DNA of 64,000 bases from Macrocystis pyrifera (taxonomy: Eukaryota > Sar > Phaeophyceae > Laminariales > Laminariaceae). The stretch covers positions 11,926,087 to 11,990,086 of the forward strand of contig JASSKH010000024.1 of the NCBI GenBank assembly GCA_031763025.1, read 5' to 3'. Both the position numbers and the translations under genes were made by a program. The notes under the pieces are model-generated. The model was not told where the DNA came from. It ran no database searches and worked only from the letters and a program-made list of their open reading frames with translations. Shown piece after piece: positions 1 to 64,000 of the stretch (positions are counted from its first letter, which is position 1; every line of letters begins with the position of its first letter).

Positions 1-863
1 AATTATTTTCCTTGGGTCAGCGAACTGATCACTGGATTTTTTGCATTCATTGGTAGCGTATCCCGTCAATCTTCCCTACAGCAATGCAGTACAATAACCG
101 GTGCTGTGCAAGATTAAAAGATAAATCGCAGTCTGTACCAAGCAAGGGTGCATTGTAACCAAGTCGAATCGTTAGATTCGAATGTGTAGTTGAAAAGAGT
201 ACAACATCTCCGGAACTTCAGGATGTATAGCAGGAGAGCTTTCCACCTAGATGAGTCCGAACAGGAGATTAGCATACACGAGGGGGATGTCTCTCTGATA
301 ACAGCATGTCTTGTTACAGCGTTAAGCTGGCAGTATATAAAACAAAAACATGTTCCTTCGTTTTGTGGGCGGCAGGAACGTTAATACTTTGTTCACTCCT
401 ATTCTTGTTGCGGAATGATGAACAAATTCACTGTTTTAGACTACTACACACATTTAGTATTCCTTTATCGTTTAACTGACTGGAATGTAGTTCACGGTTT
501 GATGATTCTTAGACTGATAGCTAAGCTTGCATAACACGTGCAGAAAAGTAGCAGAGCTGGATATTTTACATCTGCTTGTTTTGTGTATTCTAGCAGAATG
601 AATTGGCTCTCAGTAGTTCAAGTTGAATACTTTAACCACAACAATTATGCCCTTGTTGCGTGCATTTTTTTCAAGTATGGCATGTGGCGCAGAGGTCGTA
701 CTAATTGTTTTGTTTGCCTGGGACTACCAGCATTGAAACGAGTTATCGTAACGAGAGGTCGTATTGGAGATGTTACTTGACAGTAGCTATCATTTTGTCG
801 TCACTGGATACCACGGAATATCTGGTAGTATACGGTACAAGGGATCCATAATAGATGGATTTT

Positions 864-1007
864 GGGTGTGTCACCACCTGACGAACGTTGTCATAGACCG
901 TAGTCGGGTACGGGTGTGTCATCACCTGACGAACGTTGTCATAGGCCGTAATCGGATTCGGGTGTGTCATCACCTGACGAACGTCGTCGTAGGAGGTATA
1001 TGTATCT
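864..1007. repeat. 48-bp tandem repeat, three copies
   Basis: Three copies start at 864, 912 and 960, each beginning GGGTGTGTCA(C/T)CACCTGACG. The period is exactly 48 bp, so both strands stay open as a 16-residue repeat. Copies differ at a few sites in the second half of the unit. Confidence 0.9.
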
Positions 1008-1428
1008 GTTATGTATCTGTTAAAGATCATCAAGATCGGAAACAGCCAAGAGGAGCGTTTGCACGCCCACTTGTTCACTCTACTTTTGCTCATCATCATC
1101 AGCTTGTCTGCTGAGCTTAATAACTAATCAACCTTGGCCTGGAGTCGCCAACATCATCATCTTTCTTCTATTCGAAGATTTCACGCGAGTCTGCCTGACA
1201 GCAACTCAAGCGTTTGCACCTCGATCAGTTCTGTGTCTTGACCGGTCATCGGCAAGCGAGACTAAGCGTACACCAGCTTCGAGCTGATACACGCTACTTC
1301 ACACCAATCCTCAATATCACGACCCGGCGCCGCAACACGAGTACGAGGCAATCGCGCCAGCATAGGTTCAAGTCACAGCGAGTAGGCGGTTACGGTCGTA
1401 AAGCCTGTCGCGTCAAGCGGGACAAACG

Positions 1429-1448
1429 GGGGGAGGGGGGGGGGGGGG
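1429..1448. repeat. G homopolymer tract
   Basis: A nearly pure run of G lies directly downstream (on the minus strand) of the last visible sulfatase exon. Similar G-runs occur near 7984-8010, 8146-8156 and 8890-8910. Confidence 0.85.
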
Positions 1449-1479
1449 TCTGTATACGGGACCCACGGGACTCACGCAC

Positions 1480-4400
1480 CTGAAACGCCAAGTACATGAA
1501 AAGAGGGTCGTCGGCGCCGTCCGCCTGATGCTCATTGGCGATTTCGATGGCTCGGTCGCCGAACAAGGTAGTGCTGTAGAGCCCCTTAGAACCCGGACCC
1601 TGCGACAAAGAAGGATCAGGCGCCTGTTGTACGTGGTATGATGATGCTCCTTAAACAAGGTCAGGGGGAGGGTATGGTCGGCTGCTCTCGTGCACTGCCT
1701 AACGAAGATACTAGATCTAGAGCGTGTAGAGTACCGGTGTATATAGATGTTGTATATTCCGACCACAACGAAATGTACGACGTTCATGCGATGCCACTTT
1801 TTTTTTGGCGTGCGTTAGTTTGCACGTGCTCTAAGCGGGGTGTTTTTTCGACAGCTTGAATGCGAGTTGACGAACACATCAGCCAGAGAGCACGCAAGCG
1901 GTGGTCGTCGTCGTGTGACACGCGAAGACTCGCGGTGGTTTGAGGCGCAAGCAAGCAGCCGCGGGATAATAATCCTTTTTTTTTCATGAACGCACTTGGC
2001 GTGCAGTGTTCGTCGTGTAGTCCATGTACCCGTCCTTGTCTCCGTATCCGAAATCGCTGTAAGTGTGGGACTTTCCTCTTTCCTCGTAAACCCTTTCGCC
2101 GTTCGACAACCAATTTCAGGCAGGCCCGGGTGACGACATGGTCGGGGAGGGAGTAAAATTAAAATTAAAATCGAAGAGGAGAGAGGCTTGAGACACGGTT
2201 GGGGCACGCGAACAAACACGATAAAAGTACGGGAAAAAATAACTAAAAAACGAGCGTTGGAACTATTAATAGGAAACATCGAGAGCCAACCCAAACGCAG
2301 CCAGACATGATACGCGTACAGAGGAATATCCAAGATTTTGAGAACATAAACAACTTGGTAAAAGAGTAGCCCACCATCGAAGTATTTTTTTTTTTTTCAG
2401 TGGACTAAAAACGAGAAAAATGGACGTTGTGAGAAACGGGCCCCTGATGTCAAGACATGTCCTCGTCGTCGTCTCGCACGACTCGGTCGTCTCAGCGTAG
2501 AATTTTCTGCGTCTACAACCCTTGCGGCCGGCGGCTTTTGTGAGAGGTTTCCTGCGCTGTGCCCAGAGCTCAATGCGGCAGTATATCCTGGGTATGAACC
2601 TGTTGCTGGGGCAGGGAGGCCCCATCTAGTCCAACTGTCACAGGGAATGATAGGTGGAAGAGCAGAAGACCGTAACAAGTACACACATTGGGCAGATCAC
2701 GATCTACAGTAGATCATCCGGATCCTATCCTGCCGTCATGATACATTGTGCAGGATCTGTACAGTACAGACCAAACCTAGGAAGCCTGTTCTATTTTGCG
2801 GGGGACCAACGTAAATAGGACCAAATATTGTTAGTAAAAATAGGGAAATATACAGGTTTTTGTGATTACCATAGGTCCTATTTACTATGCCCCCCCGTAA
2901 TAGGTGGTGCATATTATTATACGGACCCCACCCGGCAACACGAGCTATATAGATCACACAGATGAATAATCTATCTGGGCTTAAGTCTAGGTCATGAACT
3001 GGGGATGTGATCTATCTGGTCTGTCCCGATGTGTCCAACAGTGCCGTCGCACCTACGGCTCTCTCGCGACGCGGTGACAGCGACAGTAAGAACATGTTCC
3101 GGTATCGACGATCGCTTTGACAACTTCGTATACAGCAACGAGCGTTTTTTTGTTCTCACTTGTCATGGCCGTAGTACGTCTCCAGCGGGCCCAAGTAGCC
3201 TAGGAAGGTGTCGAAACCCTTGTTGAATGGGTAGTAGTCTTCTGCAAACATTCCCAGGTTCCACTTCCCCACCTGCCCTCGCAAGCAAAACAGAACAGTT
3301 TAAGCACTCGTCATTCGTCATTGGGGGGTAGTGAATGCAAGTGATGGATGGCCGGTGGTGGTGGTAGTGGGGGGGTGTACTCATTATCATGCATGGCCGT
3401 AGTCGTATGACCATAGACCCTCACATCCCTACAATGCCGGGACGGAGCGCGTCGGGTTTTCACCGACCAGGCATACATTGCTTGCACCAAGCGCGAAGCG
3501 CTGTGAGATGTTGGGCGAGTCGCATGAAGGGTGAGCTGCATCTTACCAAGAGCCGCTTGTGAGGCGGACTTTCTTGCATATGGTGGTGGTGGTGAGGGGT
3601 AGCACTACAGCTGTGCAGGCGCGTCAAGCAGCAATGTCAACTAGCACTCTGGCCGGGAATATAAGGAACGATTCGTCTCCATATTCGCGTATAAACGCTC
3701 CTTATGTGTCCGCCTGGAGTGGTATTAAATAGTAATGTGATAACATTTCGTTCACCACCATCAGCACAACAAACTACGGCGATGACAGGAGGGTGGAGGG
3801 TTGCTTGCCAGTTATTCAAGAAAATGGTTGACACACACACTGTTTTACGAGACGAATATTAATGGAACTAACCCTAACCCTATTCATATTAAGCCAATCA
3901 GAGCAACCCTAATCGTGGCCCTGAGCCAATCAGATCAAATGTCGAAAAAGTAGTAAGGTCTATTGGCAGAACGAGGGGGCGAAACGCGCTTTTGAAAAGA
4001 ATTCCTTTGATACGATATCCAACCCTTTTTTTTGCTAAACGAGAAGATGCTAAAGATGGCAAAACGATCATATCGTATAACCATACGTAATACCTTTCCG
4101 ATTTAAGGTTGCTATAAATAATGCATTTATTTTTGTACACCCTTGACCTTACCACCCACAGCCCACAACCCTTCGCTCCTTTGTTTTCCTGTGTTGGGAG
4201 CGTTTACAGCTCGGACAGATCATCGCCTCCCACTCTATGGATCTAGATCTTGAAGGGAAGATATGTCCCTCAATTGTATGATCTAGCTCATGTTCCCGCG
4301 TGGGAACCGTGTTGTCTGCACGATCTAGGACAAGTTTCCTGGGTTGGATCTGCCCAATAAGGCAGATATTGCGTTAGGGTCCGGGGTTAGGTCTTACGGC

Positions 4401-7400
4401 GTTTGATCCTAAGCGCTTTCTGGAACCACACGCCGTACACACAAAATTTCGCTTTCTTCCGTACTGTATCCTACCGGTATATGCTTATTTGCACGCGGCT
4501 TATTCATATAATTTCGGCCCTCTCGTAAGAAAACGGACTTTAGCCCTTCTAGAACTGCGATCCCGTTTTGGGGAAGAACCACTCAAACTCCAAGTAGTTT
4601 GTCCCCAAAGCGGACGGCAGTCCTAAAAGGGTTGAATAATCTAGGCAAGAAATACTAAAAAGAAAATACAGAAAGGATGTAGCCTAGCAGGCGCTCGCCA
4701 TCTCTATCAGTCCTAGTTCAATTGAAAGTCCCTTACTACGTGAATATACGCAGGACATTAATTGTAAGGGCCGTTCCTAACGAAATGAAAAACAAATCAC
4801 GATTCGTGACTTTTTGGCATGACATCAGATCACGAGCAATGCCATTTCAGTTCTAACGAAAAAAGCCGAAAAACGTCACGTTTCATGATATTTTCAAATA
4901 AAAAAATCCGATATTTCAAACCCAACGACCTTTGCGGGTGGAGCCAACTCTCGCGAGTGGGGCACGGCCAGGCCGGGCCGGGTCGACCGCGCCTGGCCCG
5001 GCCCGTAATATATTCGAATCACGAGCCGAAGCCTGACCCAGCCTGCGAGATTCGAATCTCACCGACTGTCGGCCAAGCCCGGTCCGCGAAATTTCATCTC
5101 GCAGTCCGTCTGCCCGGCCTGGCCTGTGACATTCTCAGGTCATTTTCGCTTTTGTCTTCGAGCTGTGGCTCCTCCTCCTCAAAATTTGGAGGCTACAACG
5201 TGCTCGTTAGCCCGCGCCCAGCGGTGTCTTTGGGTAGCCGCCCGTTGTCCACAAGCGGCGTACGAAGCAGAGTCTGCCATGCCCCTATACCGGCCTTCGG
5301 ATACCGTTGGTCCGCGTGGGTTGAGTAGTACCTTGATCAGGCGTATTTCGAGACACGACAAATGTCACGAAATGTGATTTTGATTTTTTGTAGGGAAAAT
5401 CTAAAACAAATGGCGTCATGAATCGTGATTTTTTTTTTGCCATGATTCACGACAAAAAATTACGATTCAAGACAAAAATCTCACGAATCATGTTTTTTTT
5501 TGCTCGTTAGGAATGGCCCCAAGAAATCTATACACCCTTCTCGCTCCGCCATAAGGATAAGGATGTTAGCGTATAACATCTGATTTCAGGTTTCTTACGA
5601 GAAAGGTCGATGCTGCAAGACGTGATTATCCAAAGCCTCAACCAACTGTTATGGTACTGTTTTGAACGGTGCAGAAAGGCCGGTAATTACTAGGTAATAG
5701 TTATTTGGATCGTACTTGTACTGCTTGGGAGGCGTATCTTAGACGGAAACCAGTGGTTTCCAGCGAGGTAATTAGCCTCCTCTCAGTCTTTCATCGTGCT
5801 CTAAAAGGAATAAAGCAGATATTCTTCTATCTCTAAGCCGTCAACACACGTGAGTAACAACGAGTACCCGCGCAATAGGCAAACCTGGCAAGGGATACAG
5901 AACTTCCCGACCTGACGTCATTATTTGTGGCGTCGACGGCAGGACGAACCTGCGCGTGAAATTACAAAGGGTTTCGAATCCACACCAACGGATACAAGTC
6001 GACGAGACAGCCAAACACTGCAAGAAAAGTGATACATCTTGCCGCGCGAGTGTTTATGCTGTAGTAGGGACAGCTTACACGCGAATTACTTTACTACTGC
6101 TGACGGCTCACCATGTGCGTGTTGTACCCGGCATACTTGAAACGCTCCGCAAGGGTAACCTCGTCAAGCGGTACCCCCCACGGCATAAAGTTGTCCAGCT
6201 CCTCAAAATGCATCCCCGTGCGGAACGAGTCTCGTCCGGTCATGAGGGACGCCTTTTTTTGTGTCATTCGTGTGTCCAGGGGCAGACGGTGAGGGACAGG
6301 GCGATCATGACAGACGAAGGGTGGACGGATCTGCTGTTGTAATACAGTGTCCGTGCCGGAAAATCCCAACACGGAGACGGCGCCCGCTGCTAGGATATTC
6401 GGTCATGAGACATCGAGACTCGCTTTCGCACGATAAGCGAAGAAAGTAGACCCGAGGAAGCGGTGCTGAGGGTGTGCCATGCTAAATCCCACATGATAGC
6501 CAACACTAGCCTATGCTCAGTGGTGGCAACAAGAAAATAAAATGAGCCTCGACGCCAAGTTGGCGTTTTTTACGCGCTACTGTACGTAGCGGGCGCCTTC
6601 TGCAATACGGGAGGCGAAACTTTAATAGTAGGAAAGTTGAAAAGTGGACAGATGTCTATGGTATCAAGAGTAGGACAGTTAAAAGTGGACAGATATCTAC
6701 AGTTTAGGCCCACGAATAAGATTTAAACAATAAGATTAAACCCTACTAAGAATGAGAACACGAGGCTCGGGTTTTGGGGGAAGCTAAGAAAATTGGATTA
6801 AAAAATCGTGCTCAGAGGCGAACACTACGCTAACTCTCTGCATAATAGCCTAAGCTTAAGGCTGTTCAAGGATAGTGTCACGGGAAGGTTCTAGGGCTTG
6901 CTCACACTACAGTAGGTGCTTCTTGTTGGCGGGCCCATACTTTAATCAAGTAATATACTGTAGTCGTAAAGGTGTGAAAACTAGGCGTAGGTGTGGGCGT
7001 GAAATGCGTGTGACGTCTGACGATCGCGAGGAAGTAGTTTTTAAATTATTACGATAGTAATGAATAATAACTTACAAGCCGAGGTGCAACAGGCAACAGC
7101 ACGCACTGGCTACTCGCTGCGCTATGCTACAGCAGTAGGTAGTATCAGGTGACAGAAGGTAGGTCTGTAATTAAAAAATCTTCGAGACTTTCATCACGAC
7201 CTACCCGCGCAGGCGTGCCGATATGGTTCGTGTAGTATCTCGTTATCCGCACGCCGCCCTTGGCGAGGGAGTCAATGAAAGGCGTAGCCTCGGCCATATC
7301 CGTGCTGCTCGAGTCCATGTCGTTCATCCCCAAGTCGTCGACCAAGATAAATATCACGTTCAGGGCCGTCTCCTTTTGTTCTGCCTCCTCCTCAGCTGCT

Positions 7401-7781
7401 CCACTCTTCTTCTCTCCACCATCACCACCACCACCACCACCACCACCGCTGCTAATCCTTCCATCCCCAGCACCGTCCATCCCGAGGGAGGAGGGGGGGG
7501 TGCTGCTGGCCCGAGCCTCTCCGTGAGGAGCAACGGTGTACTCCTTCTCGCTGAGGCTCGTAGGCGGCTGCTTGGTAGCAGGGTGGAGGTCACTACTAAG
7601 ATGGCCACTGCCACTCCGGGCGTCGCGAACAAAAACAGAAGCGGCTATCGTTACGACCACGGCGACCCCGCCAACTACTAAGCCCGCTAGTCGCGGGAAA
7701 AGGGGGGTTTCGGTCGCTCGTGGCGGCGGCGGCGGCGGCGGCGGTGGTGGCCACGACTTGGACTTCCTCCCGCCACAGTCG
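1480..7781 (-). CDS. S1-family sulfatase-like protein, partial, catalytic residues missing
   Basis: Minus-strand exons 7205-7781 (5' edge tentative), 6112-6252, 3160-3272, 1996-2077 (acceptor inferred) and 1480-1599 join in frame across GT-AG introns. The first exon has a Pro run from the GGC/GGT repeat, then a hydrophobic stretch (LAGLVVGGVAVVVTIAASVF) typical of a type II signal anchor. A low-complexity linker follows, then the sulfatase start (NVIFILVDDLGMND) with its metal-binding Asp pair. The next parts match arylsulfatase B-like order: TGRDSFRTG, PWGVPLDEVTLAERFKYAGY, a GKW(H)LG-type block, GFDTFLGYL, and DRAIEIANEH..PLFMYLAFQ. The C-x-P-x-R position reads G-T-P-A-R (GGC for the Cys) and GKWHLG reads GKWNLG (AAC), so both the formylglycine precursor and the His are lost. 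The protein is probably secretory and inactive as a hydrolase, or a decaying gene. The C-terminal half is not in the window. No ATG was fixed; an upstream exon is likely. Confidence 0.85.
2690..2790. repeat. Dispersed GATC-rich repeat (copy 1)
   Basis: This stretch aligns by eye with 9170-9290: shared blocks are AGATCATCC, TGCAGGATC(T/C)GTA, ACAGA(C/T)C(C)AA(A/C)C and C(C/T)AGGAA. Part of the family is also present inverted at about 4300-4370 (GTTTCCTGGGTTGGATCTG). A MITE lies directly next to this copy. Confidence 0.6.
2792..2902. mobile_element. MITE, ~110 bp, TATTACGGGGG family
   Basis: Terminal inverted repeats of about 28 bp are visible: the left end carries GCGGGGGACC...TAAATAGGACC and the right end is its inverse (GGTCCTATTTACTAT...CCCCCGTAATA). 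TA flanks both ends, consistent with a TA target duplication. It lies in a sulfatase intron. Related copies are at 17591-17698 and 63962-64000. Confidence 0.8.
3372..3416 (+). repeat. G-rich dispersed repeat with ATGCATGGCCGTAGTCGTAT core
   Basis: A G-run is followed by GTACTCATTATC and the 20-bp core, then GACCATA. The same block recurs at about 7985-8045 and 8085-8137 on this strand and, more diverged, on the minus strand at about 21359-21402. Confidence 0.75.
3868..3881. repeat. Short telomere-like CCCTAA motif
   Basis: Two tandem CCCTAA-type units lie in an intron of the sulfatase gene. This is too short to be called an interstitial telomere. Confidence 0.4.
4768..5520. mobile_element. 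Non-autonomous TIR/foldback element, ~750 bp
   Basis: The left end reads GGGCCGTTCCTAACGA and the right end, inverted, GGGGCCATTCCTAACGA. Each is followed by an A-rich zone with repeated TCACGATTCGTGA-type palindromes. The middle (about 4970-5130) is GC-rich with self-complementary GGCCAGGCCGGGCCGG / CGCCTGGCCCGGCCC. No transposase-like ORF is present; the long open frames inside are low-complexity shadows. It sits in a sulfatase intron. Confidence 0.7.
6735..6960. repeat. Dispersed repeat shared with 60.2-60.4 kb
   Basis: The end of this stretch, GTGCTTCTTGTTGGCGGGCC followed by CATACT, recurs at 60381-60407 with GTGTTTCTT. The upstream AGCTAAGA(A)AATTGG(A/G)TT and ATAGCCTA(A/T)GCT..AAGG blocks also recur in the same order. 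It lies in the first visible sulfatase intron. Confidence 0.65.
7421..7447. repeat. (CCA)n / (GTG)n microsatellite in coding exon
   Basis: About nine CCA units lie inside the first visible sulfatase exon and encode a Gly run in the linker between membrane anchor and catalytic domain. A GGC/GGT run at 7721-7750 encodes the Pro run before the anchor. Confidence 0.85.
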
Positions 7782-7983
7782 CTTCGACGTAAGTGCGCCC
7801 TTCTCGCGATTCCGGCAGCAACGGCGTCGACTCATCGTGATGCCTCATCGTACCAATCGTGGTATCGTGTTATGTTAGGATACAATAATAAGTTTTTTGT
7901 TACCGCTTCCTAGGGTGAAAGAACCAGCAGCCTCGGCGAGCAGTGAGTCACCTGTTCCTGTTGTTATCGCGGGACTTTTCATG

Positions 7984-8190
7984 TGTTGGGGGGGGGAGGG
8001 GCGGGGGGGGTACTTGATATCATGCATGGCCGTAGTCGTATGACCAGAGGGATACTCATTCGATATGGGATAGAGGGGGTGTACTCGATAGGAGAGATGT
8101 ACTCGATCTCATGCATGGCCGTAGTCGTATGACCATAGTTAGTGGGGGGGGGGGCGTACTCATTTGTTGCTTGCCTTAGTCATTTGACCA
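7984..8190 (+). repeat. G-rich repeat cluster
   Basis: Two or three imperfect copies of the G-run + GTACTC + ATGCATGGCCGTAGTCGTAT block follow one another, separated by short linkers. The last copy is degenerate. The region between the sulfatase 5' end and the LINE tail otherwise holds nothing recognisable. Confidence 0.7.
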
Positions 8191-8270
8191 TTGACCACGC
8201 ATCCCTTTCGAGACGGAGCACCGTTCCTACTCCTAATAGAGACACCTCCAACAATTGGGCGCTCACTACG

Positions 8271-8714
8271 TTATTTCCATATATTACATAGAAACTTTTT
8301 GCTAATCTTATCCCCTTCCTGTCTGGCCGCCTGTGGCCACCATCTATCTCCTAGGAGAGCGATCGTTTTTTTCCTCTCGCTGCTATTCAGTGCATCACAC
8401 TCCTCCATGTCATATTCGTCTATTTCCCTCATCTCCTCTTCTAACACAGCCTGTTCCTCCTTGTATATTTCACATTCTCCTACTATGTAAGTTCTACTCC
8501 CTATTGCTTTGTCACACGGGCACATATGTGCATCTACTTCTTCCTCCTCCTGGCTACGGGTATACCTCTTTCTTCTTTCTGGCAGATCCAGGTCACCTAC
8601 ACGAAAGCGCAGTTTCAGCGTTTTCGCGAAGTCCATTGGGCGGTGCAAATACGTTTTCATTCCTATTCCTTCCCTTAATCCCCCGTATATCTCCATGTGT
8701 TTTTCGGATTCCAC
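8271..8714 (-). pseudogene. LINE (non-LTR retrotransposon) ORF2 C-terminal fragment
   Basis: One open frame of about 147 codons ends in a stop at the left. It contains a Cys-containing block (HMCPCDKAIGS...GECEIYKEEQAVL) followed by an acidic EEMREIDEYDMEE segment and ALLGDRWWPQAARQEGDKIS. In non-LTR elements this is the region downstream of the reverse transcriptase (the H-x-C-x-C / GECE tail). No RT motif is present upstream, so this is a 5'-truncated insertion. The opposite strand is also open but pyrimidine-rich and is a shadow. Confidence 0.7.
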
Positions 8715-9169
8715 TTTGTTTCTTAGCGCTAGCCTTTCCCTTCTTTCTATCCTTTCTTCTACTTCTGCCTTGTACCTCCCAAACTAGTTGATAGAGCTGT
8801 ATGGGAGAAAACAAAGAGCGAGCTGGAATAAGGTGGGATGGCGCAGTTGAGGAAGTATGGAAGTATACAGGGGGAAACCAAGAAGAGACGGAGGGGGGGG
8901 GGGGGGGGGGGACTCAGTTAATCTACCGTAGACCTAGGTCTGTCCGACATGTGCGCCATTGTATTGCTTCGGATGACCGTGTACCGTTGCTCGACGACGG
9001 GTAACAGGGTCCGAAGGAGATAAACAACGGAGTTTCTAGCATCTATAATACGGGGTTGGATGTACATACGTGGTACTACTCTGTACACTGATATCCCTTG
9101 ACAAGTTGGTAAAGTTTAGAACGTTGTATGAAATAGTTTACACATCGGACAGGCAACGATCCTCGGTAC

Positions 9170-9290
9170 GTACGTAGATCATCCAGAACCCAACCTACAG
9201 TTCTGAGGTGTTTTGCAGGATCCGTATATTAATAGTACAGATCCAACCCAGGAAACACATCCTACCTTGATCATGCAGATCGTATACGAC
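9170..9290. repeat. Dispersed GATC-rich repeat (copy 2)
   Basis: See 2690-2790: the AGATCATCC and GCAGGATC(C/T)GTA blocks are shared with that copy. The CAGATCCAACCCAGGAAAC block here is matched, inverted, at about 4340-4360. Confidence 0.6.
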
Positions 9291-10050
9291 TCCAGGTGTG
9301 TTTACACGAGCTGGCCTTACATTCCCTGATCGCGCGGATTTTGAGAGGGGGCAAAGTAGTATGTAGATGACACAAGAAACAGGAAAGAAAGCTGTTCTAC
9401 ACAACAGGCTGGACTTCTTAGTGGAGAATGGGTGCGTTCTACTGTACACTATCTTCAGAGCAATTATTACTATTATGCTTGCCATCCGACAAGGTGTAGT
9501 GTTGTTCCAACACAGACCGAGGAACAGAAAGCGAAGAACTCTCCACAGTACAATTAATGAACTCCCGAATTAATTTATTTTCCTGTAAAAATATCAGTCT
9601 GTCTTTCTTTATCGCTAGTTTTCTTTTGGTTTGGTGTCCTGCACTGCTGTATGTTGTTCACGTGTGTATACGTAAAGATGGTATAGCAATGCCGTGCGGA
9701 CTCAATAAGCACTCCCTCCTGGTGGGATCAAGGTGCGGGCGTACAGCACTAGATCCAGCCCAACCCCTACAACCTTGAACCTAAACATTGTAAGACCTAC
9801 TATAATAACGTTTATCTACTATTAATATATACACGAGTCAACCGCCGTAAAAAAAACTAGTATTGTGTCAGCCGCCACGCGATTCGCCGCAAACTGAAAA
9901 AATGTAACCTTGCCGCGTCTTCACGATCTCACGATACATGCTACCTGTACCTGGTACCAGACACCGCTCTGGCCGGAAACATGAGGACTTACTACTAAAT
10001 ACCATAGCTCTATTTAATTGTATTTTCTATTTCCGGTACGAAACTACAAC

Positions 10051-10567
10051 TTATTATTATTATTATTGTGCTTGCCTTCCGACAATATAGCGTAGATGCC
10101 GTTGCTACATGAACCAAACATCCTTCCGTAAATCAGTATTATCCCTCATACACTTCTCTGCCAGTCGTTTCATAATTTCCATTCCCCACATCATTTCATT
10201 TTAGCTACCTGGGCTTTCAACCTCATACAAAGCAGTATCATAACATACCGGTTATTATTAACGGTACGTAAATAAGCTTTCGTTGAAGCGCATACATACC
10301 CTCTGGTACATATTAATACTCGTAGTAAAAAGCTTCACGTGATTTCCGTCCAGGGTAGTGTACGATAATATGTAGGGGTACAGCAGTAAATAACATAAAC
10401 TACGGCGGCAGTTTTGGCTTGTGGCATCGATTTTTGAATTGTTACGATAGGCAGAGAAACGTATGTATGAGGGATACAATTGATTTACGGAAAGATATTC
10501 GGTTTATATAGGAACGGAAGCTACGCTATATGTTGTCGAAAGGCAAGCATCATCATAATTAATAATG
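10051..10567. mobile_element. Foldback element with ~112-bp inverted arms
   Basis: The left arm (10051-10162) and right arm (10450-10567) are inverted copies. Both carry TTATTATTA..GCTTGCCTT(C/T)CGACAA, TATAGCGTAG, CTTTCCGTAAATCA/TCCTTCCGTAAATCA and ATCCCTCATACA...TCTCTGCC in the same order. The ~290-bp centre has no recognisable gene. A further isolated arm-end (ATTATGCTTGCCATCCGACA) occurs at about 9471-9490. Confidence 0.75.
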
Positions 10568-12374
10568 GGTAGACTATTTAAACGCATACTATTAATAGTA
10601 CGACTTATTTGAATTGCGGTATTTACGACCGGTGGGTATGTGCACGTCCTGGCTATCTATAGTGGTTTTCCATGGCAGTACCTCATATTAATCGTGGATT
10701 GGTGCAGTTGTTGTTGCTACTGCTTGCTGCTGCTGTTGCCCCGGCTGTCGTTGCTGCTGTAACAAGTTGTTTGTGTTTCATCAAGCAACGTGAAGAAGAA
10801 AAAAACAACCAAACATTCAAACCAAAGAAATGCGATACTCGTACCTGTCTGTCTGTGAATGCCAGACACTAAAATTGTACCGAACGAATACTCGTTACGA
10901 ATAGGGGGAGAGCTGGACGGACTCCAAACCACTCTGATAAGTCAGAAGCTGCACAATCCGGCGAGGCATAGGAGGCCACACCGCTGTGCTGTTGTTGTGA
11001 CCTGGCAAGGTATACGAGTACGAGTTAACTTGGATCATCATGTACGCGTGCATTATATCACCTGGTCGAGGTGGACCGCTGCTTATTATTGTGCTCGGAG
11101 GCTTCGAAGGAGATACATGGTAGACAGATATTTGTTCGAACTTTTTATGGCAGAGAGTTTGGCCGGCTTTTCAACAACAACAGCAGCAAGCATTTTTTTC
11201 TTGATCTATCGCCTCTTTCACCAGTAGTAGCCTTATTGCTGTATATCACACAGCGTCGCGGTCCCGCTTTTGACCTCTCGCCGCACTGATGATGTCGTTC
11301 TCCTGTCCTCTCGTGTTTCGGTCTCTCTTGTTAATAGGCGGGTTCGAAGGGCGTATTATGATGAGGGAGACGCCTGGCGCCTGGTAAAAAAAAATAGCAA
11401 TGACGGCTTGTGAGAGATCGATGCTGGTGCTGCTGTACATGGATACTGGCTGCGTCGCGACACGATAGTATACGATATTTTTACCCGTACGTGAATACGT
11501 ACCGGCGAATCTTTCACGAATCATGTTCCGATTGTGCACCACCATTGGTCAACTATGTCCCGAAACATAGGTATCGTTTATATATTAATTTTTACTTTAA
11601 GAGTTCCTTATATTTAGGTACAACGTGTGACCACTGCTGGAGGAAACGAACGTTACTCAATTTTTTATGAACTACGTACATCCGTCGACTGGATCTGAAA
11701 ACCAAAGATACGGCGGGTACCTGCAAAAGCAGGGGTAAAAAACACAATAACCTTGGTATCTACGAGTACCACTATACAGTTCATCTTTATACCTTGTACG
11801 TAGTGCTGTGTCTATGGGCTTCAGACTGCTTCACACACGGGGAAAAATAATCGAACTTGCACCATGTACTCGTACCTGTGGTATATGATAATTATAGGTA
11901 CGTGTAATACTAGCAGTTGGGGGTATATAATGAGGCGCAACTTCAGTACCTGCAGTATAGTCATACTTGGGATGCATCATGCTGGGCGAAAACGGATTGC
12001 AGTATCCTGAACCAACACAAGAATGAACATCTACGTACGTACGCGGTCATATGTATGCGTGACGTTTGGGTTGATTATTATTTTAAGAAACCAACAGTGG
12101 TCAGCAGCAAGCAGCAGACGTGGCGGTGGCAACAACAGCCGCAACAATAGCAGCACAGCAGCAGTAGTAGGGCACACGAGGCCAGGGTCAGCGTCGCTAT
12201 ACGCCCGGCTTGTCGGTCTAACCCTTGCACCCTTTGTAAAGTTAACTTACTTGTACACGTACTCGATTTTTGTTGTATGTTTCCCTTCCCACCTCGAAAT
12301 TCGTCATACTAATAGTTTGGGGACGAAAAATCCACAACCTGACACACATACATGTCCAACACAGACAGCTGCTC

Positions 12375-13255
12375 GTAGCAGGTGGCGGGGCCACCACTAT
12401 TACATTATTTGGTAATGGGTGGAAGCTTTTTCACTCGACTTCCAAAACTTCCATTTGGAAGTCAAAAACCTCCAAAACTTTCATTTTGACTTCCAAATGG
12501 AAGTTTCTAACTTCCAAATCGAGATTAGTGATGGAAGTCAAAATGGAAGTTGTGTAAGTCAAAATGGAAATTGTGGAAGTCAAAATGGAAGTCGGGTGGA
12601 CTGGCTTCCAAAACTTCCAAAACTTCCATTTTGACTTCCACAACTTCCATTTTGACTTCCATTCAAAAACTTCCATTTGGAAGTCAAAATGGAGGTTTTG
12701 GAAGTTGAATGGAGAATGGAAGTCGCGTGGTAGGCTCATACCCGACTTCCAAAACTTCCATCTTGTTCCAAATGGAAGTTGTGGAAGTCAAATGGGAGAT
12801 GTGGAAGTCAAAATGGAGGTTTTGGAAAAGTCAAAATGGAAGCACCCAATCAGTTGTAATCAGGCCAAAATATTTGCCGACCTCTCTGGCGCGTGCACTG
12901 GGCGTCCAAATTCGCAATAGAAGATGGCATATAGTCGGTCGCGGGTTTGTTTTCGGTGTCGCCATGGTCAACCAGGATGATAGAGAACTTCCAAAATGGA
13001 AACTTCCATGAACTAAATGGAAGTTTCCACTCGACTTTCGAAACTTCCATTTGAAAGTCAAGAACTTCCAAAACCTTTTTCCTTTGGAAGTAATCCATTT
13101 TGACTTCCACAACTACAACTTCCATTTGGAAGTCAAAAACTTCCATTTTGACTTCCACAATTTCCATTTGGAAGTTGTAAACTTCCGTTTGGAAGTCAAA
13201 ATGGAAGTTTTGGAAGCTTCTCCACTCATTTACCAAATAATGAGGACCGCCTCTG
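12375..13255. repeat. Palindromic array of the CTTCCATTTTGACTTCCA motif with inverted flanks
   Basis: The ~18-bp motif CTTCCA(T/A)(T/A)TTGACTTCCA occurs dozens of times in both orientations, so the single strand can fold on itself at many places. The array is split by a unique ~130-bp spacer (12845-12980). Its outer edges are themselves inverted: CATTATTTGGTAATGGGTGG on the left and its inverse (ATTATTTGGTAAATGAGTGG read on the minus strand) on the right. The WKSKWKFW-type open frames are shadows of the repeat. Confidence 0.85.
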
Positions 13256-13340
13256 CTTCCCACCTCCAAAGTCGGCACAATATTTTGGAGGCGAAAATTA
13301 ATACAAGCTGGCTGGCATTTCCAACAAGAGCTTCTATCTC

Positions 13341-13750
13341 GTAGCAGGTGCCACCACTACTACTATTGCTGTATGCACATCTCCAGCAGGGCTTCTCCTG
13401 ATTCTCCGTCCCCTCATCGGTAGGAGGGTGGGCCTGGCAATACCACCTGCAGCATGTCTTAGGACACGGCCCGAACGTTGCTGTGGACAGGCACATTCTG
13501 CCTACGAGTACATGTTGTCGTGCGTTTCGTTAAGTTGAACTCAAAAAAATAAAACCGTTATGACAGGTGCCACCACACACTACTACTAAGTAACTGCTGT
13601 ACCACATCTATACCAGAGCTTCTTTCTCCTGCTTCTCCGTCCCTTCATCAGTAGTAGCAGGAGGATGGACCTGATAACACCACCTGCAGCATGTCTTCGG
13701 ACACGGCCCGAACGTTGCTGTGGACAGGCACACAGTCTGCCTACGAGTAC
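13341..13750. repeat. Two-copy imperfect tandem repeat, ~185 bp each
   Basis: Copies at about 13341-13512 and 13562-13750 share CAGGTGCCACCAC, TTCTCCGTCCC(C/T)TCATC, CACCTGCAGCATGTCTT and the ACACGGCCCGAACGTTGCTG block, ending in CTGCCTACGAGTA. The start of the motif (GTAGCAGGTG) is also at the left edge of the palindromic array near 12376. On the minus strand the first copy reads as a Cys-rich peptide (CPKTCCRWYC), which may be a remnant of a zinc-binding segment. I cannot name the family. Confidence 0.7.
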
Positions 13751-14045
13751 TGATTGGTGGAGTTGGGTTTCGTTACTGTAGGTAGAACTCCAAAAAACAA
13801 AAAAAAGTTGTTTGATATTTTACCGTTCTGTCGTTTTTTTAAACCATGGCCCAGCCATCTCGCTACACACGTTGCCGCACCTAGCTCGACCAGCTGCGAA
13901 CGACTTACCACCGAACCAGCGTGAGAAGGTTTCTTTTGTGTGTGCGTGGACAGAGTCCGCCGGGACTGGAATTGGTGCCGTGTGTGTTGAGCGCGGTGGT
14001 CAAATGTGGCCTAAAATGTTTTTGAATGTGAAATTGGCCTAAAAA

Positions 14046-14154
14046 CTGCTGTTCTGGCTGCTGTGCTTACTGCTGTGCTGACTGCTGTGCTGAGTGCTGT
14101 TCTGGCTGCTGTTCTGGCTGCTGTGCTGACTGCTGTGCTGACTGCCGTGCTGAC
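14046..14154. repeat. 12-bp tandem repeat (GCTGTGCTGACT type)
   Basis: About nine units alternate between GCTGTGCTGACT and GCTGTTCTGGCT. The repeat ends about 110 bp before the first recognised CTP synthase exon, so it lies in the intron upstream of it or in the 5' flank. Confidence 0.85.
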
Positions 14155-14265
14155 CGTGTGCTCGTATATACCTGGTACCTACCAGTGCCGTCAATGTGAT
14201 TGCACCTCGACCCTCAACATTCCCGCCGGTTTGCACTTGTCTCACTTGTCACACTTGTCTTGCAG

Positions 14266-17200
14266 CCCGACGTGTGTATCATCGAGCTGGGAGGCACGCT
14301 GGGCGACATCGAGAGCATGCCCTTTGTGGAAGGCTTGAGGCAGCTGCAAGGAAGGTGATGCACTCCAAACTAGCTCCATGTACGGGTGCCAAGGCGTAAA
14401 TCTCCATAAGTATTAGTAGTGAATCTGATTATTTTTGTAGGGCATCTTCTCGGAATGTTTGTGGATATTTGGCTGGCAATCCTCAAGTATTACGGATGCG
14501 TATTCAGTCCGTGCCGACAATGGAGGTGGCTCGACCGCTGAGCGAGCTCGTTTGTGGCCGTGCAGATGCAGTTTGTTTTCGGCGTTCCTGGTTGTGATCA
14601 TGTCAAAATGTGATGGTGTGATAATGTCTGTGAAATGTTGAATGCTGCACAAATCGAACAGATACTGTAGACCGTACAGATCATACAGATCATACATATC
14701 CCTGGTTCATCATGTTCGCCGGGTGGGGTCTTCATGATCTGTGTGTCAAAGCTCTTGCGCACATGTTTGCCGGTGGGACCTTCATCCCTCTGGGACAGCA
14801 TCTCATTACGCCAATACAGTACATGATTTGGATGACCTGGAGTAGACGATCTGGATCGTGATATGTAGATGACCTACAGTAGACGATCTGGATCGTTGAT
14901 CTGCAGATGACCTATTGTAGATGATCTAGATCGTGATCTGTGGATGACCTTGAGAATACGATCTAGACCGTGATCTGTAGCATGACGTATTGTAGATGAT
15001 CTAGATCGTCATCTGTAGATGGCCTCAAGCAGACGATCTGGATCGTTGATTTGTAGATGACCTATTGTAGATGATCTGGATCGTGATCTGTAGATGACCT
15101 ATTGTAGATTATGATCTGTAGATGACCTTCAGTATACAATGTAAATCGTGGTCTGTAGATAGCCTACAGTAGATGATCTAGATCGTGATCTGTAGATAAT
15201 CTGTGTTAGTAGATTATCAAGATCGTGATATGTACGAGATGACCTACAGTAGATGCTTTATTTCGTGATCTGTAGATGACCTACAGTAGATGATCTAGAT
15301 CGTGATCTGTAGATGACCTACAGTAGGCGATTTCGATTTCGATCGTGATCTGTCCGATATGCGAAATGGTTCAAATATTTCAAAACAGGATACTTGGCGC
15401 TGCCACCCTTGTGGTGCACTGGATTCATTTGTTTCTATTTGCCCAAACGACATTTCAGGGAAGAGTTTGAAGGAAAAGCGACGTACAAATTATACATGCT
15501 TGGTGTGTGTCCGTCCGACTCTTGTGCCGCAGGGTGGGTTACAAGAATTGCTGTTTCGTACATGTCGCCCTCGTGCCGGAGATGGGGTCGCCTGGGGAGC
15601 AAAAAACCAAACCTACACAGCATTCCGTCAAGCAGATGCGGGCCCTCGGTGAGAAAGTAGCAACAATGGTGCCTCCGGCTCTGTTTGTAGCTGCTGGTGC
15701 CTCTTGCTCCAGTATTTGCCAGGCAGTGTCCACGTAGTGCTATCGTATGGTTATTTTGTTTCTAAATTGTTTTTGTATGCCTGGCTTTATGTTTCTGTAA
15801 TCACTCATTCTCTCGTAGTCTCGTGTTGTGTGCCACTTCGCGTATAGGGAAAGCTAGGCGCGAGAAGCCATGCTTCCACGGAAGTCAAGCCAACGAACGG
15901 GCACTAGCCCTGGTGGCTTTTTTGGTCCAGGGGAGGCCGCGTGAGTGCTTTGGTTATGGGGTACGATTGTTGATATAGGGGAATGGAATTTGCGCATCAA
16001 ACCTCTCGCGTCCATACGGGCCGCGCTCGCCACAGTCGAGAGAACGTGCGTATTGCTAGTGCTTGTGAGCACAGTTCGACGCGAACCAACGAATGTTGGG
16101 AGCATTGGGCTCAATACGCAATGCGCCACAAACAACCGAGAGAGGAGCTGGGGGTGCTCGGGGTGAAGGAGGCCTCCCACGTTCGCGAGATTGGGGGCGG
16201 GGCGGCGCCGACAAGATGCCGCGCTGCTGTAGCGTTGTTCTCCTATCCCTAACCCTAAGCCTAAGCAGACAGCCAATACTGGAAGAACGTGTCCGAAAGC
16301 CTGTTTTTCACGCGCTTGCTTTCAATGCCCTCCACACTTGTGCCTGCTTGTGCTCTTTGCCGGCTACTTTTTTTTCAATGTATTGTGCATGGTCAACTGG
16401 TAACGCAGCGTACAAATCGTTGTTAGTGGTCTGGATTGGGACTCTCACTTTTTGGTGGCAGAGTCGTGTCGTTTTTACCAAGGAAGGCTTGGCAACTGCA
16501 CCGTTTGGTTCGAGTCTGACGGGTGTATTCATTGGCGACAAATGGCCGATGCCACTGCTTCCGTCCTAGCAATGCACAAAACTTCTTCCGTGTTTGTGGG
16601 TGAGCTCGCGCAAGTCCCACACTACCCGGAAGAGATGACTCTCCAGGGTGGCTATCTCCACCGCACCTGCTCCTCTCGGGGGTCAGGTCGGGTCAACGTG
16701 CCCAGACTCCAGGGGTAACAGCAGCGTGTTCTGATGTTGCAACGGGAGCTATGGGCTAAATTGACACACGACACGAAATTGGAACGTGAAAGTGTGGTGA
16801 GCTTACGCTTTATCTTTACCAATCCGCCGGAGGATAAAAAATAACAAAATAAAAAAAATCATCGACTATGCTGGGCCCAGCCTGCCTGCGCCATACCACT
16901 ATCCGTGCATACGGTGCGCTTGTGTGCGAGTTCTTGTGGGTGTGTTGGTGATGGCTGCTTTTTTCGCTTGTGCCCGTTTCCTGGGGATAGCGTGTGTTGA
17001 CGACGCGCACACCTTCAACGCGGCAGGCACAACAAACATTGCGCCACTTTCAGCAAAAATCCACTGATACGCCTCTGTCTCCTTTTGTTGTATTTTGTGG
17101 TTTCACCGAACGAAAGGCTGAAAGCGACAAGGGTCCGTATTCGACAGTCCTCACTCCCTCTCTGCCAATTCCGCTCGCGTTCCTCTACAGGCTTGGCGCC

Positions 17201-20200
17201 GGACTTTATCATGTGCAGGGGCCAGCGACCTATCGTGGAGGGGGCCAGGGACAAACTGTCCATGTTTTGTCAGGTACGCATAATTCCAGGACTTTTTTCT
17301 GGTTTTCTCGGCTTGTTTGCCGGTGCCTTCCGCCCGTTTATTGGCAACGTCGTCCTTCCATCAGTGTCCATCAATGCGTAGTTCTGACCAGGAGAATGGT
17401 AGAACGTGTACGTCCCCGTTCCTGATTCTCTGGTTCGATCGAGTGCTGCTGTTGCATTTAAATAAGCCGTTTGCCCCTGTTGGTCTGGCATGTGCAGGTG
17501 CCCCCGGAGAGAGTGGTGTCCGTCCATGACGTGTCCAACGTTTACCACGTCCCTCTGCTGCTACTGGAGCAAAGTGAGTTTTCCGTGAGCTATTACGGGG
17601 GACCATAGTAAATTGGACCAAATATTGTTAGTAAAAATAGGTAAATATATAGGTTTTTGTGTATAGCGTAGGTCCTATTAACTATGGACCCCCGTAATGG
17701 TGCAAAAATCATTCCCTTGTTGTACTGTGATAAGTCAGTACAAAACAACTTTGGCGTGGAAGCACGACGCGTCTATTTAGTAGTACTGACCGCCTCTTTG
17801 TGCAGCAAGAGGTACATATGCAAGATTGTCACCGTTGCGAATACAGCTTGCCCTAACCTTGTAGCTCTTCGCAAAAATGGCATCGCGCTTTGTTTTGTGT
17901 ACCCGAGGCAATAACAGCAAAATGATAATCAACTTAGCAACACACACCCCTGGTCAACCCCCGCGCCTAGCACACGCGGAATACTTTCTGTTTTACTTGT
18001 TTTTTCACCCGAAGCCTCAACCGTACAATGGTGCACTTAGGGTTGCCTGCTCGCTCCTCTGCCCAAAGCGTCAACCATACTATATTGCCAACCAGCTACA
18101 TATTCAACGTTTGTTTTCCTTGCCCAGCCTCATGAAGGCAAACTTTTGTTTACGTCCTTTGCGCCACTTGTTGAGCTTCGCCTTTTTCTTCTTTGCATCT
18201 GCGATTACATCGTTTAGATTTCGCTGCCCTGCTAGCGCAGCGGCTGAGGATGGGACCTAGACACTCTCCTGAAGAGGCCGCCGAGGCAACCCCCGTCCGC
18301 CTTCACAAGGCGAGCTTGGAGCGATGGGAGGACCTGGCCAATACGCACGACGACGGTACGTACCATGTTCCAGCACGAAAACTATGTTTATTTCTGATAC
18401 TACTGTAGTATTTGTCAGCGAGCGCTCAGGTACCTTGCATGTCTACAAAATGGGCACCATTTCTATTGCGCGCTAAACGTCCTGGTATTTTAGATTGTCA
18501 CCCGCTTTTGCGTACCGGCTTTACTTGCCTATTATTTCAGTAGCAGTATTTGTTTATTCCATTCACTGGTTTCTAAGATGTCTTGGCTGAGAGGCGTATT
18601 CGTGTCCGCCAGTGTCGGGTTCCAATGGCGGCGTGTCTTTTTCCTCGTCCACAGCCCCGGGTAAGCCAAGAAATACACAGGTGTATCCCACCGACCTGCT
18701 TCTCGTGCTGCAAAGGAACCGTGCCCCTCACATCTGACGTAGCGATCAACACCTCAATACCGTTACCGGCTAACTACAGTTTCGGACGAAGCGGTGATCG
18801 GGTTAGTGGGCAAGTTCACGGAGTTGCACGACACGTACCTGAGCGTGGTGAAGGCCTTGCTGCACGCCTCTTTGCAGTGCAAGGGACGGCTCACCGTCAA
18901 GTGGATCGACAGCTCCGCCCTGGACGCGACGAAGCAGCATAAGGTACACAATACAATATTCCGTTGTTTTTCTCAGGTTGGCCAAGTCAAACTATAGCCC
19001 AATTTGTAGCTGTGTACACCATCGTCAAGACTGGTGTTGACGTACCGGGTGAGCTCTAATTGGCAACCTGCGCAGAGGTTACGTCGGTACTTTCCCGCTG
19101 TTTTCGGAAATTTTTGACAAAGGCGTGAAAAGTAGGCGAGTGAAGGTATGCCCGGACTCTCCCGCACCCAGGCAGTGATGAATCTCCGCTGGCGGATGCC
19201 AAGTTGGAGACATAGTGTGTGTGTGTGTGTGTGTTCTTCACATTAAACCGTTCTTCTACTCGTCGACATCCAGCAAGCCCAGTGTCCGTGCTGATTCTTC
19301 ACCCTAGAAAGAAACGAGCTCCGTGGTCACAGACTACGACACAGAGATAATACACCGTGATGCATTAATAGCCTACGTAATACCATGCCTTCGCGCTAGG
19401 TGCGGCCGACACAACATACATACATACGCCAGCAACCAAAATACACCATAAAGAAAGAGAAGCAACCAAGAAACCAAACCGAAAAAGCACAAGAAAAAGA
19501 AAAAGAAAAGGGGAAGAATCCCAAATAAATAAATAAAATGGGAAGCCAAAGCTCAGACACATACATACTTACCCCGAGCATGAGCCAAAAGAGACGTGCA
19601 AGGGGAAAGACACGAGAAGGAAAAAGGGGACTATGCATCCCGGTGAACACTTAACTAAGTAAAAAGAGCAATAGTGAGTGGGCCAAAATACGCTCGTCAC
19701 CCACCCACTATGTAGTACTTCTTTCATAAGGATAAGAAGGGAAGAAATCAAAATGCATACCGAACGGCCGCAGCAGTTGGCGGTACGAGTAGCAAAGAAA
19801 AGTCCAACCTATTAGTCGGCCTGGTACCTTGCTACCCTATCTGCGGTCTCTCTGCTACTCTCTTCTACCGCGGTTTCCCTTCTACTCCTCCTGTTCCCCC
19901 CCCTGCCCCGATACACTTGTACGGTGTTCCCTCTACCCCTCCTGCTGTTACCCCTCCCCCCATTCCCTCTAACACTACCTGCAGCGGATGCACGGCGCTG
20001 TCTACTCAGCTTTGCCTCAGCCTCGTGCCACCTGCCCATGAACTGTTCAGCTGCTTCGAGGATTCCCCGGTACCACTTTCCCGTCTGTTTTGCTGCAGTG
20101 GGCCACAGTGCGGCCCCAACTCCAAAGACTAAGGGGGAGTCTTCCGTTGATCCCTCGGTGGCTTTGAACACTCTAAGGTCCTCAGCAATTGCCCTAGGCT

Positions 20201-23200
20201 AAGTCTTGGGCTGCCCGCCTGGTTTCGGGCTCCCCCCACCAGCGATCGTCCCGAACATCAACCGACTGGGCAATCGCCCCTCGTGTTGCCGCACCACAGC
20301 CCCCGCAAAGAAGAGTCGCCGTTTACGGATGGTCGTTTCGATACTTTCGCATCGTGTTATCCTGAGCGCCTTCGCATACGAGAGGGTGGTGTGGTCGGTG
20401 CGTAGTCGGCGCTGGAAACCAATGACTCGCAGAAGGACTTCGTGGTGGGCTGATCGAAGCTTGGCGAAGTGGTCCGCATTGAGGGTCCACGTCACGCAAC
20501 CATACAGCAAGGTCTCAATCACCTCGGCCTTCAGCATCCGGACTTTCAGATTAAGCGGTGCGTTCGTCCTATCGTACAGTTCCGGACCATACCGTTAGAG
20601 GCATGCCCGCATCAGACGGATTCGTCGCTCGATTTCGAAGGAGAGGTCAGCGTTCTCGTGGATAATGCCTCCTAGGTACAAAAACTGGGTCGTCTGTTTA
20701 TGCGTTTGGCCTGCAGCTTCGATCGCGAGCGGTGAGGTGGTAAACATAGGGAAAATGGTGTATGTTTCACGTAAGTATAGGAGTTGGTATCGTGTGGGAT
20801 GCATGCCCAAGTACAGGGTAGATGCCCTAAAACACTTACCAGCACCAGGTATTATTTGTCACAACCATGCCTCGCCAAGATGCCTCTCCATCTGCGATGT
20901 AATTCCAACAATAATCGGTGGTCAGGTGAATAACTAACCCTACGTTTATGGAATGTTCTTAGAAGGGCAAAAGCCAAAAACGGGTATACCTGTTCCATTC
21001 GAGTCAAAAACGGATACGTACTGAAACCAAGTCTAAAACACACGCCACAGGCGGTGTTTTTGGCCATCATCAATCACAACGTACGTGATTGTGTGTGTTT
21101 TGCGCCTCAACAGGGACCGTGCGACCTCCAAAATATTAATGATTTCTGTGTTATGATGTTTTCGCGATCGCATTGATTCGTGCGGTATAGTAGCCTCATC
21201 GTCAGCATACGAACAAAACTAATATCGGGCGTAATTTGAGGCTGACCTGCTCGCTATCCATACCATTTCAGCAAGCATGAGCAGTATATAAACGGGAAGA
21301 CACCTCGTGGGCCAGAGCAAGAGTACTTCTTTTTTGGCGTCCTCCTCCCGTTGCCCAGCATCTATGGTCAAACAACCACGGTCATGCATGATATCGAGTA
21401 CATCCCCCGCGTTGCCGAACTTTGGAGCCTCGCTCGTCCTCGAAAAACCGTATGCACACAGGGGCATGAAGTTTGTTTACCGCACTAAAAACTGAGCCCA
21501 CCTCGACGCGGGGTGGCGCAGACGAACTGCCATCTGTGTGCATCGTGCTGCATACCTTGTAGGAGATGCTCGTCTGTCAATGTGGTTGGTTGTGGTGTGA
21601 TGCTTTTTTTGTGTAAGGGGTGTAGGGGGTCGTCGTGGTGTGATGAGTGTGGTGATGTGTTGGTGTAAGAGGTATAGGGGGAACGGTGCGTGGTCTCTGA
21701 TTGGCTCCAAATTAGGCAAACCCAGCTGAAAGCTAGGCAAAATAGACAAATCAAGGTGTACCTGACCCATTTCAAGCCGAAAGCTGGTACGGTGTGAGGC
21801 CGGCCAATCGCAGGGATCCTGTCGTGTGATCGTTTCTTGTTTTTTTGTGTCTACCTGCTGTTGGTCCAACAATGGACCATATATACTTCCATATATACTT
21901 GTTTTTGGCTGAAACCCTTCTTAAAAAGGTCGCTCTCGGCGCAGGCTAGGTCATGGTTTCGAACGCACAACGTGTGTGCACACAGCGATCTATCCATGCA
22001 CTGAAGGCACCTAAACGTTGAAGCGCTTCCAAATCTGATGTGTAGCGCAGCCTAGCGTTGACATCTTTGCATGATTGTACTCGTACTCGAAATTGCGTTG
22101 GAGTTATCCTTGTTGTTGCCGTGCTTTACGGTCGTTAGGGTTAGGGTTTAGGGTTGGGGTTAGGCCGAATACATAGCCCGTACGACTCACGTTCCCGGTT
22201 CTTTGAGATCATTTTTTTCCGGCATGTTTCGCACGACATGTTGCGCCATTGACGTTGCAACAATGCGAAGATTCAGCAGTATTATCTCGATTTGGGGCCA
22301 ATCGCAGCAGGAAAGCTTTCAGACCCAGAATATTTATGGAAATACGCTGCTAGGAGTATTTGCCTTGTTCAAACGTAAAACGCGCGAAAAATGCGAATAG
22401 AGCTGACTAGCCCGATTTTGGGCCTGCCAGCTGTTTCCTGCAGAGGACGAACATGCCAACGCCGTTCGTAAATGAACGCAAACACGATGTGATCGTTGAT
22501 GTGTTCGTTGGGTTGGGGGTATGCTGTTGTCAGTTTGCCTCAGCCTATTTGGTTTGGCTGCCGTACTTGAAAACTATGACAGCTATTGATCCCAAAGTTT
22601 CGTTTTGGCGTACGTGCTGTCTCGTTCTTTCGTTCCGTGCCAAACAGGACCTTTCAAAGCACAAGAAGGCGTGGGAAGAGCTTCGAGCTTGCCACGGAAT
22701 TCTAGTGCCCGGCGGCTTCGGATCCAGAGGCTTGGAGGGAAAAATTCAGGCCATCAAATACGCAAGGTTCGGCTCCTTACGTCGACTTCTTGAAACATGC
22801 CCGTCACTGGAGATATAAGCTTTTGGACCGTTTGAGGGTCGTTGTTATGGTGCTCATTGCTGCTAGTTGCTATTGGGGACTCTAATGTCGGAAGATGCGC
22901 CTATTAATATTAATAGTGGACTCGACAAACATTTGTAGGTAACTGTTTCGCGAGACACGCCTAAGGACAATGCGCTCAACCTTTGTGATACACGGCACAT
23001 GATAGGCTAGCGCCCGCCCCCCCCCCCCCCCTTCCTCGAAAACAACACGCGTGCTTCCTTGCAGGCAGAAACGACATTTCTGTGTTCGCTGATGACGCTG
23101 GTGGGGTAGTGCCGGGTTAACGCGAGCAGCACCTCGGGGCCAATGCGGCGCGCAGCTTTCTTGCCCGCCTTTCGTTCTTTGTCGTCGCTTGCATCGGCCG

Positions 23201-26200
23201 CTAATGTAGTTGTGTAGCACTGGCTTGACCTGTTGGAGGCGATTTTTACGCGATGGTACGTACAGGGGATATAGACTATAAGCTTTTACATTCTTTCTTT
23301 ATCAGGTAACTTATAGAGCTCTATACCTCACCCCGAAAGCTGACTTCGAGAACAATTGCGCCAGGTATATGCTACCGAGTAAAACAGTAAAACCCGAACG
23401 GTGTATCCCATTGACATAGGGTAATGGTGGGGTACATCTTCAGTTGAGGACCGTAACCCTAACTCTAGTGACTTTTTTTAATAGTTATGTTCGGGCAAAT
23501 ATGAGGAGCTCCATTCCCCACCTGGAAAACCGACTGTACCTAAACAATACCTAGAATGACTGAAACAAGTATTTATAGAACAAGTGCCCGTGAAAGCCGG
23601 TCAATAAACCCCTAATAGACTACGTCCATATTAGAGGAGGGATGGCTATCACCAACCAAATAGTTGAACACTAATAGTATCCCAGTTACATTGGATAGTG
23701 CTACAGTTGAGGCGCCCCGTCAGTCACAAATGGTTGGGTCATACCAAGAGTACCCCCTGTACCGCCGCACTGTAAAGCACTTTCTAGAGGCATGTCTTCG
23801 CAACCTTCACGACTCGCTCTCCGCCGGCCAGGAAAGCAGGCTTGGTGCGCTCCGCGGTCGTGTCACCCTCACCCCCAGCGTTTAACGTTATACTGCCTGA
23901 GCGGTGGGGTGACATGGGTGACATGCCGACCTGAGCGTTGTTTCGGTCGAGTGTTTTCCGTAGTCGATCAACCTCTTGGACAGATTCATGGCAACCGCTT
24001 ACCCCCTTTAAAACTGCACGCCTAGTGGTTTTATGGACACTGAAATACTTGGCACTTGAAGTTGGTCAGGGATCATCTTTGCAGTTCTTTAAAACTGTAC
24101 CCAATTTGTATAGACACAAAAAATACTTGTACCTTGGTAATGGATGCTCTTTGCAGTAGTAACGCGGATTAAAGTATTGGCTGATGATGCTGGTGAGATC
24201 GGTGAGGTGGTGCTGGTTTTTCTGGAGCAGGCGCTCGCGCCAATAGGCGAACAGCTGTCTGGCCAACAGTTTACTTATTGGTGGGGGTGACGCGATGAGC
24301 TGAGCGCTTGTGGAGGCCGACGTGTTGTTCCATTTGTTTGGGGAGTTTGTTACAACTGAATTGGTTTGGTGTTTGCTGCAGTGTCTAAGATACTCTCGGA
24401 TCCCCTTCTCGGCTGCCATTGCAAACAGGGAGTCCCAGGTGCCTTTCCTAGGCATTTGCTTGGGGATGCAGGCGGCCGTCATCGAGTTCGTTAGGTGAGT
24501 CTCTCTTCGGGGTGAATATCTACGGTAGAGAAATGGTGGTGATACCCTGCCTTGCAGGAACGCCAGCAAGCATGTGCTAGTATCCGGGTTTATGTCTCTG
24601 ATGACCATTTGTTTACAGCTACGGCGGTAATACGTAGTGGCACTATCTTAAGGGTTCCACGATTGGGGTGAGGGCGAACCAGCCGAATTTCGCACCTTAT
24701 ATAGTTATCGTGTAATAGCCTCATGTACGTTGTGTTCTAAGAATTACCGCCACCAACCCAGCCGGTTTATGCTTCTGATGACGACCGACTAGCCTCTTAC
24801 ATGCAGCTGCAAATACAAATGCAGCTGCATTGTTTTTTTTTCAGTTGCTGCATGATTTTTGCGACCGCGTTCGACCACCTCACGTCTATTCGGCTTGCGG
24901 GGGGTACCGTTGGCGTCTGCTGCCCACCGTGGCGTCGGAGCGCTGTCTGAGGGGTTCCATTGAACCAGCGTTTTTTTTTTGTAGCTGGTATATACAGAAA
25001 TGAAGTTTAGGTTGATTGCGATTGAGGGTGAATGTGTTTACTAGCGTTGAACGACGATCTATCCTCTATCGACGGCACAGGGTCACTTTGAGGAGTGGCT
25101 CGCAGAACTTTCCTCTGGGTATTGAGATGGCACCATCGTTGGCCCCCCATCTACAGCTCAAAAATAGCTCATTTCAACATATTCGCACACTGTTCCTGTT
25201 CGATCCCACCATGCTCAGGCATAATCTACGCGAATTACGCAGGAATACTTACCAGAGCGTAGCGTAGGTCACAAGGAACATTGGTACATGGCATATGTAA
25301 TTTTTATGTCTTGCCAAAGAGAGCTACGCATGCCATCGTTGTTGTCTGCCTGACCCTAACCCCATCCTAGCCAAAAATGGGTGTTGGTGTTGCTAACTGC
25401 CTTTGCAGATGATTTCCTTCTAGCAGATTGCGCAGTAGATCATATACGCGTCACCGACCGAACGCACGTTTTTTATACATAGCGCTTTATTAGGCTGCTT
25501 GTATATAGATACAACTATAATTACGATTTTTGAGGTCGTTGTCACTTGCTAGCTCTTGGCAGACAGACCGACTGATAGACAGCTCTTCGCAAACAGCCCT
25601 TCTTCTTTGAAACAGCCGAACAGCCAAACAACCTTTCTTCCTTCTTTGAAACAGCCGAAATGCCAAACAACCTTTCTTCTTTCTTCCTCGCCAAACAGCC
25701 AAACAACCTTTTCTTCTTTCTTCTTCCGCAAACTGCCAACCAATAGACAGCTCTTCGCACGGCGCCTAAAAGAGCCGTCTCGCCTTCGACGAACGGCATA
25801 GATAGGTGCAGCTGTCGCCGGCGGCCAAGCTGCTGCTGTCGGTGGCGAACCTGCTGGTGCTGCAACCCCTGCCTCTCCCTTCTCCACGCCCCCTAAGCTC
25901 ACCTCCCCCTCGTCGAGAGGCGCGTGGTCCTCGCCCTTTGGCAAGAGAGCGGCAACGACAAAGACCGACCTGGTGCCGACTGTTGTTTGCGACCAGTGCA
26001 CGGATCAGCACTTGGTCAAGAACTCCGCGCCTGGTGGCAAAAACGTGGCCTTCGCCACCTGCAAGGATCTCACGTGCGTGGTGGCGGGATCATCCTGACA
26101 GGGCAACCGACTGCGAGTTCTGTGCTCGCCCGATCAAGGAAGGGACTGTCTCGTACTCCCTCGAGACTGCTGACAGTGGTGAGTGTCTTACGTCTATTGT

Positions 26201-26545
26201 GCATGCTGTATGTTGCCAGTACGTTTTTTGGGGGTTTTCAATTGCCTTTTTGCATACAATCCTACGTCAAAGCGTTTTTTTTTTTTTTGACTCATCCATG
26301 CTCGTTCTTTCACCTTCGTGCGTTGCGTCGGCTCCTCTTACACACAGTGCACGCGAACGCGCACATGCACAACTGTTTGCGGGACGTGAACGAAGGAACG
26401 GAGGATTCAGCTGTCGCCGTCACCGCTGCACGGAACGACGTGAGTGCTGCTGCTACTGTGGTGCATTTTCGGTGCATGCACACGATTTCTGTGTGTACAT
26501 GTTTTGGTGACCCCACGTACTCATTTTTTGCTCGTTTTCGGCTGC

Positions 26546-26596
<51 letters not shown>

Positions 26597-29500
26597 CAGC
26601 GCCACGCCATGAGTGCTGCTGCTGCTGTGCACCTGCTTCTCCTGTGCACTCGCTGCTGCTGTAGTGCTGCTGCGTTGTTGCCGTGCTGTGCACCTGCTGC
26701 TCCTGTGCAATTGCTGCTGCTGTATGTAGTGCTGCTGCGTTGTTGCCGTGCATCATGCTGGAAGCGTACATATTTTCGGATCGTCAATTCCGTAGGTTTT
26801 GCGATGGCGGCATACCAGGGTACATGCTTTTTTTCTTCCTTATTTTCATATCGTTGCTATGCTGCTGCTGCTGCTGCTGCTGCCAACGCTGCCAACGCTG
26901 CGGCGATTCGTTGCAGCTTCTGCTGCTGCTAATGCTGTGGCTGCTTCTGCTGGTGCTGCTGCTAATGCTGCCGCAATATCCACTGAATGTTCGTATGTAC
27001 TCGGATTACTGTTTTTCTTGGTCGTTTTTGTACCCAAATAGTTCCTTTTGATACGTGAAAAAATATTTTTGCAGTTTTGCTCCTGCATTTTGCGTACGTA
27101 CTGCAATTTCTCGTTTTTGGCTTGGTTGTTTTCATATATGTCGTTGCTATGCTGCTGCTGTGGTGCTGCTGCGTTGTTGCCGTACATCATGCTGCACTTT
27201 TGTGTGTACATATTTCGGTATCGTCAATGAAATTCCGTAGGTTTTGCGATTGCGGCATACCAGGGTACATACTTTTTTTCTTCCTTATTTTCATATCGTT
27301 GCTACGTATACTGCTGCTGCCAACGCGGATTATTGTTTTTATTGGCCATTTTTGTACCCAAATGGTTTTTTTGATACGTAAAAAAAATATTTTGGTCGTT
27401 TTGCTCCTGCATTTTGCGTACGTACTACTTTTTCTCTTAATTCGTGTTGTTGCTATGCTGCTGCTGCGTTGTTGCCGTACAGCATGCGGAGGTGGGTCTA
27501 TAGTGAGGTACCAAAAATACTTTTCGGACGGCCTCGGGGTACATACTTTTTTTCTCCCTTCTTTTCATATCGTTGCTATGCTGCTGCTGCCAACGCTGTG
27601 GCGATCCGTTGCTGCTTCTGCTGCTGCTGCTGCTGCTGCTCTGCTTTTAGTGCTGCCGCAATATTCACTGAATGTTTGTATGTACTCGGATAATTGTGTT
27701 TCCTGGTCGTTTTGTGGCGCTGCTGCGTTGTTGCGGTACATCATGCTGGACATGATTTGTGTGTATATTACACTTAAACTTGTGCGTGTGTACATATTTC
27801 TGTATCGTCAATGATTTTTTTTGTGGCGCTGCTGCGTTGTTGCCGTACATCATGCTGGACGTGATTTGTGTGTGTACTGTACTACACTTGTGTGTCTACA
27901 TGTTTCTGTACCGTCAATGAAATTACGTACTTGCTGCTTCTGCTGCTGCTGCTGCTGCTGCCGTCGTATAGCAAGCGATTACGTGCTGCTGTTGTGCCGC
28001 TGTAGAGTAGTACAAATAGTGAACTCTGCCCCCCCCCCCCCCTTCCCCCCCCCCCCGCCATTCCCTGCACGCCGCTCCCGCCCCGCGCACCCTATATGTT
28101 TACTTCGACCAGGTCCGTGGCAAGTGCTACAACTGCCGCCTGTCGGACTCCACCATCAATGACGGAGACATCATCATCAAGCGCAAAAAGACTCCCTTCC
28201 ATTTCGCCTGCTCCAGGGCTTCGCGGAATTCCGAAGCAGTACGCCAAGCAGATTGTCGCCATCCAGGACGAACGAAAGGAAACAAATTGTTTCCCACATT
28301 TCCCAAAATCACGATTATTTCTTCCTACACATATCCAACGGGTTCAACAGCGAACAGATCCACATTCTGGGCCTCCCGCCTCGTTACTACAGCGTCCTGG
28401 AAGACTATTTACATATATATCATGTCTCATCCAAACTCCTATGCTGGCTACATCGAAATCGCGGCCGCCCAGTAACTATACAACATTTCCATACCCGTTG
28501 TCGTTGCCGGCACTGCTGCTTTCTCTCCTGTCCCAAACCTTCCTTTAAACAACAGCCTGTATGTTTATCATCCACATGCCAAGCACTCCACTCTCTCCCC
28601 ACACTGATGAAAGATGTTATTCTTATTATTAGACGAATGTCATTCTTACTCTTGCGTCACCCGATCTTACGTTTCACATTACATTCATAAATAAACGCGA
28701 TTATTACTTCCTTCACCGTTTCTTACACAAATACATTTAGTTTGGTTGGCTTTGGGCTATGTCGCCAATTAATTGCAGTTATATGTACACGAAACGACGG
28801 AATACCCACTCCGAAGGAAAGCCTTGTATATATATATATATATTTTTTTTTATCATCACTTTTACTTTCCAGCCTAACTCGTAGGAGGTTTTACCCTCAG
28901 CGAGCTTCTGGACAAGCCGTGGTCACAGGTGTCGTCCCTTCTCCCCCCCGGTACGTGCCTTTATTTTTGTCGCGCATAGGGTCCAGCATTCCCACTGCTC
29001 GTCGATTTTCATCGAATGTAGCTAACTCACGCTCTCGCGCTTTCCGCTTATCATTTTTTTATGTAAGAAAAGTCTCTACATACGAACATGCACTCGGTGA
29101 GACTCGAACCCACGAAATTGATCTTGATAGGCGCGTGGACCACCTACCGAGCCACCGGGGTTGCACGTACACCTGGTAACGCTGCAAGCTTGTTCTTACG
29201 ACGCGACGTCATAGTTCTAGCCCATTAGCGCAACACAAACAGGGACGCGAGCTCCACCGCTAGACCACCTCTAGGCCACATCTAGACCTCCTCTAGACCA
29301 CCTCTAGACCCTAACCCAACACTCTGCGCGGAGTGGTATTGTGGATGCTCGTGTCTTGAAGGCGTGCTGACAAATCCCGAGACTCGGTTGTTGTCATGAT
29401 TCTCCAGGCTTTCCCATTTCCTGAACTGTGTACGTAAAAGTTCATGTGCATTTTTGTTGTTTTGCAGTATAATGTACAGAGGACGATCCGGCAGCGACTG

Positions 29501-32500
29501 CACCACCGACAGCAACGCCGCAAGATGGATGCCGTATACTTCAGTCACCTCGGCACCGGTAACGGAGCTCTCATGGCAGGAAGAGCTACCGTAACGCCTT
29601 TTTTTTTTACAGTGTGACAAACCCCTATGAGTCTAGGGCATTAATCGTTGTTTTTGTTGTGTTTGAAGGTGTTTGCGATCTTTCTATTGAAATAATCTGC
29701 TGGCCTTTGCTTCGTGCAGGGCTGAGCTTGGCCGAGAGAAGGCCAACAGCGCCGAGTTCGCCGATGGTTTGTCCGCCGAAGATGAGGTGCGTGGGCGTGG
29801 TCCTGATATTTCCATCAATATCTAATGTGCCGTTGATACGCGGTACTAGTTGTGCACGTGACGCACCTGGCGTATAGTGTTGTCCTGTTGTATTTACTGC
29901 GCACGATGTGCAGGTTCAGTATTGTGGTTATATAGTTCCCCACCAGGGCATAAAATTAGGACTTTGGCGTCTGTTACGCGCAGCCAGCGCAACAGGCACC
30001 TCAAGTCGTCAACACGTCGCGGTTTCCCGCACAGGCCCTCGGAGGCCCCCCGGAGGACAGCGGGAGCTCGTTTGGTTTCAACATACGTGTGAATATACTC
30101 GCGAAAATCACCTAGCAATGCATTGTATACTTTTCTTAATGGCGGATTTTCCCGAGCCTCGAATCAGAGCGTCAGCATGCCTTGGAATATTGGAATATCG
30201 GGACTCGTCGTAGCAAGCAAAGTGGACGTACAACAGCAAGTAAAGCCCTTTGCCAGCCCTTGGCCAGCCCTTTGCCAGCCCTTTGCCAGCCCTTTGCCAG
30301 CAATGCCGCCCGCGTGGGGTTAGGGTTTGGGTGAGGGTAAAGTGTCAACCATTTCACCGAAATCTACAAATAGATACGTGATAAATGGGTCCAAATAGGA
30401 TGTACAACGTACGAAACGACAATGAAAATAATTTAGAGCAAAGAAGCACCTGTTCATCATTTAACAAAAGTGCCCAAAATACAAAACGCCGCCTCCGAGG
30501 AACGGAAAATGGGTCCCAACAAAGTTCTTCGCCTGCAGCAAAGACAAAACAGGGCCCAAGTCACGACACAGTCGAGTTTTTGCCATTAGGGCGATGTCCG
30601 CTGAGTTTCCTTGAACACGACCGGTATCAATGTTACTGGTGCGCAGGTAGTGGTGTTTATGCCCGAGGGAGACAATACGCGGATGGGGGGCACAATGCGT
30701 TTGGGGAGCCGGGTCACAATCCTCCGACCTGGCAGTCGAGCTTTCAGCTTGTACGGAGGGGAGGGGAATACTGAACTTGAGGTGCGTACCAAATACAACC
30801 CGCCAGTCATCATCTTGACGCGTTCAAAATAACCGCTGTCAGCTTCCAAGGGTCATTTCCAGTTGCCCTATGGATAAACACGACATTTTTAGTGCAGGTC
30901 TTCTTTTCAGCTTAGAGCTTTCCTATCTTGCGATCTTGGGCAGCACCGTAACGACAGTTTCGTTGCCGCTTTTTGACTGGCCATCGATGTTTGTCACTCC
31001 CACCGGCACGTATCTCTTTCCGCATCGGTATCGCAAGCATTCTTCACTAACCTTACAAAGCCCTTCACAATATGTGGAACAAGTACGCGAAGGCAACCCG
31101 GTGTCAAAACTGCCTGATCATGTACTATTAGATCCTTGCGACGTCGAGGGCGGTTTAAGCGGCTATGATAGCAACCTGAACAGTGGGCGTGTTTTCTATG
31201 ATGGATGCGTTTTGGGCTGCTCCGGGTCCGTGATGGCGTGCCCGTGATGGAAGCAATTGTTTCATGTCGAAGCTGCATAGCGTCGATAACCCTCCCAGGC
31301 AACGTCTGGGGCCGAAGAATGCAAGGAAAGTGGAGGCGTGTCGTTAGTCGTCTTTGGGCGCTCCCTGTCGTCGTGTCCGGACGCTTGTTGTTTTTTGTGG
31401 GCAATCCTGGTGATGTTTGGTATCATGCTTATGTATGGGCAGACGTTGTGCGGGATAAAGCCTTGTCACACCTCGCCGCCACTTTACGGCCTACTGTTCG
31501 GAGAATCGAACCCAAACGATAATATTATGAGTGACACCACTTTATAGGTCATCAGACGACCACCGCAGGCACATTCTACCCCTTGGCCAACTTTGTAGCA
31601 CCGTTTGCTCGCGTGTTCATTGATCTTGGTCGCACCAGGTACACGAGAGACACCGGCACCGTTATGAGGTGAATCCTTCTGTCGCCACCGCGCTTGAAGC
31701 AGCCGGCATGAAGGTCGTCGGTAGGAATAACGATGGAACGGGAGAGCGTATGGAAGTATTGGAGCTCGAGGAAGACAGACATCCCTACTTCATGGGCGCC
31801 CAGGTTTGTTCGGCGCTTGCGCCCAAGCTGTCCGTACGCAGCTTTGGATGTGTCCACGTTATTGTCGTTCACGTTCGATCGCTTCTTTAGAGGGAGGCGT
31901 ATAGCTAGGTGTGTCACGAACAATGCATACCGACGCGAAGTCTGGTTTGTTTTTCACGCGCGGGCAGAATTCGTTTAGGTTGATCCTTGGCTGAGGTGCT
32001 GCTGGCAGAGCGTTTGGCCGTAAGAACGACAGTTGACAACATGTGCACATTCGATTGCGCGCTATAGCTGTGACGTACAACCCTACCATATATGTGTCTC
32101 ACTTGCAAATTGGGTGATAGTTGGACTGCGCACTGTTTTTTTTGCTGATACTTGTTCCTCTTCCACTGCTTCACGTGGATCGTAGAGATATCCCCGCTAG
32201 CTATTCCATCCTGCCTCCCCCTGCACCCCGCGAAGCGATTGATTGCTTCCTGTTTCTACGGCGGATGTACATATCGCAAAAAAAACCGCCGGTGGCTCCG
32301 GCATATCTACCAGCGTTGTGCACTATCACAGTTTCAATCGTCGCTCGAGGGCGCGCACTTCAGATGCGCTTTCCTTTGACTGTCTATGTTGCCGGATTTG
32401 CAGATGCATCCCGACATGAAACGCCCTTTGCCGCGCTGTAGACTGAGCAAACCCGTCCTCAGCGCCTTGAAGACTCGAACTAGATCCCAACCGTTTTGTG

Positions 32501-32646
32501 TTTGCATATCTTCTTCCTCGCGTGCTTTGCAGTATCACCCGGAGTTCAAGAGCCGGCCAGGATGCCCATCTCCGCTGTTCACTGGCCTGCTGCAAGCCGC
32601 GGGGCGGTATGCTGACGCGTCTATTGCTATCGGCAAACGCCACTAA
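14266..32646 (+). CDS. CTP synthase (glutamine-hydrolysing), 5' end not located
   Basis: CTP synthase makes CTP from UTP, ATP and glutamine in the cytosol. Twelve exons join in frame: 14266-14354, 15533-15648, 17191-17273, 17498-17573, 18218-18355, 18780-18943, 22648-22766, 24429-24494, 29720-29786, 30647-30781, 31639-31803 and 32533-32646 (TAA). All introns are GT-AG and all phases agree, giving 443 codons plus stop. Synthetase motifs: [44 protein letters not shown]. The IGLVGKF linker opens the glutaminase domain, followed by [11 protein letters not shown] (oxyanion hole), GICLGMQ (nucleophile Cys), [26 protein letters not shown] and QYHPEF (His and Glu of the triad). All catalytic residues of the glutaminase half are intact. 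The ~130 N-terminal residues (P-loop, UTP-binding part) were not found between 7.9 and 14.3 kb. Introns reach 3.7 and 5.2 kb and are full of repeats. Confidence 0.95.
14831..15356. repeat. 37-bp minisatellite, about 14 units
   Basis: Units follow GATGACCTACAGTAGATGAT + CTAGATCGTGATCTGTA, with lengths from about 28 to 46 bp. Nearly every unit keeps the GATCTAGATC or GATCTGGATC near-palindrome. It lies in the intron between the first two CTP synthase exons. Confidence 0.9.
16731..16862 (+). repeat. Dispersed element with A-rich 3' end (copy 1)
   Basis: TGATGTTGCAAC(G/T)GGA(G/A)CTATGGG, then TTGACACACGACACGAAATT, AAAGTGTGGTGA, and CC(A/G)CCGGAGGAT followed by A-rich DNA, match 61112-61222. The shared A-rich 3' end suggests a retroposed fragment rather than a DNA transposon. 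Confidence 0.75.
17591..17698. mobile_element. MITE, TATTACGGGGG family
   Basis: The left terminus TATTACGGGGGACCATAGTA is matched, inverted, by the right terminus (ACTATGGACCCCCGTAAT). The internal AAATATTGTTAGTAAAAATA and ATAGGTTTTTGTG blocks match the copy at 2792-2902. It lies in the CTP synthase intron 17574-18217. Confidence 0.9.
19212..19234. repeat. (GT)n microsatellite
   Basis: About ten GT dinucleotides lie in the 3.7-kb CTP synthase intron. Confidence 0.85.
19812..20810 (-). pseudogene. LINE reverse-transcriptase C-terminal region, dead
   Basis: One continuous reading frame on the minus strand is broken by at least two in-frame stops (TAA at 20595-20597, TAG at 20199-20201). Between them it reads [29 protein letters not shown], then [61 protein letters not shown]. 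These are the RT thumb and post-RT region of a non-LTR element. The 5' RT palm motifs (FADD) are absent. The tail 19812-20171 ends in an Arg/Gly-rich segment. It is inserted antisense in the 3.7-kb CTP synthase intron. Confidence 0.85.
22135..22164. repeat. Short telomere-like TTAGGG / TTTAGGG array
   Basis: TTAGGGTTAGGGTTTAGGG is followed by TTGGGGTTAGG, five imperfect units in a CTP synthase intron. A similar CCCTAA stretch lies at 16244-16262. Confidence 0.7.
25806..28475 (+). CDS. Putative nested gene: protein with two C2HC zinc fingers (PARP-finger-like)
   Basis: Three exons join in phase inside the 5.2-kb CTP synthase intron, on the same strand. The first ends at 26178 with [20 protein letters not shown], phase 1. 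The second is 26348-26439 ([20 protein letters not shown]), phase 0. The third starts at 28113 after a CAG acceptor with [20 protein letters not shown] and PFHFAC. Each finger is C-x2-C, then an I-x2-G turn, then H-x2/3-C, as in PARP-type zinc fingers. The third exon stays open to a TAG at 28473-28475, but a GTACGC donor near 28245 may end it earlier. The 5' part is unclear: 25806-26178 is open in the finger frame, while another frame at about 25809-26097 also looks coding ([16 protein letters not shown]). A one-base error or frameshift there is possible. No start codon is assigned. Confidence 0.5.
26547..26596. repeat. (CTG)n microsatellite
   Basis: About sixteen uninterrupted CTG units lie in the intron of the nested zinc-finger gene, itself inside a CTP synthase intron. 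It opens a 1.4-kb CTG-rich region. Confidence 0.95.
26600..27960. repeat. Degenerate higher-order repeat of CTG clusters and a shared linker
   Basis: A block of CTGCTGCGTTGTTGCCGTAC + ATCATGCTG recurs near 26728, 27163, 27457, 27718 and 27825. A second block, GTACAT(G/A)CTTTTTTTCTTCC + TTATTTTCATATCGTTGCTA, recurs near 26819, 27264 and 27538. Spacing is irregular (about 100-440 bp). Long Leu, Ala and Ser-rich open frames on both strands come from the repeat. Confidence 0.8.
28843..29161 (-). mobile_element. tRNA-derived SINE (copy 1)
   Basis: Read on the minus strand, the element starts with a tRNA-like head. Its A box is TGGCTCGGTAGG (29154-29143) and its B box GGTTCGAGTCT (29110-29100). 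A ~240-bp body follows, ending in an A-run and (TA)n at 28827-28851. The whole ~310 bp matches 62787-63110 with few differences. Pol III boxes plus an A tail define a SINE; it is probably mobilised by a LINE. It lies antisense in the CTP synthase intron before exon 29720-29786. Confidence 0.88.
29205..29310 (-). repeat. Second tRNA-like head and CTAGACCACCT repeat
   Basis: Just beyond the SINE head, the minus strand reads GTGGTCTAGCGGTGGAGCTC, A-box-like, followed about 40 bp later by a weak B box. On the plus strand, CTAGACC(A/T)CCT is repeated four times (29260-29308). This may be an older SINE fragment. Confidence 0.4.
29300..29605 (-). pseudogene. Possible RNase H-like retroelement remnant
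   Basis: The minus strand holds an open frame that reads more like protein than its neighbours: [20 protein letters not shown], then PDRPLYII, then [16 protein letters not shown]. The order Glu in a helix, a beta strand, and a Trp..Asn..Asp end recalls RNase H, but the central Asp of the family's D-S motif is not there. It could be chance; it overlaps no CTP synthase exon. Confidence 0.3.
30244..30302. repeat. 11-bp tandem repeat AGCCCTTTGCC
   Basis: Five units (one with TTGG) lie in the CTP synthase intron 29787-30646. Confidence 0.9.
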
Positions 32647-33635
32647 CGAAGCCGGCCAGGGTGGTAGGAGGCTTTTGGTTGAACCGTTCCCAGCTGGATG
32701 TGGGCCGTGTCGATGACGAAGTTTGACCGTCCTCGCACCAAATTGGTTGATGCTATTCCACGAAGTACCGATCTGGGGCCCTGGGGGGCTGATGTTGACT
32801 GTTGCCTGAGTCTATAAGTAGTGACGGTCAAGAGCGCGGCGGTGCACGAGACGCGGTGGCAAGTCTCTTAATGCAATCGTCTGTATGCTTTGCATGCGGG
32901 TGTCGGATAGTGGCGGAAAACGATTTATGGCATCGAGATTGTGACAAGCGTCTAAACGAAAAGAGCGGGGTAGAGCGGGGTGTTATTAGAGGAAGGCTCA
33001 ATCAAGAGACAATGGTTGGCGACCCCTACTACTGCTGTAACTGCATGCTGCCGTCGAGTTCGGCAGTACCCTACGGGCGACTACACGCAATCCTTGAATA
33101 ATATATATTTCATCTTTGCCATCAAGCAAGTGCTGTGCAGTACAGCCCCCGTTCGGTCGAACGCGGATAGTAAAATAACTCGTTGAGCCTAAAACCTTGA
33201 GCAAAGTCGGCACGCCAGTTAATCAAACATCTTTACGGCGAGCGTGGCTATTTCGCCTTTTTCTCAGTGTATTTCCCCAAGACCGCGTGCTGGTGAGCTG
33301 TGAGGTTCCTCTCTGTATGGGTGAGCTGACCTACGCAAGTCGTACGGCGGCAAGACGTCGTATTTTGTTGTTCTGCGAAAAAAATGGTCCCGACAACAAA
33401 TATCCGGCTCGCTATCTCTACGAGGGCATAATGAACAGCCGGGGGGAAATGCCAGCAAACGTACCCGTTGTGCATGTCTTTTTTTGAATTCAAACGTTGA
33501 GACGCTCTCAATCCCTAGTCCTCGTATCACGGTGCAAGCGCGTCCGCTGGAGAGAGTGCATACAGCATGCAACGACGTCTGCCAGGGCCGTTTGGCGTTA
33601 ACCATAGCTTGTTTTCTGTACGTGCGGGATTCACA

Positions 33636-33638
<3 letters not shown>

Positions 33639-33665
<27 letters not shown>
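33639..33665. repeat. (TAG)n microsatellite
   Basis: Nine GTA/TAG units in tandem. Confidence 0.95.
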
Positions 33666-33666
<1 letters not shown>

Positions 33667-34224
33667 CGTTCAAACCGATATTGCACCGACTGGCGGACGC
33701 GGTTACAAAGCACACACATACTGGTTCTGTCCCTGTTTTTGTTTGCGACGTACGTGCTGATGCTTACTGTGGCTCGACTCTAGACTTGGGGTTGTATTGG
33801 GTGGGTGTCGCTTTTTGAAGGCTCTCATGCGATGGAAGTTTCTCGAGTTGTTTAGGCCCGTGATTCTGCCGACACCGACAGTATCAAGGCCAGCACGGCA
33901 GTTCCTTGGCAGTTTCAACCGGGCCCAAGTATCACGCCTATAGATGGCGGGGTCATACGGCAGATGGCGTGCGTGCCTTTGGCGTTGAAACCGCCCATAT
34001 TGCAATGGTTCCTCTCGCACGTACCAACCGTACGTAGCAGCAACGGACTGCACCCGCAATCGATTGAAAGGACCTTACTGCTGTAAAATCGAATGCGGGG
34101 CTTCTACGCAACAACCGTTCATATTCCAATAGCAGCAACAAATCAGCAGTAGTCGTGCCGAGCTAGACCATCACGTGTACCCGAACGCTATGTTTCGAAG
34201 TTTCCTCGTGTTTGAAGGTTGTCA

Positions 34225-34510
34225 CCCGAAAGTTGGTAGGCGTAGTAGTATTTGTTTTAAACAGCAGCCAATCCAGGTGACAATGTCTATCTCCGTAGAT
34301 AGTATATTTTGTTCGATGTAGCAGCTCCTGATATATTTCGATGATCTTGGCATCTCTGTGCAGAATGGCGTATCCTCCCCCCTAGACAGTGTTAAACTCG
34401 AACTATGCCGTGTAGAGGCTTCGTCATCTTGTTACGCATCAGAACGCCGCCAATCTGTACATTCATGTCCGCGTCTCCATAAAACATATGAAGTACAGCC
34501 AGGTCACGCA
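34225..34510 (-). pseudogene. Possible DDE-transposase remnant
   Basis: On the minus strand, 34360-34243 reads HRDAKIIEIYQELLHRTKYT then IYGDRHCHLDWLL, 39 codons without a stop. The pattern of an Asp followed by a bulky helix and then I-x-G-D resembles the central part of Harbinger-type (DDE_Tnp_4) transposases. An adjacent frame at about 34500-34392 reads VLHMFYGDADMNVQIGGVLM. No full catalytic triad is visible. Confidence 0.3.
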
Positions 34511-35271
34511 TCCCCAAATATTCTCAAGAGTTTACGCTTAGGTGATATGTTGCCACTAACGTAACACCGCTGAAACGTTCTGAAGCGAAGATATGAAGCG
34601 GAAATTTGATTCTTTTTATGAGGCCGATTTTTGAGGACCCCGGAATCTATCACATAAATCCATACTGGGACTGGTAATAACTCCGTCACCGTAGTCAGCT
34701 CTAAAAGTCATCCCCAGGGTGTGTGTTTTCTTCCGTGTTATACGGTACACCGTATGTCGTGATGGTGATGACTTCGTTATGGGTCTTCCAAACTAAGTCA
34801 GGCTTAGTATGCCCCGCGAGAAATCGGCTATCCCGATCGCCACCAGACCACCCGCGGCCGCGCGATCGCGCCGCGGCCGCACTACACAGCAGCCAAACAC
34901 TATGAGCGGGGGGCGTCAAAAGGTCCTCCCATGGGAACGGGTTGCTTGGTCCCCGGGTTGGGGGGGTATCCCCCGGCTGCGAGCGTTTCTAATAAAATAC
35001 GAGGCGTTTCCCCTCCATTTGCATGGAATGCGTTTTTTTCCCGGTGATAGAAGTTCATCCCCCGCGGGATTTACTATCAATATATTTGAGACAGAAATGG
35101 AGCGCTTAATTCCCTAGACCCAGGTTAGTGGTTCGAATCTATATATCCCCCTTGAGATTTTATGTCCCGGATTAATTGTTTGGCTTTCTATACTATAGTA
35201 AGGTTATTCTAAAACCCATACGATTTTTTAGGCACACAAAAACACGTGAAGTGTTGCGGAAGTACCATAAA

Positions 35272-35325
35272 GGTGGGCAGGTGGATAGGTGGGTAGGTGG
35301 GTAGTTTGGGTGAGTGGGGTTTGTG
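35272..35325. repeat. G-rich 8-bp repeat (GGTGGGTA)
   Basis: Units GGTGGGCA, GGTGGATA, GGTGGGTA and GGTGGGTA are followed by GTTTGGGTGAGTGGGG. Spaced G-triplets could form a quadruplex. Confidence 0.75.
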
Positions 35326-35989
35326 ACACGTTTGGTTTATTCCGTTGACGGCGTTGCAGCGTACCACTATGAGGGTCCGTGCCAAGCGCTAATACAGGAT
35401 ACACCCGCGGCGAGACGTCTACGCAGCCAGCAGCTCCAGCTCCTCCATGGACAATAGCACGCGTGCCACCGTCAAGAGATCACTGGCGTGAGCGGCAAGA
35501 GGCAAGTGGTTCTTTCGTTGGTTGATGTTGCCTCTTCGGGCGAACGTTTTGGCCGCCTGACCTTGTCCGATGACCGCTCCAGGTCCGTGTCGTCTAATTT
35601 TAGTCTCTCCAGAAATCCTTCGCCCGTGGCATCACGCCTGACAGGCCTAGGACCGCCTCACTCACTACTTTGATGGATGTTTTCTCAGGACAGGTGTCGC
35701 GTGCTCTCGAGGCGGAGATACCGGACCGGAGGTATTCGTGCTCCTCCTGAGGTCGCTGAGCACCCATTTCGACCGCGCCCACATGGTTTAACAAGTGTCC
35801 GACGGGCAGCCCTTTTGCGGTTTTAGTCGGGAATTTTGCGGGGTAGTTTCGGCAGCGACGGGAACTGAGCGTGTTTTGTTTCCGGGGGTAATGGGTGTTT
35901 GGAGATGGTTCAGATGGCAGCTAATGAGCAATACCCCAGCGTGATGCCCACGGTGTACCCAGGGGTTTAGTCTACCGCACCGAGGCCGT

Positions 35990-37690
35990 TCGGCGCTTTG
36001 GATGCCATGTGGTGGGCTTTTCAGACTCTGGCGAAAAATATGACCCATGCCGTCAACGGCGAACAACATTTTCTGATCCTGCTTGTTCGATGGGTAGGCA
36101 ATCATCCGCCCCGTCGGGACCCGGGTCTACCAGTATTCGTCGCGACCAGGACCAGATGCCTTCCAAGTCGCCTTTGTGTCAGACGGTATCGCGCAATAAT
36201 CCGCTTGTAACGAACGTCAACGAATCCATCCCGGACTGCCTCGACCCGTGGCTTGACACGTCTTCCAACTGCCGGCCCCTAGACGAGCACCACTATACCG
36301 AAGTTCACGCTGTTTGCATGTTCATCCAGACCGACGACCCTAATCCTCTGGTGTGGCTTACTCTCATCAACAAAATCACGCCGCCGCACTTAGCGATAGC
36401 CCAGGCGACTGTCGAAACTGCCATGAAGACACAAGTTCATTCAAGCAGTGTGTAGACACCACTTTCTGAACGCGAGCAGTATATTGAGCCCTGACCTTGG
36501 AGCACTCGGTGACGACGGTACGACGTACAGACGTTGGCAAGCACCCATGGTCCGACACCGCCGCGAGGACGACCCCTCGAGATCGAACAGACAGCACAAC
36601 CATAAACAACAAAAACGCCGCTCCGGCTACTCGCGTGGGTAGCATCAAGGCCAACGTCAGCAGAACGAACAAAGCGACGGCTATAACATACACGCGGAAG
36701 CACCTTATCAGTAGTCCGGGTCTGGCCACGACAGTGGTGTCCCATCAGCTTCTGTCTCTTCCGCTACTGCCCCCGCCTTACGATCCGTTACGGAGCCTGT
36801 CATACTCCTGACGAAAAACCTGAACGGACGCCAGCCAGGCACCCTGCACACCAGAAACTGATACGCCGACGGCGCTACGGTTCCTCGCGCGCGTTCGCCG
36901 TCGGCAGAAACGTTCGATTTCATGAGTTGCTTGTATTACAGGCTCGTCCAGCGCTCAGAGCCGGTCTGTCTCGTCCACTGCCTCACTATCTGGCCTTGAG
37001 CCCAGCACATGGTCCCGAGTATCCAGTCGACGCACCGATACAGCCACACTTGCTTCAGCGGAGCACCCACCGGCGCCTCGGTGGGCGTCGGAAATTGACC
37101 CTCGGCCGCCGCTCCCCTCAGCCTCGGTACGAGAGCCTGCGTTTCGAACGCCGCTTTCCCCAGCCGAAGGCCACGTAGCACCAGCATTGTTGCGCCTGCG
37201 CGTCGTTCTTTTCAGCGAGAGTAGCCCCCTCCCCCCTTCAACTCCCGGCCATACGGTGGCGGTCGGTTTGCGGTGCGGGAAAATCTGACAACCCGAGATA
37301 TCGGTTGAAGCGCGACTCGGCGTTTTCTCGTAATAGCCGAGGCTGCGCTGCCATTTTCCCTGTCAAGAAGGAGTCAACAAGATTAGCTACCTCGTCCCCT
37401 TTCCCCCGCAGATGTACAGGAAGGGAGCCGTCTCCGGTGGGCACTTTATTGCTACCCACCCGAGCCCCGTTTTTGAAGGCGTCTGCTGGATCTGCAGGCC
37501 CTCTTTTGTCCACAGACACGACACCCCACACGTGCATAGCGCTCCCTTGGCTCCAGTGGAGCAGGAAAAACTGACGCAGCCCGACGAGCCAGTGGTGACT
37601 CCACAATCTTCAGCTAGGGCAACCGACAGCAGACCTGTTAAAATTGTAAGAATCGCAGCTCTAGTCAAGTAGAAGGGGGTCAAAGCCCCC
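35990..37690 (+). pseudogene. Upstream part of the decayed retroelement (unassigned ORF)
   Basis: Plus-strand open frames at 36009-36455, 36497-36811, 36927-37178 and 37412-37672 look like pieces of one reading unit broken by frameshifts. They include a Trp/Leu-rich segment (VWLTLINKITPPHLAIAQAT) and a C-x2-C pair (VCWICRP). They sit on the same strand and directly upstream of the pol-like region, where gag would be expected, but I see no clear gag motif. The minus strand at 37387-37683 begins like a signal peptide and is probably a shadow. Confidence 0.4.
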
Positions 37691-37786
37691 TGCCCCCCCT
37701 TATTAGAAACAACGGCCCTCAGGCGCAGTAGGATAACCTTCTGCTCATCTCTTGCCTACGGACGATGTGACACCGGGCCAGTACAC

Positions 37787-38400
37787 GTGGGATTGGACTC
37801 ATCTCGTGAACCAGGGGCCCAGTGGTTCAGAGGAGTACACGTCTGCCTTCCCACCGCAAATGTGGCCACCGACGGTTCGGCACCGTTGGTCTTTGAGCCT
37901 ACTCTGGAGTATTCACGGAGCGAGTGCTACTGTTCTGGCAGCCCCCCTCCTGGTTATTGCTGTGACCCTCCTTGCCATTTGTCGTTGACGGGATGTCCTA
38001 TTCCTGCGCGGAACTGGATGCGATGGCTGAAACGGCTCGTCTTTTCCAGGATCACGGCGTAGCACAAACGCATCGGGCAAGGCGTGTGTAACTTCGACTG
38101 CGATAAATGGGACCGCGTTCGGGAAGACGCCCTCTTTGCTGGTACGTTTTCCAACTTCACACAGAACCCGACCATGAAGCAGCACCTGCTGAGCACTGAC
38201 ACCAAACGTAAAGATGAAGCCAGCCCTTTTGACCCCGTGTTGGGCATCGGGCTCCGGGCGGACGACTCCGAGGCTCAAGACCCTTGTTGGTGACGGGGAG
38301 ATTTTGCGGGAAAGGTTTTCCCGCCATTTGCGAACCGTTCGCGCAAGTGAGGCCGGGTTGGCACACCCCGCCTCATTAATTCCGGACTCTAATCACGCCC
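37787..38400 (+). pseudogene. NADAR (YbiA-like) domain, frameshifted, in the retroelement
   Basis: Three consecutive frames each hold part of a NADAR domain in the right order. About 37889-37955 reads FEPTLEYSRSECYCSGSPPP. About 37986-38090 reads GMSYSCAELDAMAETARLFQ then DHGVAQTH. About 38084-38292 reads CNFDCDKWDRVREDALFAGT, FSNFTQNPTMKQHLLSTDTK, then EASPFDPVLGIGLRADD. NADAR proteins related to YbiA act on ADP-ribose-type or riboflavin-intermediate N-glycosidic bonds. The Y-x-S-A-E / M-A-x-x-A-R-L-F block, the F-x-Q-N-P and the EASP-x-D-x-x-WGIGL-type block are family hallmarks (Trp replaced by Leu here). It lies between the unassigned upstream ORF and the protease/RT region of the same strand. 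Two frameshifts make it non-functional in this copy. Confidence 0.75.
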
Positions 38401-38439
38401 GACAGAAGTCTTGAGATCTCCCCCGCGCCACCTCGCCCT

Positions 38440-41400
38440 TTGGCAACGACTCGCGCTTGCCCAGATCCTACTCCGGAGTTTTTGACCAGTTTTTCTGACG
38501 TGCTTGCTGACCATAGCCCCGAGGATTCGGCTGATGAATTTGGTATCGACCCTTACTTTGCGCTGTCACAACACGGCCCTTGCCTCGTTGGGGGCATCAC
38601 AACGCCTCTTTTAGAACCAAAACTCGCGACTAAGAGGGAAGCTGGCATTCTCGCACTTGTTGGTTGCGCTGCACTCCTCGACACTGACCCCCCCAGACTT
38701 TCATTAAGAGAGATGTAAATCGCATGCTCTTGGTTGGTGCGGCACCGATCGCGCGCGGGCAAAATGCGCACCCCGGTTAGGGGGGGGCTTAGGCGAATCG
38801 GACCCTTTACAAACTTCGATGAGCCTACGCCTGAGCGTCAAATTATTTCGAGACGACGAGCCCACAAGCCCCCTCGCATCAGGGGTCGCTGTGGTCCCCC
38901 CCTCAGTGATGCAACATGCAGCGCTGTTGGGTCGTGACAGCTGGATGCATTTTAATAGCCGCTCCTACCGCTCTTTGCTACCTCGGCCGTCGGACCAACG
39001 TGCCTTTGGCGAGCTGGAGTTAGTTTAACATGCCCCGGGAGGCGTGTCGGCTTACGGTGTCGACTCCTCCGCTTGGGATGGAGATTTTCATCTACGCTAA
39101 GAGGGTGCTGTTGGCGTCACCCTGTCCGACGATCCGCAACCGCTTGCAGTCAACTTGGTTCGAAGCAATGGCTGCCGGGCACTCCAGTGGGCACTACTTT
39201 GGTCGACATGATGCCCTAGTCCGACCTTCCCTCAGCTGAGGAACGCTTCGTCGCCTTCAGACAACAAGTTCTTAGCCTCGTTGGAGTTGCGGATATCAAG
39301 CCTGCCGACATCCTTGGAGTCACCCACGCCCCACTCATAAACGTTCCGTTGCACGCTTGACAGCACAATCACCGAGTCCCTAACCCTTCCCTCGGACTAC
39401 CTGAGGTGTCGCCGGTCTCTGCCGATATGGTATCACCTCTCGCAGCTCCAGCCTCGCCCTCGCCTGCCCTTTTTGAGCGTTTCCTCTCAGAACTACTCCC
39501 TTCGTTTGTGCGGGTCTGGATGCGTCTGCCGTTACATCTGCGAGCGGTGGCGTTTGGCCTTCACGGCGTGGACCGGGACCCGGAAGCTGGGGGGTGTTTT
39601 GGGCAATGTTCGTGACGTTTTATCAAAGTCCAAGACGGTTTGTGGTTCCTGTTCGTTGACACGTTTCGTGATCTCGGTCGCGCAAGGAAGCGCGCTTGTC
39701 ACACCCTGGCCGCACCGCATCAATCGCATGATGGTCAAAGACGTTGACGCCACCTTGAACCCCGTACCTCGTAGCAGGCCTGATCCAGCACTCGACTTGC
39801 CCGTATTCGAGCCCTCTGGTGGTCATTTAGAAGAACTCTGAAGGCGTTTAGACACCATAAACTATAAGAAACTTGACCAGATGAGCAGCCTCAGCCAGTT
39901 GCTTGTCCTCCATGTGGATCAGGTCCTTGACTCGTTGGGGAAGGGACGGGAACTTTATCTTTTTTATTCGATTTTCTCGTTCTGCCAGATTACCGTGCAC
40001 AAATACACCGTTCCTCTCACCACGTTTTGCACTCCAACGGGCCTCTACGAGTGGCTTGTCATGGTCAGGGCAGCAGTGCTTCACCCGGCTGGTTCGTCAA
40101 GGTGATTAGCGCGGCTAGCAAGGGCCTGGAACAGGTGGCTGTCTACCTGGACGATGTGATATTTATTTGACTCTGATCCGACGGCCCACGTCAAGACGAT
40201 ACGAGTCTTTTCCGAGCGGCTGAGCGAGCACAACCTCAAGCGCCCCCCCTTGAAGACTCGCCTGGGCGCCAGTCAGTTTGTTTTGGTCACTCCTTGTTGC
40301 CCACGGGTGTACGACGAAACGCGAGAGACACAACTTTGATGAAAATGCCCATGCCCCAGAATCTTGAGCAGGTCCTCGCGCGGATGAGTAGAGTGGGGTA
40401 CTATAGCAAATTCCTCAAGCGGATACGTCGTATCACCGCCCTTCTCAAGAAGGGGGTGAAGTATGATTTTCGGCGGCTATATAGGTCACCGTGCTCGAAG
40501 TTGTCGCCGAACTCGACACTCCACCCATTTTGATCTTCCCCGACTGGGATGCCGTAGCCGACGGATCCCGCCCCTTCCATGTGTACCGCGACGCCTGTAT
40601 CGTCGGTCTTGGTGCCGTGCTCGAACATGAACTGCCGGACGGCTGGGTTCGGCCCTGTGCACACATCAACTGCGCTACCCTCGATTCTGAGAGGCACTGA
40701 CTTGAAAGCTGGCACCATTGTCTAGGTCATCAAACGACTCCGAGGAGGCTATGTGGCACGAAGTTTCGGGTATTTTCGGACTTTAAAGCGCTCGAAAGCC
40801 TCGGTAAAGTAGGGGATTTCAATGCGTGCGTCCAGCGGTGGCTTGAGTCTCGAGTTCCGAAAGGGCAGCGCCAACAGAAATACTAGTTTTATGTCCCGTT
40901 TGCCAGAGCCCGCACCAGAACACGACCGCAATGGGTCTAGCAGACACACCCCCGTCGAAGACGGCGGTATATTATTTATTCGAGCCCGCGGGTTCCGCGT
41001 TCGCGCTTCACCAACTCCCGATGTCGGCTTGGATGGGCTGGTGCCCCGCCCCGGCAGTGCTGTTTTTGGTGGCCTGCTTTTCACCTCTTCGGATGTGAGT
41101 CATTTTCGCACACACGGGCCACGTACGAGGATCGGCGAGATTTCTGTTCCTTCGGGCCCGTGTATCTGCGTCCGTCGCCACCGTTGATCGCCGTTCTGGC
41201 CGTGGGGGTATCTCGCCCATCGCCAACACCGCTGTCGTTTCGGTTGTTGTCGTACCCTCAGGGGGCGGCAAGGTCTCTGCAGGAACCCCCATTGCTGCGT
41301 CAGCCGTTGCTCAGCACGCATCTCCCCAGACAAGCACTTGATAACGATAACGAGTAGATTTCGCCGTGATCACTGATCCTGCCGCGTCTCCCCCCCTTCG

Positions 41401-42690
41401 CCACCTGGCAATCCGGCACCTCTAACTGTCTTAGCGCCGGCGGGCCGTATCTCCATCCGGACGTGTCGAAGAACAGCCGCTGCCACTGGAGCGCCGCCTG
41501 CTGTTTATTATGGCTTCGGGTCAGGCCCGGCCTTTAGATCATCCGCCTGGCGTTCTATCACCTCGCCGCGAGTCCTACGGTCACGATCGTCCCCGACCGT
41601 CGCTATGGACCTTGCTCCTGCCGCTTCGGCTGTCCCGACGGCACCTATTCCGTCCCATCGCGATCTTGTCGAGCCTGTGGGGACTCTTCGTTTACCGCTT
41701 CCACCGTTGACTGACGTACTGGCCGTCACAACGACCGACTAGAATGGCCTTGGGCGCAGCTGCCGAATATTACTTCGGTGATTACGCAGCGTGTTATTCG
41801 CACGCCGACTGGGTTCTGGAGCAACAGGCCTAGCCCGCGTGCAACGCAGCCATGCGCCACATAGCTCTTGGCCGGCCGGCAGTTTTTCCTGCCGACGTTT
41901 TGTCGTGTTTTCCTTCTCGTCAACGCTCTTCCTTCTTGGAGGTTCAGGAGCTTGCTGGAAAAGGACGACTGCACACCACCGACGAGGGCATCGTCCTGCT
42001 CGTCCAGCAGCCGTGTCCACCCCTTGGACCAGGCACGCAACGCCCGGTGGGTCGAACGGCCTCTTTATTGAGCGACGAGCACATTCGCATTAATGTGCCG
42101 CTGTTATGCGTCCCTGGGTCATGAAGGCTCACATTCTACAGCTTTCTGCCACCTGGAGACCACGCGCAATCCTGCGTATGCTCCAAGCTTTGTATCGGTG
42201 GGTAGGTATGAGCACCTGCACCCGGTGGTGGCCAAGCAATAGCTTGAAGTGTCAAGCACGGAAAATCTCGCGGCAGACCGTCCGATGGTCCATCATCACG
42301 ATGCTCGCGCCAGAAGGGCCCGGCATTGCCGCCAGCTTTGATTTATTTGGCCATGTTCCGGTCACGCCTCGAGGTAACACGTACATCTTATGCTCCAAGC
42401 TTTGTATCGGTGGGTAGGTATGAGCACCTGCACCCGGTGGTGGCCAAGCAATAGCTTGAAGTGTCAAGAACGGCAAATCTCGCGGCAGACGGTCCGGTGG
42501 ATCATCATCACGATGCTCGCGCCAGAAGGGCCCGGCATTGCCGCCAGCTATGATTTATTTGGCCATGTTCCGGTCACGCCTCGAGGTAACACGTACATCT
42601 TTCTCTCCACTGATTGTTTCAGTCGCCAAATCGACATGTTCGCAGTTACAGCGGGATTAGGGCCAGTAGGGAGGTCACTTTGAAGGCCTG
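38440..42690 (+). mobile_element. Ty3/gypsy retrotransposon pol remnant
   Basis: Plus-strand pieces run in Ty3/gypsy order. A protease-region remnant is at 38819-39028 (GVAVVPPSVMQHAALLGRDS, no intact Asp-Thr/Ser-Gly seen). The RT N-terminus is at 39600-39841 (PHRINRMMVKDVDATLN). The RT body is at 39848-40500, with ITVHKYTVPLTTFCTPTGLY and the YLDD catalytic box at 40144-40155. The RT/RNase H junction is at 40491-40700 (ADGSRPFHVYRDACIVGLGA). RNase H to linker follows at 40745-41700. The integrase N-terminus and start of the core are at 42060-42690 (ALYRWVGMSTCTRWWPSNSL, GHVPVTPRGNTYI). Many frameshifts and stops make it dead. The integrase catalytic core and 3' end are missing, and no LTR pair was found. 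The element would have copied itself through an RNA intermediate. Confidence 0.85.
42178..42601 (+). repeat. 212-bp tandem duplication in the integrase remnant
   Basis: 42178-42389 is repeated at 42390-42601 with a handful of differences. The unit begins ATGCTCCAAGCTTTGTATCG and ends ...GGTAACACGTACATCT. It duplicates the zinc-finger half of the integrase, so it arose after or during the element's decay. Confidence 0.95.
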
Positions 42691-42699
42691 AATTTTCAG

Positions 42700-45600
42700 C
42701 CGCTGAGAGCTACTCGGCCGAGTATCTAACCCCATTAATTTGCATTGGGACAATTTCGACTTGAGGTTCCGATGGCCCACAAGCCAGGTTTTGGGGCCAA
42801 AATCCGTCGACTTGGGCTATCAGTTTCTCCAATTGAAAAAGCATGGTTTCAAATTCAAGATGTTACCCACGCAAGCAAGCAGAAGCAGCAGAAAGATCGA
42901 CGAGTTGAATGGTGACGCGGCGACGTTGGTTCGAGTATGATGCACAGTCGGCGGTCGGCGCGTCTCTTCGTGACCGGACTGTAGTCGGCTGGCCTAGATA
43001 CGAAGAGAAGCGCACTCTGTGCGCGTGCCTCTCCGTGGATACGTACACGTAGACGACAGCAGCACCAGTCAGGTAGTGAATGTACTGGGATTGGATGCCT
43101 AATAGGGTCCAAATACTAAGTACCAAGACAGGTGGACTCGAGCGCACTCGGCACGTCGCTTTGCCACTAGACCAAAGGCAGCCAGCGTTAGCTCAGACGC
43201 TTGGGTCCTACGCCCAGTGAAGCGCACGCGACACGCCACTTCTCGGCGCCAGACCACAGCGACAGTTGGTCTCGACGTCTACTCGAATCTCTGCACGCAC
43301 AACGAATCCCTTTTCTTCGAAACTGTGGAAGACCGTTTCGATTTGCGAGCTTCACAGCTGAGAATACGGTCAACAGCTGAAGCTCAAAAGTCTAAACCTC
43401 ATACAAAACAGGCTTTGGTCAGCAATTGCTGTTGCATCGCACGATACGCGCCGCAGACGAAACATCAGTTTCGATTATTTTTAATTTTGCCCGTAGGATA
43501 GAGAAAGCGTTACCCCTGTTCGTGGACTGCTTCGCTTTCTGTTTGCGTCTGTTTGTTTACATCATACCCACACGACCACATCGAATCCCACGGGCGGTGA
43601 GAGCGCTCCTTGTTGCCTCCCCTCACTCGTCGGCTTGTTGAGTTAAAAAACCAATACTCTTCGGAAACAGTGCACAGACTCTCTATCTCCCTAAATGCAG
43701 TCTATTACGCACTAACATGTTTGAAGTGTCGACCAACGGGCCGGATCTTAGGGTTAGAAACCGCGGGTGGGAATGTTTTATTTCGATTTTGTTCAGCTCT
43801 TATATCGATATTGGAGACGAAAGAGTTTGGTTGGGTGCTTGATGCGGCCTTGGGGTGTGTATGGGTTGTTGCTTACTCTTCTGGGCGACAAAAACTAAAT
43901 GTAGATCGATCACCAGTGAAATACTCTATTTCGTACATTGCTTTACGTTATTCGAGTTCGCTTGGTGTTGCTTGCTTGGGTGAGTGGAAATGCCTGTCTT
44001 TGACCATTACAGAACAACTATTGCATTCATAACAGCTACGGACGTACCATTTTTTCCCGCGACTTATCCCACGGGAGGGGTTCTATTTGTTTACTCAGTA
44101 CTTTTTGTCAGCTTGAGCTCCTCATGTGATCAACTACTATTGTACCGGTTTGTATTATACTTTCACGGGAGCATGATTAGCGCATAGAAATCGTGGCCGG
44201 GTTGCGCGAAGATTCGCCTTTGGAGTCATATTTCGGCTGAACAACTGAGCCCCTAGTGTGACAAGCTCAGAGAAAATTAAGGCACCACCCCGACCGTGGT
44301 ATTTCTCCCGCTTTTTATTGCCCGTTGTTTTCGTCGTCTCGGACGCTCGATTTCGATCTGCAGCAGTAAATTATCAGCCTTCAAAAACAATCAATCTGCT
44401 CGAACCACAATTAGATCGTATCTGTATAGAACAACCAAACACCATCGCCCAGCTAAGGCTAGCCCGCTGAGCCCATCTATTTCGAACCACGACGGGTTGC
44501 CGCTCAGGAACCAGTAACACAAATCGGCAAGAGGAATCACCTCGAGCTGTCTGCAGAATACCGCAAATTCGAGTCATTTCTTACAGTAGTTAATGCGACC
44601 TTCCATGGCCACGCGAGAACAAAGAACACACGGGATCGAGCGAACCGTTCGCGCCGTACTACCCTTAGCTCGGTTTACGACCGCCTTGCACCAGAAAATT
44701 GAAAAAGTAGAAATAGATGCTTACTCTCGAATGTGCGTCGTATCCCGTTTGGGCTGGCGGCTAAAATGACGGCTTTTGGTGTGGGGCGACACCAAAAAAA
44801 CGAGGGGTCTCGAAGTGGTCAGGCTCGGCTTACCCCTCCTCACGTCACTCCCGCAAACCGTCTCCTACGACTCATATGTGGCGTTACTATAATTCGGGTG
44901 CCCGACTCGATCTACTCGCATCCCTTCCCTCGCTCGCCTCAACTCGTCGCCCACTTCCAAACCTAAGATATTCCAGGTAGATATGAAGCCTAAATCTAAG
45001 AAGCCTGGAGAATACAATCGATATTTTAGCAACGCTTCGAAACTATAAACATATGTAATATATATGGCATCATGGGTAAACCCTCCCACGATCCCCCACT
45101 TATTCAACTCAAAACAAGTTGACATTCGATAGAGCATACATATCCTTCTCTGTCACTGAGAAAACCTTCGTAGCTGCTGGAGCTGTTGTTGCAGGTATTT
45201 CAGTTGACACCCCGCCCCCTTCATTCAGCCATCGAATTCCAAAACATCGGCTGAGACGTCCGTACACGTCTCGTGCTCTCCCAACTATAAGTCGAGGTTT
45301 CCAATGACTAAGGCGGCGATAATGCACGTATCCATCGCCCCGCTTTCACCATGGTTTTGGTCTTTTCGACCTGTCAGACTGCTAAGATCAGCGATGAAGC
45401 ATTGGTCCCACGGCGTTCTGCATGCGAACAGTCCGCCGACGGCTCTTGAGACTTCGTGCATTCCGTCTCAATAATACCAGCCTGCCCTTGTTTTTTCCTG
45501 CTCGACGAGCTCCGTCCAAGAGCGCTTGATGTCCGCCCGATACTTTAGTTCACTGCGGAACGGCTCTGCTCCCGTCGCCTCCCAGCCCTGTCTCCGTTTA

Positions 45601-46810
45601 GGACCTTCGGCGAGAATGTCCCTGCACACTTACGAAAAGTGGGAAAGCGTTTCTACACTGGCTCCAATTACCGGGCGGTCCTTGCCCCCTGTGAAACGGC
45701 ACATGGCAGGTGACAGGAGGGCATGGGAAGCGCATTTGAGATGCAGGTTTCCGTAGAAAGGAGGGTGGCGAAACACAGGCAGGCCTACCAACGTTTCTCG
45801 CACGTCTTTTCGTCATCTAAACGAAACCCTCAATGACCCCTCGCGGCGAGAAATACAGACAGTATACATGATATATGCCCACTTAAAAGTCAATCACGAT
45901 ACCGTACGTTAGACCCGAGCTCATGCCGAGGGAACCCGTCCTGCTAATGCTTTGCTAGGTTCGCCTGATTGGGCGATATACCCAAGCGAGTAAGCACGTG
46001 GAAACACGTCTAGCTGTGATCGATGCCTCTACCACGTAGCCTTCATGGGATTATCGAAACAGTACACTGTCCGTACTGTAGGAAGAGCAAATGTCTACTG
46101 TACAATATACGTGCGACGACTCTACTAATCCTATCCCTAAGCCTCTCGTTTGCGCATCATATCGACAATCGAAAACCCCAAGTTTTTTCGCTGACGTTCG
46201 CTGGGCGCCGGGTAGCCGACGTCGAAACCAGTATCCCTGGAGTTTGTGTTGACGTCGAAGTTCAGTATAGAAACTGAAGTTCGCTTTAGAGCTCTATCAT
46301 CATGCCAATTCCCATGAAGCAACGGGAGCCCGTATGCCGTCGTACCTATTTGGATGAAATAACGTATACCCTTGCTAACATGACGTTCGAGATATCAGGC
46401 CCTGGTGTGAACTTCGTCGGACGTCTCGACCAAGCGCTGACATCACATGTTGGTTGTTACCGCCTACAATCATCCTACCATTGCTTGTATCATCGAGCAG
46501 GAAGCATGAATCCAGTGCTGATGCTGTCCTAGTAAAGTGTGATTCGTAAGTAGGGTGTAAAACAACCGAATGGCCCCTCAATACAACCTTCTTTCTAAAC
46601 GTTCGTCGATGCTTTTGTTAATAGCAAAATTACGGGGGCTCGTCCGCTCCAATTCTTCTCTAGTCCTCAGGCAAACCCTTCTACACGCCATTCCGTCCTT
46701 GTGACACCCAAACAGGTGGCCGACGCAAGCGGTGACACTTAGCACGTGCGCATTTCAACGGCGAACATTCCCGTCTTCCTACCTTAGATGCTCCCGTCAG
46801 CTGAACCGGA
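42700..46810. other. Intergenic region between retroelement and CBM6 gene
   Basis: No open frame here resembles a protein family I know, on either strand. A tRNA-like segment lies on the minus strand at about 43110-43185: TTGGTCTAGTGGCAAAGCG as A box and GCTCGAGTCC as B box, but with only about 20 bp between them. It may be a SINE head or a tRNA fragment. The rest is ordinary mixed-composition DNA. Confidence 0.45.
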
Positions 46811-49800
46811 CTAAGTTGCGGTTTTCGACATGGTGAAGTAGTCGATATTGAAGGATTTGGACTCAACGCATAGCCAAATTTTGATGCCTGTACCCTTTTT
46901 GAGGCCACCAGAACCGTTGCCGTTCCTGTTACGGTAAGCAATGTGCAACGAATACAGTGGGAGCGAACAGTGCAGGAAACGTGGTGGGACTTGGTTAAGT
47001 TGACGCAGGGTTCGACCGAGTCCATCGGAGGCCTAATTGGTCCCTTGAAGAGGCATATATACTGGATTTTTGCGTCCGCATTCGAAAGCCTTCGGGGATA
47101 TTTTCCATTTTAGTTCGCCATCAGTATGTGAGTGATGTGCCCCGGGAACGGACGCACTTCTAACGATATGTATGCGATGTATTTCCCGGGAGGACAGGTA
47201 TGGTGCAAACGTAACCAGGGGGCACAGGCCTTAATCAGCATCTGGTCAATCGATCCCTCGCAACGACATAGTGCATCGTATAATTTCGGCGCCGTCGCAC
47301 CGAGCGCATCTGTGGCGGACGTACTCGCGTTACGTAGTACGGAAACATGTGAGAGTATGCACGGATAAACCAGAGCTTCAGCGACGACAGGTCGTGATCA
47401 GAACTTGACGAAGTTACCACCGTCATCACCAGTACATGGCGAACGGCTGGATCACTCCGCGAAATACCGGAACAATTGCAGACGATGAAATGATCGGGTA
47501 TTGATACTCATAACGTCGACGACTCACACGGCCAAGTCTTGGTAGCGGAGGTTTCCTCCAGTAGCCGGCACCTCAACGTTGCCGCTCAGATCGGTCGTGA
47601 AGTCGTCGCAATCAGTGCCACCGGTGACGATACGGAACGAGCCAGTGCTGGTGCTGGCGGCCACCCTGAAGGTGAAGTAGACGTCACTCACTGCGATAGG
47701 GGGTGGGATGGAGGATTTCCAGGTGAAGACTATTGTCGGTCCCGGCTGGATTCCTGGTAGCATCTGTAATCGAGCTCGTCGGACTCACAAACCCCGCTCA
47801 GAGCAGACAACCAGTTGGATCGTAAAGCGCGAACGTTTGGCATCCATGGTGATGATGATGTGCCGAAGCGCTCGTTGGGCACGTCGGTATATATTCCATA
47901 GTATACAAGCGAAAACTAGAGTGGTTTCGAGGTTCGACCACGTCATCTGTCACCTGGTGTTCATGCGATGATAATCAGCGCAAACTGCTTTAAAAGGAAA
48001 CGCTCGTAAGCTACAATACATGTCTCTCTCACTTGAATTGGTCACGTCGATGGTGTATCGCAGGTATTCGCCAGCAGTGATGTAGCCGACGTAGTAGCCG
48101 CCATCGTCCATAACGTTGATGTCCACGTCTTCATGCGGCCGGAACGCCTGTCATTGGGTATCATAACGAGTCAGGCATCGGGGAAGCAATCTTCGGAATG
48201 ACTTCGCGTTTGCTCCTCCAAGATGGGTTATAGGCTTGGTCATCGACTCGACTGTCTTCAAGCTATGGATATATTGGGAGGGGTGCTTCGCTCCTACACA
48301 GAAAGACAACTAAAAGCAACGCGCTTCTTAGCATGAGTGATTCACCAGAAACGTGGAGAGCAACGGGCTGGACGCTTAGTGGTTCACGCATTTCCTTGCG
48401 GGGAGCTGAACCAAATATGGTATACGTGCTCAACACCTGATTGCGTCGTTTTGTTTCCGGTTAGACGGTTAGGGCTAGAAGTCAGTCAGGAAGCAGCCAG
48501 GAGGCAGCCAGGAGGCAGACAGCAGGCATACAGATAGTGTTAGGGACTGTAGACGCATATCACAACACCTAGCACCTGCACGTTTGTACAAACAACTACC
48601 CGCTTCCACGTACCCCCTTATTGTTTCCCTGAGAGGAATCTGAGTATGCCACGCCTTCTCCGCCCTCGTCAAATTCTTCCGCTTGAATGGTGCCAGGAAC
48701 AGTTGCGGCGACACCTTCCCAGGGGCCTCCATCCTCGAGCGGTTCAGAAGGAGATGGGGTCCGTACTGTGGGCGGGGTGCTTGTTTTCGACATAGTGAAG
48801 TAGTCGATGTTGAAGGATTTGGACTCGATGCACAACCAGATGATCGCGTCGCTAGCCTTTTTAATGCCGCCGTTGCCGTTGCCGTTCCTATGACGGCAGT
48901 CAGTATGCAGCGTCGAAATTGAGAACGAAGAGCGCAGAAATTGGGGTCGTATGCGATTAGGCCAGAACGGGGTTCGGCCGCGAGCGGTGGAGGCGAACCA
49001 GACCCCTTGGAGGGGCGCAGTTGCTGCGTTTTGCGGAATGTTTCCACTTTCGTCGAGGACTAAATCCTCACATACCCTGGAACAGGACGCATCTTCCAAC
49101 CCGGTGCCTACGCTGTGCTCGCGAAGTAAGCATCAGTGGCAAACCGATCAAGCAGCGCATGCCTAAATCGACATCTGATGGATGGCGCCCTCGCGAATAC
49201 AACTTCGAAGATGTCGCACAACGTCATGTCGACACCGTCAATTGAACCACATTAATGCGGGTCTCATCAACCATACTTCGCGAGCAATGCAGGCAGCTCC
49301 CACGGTTGCAACAGACCTCAAAGGACCGCATATCATGTTCAGCACCGGACTATATCATCACCGGACATCGCAAACGTCTATAACTAGAACACCTCGCGAG
49401 ATTACCGCAACGATGGCGGGCGATTACACGGCCGGTTACGGCTTGCAGCAAGGACTCACACTGCCACGTCTTGGTAGATATTGTTGCCTCCCGTGTTCGG
49501 CACCTCAACAAGGCCACTGAGGTCTGTGGTATAGTCGTCGCAATCACTTCCACCGGTGACGACGTGGAGCGAGCCAAGGTCGCCGGCAGACGCCACTCTG
49601 AAGGTGAAGTAAACATCATCCACTGCGAAAGGCGGGATCGAGAGTATATTGATGAGCACTGTGGTCGTTCCCCGTTAGACGCCTGATCGTATCCGAAATC
49701 GAACTCATGCTGTACATACACCCCCCAAGAATATCACGTAACGCGTTGAACAGCCTATGACACATGATTGGTAGAGACAGTGGGATACCTACATACCGCA

Positions 49801-52800
49801 ATGCTTGCTAGGATGACATCACTAGGTACTGGCAAATCCTCTGATGCAGCTACGGTAGAGCCACAGTCACGTCGTGTTCAAGCGACGGACCTAAACACGA
49901 ACCGGTCGACAATGAAACCCTTACACTTGCGACGACTGCTGTGAAACGCGAGCCATTGTTTTCATGTTTCGCACTTGAATTGGTCACGTCCACGCTGTAT
50001 CGCAGGTATTCGCCAGCAGCCACGGAGCCGACGTAATAACCACCATCCTTCAATTCGTCGATATCCACGTCTTCGTCCGGTCGGAACTCCTGTCGTCGTG
50101 TACCATAATCCAGGCAAACATCGGGTCGCTGTGTATGTGAGCATCAGGAATGTAGACCCCAGCGTGGGTTTATCCAAAATGAATCTTGAGTTGAAAACAC
50201 TCCTTGTCGTTAATCATTGCTATACTGCGGTGATGCGTATTAAATGATAGAAGAGAGCTGCGTGTGGCATTACACTGTAGAAGGGGGACCACCGTAGCCG
50301 CTTCTCTTGATCTGTGATTGACCAGACACATGAAACGTAAGATACCGGATTCGTGGCCTTGGTAGACGTTTCCAACTTTGCGTAGATGCTGTTGCCGAAC
50401 CTGATGCATAAGTGCGTATTATCCATGCCTGTTAGCCCCCAATGAGAAGGTACCACCTAACAGGCGGGCGGTTGCACACGATGATCCATCACAGCGGCGC
50501 TTTCAAATGATTGTACGTACTGTACGTGCAAAATTCGGCACCCCGAAAATGTGTTTTTCGACGATAATCACCCACATCCACCTACCCCCTGTGCGTTTCC
50601 ATCAGTGGTGTCTGAGTAACCCACGCCTTCTCCACCGAAGTCGAACTCTTCCGCCTGAATAACGCCGGGAACAGGTGGGGCCACACCTCCGTAGGGGTCG
50701 GGTGTCGGAGGCTCGTCCGGGTCTACGACGCCGGTCTTAGACATAGTAAAGTAGTCGATGTTGAAGGATTTGGACTCGATGCATAACCAGATGATCGCGT
50801 CGCTAGCCTTTTTAATGCCGCCGTTGCCGTTGCCGTTCCTATGACGGCAGTCAGTATGCAGCGTCGAAATTGAGAACGAAGAGCGCAGAAATTGGGGTCG
50901 TATGCGATTAGGCCAGAACGGGGTTCGGCCGCGAGCGGTGGAGGCGAACCAGACCCCTTGGAGGGGCGCAGTTGCTGCGTTTTGCGGAATGTTTCCACTT
51001 TCGTCGAGGACTAAATCCTCACATACCCTGAAACAGGACGCATCTTCCAACCCGGTGCCTACGCTGTGCTCGCGAAGTAAGCATCAGTGGCAAACCGATC
51101 AAGCAGCGCATGCCTAAATCGACATCTGATGGATGGCGCCCTCGCGAATACAACTTCGAAGATGTCGCACAACGTCATGTCGACACCGTCAATTGAACCA
51201 CATCAATGCGGGTCTCATCAACCATACTTCGCGAGCAATGCAGGCAGCTCCCACGGTTGCAACAGACCTCAAAGGACCGCATATCATGTTCAGCAACGGA
51301 CTATATCATCACCGGACATCGCAAACGTCTATAACTAGAACACCTCGCGAGATTACCGCAACGATGGCGGGCGATTACACGGCCGGTTACGGCTTGCAGC
51401 AAGGACTCACACTGCCACGTCTTGGTAGATATTGTTGCCTCCCGTGTTCGGCACCTCAACAAGGCCACTGAGGTCTGTGGTATAGTCGTCGCAATCACTT
51501 CCACCGGTGACGACGTGGAGCGAGCCAAGGTCGCCGGCAGACGCCACTCTGAAGGTGAAGTAAACATCATCCACTGCGAAAGGCGGGATCGAGAGTATAT
51601 TGATGAGCACTGTGGTCGTTCCCCGTTAGACGCCTGATCGTATCCGAAATCGAACTCATGCTGTACATACACCCCCCAAGAATATCACGTAACGCGTTGA
51701 ACAGCCTATGACACATGATTGGTAGAGACAGTGGGATACCTACATACCGCAATGCTTGCTAGGATGACATCACTAGGTACTGGCAAATCCTCTGATGCAG
51801 CTACGGTAGAGCCACAGTCACGTCGTGTTCAAGCGACGGACCTAAACACGAACCGGTCGACAATGAAACCCTCACACTTGCGACGACTGCTGTGAAACGC
51901 GAGCCATTGTTTTCATGTTTCGCACTTGAATTGGTTACGTCCACGCTGTATCGCAGGTATTCGCCAGCAGCCACGGAGCCGACGTAATAACCACCATCCT
52001 TCAATTCGTCGATATCCACGTCTTCGTCCGGTCGGAACTCCTGTCGTCGTGTACCATAATCCAGGCAAACATCGGGTCGCTGTGTATGTGAGCATCAGGA
52101 ATGTAGACCCCAGCGTGGGTTTATCCAAAATGAATCTTGAGTTGAAAACACTCCTTGTCGTTAATCATTGCTATACTGCGGTGATACGTATTAAATGATA
52201 GAAGAGAACTGCGTGTGACATTACACTGTAGAAGGGGGACCAACCGTAGCCGCTTCTCTTGATCTGTGATTGACCAGACACATGAAACGTAAGATACCGG
52301 ATTCGTGGCCTTGGTAGACGTTTCCAACTTTGCGTAGATGCTGTTGCCGAACCTGATGCATAAGTGCGTATTGTCCATGCCGGTTAGCCCCCAATGAGAA
52401 GGTACCACCTAACAGGCGGGCGGTTGCACACGATGATCCATCACAGCGGCGCTTTCAAATGATTGTACGTACTGTACGTGCAAAATTCGGCACCCCGAAA
52501 ATGTGTTTTTCGACGATAATCACCCACATCCACCTACCCCCTGTGCGTTTCCATCAGTGGTGTCTGAGTAACCCACGCCTTCTCCACCGAAGTCGAACTC
52601 TTCCGCCTGAATAACGCCGGGAACAGGTGGGGCCACACCTCCGTAGGGGTCGGGTGTCGGAGGCTCGTCCGGGTCTACGACGCCGGTCTTGGATATAGTG
52701 AAATAGTCGATGTTGAAAGATTTGGACTCTACGCACAGCCAAATGACGGTCTCGCGAGCGCTAAGGCCCCCGGTACCGTTGCCGTTCCTTTGACGGCAGT

Positions 52801-55800
52801 GAACACGAAACGAGGATGCCAACATCGAAGAGCGCACGAGACGCGGCGGGGGTTGGTTAAAATGGCGCAAGGTTCGGTCGAGTGTATCCAAGGCATAAGC
52901 GAGACCTTGAGGGGTGACTGTTTCTTTCCTTCTTTAACGTCCTTCGGCACCTCAACCTTCTCATCGCTCAGAAGCATTTTGATGGATACATACATATTAG
53001 GAGAAGGCGTTTCATTCAACGCGGCGTCTGTAGTTCGTTTCACGAGAGTAAAAAATATTCAATAATCTAATGAAGAAACGCCGATCCCATTCAGAAGTTG
53101 GTGGATGGCACCCTCGCTAAGAAAATATCGATGTAAGGTATCAGTTGGCCCTACTGCGCGATCCATGTTCACAATACCATACGGCTGGACCAGAGCTCGA
53201 CCGACTGCAGGTCCTGCTTATGACCGGACGACATGACAACCGTATATTCTCGAACGGCTAGAAGACGGTGCGAGAAATCGAAATGAGGACGGAAAACGAC
53301 ACGTGAGTGTTGATTGCGTCGAGGACTTACACTTTTAAATCTTCGTAGCGAGTATTTCCTCCAGTAGACGGCACCTCAACAAGGCCGCTAAGGTCGATCG
53401 TATAGTCGTTGCAATCAGTGCCACCGGAGACAATGCGGAACGAGCCAAGACCGTTGGAGGAAGCGATCCTGAAGTTGAAGTAGACGTCATCCACTGCAAG
53501 AGAAGGCGAGGCGAAGGGATTCTGGATTAGCACTCTCCCCCCCCTGCTTGGTTGTACCGGCAATCGAACATGCTGGAGGTATAATCCGCAATGAGATCAC
53601 CCAACGTTTTGAAGTGCCTAGAGCGAACATATGCGTGGCGATGGTACCTGTGGGGATGCGTGTTGGATGCACTACGACGGTTACTGGACTGACCCGAACG
53701 GTATACTTCAATGGCTATGATCAAGTCAGCAGTTATATCTTGTCCTTGCAGTGAACCTAATCGTGCTTCACTTGTAACGGAACCCTTTCTAACCCTAACG
53801 GCAACTGCACTTCAGAACGCAAGTCATTGGTTTTACGGCCCGCACTTTTTTTGGTTACGTCGAGGGTGTATCGCAGGAATTCGCCAGCAGTGATGTGGCC
53901 GACGTTGTAACCAGCGTCGTCCATAGCGTTGATGTCCACATCTTCATCCGGTCTGAACGCCTGTCATCGCGTGTCAGAATCGATTGAAATCGTGTCACTA
54001 TGTCTGTGAGCAACGGTAAACGCACGACGTCGTGGCTTAACCCTGTCGATGTTATCCAACTTGAGGGTTAAACACCCTTATCCTGTCATTGCTTATGACC
54101 TCTATTGTCTTGAGGCGGAATATAGTATGGAAGAAAGCTGCGTACGCCTTGATAGAAGTCGTTGAGGTCACTGTTTGACATCTGTGATTCGCTAGATAGG
54201 TAGAGCGCAACAGGTTGAAATCACGCCCGCGAAAACGTTTAGAGCCTCGCCTAGCTGCCAAACGATTGCGCACGCAAACGTCAGCACCTAGCACCTGCAC
54301 GTTTGCACGACAACGAGTCGCTTCCACGTACCCCCTTTTTGTTTCCCTCAGTGGAGTCTGAGTAACCCACGCCTTCTCCGCCTTCGTCGAACTCTTCCGC
54401 CTGAACGGTGCCAGGAACAACTACGGCGACACCTCCCCAGGGACCACCATGGTCCTCAACTGCCGTCATAGTGAAGTAGTCGAGGTTGAACTCTCTGGAG
54501 ACTGCACACAACCAGATCTGAGTTACACCAGCGGACAGGCCACCAACACCTTGGCCGTTCCTGGAACGATCGTGAAGATTAAACAAAGCCGAGCAAACAA
54601 TATGATGGGGATTGGGTTCGTCGTCGCAGGGGCATTCGCGTGCATTCGAGGCCTAATCGTTGCCTTGGAGGGGTGTACTTCCATTTGTCTGTATACGTTT
54701 CCGTACGATTTGAACATCTATCCGCGTTTATCTTCGTTTATTTTGTGCTGGTACATATCATTGGGAAATACTTAGCCTCATACCGGAAATGTACGTTTTC
54801 GTCGAGGAGAAAAAACCTAAAAAAACAAAATGAAGCAACGCAAGCCTCAACCCGCGTCTGGTGGCCCACACCCCGGCGAAGCCATGGTCGAGATTGACGC
54901 ATGGACTCATTTCGGTGTGCCGTCGATAGGATAGCATCGCTGCGGGACTACAGCAGCTTGCCCTTTCCACGGCAGCATACGGGACAGCGTGCACGACCTG
55001 CCCATCGCCTGAACGACCGCAGGTTCTGCTTTGAACAGTTCAACACCATCTCAGCACATTCGCGAGAGACGAGAACATTTTGCGGGTGACCGGATAACAC
55101 GCTGAACATATACGCGCTCGAAGGTTGATACATCGATACCATCGAGGACTCACACTTCGAAATCTTCGTAGCGATTGTAACTTCCCGTGCTCGGTATCGA
55201 AACTAGGCCACTGAGATCTGTCGCGTAGTCGTCGCAGCTAACTCCCCCGGCGACGATGCGGAACGCCCCAGTGTCGACGAGGGAAGCCACCCTGAAATGG
55301 AAGGTGAACGCCTTGACTGCAAGATAGGGTATCACAGGGTCATGCGTTACTGGGTGCCAGAGTCATCGGGTGCGTGATGGAACCCAGAATCGAACTCATA
55401 CTGGACAAACCGTTCCCATTTGGAGCAAGCACCGCGGAATAGCTATCAGGCGTGCATGCTTAGCAGGCACAATGCCAGACATGTGATACGGCATTCATCT
55501 GGAAATACCGTGGTGCTCAGGCGACAATGAAACCATGCATCGCATACGCGAAAGACGTCCATGGGTGGTGACGGCACTAAAACGCGACAATAGGGTTGAA
55601 TATTCTCGTACCGTCTTCCTCTACATCGATGGTGTATCGCAGGTATTCGCCTTCTCTGTTCCAGCCGACGTCCAAGCCACCGTCATGAGCGTGGATGTCC
55701 ACACCTTCATCCACTCGAAACGCCTGTGAAAGTGCACCGGGATGCGCCAATCATGTCGTTTCCGTGTATGTGAGTAGCGAGAAAGTGGGGCCGGGCGTGT

Positions 55801-58023
55801 CTTCACCGTGTGTGCTTGTAGCTCCGAATACAAAGATGAAACCGCATACCATTTATCGCCGACTCAGCGGTCCGACGGTGCAAACCAGAGGGCCGAACAC
55901 TCCCTTGGTTCAAACCGAACGTAGCTCTGCGCATGCGTGACTCGCCAGATCAAGCCCAGGGACACCAAGAGTGGATCTCTGGCATTGCGTGCTTTATCAA
56001 AGTTTCATGGACATATTTTCTGAACGAAACGAAGGCATACGAGAGAAATGCCTACCCCAACGTTCGCCAAGGGGGTGCCCCATCAAACAGTAAGACGTTG
56101 CGCCCGACACTCAGTGGCGATGGCGCGTGTATCATTGTTATGTAATCCAACATCATGCTACTTAGCCCCGCCCCGCTTCCACGCAAACAACCTATGTCGA
56201 CGTACATTCCTGACGTTTTTAGAGGTAGTATCGTGGTAACCCACTCCTTCTCCACCGGTGTCGAAGTATTCCGCCTCAATTAGGCCGGGGATCGCTGCAG
56301 GAGTGCCGCCCCAGGGCTGACCATTAGTGGTATCGAAGTTTACCTATTACACAGCGAGGAAACGAGGAGGAGCAGCAGTACCGCTCGTTGAAGCCAATGC
56401 GGTGCTTGGTAGGTCCTCCAGTGGGTGCTAGACAGCAGTGAAACTCAATCCTGAAAGTATTGTTCGGCCTTTCTATGGTCCATCAACACTGACCACAACT
56501 TTCAGACCGTAGTTGCCATACAACATGTCATATACCAATCCTTTAACTAAAGGAGTACACATATTTATATGTCAGGTATCCAGCCGGCAAGACTATTCGT
56601 ATTCGACAATCCTAAACCCAAGGTCAATAGGAACGCCATACGTATGAGACAAAAGGGTGGATCGCGATTTTTCTGTGATGCAATAAACCCTGTTTGAGGA
56701 TTCAACGGTTGGGGTGCATGCATACGAGTATCGACACGGCTTGCCAGCACTGTGTGGAGACGTGTGGTGGACAGAAAGAAATGTGTCACAGTTGGATCGT
56801 CGACAGTTTTAGTCATCCGAAGAACGCGAAGGCAAGCCTACCATGTCGTTTAAAATCGACTTTCCAACTGTGAAACTTCATCAATCAGCGGCGTTGAAGA
56901 CCAGTCTTGGAAACTGTGCTTGTTGGGCTAGTTTCACAGCAAAGCAGCGAGGTGATCCAGAACCTCCCCACATATTTACCACAACCCGCAAGGTCCCGAC
57001 TGGGCATATACAGACGTGTACACGTGCACCTTTTTATAGGGTGAGGGTAGGGGTTGAGGCTTCGGTCAGTCATGTTTTTGATACCACTGTCCTAATTTAT
57101 CATGCGATTGGTGCCCTCGAGGAGTCATGCCTACGATCGGTTGCTAAGACAGTCGGTCTGTCATTTAATCGCGTTAACATTGGGCTGACTTCGAAGGTGC
57201 AATTGAGACAGCAAGTGAACTAAAACAATAAATGTCAAATCAATATGACGGGTTATAGGAATTCTGCAATTTGACACTGAAAGTATTACCCCAACTTGGA
57301 AACCAGGACCATTCGTCTGAGTCCTTTTGCCCTACATTTTTTTCATTTCGTGTGGACAATACGCATCCTGGTGAAAGGAGGGCAAGCGCGATGACGCTAT
57401 CAGACGCCACACGCGCGCTACAATGTGCTGGCGAAGGGAGGAATCGATGGCCGAATCGTGGTGTAAGTGGTATGAGTGGTGGAAATCAGGATATATATGT
57501 GATGAGGCGGGCGTGGGCGCTGCATGTGCTCCTTGCTAGGGTGTGATGTTCGAGGTATCTGCCAAATCCAGCTGCCACCTCGACTCCCCTACACAACGAA
57601 GTTTCAATACCGACCGAGGTACATTGCGAAGTCTGTTGCTCATGGGGTTCGATTACTATCTCCGCGGCATTGAGTGTCTAGAATATTTCACGCTGAAAAT
57701 GGCCATTGCTTCCTTTGCCGGAAATATGACGTGTTTTGCAGAGTGCGAGACTGCCGGTGCATACCGGCAGGCGTTCACACGCGTCGTATGGCGCACCGCA
57801 GGGCGGAGGCCGTCATAGGGTTTGGTGTGTGGTATTTTAGACAGAAGAAGCTTCTTCTAGAGAAAACCTTTCGGCGAAATTTCTGAACAGAATCGAACGA
57901 GCATGGCGAACCCTCGCCGGCTGTACAGTTTTCAACGGTGATATCAAGGCTTACCGCAGCTTGAGCGTGCCAGGACGCGACCAGGAGGCCTAGGCCTATC
58001 CTGCTCAGCATGGACGTAGCCAT
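46811..58023 (-). CDS. Secreted protein with five CBM6-like carbohydrate-binding modules
   Basis: Seventeen minus-strand exons join in frame: 57955-58023, 56206-56343, 55612-55723, 55154-55316, 54332-54560, 53846-53960, 53331-53493, 52538-52787, 51926-52040, 51411-51573, 50586-50838, 49975-50089, 49460-49622, 48614-48887, 48033-48147, 47528-47690 and 46811-46925 (TAG). This gives about 904 residues. Exon 1 is an ATG plus a signal peptide (MATSMLSRIGLGLLVASWHA then QAA). Each module then reads PG-x-I-x-AE-x-FD-x-GGEGVGY.D (N-terminus), F-R-x-x-E-x-VDI...GEYLRY (middle), FTFRVAS...C-D-D-Y-x-TDLSGLV-x-P-x-TG, and IWLC-x-ESKSFNIDYFTM (C-terminus), as in family 6 carbohydrate-binding modules. Short Pro/Asp linkers join modules. 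In every module the introns are at the same points with phases 0, 1 and 2. No catalytic domain, membrane anchor or GPI signal is visible. Likely role (inference): binding wall or matrix polysaccharide outside the cell. An extra small exon between 56343 and 57955 cannot be excluded. Confidence 0.92.
48786..52687. repeat. 1.95-kb tandem segmental duplication inside the CBM6 gene
   Basis: About 48786-50736 and 50737-52687 are the same sequence offset by 1951-1952 bp, introns included. By eye there are only around a dozen substitutions and one 1-bp indel (near 50292). The unit is exactly one module in register: it starts in the conserved FNIDYFTM part of one shared exon and ends at the same place in the next. 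Exons 49460-50838 and 51411-52787 are therefore near-identical. Confidence 0.95.
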
Positions 58024-60174
58024 GGGTGGTCCCACCTGGTAAATAGTGCTCCGCGATGAACCTGCAGAAAATTACATTTGTTTAGGATTAAGTCGGAAGT
58101 TGTTTCCATGGGGCCTATGGTACAGTGCGCATGTTCAATCGAAGACGAACCTGTCGTACGGCTAACGGGCAGAAAAGGGAGAGTTATTTCGTCCACCAAC
58201 AGGCGTACCGAATCTAGAGTCTCGGTATAGGAAGGAAAGCACCCACAGCAGTAGCGCAAAGTTGACTGACGGCATGCGATCTACAGCAGAAAGTATCTGC
58301 AGGAGAGTCACATATGACACATGAACCAGTTTTCTCTGTGGGCATAACGTGCGAGACAGAACACACGCCGCACACAAAACGTACTGGATCTAACACGATA
58401 AATTGAAATGAATATAACACATAACCAACTACAGCTTTTGTCGTAGCCTCCACCACCTCTAAAGCGTTGAGGATAAATAAATGGCCATTTACACCTACGA
58501 CGACCCCCACCAAATGGAGGTGGGTCTTCGTTTGTTTGTGCCTCTTCTAAATTGTGTTTTTGTTATTTCTACGAGTTACATGAACAGCATTTTCGTTTCA
58601 AAATCACAACGTTTTCCCCTGATTCTTAAAATCGTTCTTGTTCGCTACTACTGTTTATTTTACATTTTTTCAAAAGCTGTGTGGTTTTTGTTCGAGTGAA
58701 AGCAACTACACAACAACAATGTATTTTCAGTTGACTGTTGTCGTCTCCTTTATTTTCTGCATAGCTCGCATCTCTAAAACTGAAAACGTTGACACTCAAT
58801 AGGGTGCTGTCTTCACTGAAGAGTTACCAATACAAAACGATACCCTTTTACGGGTACGGTTCCGATACAACGAGCTATGTTTCTATTAGGCGAGTATACG
58901 GCTGTAAGACGACTTCAAGCCGCTTATTGTCGCTAGGTCGCATAACAAGGGGATCACAACTCTGCAGACGTATCGATAATACATAATACATGATACCTGA
59001 TTAGTCCGCGTGTGAAACGAATGAACCCCCCCAAAAAAAGAACAGGCAGATTCCGCGATCTCAAAGCCGTAGTTTTTTGTTTTAATTTTACAAAGGAGTT
59101 GCGAGAGAACGCGTGTTCTACCGTGTTCCCCGACTACGTTTTTTCCCGCACACTTGACGTCCAGCTTGACAGCGTCAAATCGGGATAATCTGCGATGGAG
59201 GGCAGCTGTGGACCTATTGTATCTACAATAGTAGGGGGCTGTAATTAGTTCAGAAGGGCGTGGAGGTTGATTGTCTCACTGGGGACATATACGACTATAC
59301 GACAGTAGCGGTCGCCGACGCTAAGACAAACTATTTATAGTAGCGGCTCACCGTGTTTTGCTTCTTTCACAAGAAAAAATATCACTGCAGTAGTATACCT
59401 ATTACGGTTTTGGACCGTTTCAGGAGTTACGACGACATCAGTTTTCGTATCAGCAGGGGTCGCGTCATTTACGGGTCCTCCCCAATTAATTGGTAGATTG
59501 CCACTCCTTCTCGGCGGTCCTACGTGTTGCCTCGATCATCGTTCTCGACCTGGAACTCAAAACAATGAGTTTATTTACCATTTACATACTTCGGAGACCT
59601 TATCCCTAATGTCAGAAGCACGCTCTATCCCCGAGGGACACGTGCGAGCGCACGTCTCAACTCGGTTGGATCGTGGCCAGACTTGCGGTTGGTCTTTTGT
59701 TATTTATGATTATTTGCATATTGTAGGCATGCGTGTGTTGTAATCCTGTTCTATCTGATGCGGACTGTGAACTGTGATCCTTCGAATAGGTTCCTGTCCG
59801 CGGGTTGTGTTCCTCATCCGGACCCTAGACCTCATGACCCATACTATCACTATATCCGTAACATACTATATATACATACGTGCTTTTGTCCCAGCTGTGG
59901 TCGCTAGGACTATTAATATCCCAAGCAAGTATACTTCGGGGTAGGCGGCCGCTATGACTAGCCCAAGCAGGCTGACCTTTAGCGCCAGAAGCTGACAGCA
60001 GGCGACAACATGTACAGCACGACTAGCACGCAGCAGACGCGCTTCAGCTGGCTGGGTTACGTGCACACGACACGCATGATATTGGTTGGGAGTTGGGACA
60101 ACGCAAGACAACATTATTGTTAGGAGACAAGAACACTGGGGAAAGGGGAAATGTCTCCTTCTCTGCGTGCCTGC

Positions 60175-60408
60175 TACAGTATAGGACCAGCAATAAAAAA
60201 GTGCCCAATAAAAACACAATTAATGCTCACTTTTTGGAGAACGCTAAGAGAATTGGGTTGGGAAAAAAAAAAAAAAACGGCTCAGTGGTCAACTTTACAC
60301 GAAATCCTATAAAATAGCCTATGCTCAAGGTTGATTGAAGATGGCGCGCCAATAAGAGTAGGCTTGCCCAGATTAGTTAGGTGTTTCTTGTTGGCGGGCC
60401 CATACTGT
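60175..60408. repeat. Dispersed repeat (copy of 6735-6960)
   Basis: AACGCTAAGAGAATTGGGTT, AATAGCCTATGCTCAAGG and GTGTTTCTTGTTGGCGGGCC occur in the same order as at 6.78-6.95 kb. A (GGT)n tract follows directly at 60439-60470. Confidence 0.65.
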
Positions 60409-60438
60409 ACTACTGCAGGTGCTGGTGCTGGTGCTACT

Positions 60439-60470
60439 GGTGGTGGTGGTGGTGGTGGTGGTGGCGGTGG
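60439..60470. repeat. (GGT)n microsatellite
   Basis: About ten GGT units with one GGC, flanked by GGTGCT repeats. Confidence 0.9.
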
Positions 60471-61111
60471 TGCTGGTGCTGATGCTACTGCTAGTAATGC
60501 TGCTCTGCTGCTGTTAGAGCGTGTCTGTAGCGGACTGCATTGCTCTGGTGTGTGTTTTAGTGTTAATATTATTTATTTGTCAAATCATACTGGGCCCTGC
60601 GAGAGTCGCCATAATGCTTTTGACTTTTACTGCACCAGGAATGTTTTATGTCTGGACTCTTTTTTTTTTTGAGTGTCTGGCTCATCACACACTGATTGCT
60701 ATTTCAGCTCTCCGCAGGCTGCTGCACTCGCAGTATTATTGATACGTAGCTGCATGATAATCTGATTGGTGTACGTACGAGTATACATTCGCCCTCCATT
60801 TTTGTGAGATCGTTCGGAGTGTTTCACTATAAATGTGTCTTTTTATTTTTTCCGGGCTGCTGCGCTGCTGCTGTGGCCTTCGTGTCACAGCTGTACTTGT
60901 ATAACTGCAGTAAGTATGCTGTGTTGGTTTGTTGCCTTATACTGGTGCCGCCAGCTCTCCTACTGAGTTCTTGTTCTCGGTGGAGCCATCATAATAAGCA
61001 CAAGTCCTCATTAACAGTGCTACAATGTAGTAAGCCGTGTCTCACACGAATCAAATACAAAAATATCCCTCCGGAGTCGTGTTACAACAAAATGACAGCA
61101 GACTGATCTGA

Positions 61112-61222
61112 TGATGTTGCAACTGGAACTATGGGTCGAATTGACACACGACACGAAATTTGAATATGGAAGTGTGGTGAAGCTTTATTTTTACCATCGG
61201 CCGGAGGATTAAAAAAAAAACC
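61112..61222 (+). repeat. Dispersed element with A-rich 3' end (copy 2)
   Basis: Matches 16731-16862 (shared TTGACACACGACACGAAATT and GCCGGAGGAT), ending in ten A. A (CGA)n microsatellite (61223-61245) follows the A-run. Confidence 0.75.
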
Positions 61223-61804
61223 CGACGACGACGACGACGACGACGGTGTACCCCCTCGTGCACAAAAGGGATAAAAAATATCATACCAGGTACCTTGTAG
61301 AAGTATTTTCAAGATCCACATCTACGACGCGAGTCTATGGCGGGAAAAATATCTGAAGTCTTGTCGAGATGAGAGATCGAAATTAAGTCACCAACGGTGA
61401 TGGGGAGGAGGGAGAAAAACCTGCTATACGAGCCAATGGTTTATCTGATTTACGACCACAGTAGTAGGAGGGAGAGAGAAAAAGAGGGCGAAGTTAATGA
61501 ATGGGAAGAAAATAAAAACAAGTAATTCTGCCCGTGTCTCTGTCCATGTATATGTCGATCTCGCAAAATCGGGGGGGAAAAACAGCCACAAACACCACAC
61601 GAGCTATCGCAATCCGGTGTAAATATGTATATATATACACACACACGATATCGTTGACCATGTACCCTCAGCGCTCCTCAGCGTTTCTTAGACGTATTTT
61701 TTTGCGTTGTTCGTGCTAGCGCGAGATCAGTTCCACCTCACGGGATGGAATTGCCTCATCGTGATGCCCGATCCCGACTGTGCAGCTCTGAGTTGGACCA
61801 GTTA

Positions 61805-62167
61805 AGTGGTCGATACACTGATTTATAATAGTCTTGCGGCCAAAGAGTTTCGTTGTCGGCCTACCTTTGTCCCGTCAGGCCTACTCTTGGCCCGTCAAAC
61901 CTTCCTAAATATTTTAGTTTTTTACCATTAGGATGTCCTCGACAGCTGCAGCCGGGTATGCTGTGCCCGTTTCTTGTAGCAGCTTTCTATAAAACATCAG
62001 CCGTGAGGGGGACGCGTTGAGTGGCCGATACTTGATTTATTACAGTCTCGTGGCCAACGATTTTGGTTGTAGGCCTACCTTTGCCCCGCCAGGCCTACCT
62101 TTGACCCGTCAAACCCTCTATCGAAATGAAACAGTTTATGAATAGGGATGTCATTGACGGCTGCCTG
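61805..62167. repeat. Two imperfect copies of a ~150-bp repeat
   Basis: 61805-61953 and 62019-62167 share GTGG(T/C)CGATAC...TGATTTAT, the doubled (G)GCCTACCTTTG(T/C)CCCG block, CCCGTCAAACC, and GGATGTC(C/A)T(C/T)GAC(A/G)GCTGC. Offset is about 214 bp. Confidence 0.75.
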
Positions 62168-62786
62168 TGAAGGGGCAACTGTGCCGTCAACCGACATCTC
62201 TGCTCGCCGGTGACGGCAAAAATATTTTGTTTTCGATGCCAGCACCCAGATTGGACCTCTTTTCCTTGGCCGAAATGGGAGAGGACAAATCTTCCGCGGC
62301 TTTCGACAGCTCATGGCGGCAAGTTGCGGGGAATATGGGGCGGGGCGGCCGGTCTCATGGTTCGCCGTGTTGCTTGTGCGTTGAGTGTTGGTCGTTCCAG
62401 AAGCGAGTGTCGAAATTTCGATTCGGGCTTTTTTACGTGTGAAAGCATGAGTTTTGCTCAAACATGTTCAGATTCGTAGGCTAGCATATATATATGGCCG
62501 AGAAACGAGCGTCACGAGCGTCTTCGGCTGCTGTGCATGCGGGGCGACCAGGCTCCGTGAGGCAGAGAAGACGAGGTCTTTGATTTCAACCGAATCGGAT
62601 GAGTCTACGCCGCGGGAGGAGTGGTACAGTGGTGGAGGTACAAACGGTGTCTTACGTTTTTTTTTTGTGTTTACACGCAGCAGGCAACGGCAACGACAAT
62701 AATTACGATCAATGGGAATTATTGTATAGAGTCGTCACCAGCAATGGGAATTACTTTAATCATTCCCATTGGGCACCAGTATCACA

Positions 62787-63110
62787 TTTTTTTTTTTTTT
62801 TTAATCATCACTTTTACTTTCCAGCCTAAGTCGTAGGAGGTTTTATCCTCAGCTATCTGCTGGACAAGCCGTGGTCACAGGTGTCGTCCCTTCCCCCCCC
62901 GGTACGTGCCTTTATTTTTTGTCGCGCATAGGGTTCAGCAATCCCTCTGTTCGTCGATTTTCATCGAATGTAGCTAACTCACGCTCTCGCGCTTTCCGCA
63001 TATCAATTTTTTTATGCAAGAAAAAGTCCCTGGGAGCATGCACTCGGTGAGACTTGAACCCACGAAATTGATCTTGATAGGCACGCGGATCACCTACCAA
63101 GCCACCGCGG
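62787..63110 (-). mobile_element. tRNA-derived SINE (copy 2)
   Basis: Same family and orientation as 28843-29161. The B box is GGTTCAAGTC (63060-63051), the A box derives from TTGGTAGGTG, and the 3' end is a run of 16 A on the minus strand (62787-62802). The body is nearly identical to copy 1 except for small indels and about 15-20 substitutions by eye. Confidence 0.88.
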
Positions 63111-63315
63111 ACGCCGGGCTAGGCGTCGAATTTCGGTTGTATTGTGAAGACGTTTTTTTTTTTTTTTTTTCGGGTAACCGCCAAGCAAAAATTGACGTCA
63201 TGAACATGTACCGGTTACGACGAGGTACGACAATAACGACGTCGTGCTTCTTCCTCCTCGTGCGCCACCGGGCTCCCCTGCCCCGACTGTTGTGCCAGGG
63301 GCAGCCTCGGTGTGC

Positions 63316-63420
63316 TACTGCTGCTGCTGCTGCTGCTGCTGTTCATCCGCTGCCCTGGTGCTACTGCTATGTATGTCCTGCTGCTGTTCTGCTCTGCTGC
63401 TAGTGCTGCTGCTTTGTCTG
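63316..63420. repeat. CTG-rich microsatellite region
   Basis: CTG runs at 63318-63342 and scattered CTGCTG up to 63412; another CTG run lies at 63640-63672. Confidence 0.85.
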
Positions 63421-63961
63421 CGATATTGTTTTGCTGCTGATCCCCGTGTGAGCATAGTTAACGTGCAAGTCAACTCCTCTCGGTGATGTATTTCCGCATC
63501 TTAAATCTGAAAGACGAATCCACCTGCTTCTGAAGCAGTGCGAGTACCGTCTCGCAATTGACATTCATACGGCGTCTCGGCGGAGGTCGCGTGCCAGCGT
63601 ATTTTCGTATGATATGTACCTACACGCTACGCTGCTACTTGCTGCTGCTGCTGCTGCTGCTTTGCTGCTGCTGAACTTGCTGCACAGACGTGATCGCCGG
63701 TGCTTCGTGCTGTCGATTGACTCGATCGATTGCTGCTCACTCATTTTTTTAGTATCTATATATACAAGAAGTATACAGTACGGACGCCGAGCGTCGTGTG
63801 TAGTACTTTGTGGTGCTGCTTGCTGCTGTAATTGAACGGGTACATAATGCGTTGTTGGTCCGGATGGCGGATGGCAATGTTTTTCTCGTCTTTGCAGTGT
63901 TTTCTTTATCTTTACTCAAAATTGTTTTTTTTTTATACACCCCTTGGCAGTACTGTCGCAC

Positions 63962-64000
63962 TATTACGGGGGACCATAGTAAATGGGACCAAAAAATAAG
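63962..64000. mobile_element. MITE, TATTACGGGGG family, cut by window end
   Basis: TATTACGGGGGACCATAGTA followed by AATGGGACCAAA matches the left end of 17591-17698. The rest is outside the window. Confidence 0.85.

What the first reader, a model, noticed from the sequence alone, without database searches (positions are those of the whole stretch)
37787..42690. NADAR (YbiA-like) domain carried by a Ty3/gypsy element
A frameshifted but clearly ordered NADAR domain lies on the same strand just upstream of the protease/RT/integrase remnants. A nucleotide-glycosidase-type domain in a retroelement would be an unusual accessory function, perhaps acting against an ADP-ribose-based host defence or on nucleotide modification. 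I recall similar brown-algal retroelement proteins but cannot verify whether the link is described.
Basis: partly seen in the sequence, partly recalled or inferred. Interest (0 to 1): 0.75.

Follow-up and report, generated by a model that had tools for sequence, protein, structure and literature searches.

The report
NADAR enzyme inside Ty3/gypsy retroelements
The window holds a dead relic of a large retrotransposon family that carries, inside its LTRs, a bacterial-type enzyme domain expected to strip ADP-ribose from nucleic acids; such a family was described in the brown alga Ectocarpus in 2025, and here it is abundant and includes a young lineage that lost its reverse transcriptase but kept the enzyme.

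Summary
The window carries a broken NADAR domain at 37915-38375, in three frames (tblastn E 2e-43), inside one co-linear relic (35396-42654) with protease, RT, RNase H and integrase pieces, about 74% identical in DNA to better-kept relatives. Flanks were added to ten relatives; seven show an LTR pair with NADAR between the LTRs and 4-bp target duplications. One insertion has its empty site in this window. Order: NADAR - protease motif - RT - RNase H - integrase. In the window's genome, 150 of 150 scored NADAR places are over cut-off. Eight ADP-ribose-site residues are invariant in 15 of 15 aligned copies, and the model matches ADP-ribose-bound Phytophthora NADAR. Retro-NADARs form one clade (99/94) among bacterial and phage YbiA proteins. 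The window copy is dead. The link is in print for Ectocarpus (PMC12477816), so this is a new member of a known kind. An RT/RNase H-deleted sublineage (124 junctions), with identical LTR stretches in two copies, keeps NADAR; the passages I read do not mention it. De-ADP-ribosylation of the element's own nucleic acid is the likeliest role, inferred and not shown.

The parts
35396..42654 (+). Relic of a NADAR-bearing Ty3/gypsy element (subfamily A), truncated at both ends, no LTRs
   Evidence: co-linear DNA homology, 74-78% by piece to L018 and similar to L017, L020, L021, L026; start of detectable protein homology 35396
35396..36341 (+). Remnant of the ORFs upstream of NADAR (gag position; no Pfam match)
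   Evidence: tblastn with L018 ORFs 347-1411 and 1347-2057, best E 6e-41; no Pfam family for these two ORFs
37915..38067 (+). NADAR piece 1, frame +1, with one in-frame stop; K50 position is T
   Evidence: tblastn
38063..38299 (+). NADAR piece 2, frame +2, one stop near its end; R79 position Q, W133 position L; E125 and D130 kept
   Evidence: tblastn
38298..38375 (+). NADAR piece 3, frame +3
   Evidence: tblastn
38572..38977 (+). Aspartic-protease region in three frames; active-site DTG reads DTD
   Evidence: tblastn E 2e-33; LLDTGSPQ motif in L009 and L010; window letters
39854..40311 (+). Reverse transcriptase remnant, two frames
   Evidence: tblastn E 6e-43
40467..40847 (+). RNase H remnant
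   Evidence: tblastn E 3e-45
41939..42653 (+). Integrase remnant (H2C2 and core), homology ends at 42653, contains a duplication
   Evidence: tblastn E 8e-37
42177..42600 (+). Tandem duplication, 2 x 212 bp at 97%, inside the integrase remnant
   Evidence: the repeat finder
19228..20596 (-). Copy of another repeat that is the empty site for the insertion of relative L013 (target ACGG present once here, on both sides of L013)

Best explanation
The locus is an old, dead copy of a Ty3/gypsy retrotransposon family that acquired, probably once, a YbiA-type NADAR domain related to bacterial and phage proteins and kept it just upstream of protease in Pol. In intact copies the NADAR domain is most likely an active ADP-ribosyl-guanine hydrolase that travels with the other Pol enzymes and cleans ADP-ribose (or related N-glycosidic adducts) off the element's RNA or single-stranded cDNA during replication, whether put there by host enzymes or by damage. 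Shown: domain, fusion, position between LTRs, conservation of the active site, abundance, recent copies; single origin supported in the sampled set. Inferred: catalysis, substrate, benefit to the element.
For: Within the element: LTR pairs flank NADAR in L012, L013, L017, L018, L026, L027 and L028, with 4-bp duplications; empty site for L013. Fusion: NADAR + RVT_1 + RT_RNaseH in one ORF in L009 and L010. Spacing: 40 of 62 A-like NADAR hits have an A-type RT 1929-2468 bp downstream on the same strand (89 of 150 RT rows given). RT plus RNase H matches the Ty3 Gag-Pol chain 7q5b, E 2.6e-57. Active site: the positions of E43, K50, R79, W89, R93, E125, D130 and W133 are invariant in 15 of 15 rows, 14 distinct places (residues from PMC11543638 section 12); E43, K50, W89, E125, D130 and W133 in 61 of 61 with viral and bacterial relatives. 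Model pLDDT 96.1 matches 8bau, NADAR with ADP-ribose, E 9.8e-12, TM 0.81. One clade 99/94 among 78 rows. Between subfamilies NADAR dN/dS is 0.14-0.21 in five of ten pairs, four being not computable and D-E 0.67.
Against: No activity was measured. NADAR changes faster than RT (45-60% versus 77-85% identity between groups other than D-E). Synonymous change is near saturation in those pairs (4 of 10 not computable), and D versus E gives 0.67 on 19 differences. Within subfamilies 51 of 81 singleton changes are nonsynonymous, only slightly under the neutral values computed (0.72-0.78; p 0.048 at 0.72). No DarT match in the genome and one exon-sized PARP match, so no guanine-modifying host enzyme is in evidence. 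Y84 and D86 of the Phytophthora site are not kept.
Confidence: 0.6

Rival explanations
1. NADAR is a counter-defence effector: it removes or degrades ADP-ribose marks or small ADP-ribose signals that the host uses against retroelements or viruses, acting on host targets rather than on the element's nucleic acid.
For: NADAR domains sit in polyproteins of positive-strand RNA viruses with the polymerase and are proposed to counter host ADP-ribosylation (passages of PMC9503650). The active site is conserved. The genome has at least one PARP-like match.
Against: No host ADP-ribose defence is known to me for this genome; no DarT match. Fusion to Pol would place the enzyme mainly with the element's own nucleic acid (inference).
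Confidence: 0.25
2. NADAR is a structural or RNA/DNA-binding module without needed catalysis, or a passenger retained by hitch-hiking.
For: Faster change than RT and near-neutral variation within subfamilies. The RT-deleted lineage shows that a Pol enzyme can be lost and the copies still spread.
Against: The eight key residues are unchanged between A and B, which are 48% identical, and the domain is present in all five sampled groups and in the RT-less lineage.
Confidence: 0.12
3. The NADAR piece in the window is a separate host gene fragment next to an unrelated insertion.
For: The window copy has no LTRs, so the window alone could not exclude it.
Against: Continuous DNA alignment through NADAR and pol to elements with NADAR between the LTRs.
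Confidence: 0.01

Closest known systems
NADAR-bearing Gypsy lineage of Ectocarpus (e.g. Gypsy-12_Ec32), PMC12477816, Genome Biol 2025 (passages)
   Same: Ty3/gypsy Pol with a YbiA-family NADAR domain in its N-terminal part; relatives of NADAR mostly bacterial; chromodomain reported at the integrase end.
   Different: The chromodomain match here is below cut-off (E 0.003) and lies in a separate ORF of L018. Direct sequence comparison with Gypsy-12_Ec32 was not possible.
Phytophthora nicotianae NADAR (PDB 8bau)
   Same: Same fold and ADP-ribose site; the eight key residues kept.
   Different: 34% identity in the structural alignment; reported as not DarT-linked, no retroelement context in the passages and sections read; Y84 is F and D86 is not kept in the retro copies.
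Phage and bacterial stand-alone YbiA/NADAR proteins (e.g. Pseudomonas phage ZQG1, 54% identity)
   Same: Same domain, nearest relatives in sequence among those searched.
   Different: Small stand-alone proteins in the phage records looked at, not fused to a polymerase.
NADAR in ORF1 of Tx1 LINEs of oyster (PMC12477816, passage)
   Same: NADAR in a retrotransposon.
   Different: Non-LTR element, divergent NADAR; reported there, not examined here.

Membership tests
Ty3/gypsy LTR retrotransposon (Metaviridae) | Pol order protease - RT - RNase H - integrase | tested here: met
   Pfam RVT_1, RT_RNaseH, Integrase_H2C2, rve in that order (rve over its cut-off only for the L018 integrase piece); protease by the LLDTGS motif only, Pfam below cut-off
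Ty3/gypsy LTR retrotransposon (Metaviridae) | LTRs TG...CA with short target duplication, in relatives | tested here: met
   7 of 10 relatives given extra flanks show an LTR pair, all 7 with 4-bp duplications (L026 after shifting one base); L009, L022 and L024 showed only a 3' LTR
Ty3/gypsy LTR retrotransposon (Metaviridae) | LTRs around the window copy itself | tested here: not met
   no LTR-like direct repeat pair in 29-50 kb, no LTR match near it: truncated relic
Ty3/gypsy LTR retrotransposon (Metaviridae) | RT closest to Ty3 | tested here: met
   best solved relatives 4ol8 (listed as reverse transcriptase/ribonuclease H; Ty3 by recall) and 7q5b (Ty3-G Gag-Pol), E about 1e-57
NADAR (YbiA) family | Pfam NADAR profile over curated cut-off | tested here: met
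   150 of 150 scored places; 163.5 and 176.6 bits in ORFs of L009 and L018
NADAR (YbiA) family | YbiA fold and catalytic E/K/E site | tested here: met
   in intact relatives; lost in part in the window copy
NADAR (YbiA) family | Guanine-ADP-ribose hydrolysis | not testable with these tools
   needs enzyme assay
[quoted passage not shown]
Ectocarpus NADAR-Gypsy lineage | Chromodomain fused to integrase | tested here: inconclusive
   PF00385 E 0.003, 17.9 bits against cut-off 25.1, in a separate ORF of L018
Ectocarpus NADAR-Gypsy lineage | Common ancestry with Gypsy-12_Ec32 | not tested

The most novel reading that the evidence does not exclude
The NADAR domain is a retroelement-borne nucleic-acid de-ADP-ribosylase valuable enough that a non-autonomous lineage threw away its reverse transcriptase and RNase H, borrowed them from relatives, yet kept NADAR (and integrase) and now seems to outnumber its RT-bearing parent. 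It would point to an ADP-ribose-based control of retroelement nucleic acids in this host.
Probability: 0.25. Interest if true: 0.75.

Novelty: new member of a known kind. Interest (0 to 1): 0.45.

Why it matters
It shows in a second genome (537 Mb with contigs up to 26.5 Mb, so not the Ectocarpus reference, whose chromosomes are given as 4.5-11 Mb) that a Ty3/gypsy lineage carries a bacterial-type ADP-ribose-processing enzyme with an intact active site. It gives many natural copies on which to ask whether eukaryotic retroelement nucleic acids are ADP-ribosylated. The RT-deleted lineage that keeps NADAR offers a natural contrast for asking what NADAR is for.

Tried and rejected
Rejected: NADAR as a neighbouring host gene (refuted by elements with LTR pairs). 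Rejected: the RT deletion as a retro-copied splice; its end lacks AG and the two ends share a short G-rich overlap. Disfavoured: separate acquisitions for A and B; the first tree left it open, the second gave 86/82, the largest 99/94 (whose bootstrap had not settled). E. coli YbiA (2b3w) was left out of the last two trees for its long branch. Led nowhere: first structure model from 15 retro rows of only two subfamilies, pLDDT 44.9; DarT search of the genome, none; PARP search, one exon-sized match; LTR pair of L009: only a 3' LTR match was found; Pfam on five ORFs upstream of NADAR in L013 and L018, no family over its cut-off. Not done: identification of the host species; comparison with the Ectocarpus element sequences; transcript evidence; a literature search aimed at RT-less gypsy lineages.
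Full report
WHAT WAS CLAIMED AND WHAT IS THERE. Using the NADAR domain of relative L009 as query, tblastn finds three consecutive pieces in the window at 37915-38067, 38063-38299 and 38298-38375, in frames +1, +2 and +3, joint E 2e-43. The first two each contain a stop. With the same approach the protease region lies at 38572-38977, RT at 39854-40311, RNase H at 40467-40847 and integrase at 41939-42653, all on the plus strand; the ORFs upstream of NADAR leave traces at 35396-36341.

ONE ELEMENT, NOT TWO NEIGHBOURS. Window DNA 35605-41393 aligns as one gapped stretch to L018 1191-7105 at 74%, followed by 41268-42389 (77%) and 42389-42654 (78%), and similarly to L017, L020, L021 and L026. In the relatives this stretch holds NADAR and pol together. 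The end of the relic contains a 212-bp tandem duplication. No LTR pair was found around the relic, and the outer parts of L018 (about 3.6 kb at 5', 2.4 kb at 3', LTRs included) have no DNA match next to it. The relic is therefore truncated. It is also dead: the K50, R79 and W133 positions of the ADP-ribose site are T, Q and L, and the protease DTG is DTD (letters; numbering of PMC11543638).

RELATIVES. NADAR (PF08719) was sought in the window's own genome (537 Mb, 223 contigs): 1264 first-look candidates, 150 scored, 150 of 150 over the curated cut-off. I fetched twenty stretches of 10 kb around hits chosen mostly for long open frames, so this sample is biased to good copies. Single ORFs contain NADAR, RVT_1 and RT_RNaseH (L009, 1696 aa; L010, 1231 aa). 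A protease-type LLDTGSPQ motif lies between NADAR and RT in both; Pfam protease matches stay below cut-off. Integrase follows. RT plus RNase H is closest among solved structures to 4ol8 and to the Ty3 Gag-Pol chain 7q5b.

LTRs AND TARGET SITES. Extra flanks were fetched for ten relatives, on both sides for L009, L012, L013, L017, L018, L022, L026 and L028 and downstream only for L024 and L027. Seven show an LTR pair with NADAR inside (L012, L013, L017, L018, L026, L027, L028); L009, L022 and L024 showed only a 3' LTR. LTRs are about 0.28 kb in subfamily A and 0.5 kb in B. All seven have 4-bp duplications at their ends (ACGG, GCAG, ACAG, AGGG, TAGA, TTGA, and ATGG for L026 after shifting the BLAST boundary by one base). 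The seven are 12.9-13.9 kb long, except L027 at 8.9 kb. LTR pairs are 93.7-96.8% identical in the three A elements and 97.2-98.9% by piece in L012 and L028; they are identical over 499 bp in L027 and over the 428 bp compared as one piece in L013. The window itself holds the empty site of L013: the repeat at 19228-20596 (reverse strand) has ACGG once where L013 has it on both sides.

HOW GENERAL IS THE LINK? I split the 150 NADAR rows roughly by where they start on the profile: 62 A-like, 88 B-like; at least two of the A-like are in fact B. Of the 62 A-like, 40 have an A-type RT on the same strand 1929-2468 bp downstream (89 of the 150 RT rows were given to the script). Two of the 22 misses (L015, L021) do hold a broken RT, and one has a B-type RT. 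Of the 88 B-like, 19 have a B-type RT 1907-2132 bp downstream (43 of the 150 RT rows given). A search with Phytophthora NADAR letters ranked further copies first (150 scored); three were fetched (C, D, E = L066-L068) and all three have RT about 2 kb after NADAR. D and E are close (92% in NADAR, 96% in RT). A stand-alone host NADAR gene among the unfetched hits is not excluded.

A LINEAGE WITHOUT REVERSE TRANSCRIPTASE. Nine of the eleven fetched B copies lack RT and RNase H through what looks like the same deletion of about 1175 bp; L010 and L011 keep RT. Junction letters agree in the six copies inspected but for single-base changes, so one event is likely. The junction pattern (25 bases, up to 2 mismatches) occurs 124 times in the genome and its reversed control 0 times. 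53 of the 88 B-like NADARs have it 1802-1916 bp downstream (100 of the 124 places are listed by the tool). By contrast 41 of the 150 scored rows have B-type RT at 92% identity or more; broken RTs can be missed, so the ratio is rough. L013 and L027, with identical LTR stretches, belong to the deleted lineage, so it has moved recently, presumably with RT supplied in trans (inference). It keeps an open NADAR with all eight key residues (L012, L013, L014, L022, L023, L024). The passages of PMC12477816 that I read do not mention such a lineage. The searches 'NADAR'+'Gypsy', 'YbiA'+'transposable element' and 'NADAR domain'+'brown algae' brought no other relevant paper, nor did the 20 listed of 104 for 'NADAR'+'retrotransposon'; none was aimed at RT-less lineages.

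IS THE ENZYME SITE INTACT? In the ADP-ribose complex of Phytophthora NADAR the ligand is held by E43, K50, R79, W89, R93, E125, D130 and W133 among others, and mutation showed that the E/K/acidic residues matter in the E. coli C7 enzyme (PMC11543638, sections 11 and 12). The eight positions are invariant in 15 of 15 aligned retro rows (14 distinct places, L001 and L018 being one), although A and B are only 48% identical. In a 61-row alignment (4 retro, 54 of the 77 viral-contig loci, 3 bacterial) E43, K50, W89, E125, D130 and W133 are invariant. Y84 is F, and D86 is not kept. A model from the 61-row alignment has mean pLDDT 96.1, and its two matches at E 0.001 or better among solved structures are 8bau (9.8e-12) and E. 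coli YbiA 2b3w (8.2e-08).

SELECTION. Between groups other than D-E, NADAR is 45-60% identical and RT 77-85%. NADAR dN/dS is 0.14-0.21 in five pairs and not computable in four, and RT is 0.04-0.12 in ten pairs; dS is large, so these are rough. D-E gives 0.67 for NADAR (19 differences) and 0.12 for RT (21). Within subfamilies (13 A and 11 B copies; two partial A copies and two duplicates dropped) 51 of 81 singleton changes are nonsynonymous, a little under the neutral fractions computed (0.72-0.78; p 0.048 at 0.72 and 0.15 at 0.69, a lower value I also tried). So the domain was constrained over the long run, less than RT, and inserted copies drift, as expected.

ORIGIN. The nearest named relative found is a phage YbiA-like protein (Pseudomonas phage ZQG1, 54%). 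In a tree of 78 NADARs (7 retro; 71 bacterial, phage, plasmid, viral-contig and Phytophthora rows) the retro copies are one side of a branch with 99/94, nested among bacterial and viral-contig sequences; the bootstrap had not settled. A smaller tree gave 86/82, and the first left it unresolved. This favours one acquisition from a bacterial or phage source, in line with the horizontal transfer suggested in PMC12477816.

MECHANISM. NADARs of several kinds remove ADP-ribose from guanine in DNA (PMC11543638, PMC11125620; passages and sections), and positive-strand RNA viruses carry NADAR in polyproteins with their polymerase (PMC9503650 passages). The best explanation is that the element's NADAR travels with Pol and cleans ADP-ribose off its RNA or cDNA; counter-defence against host marks or signals is the main rival. 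Neither is shown. The genome has no DarT match and one PARP exon-sized match (E 3e-6).

VERDICT. The window copy is a dead relic. The extra finding is the abundant RT-deleted lineage that keeps NADAR.

Noticed in passing
window 5674-5899, + strand: Lone match (74%) to the subfamily A LTR, about 30 kb from the relic: probably a solo LTR of another copy.
   Followed up: partly
window 7145-7828 and 6094-6399, - strand: Two exon-like pieces of a sulfatase gene; Pfam Sulfatase 25.6 and 18.3 bits, the second below cut-off.
   Followed up: partly
window 22411-22815, + strand: Piece resembling a class-I glutamine amidotransferase, slightly below cut-off (20.3 of 22.8 bits), possibly an exon.
   Followed up: no
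window 47521-47703 and 49453-49635: Repeats spaced 1932 bp; the ORF list shows near-identical ORFs at 48.6-49.7 and 50.6-51.7 kb, suggesting a tandem repeat of about 1.95 kb.
   Followed up: no
L018 8681-9964 and L013 8509-9720: Long ORF after integrase; in L018 a weak chromodomain match (E 0.003) and in L013 no Pfam match.
   Followed up: partly
L018 347-2057 and L013 789-2610: ORFs between the 5' LTR and NADAR, in gag position, with no Pfam match over its cut-off in the five scanned.
   Followed up: no
L018 -2528 onward and L027 1958 onward (oriented coordinates): Both subfamilies have TGGCGTC(T/G)TCGGC just after the 5' LTR, which looks like a shared primer-binding site; the tRNA was not identified.
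   Followed up: no
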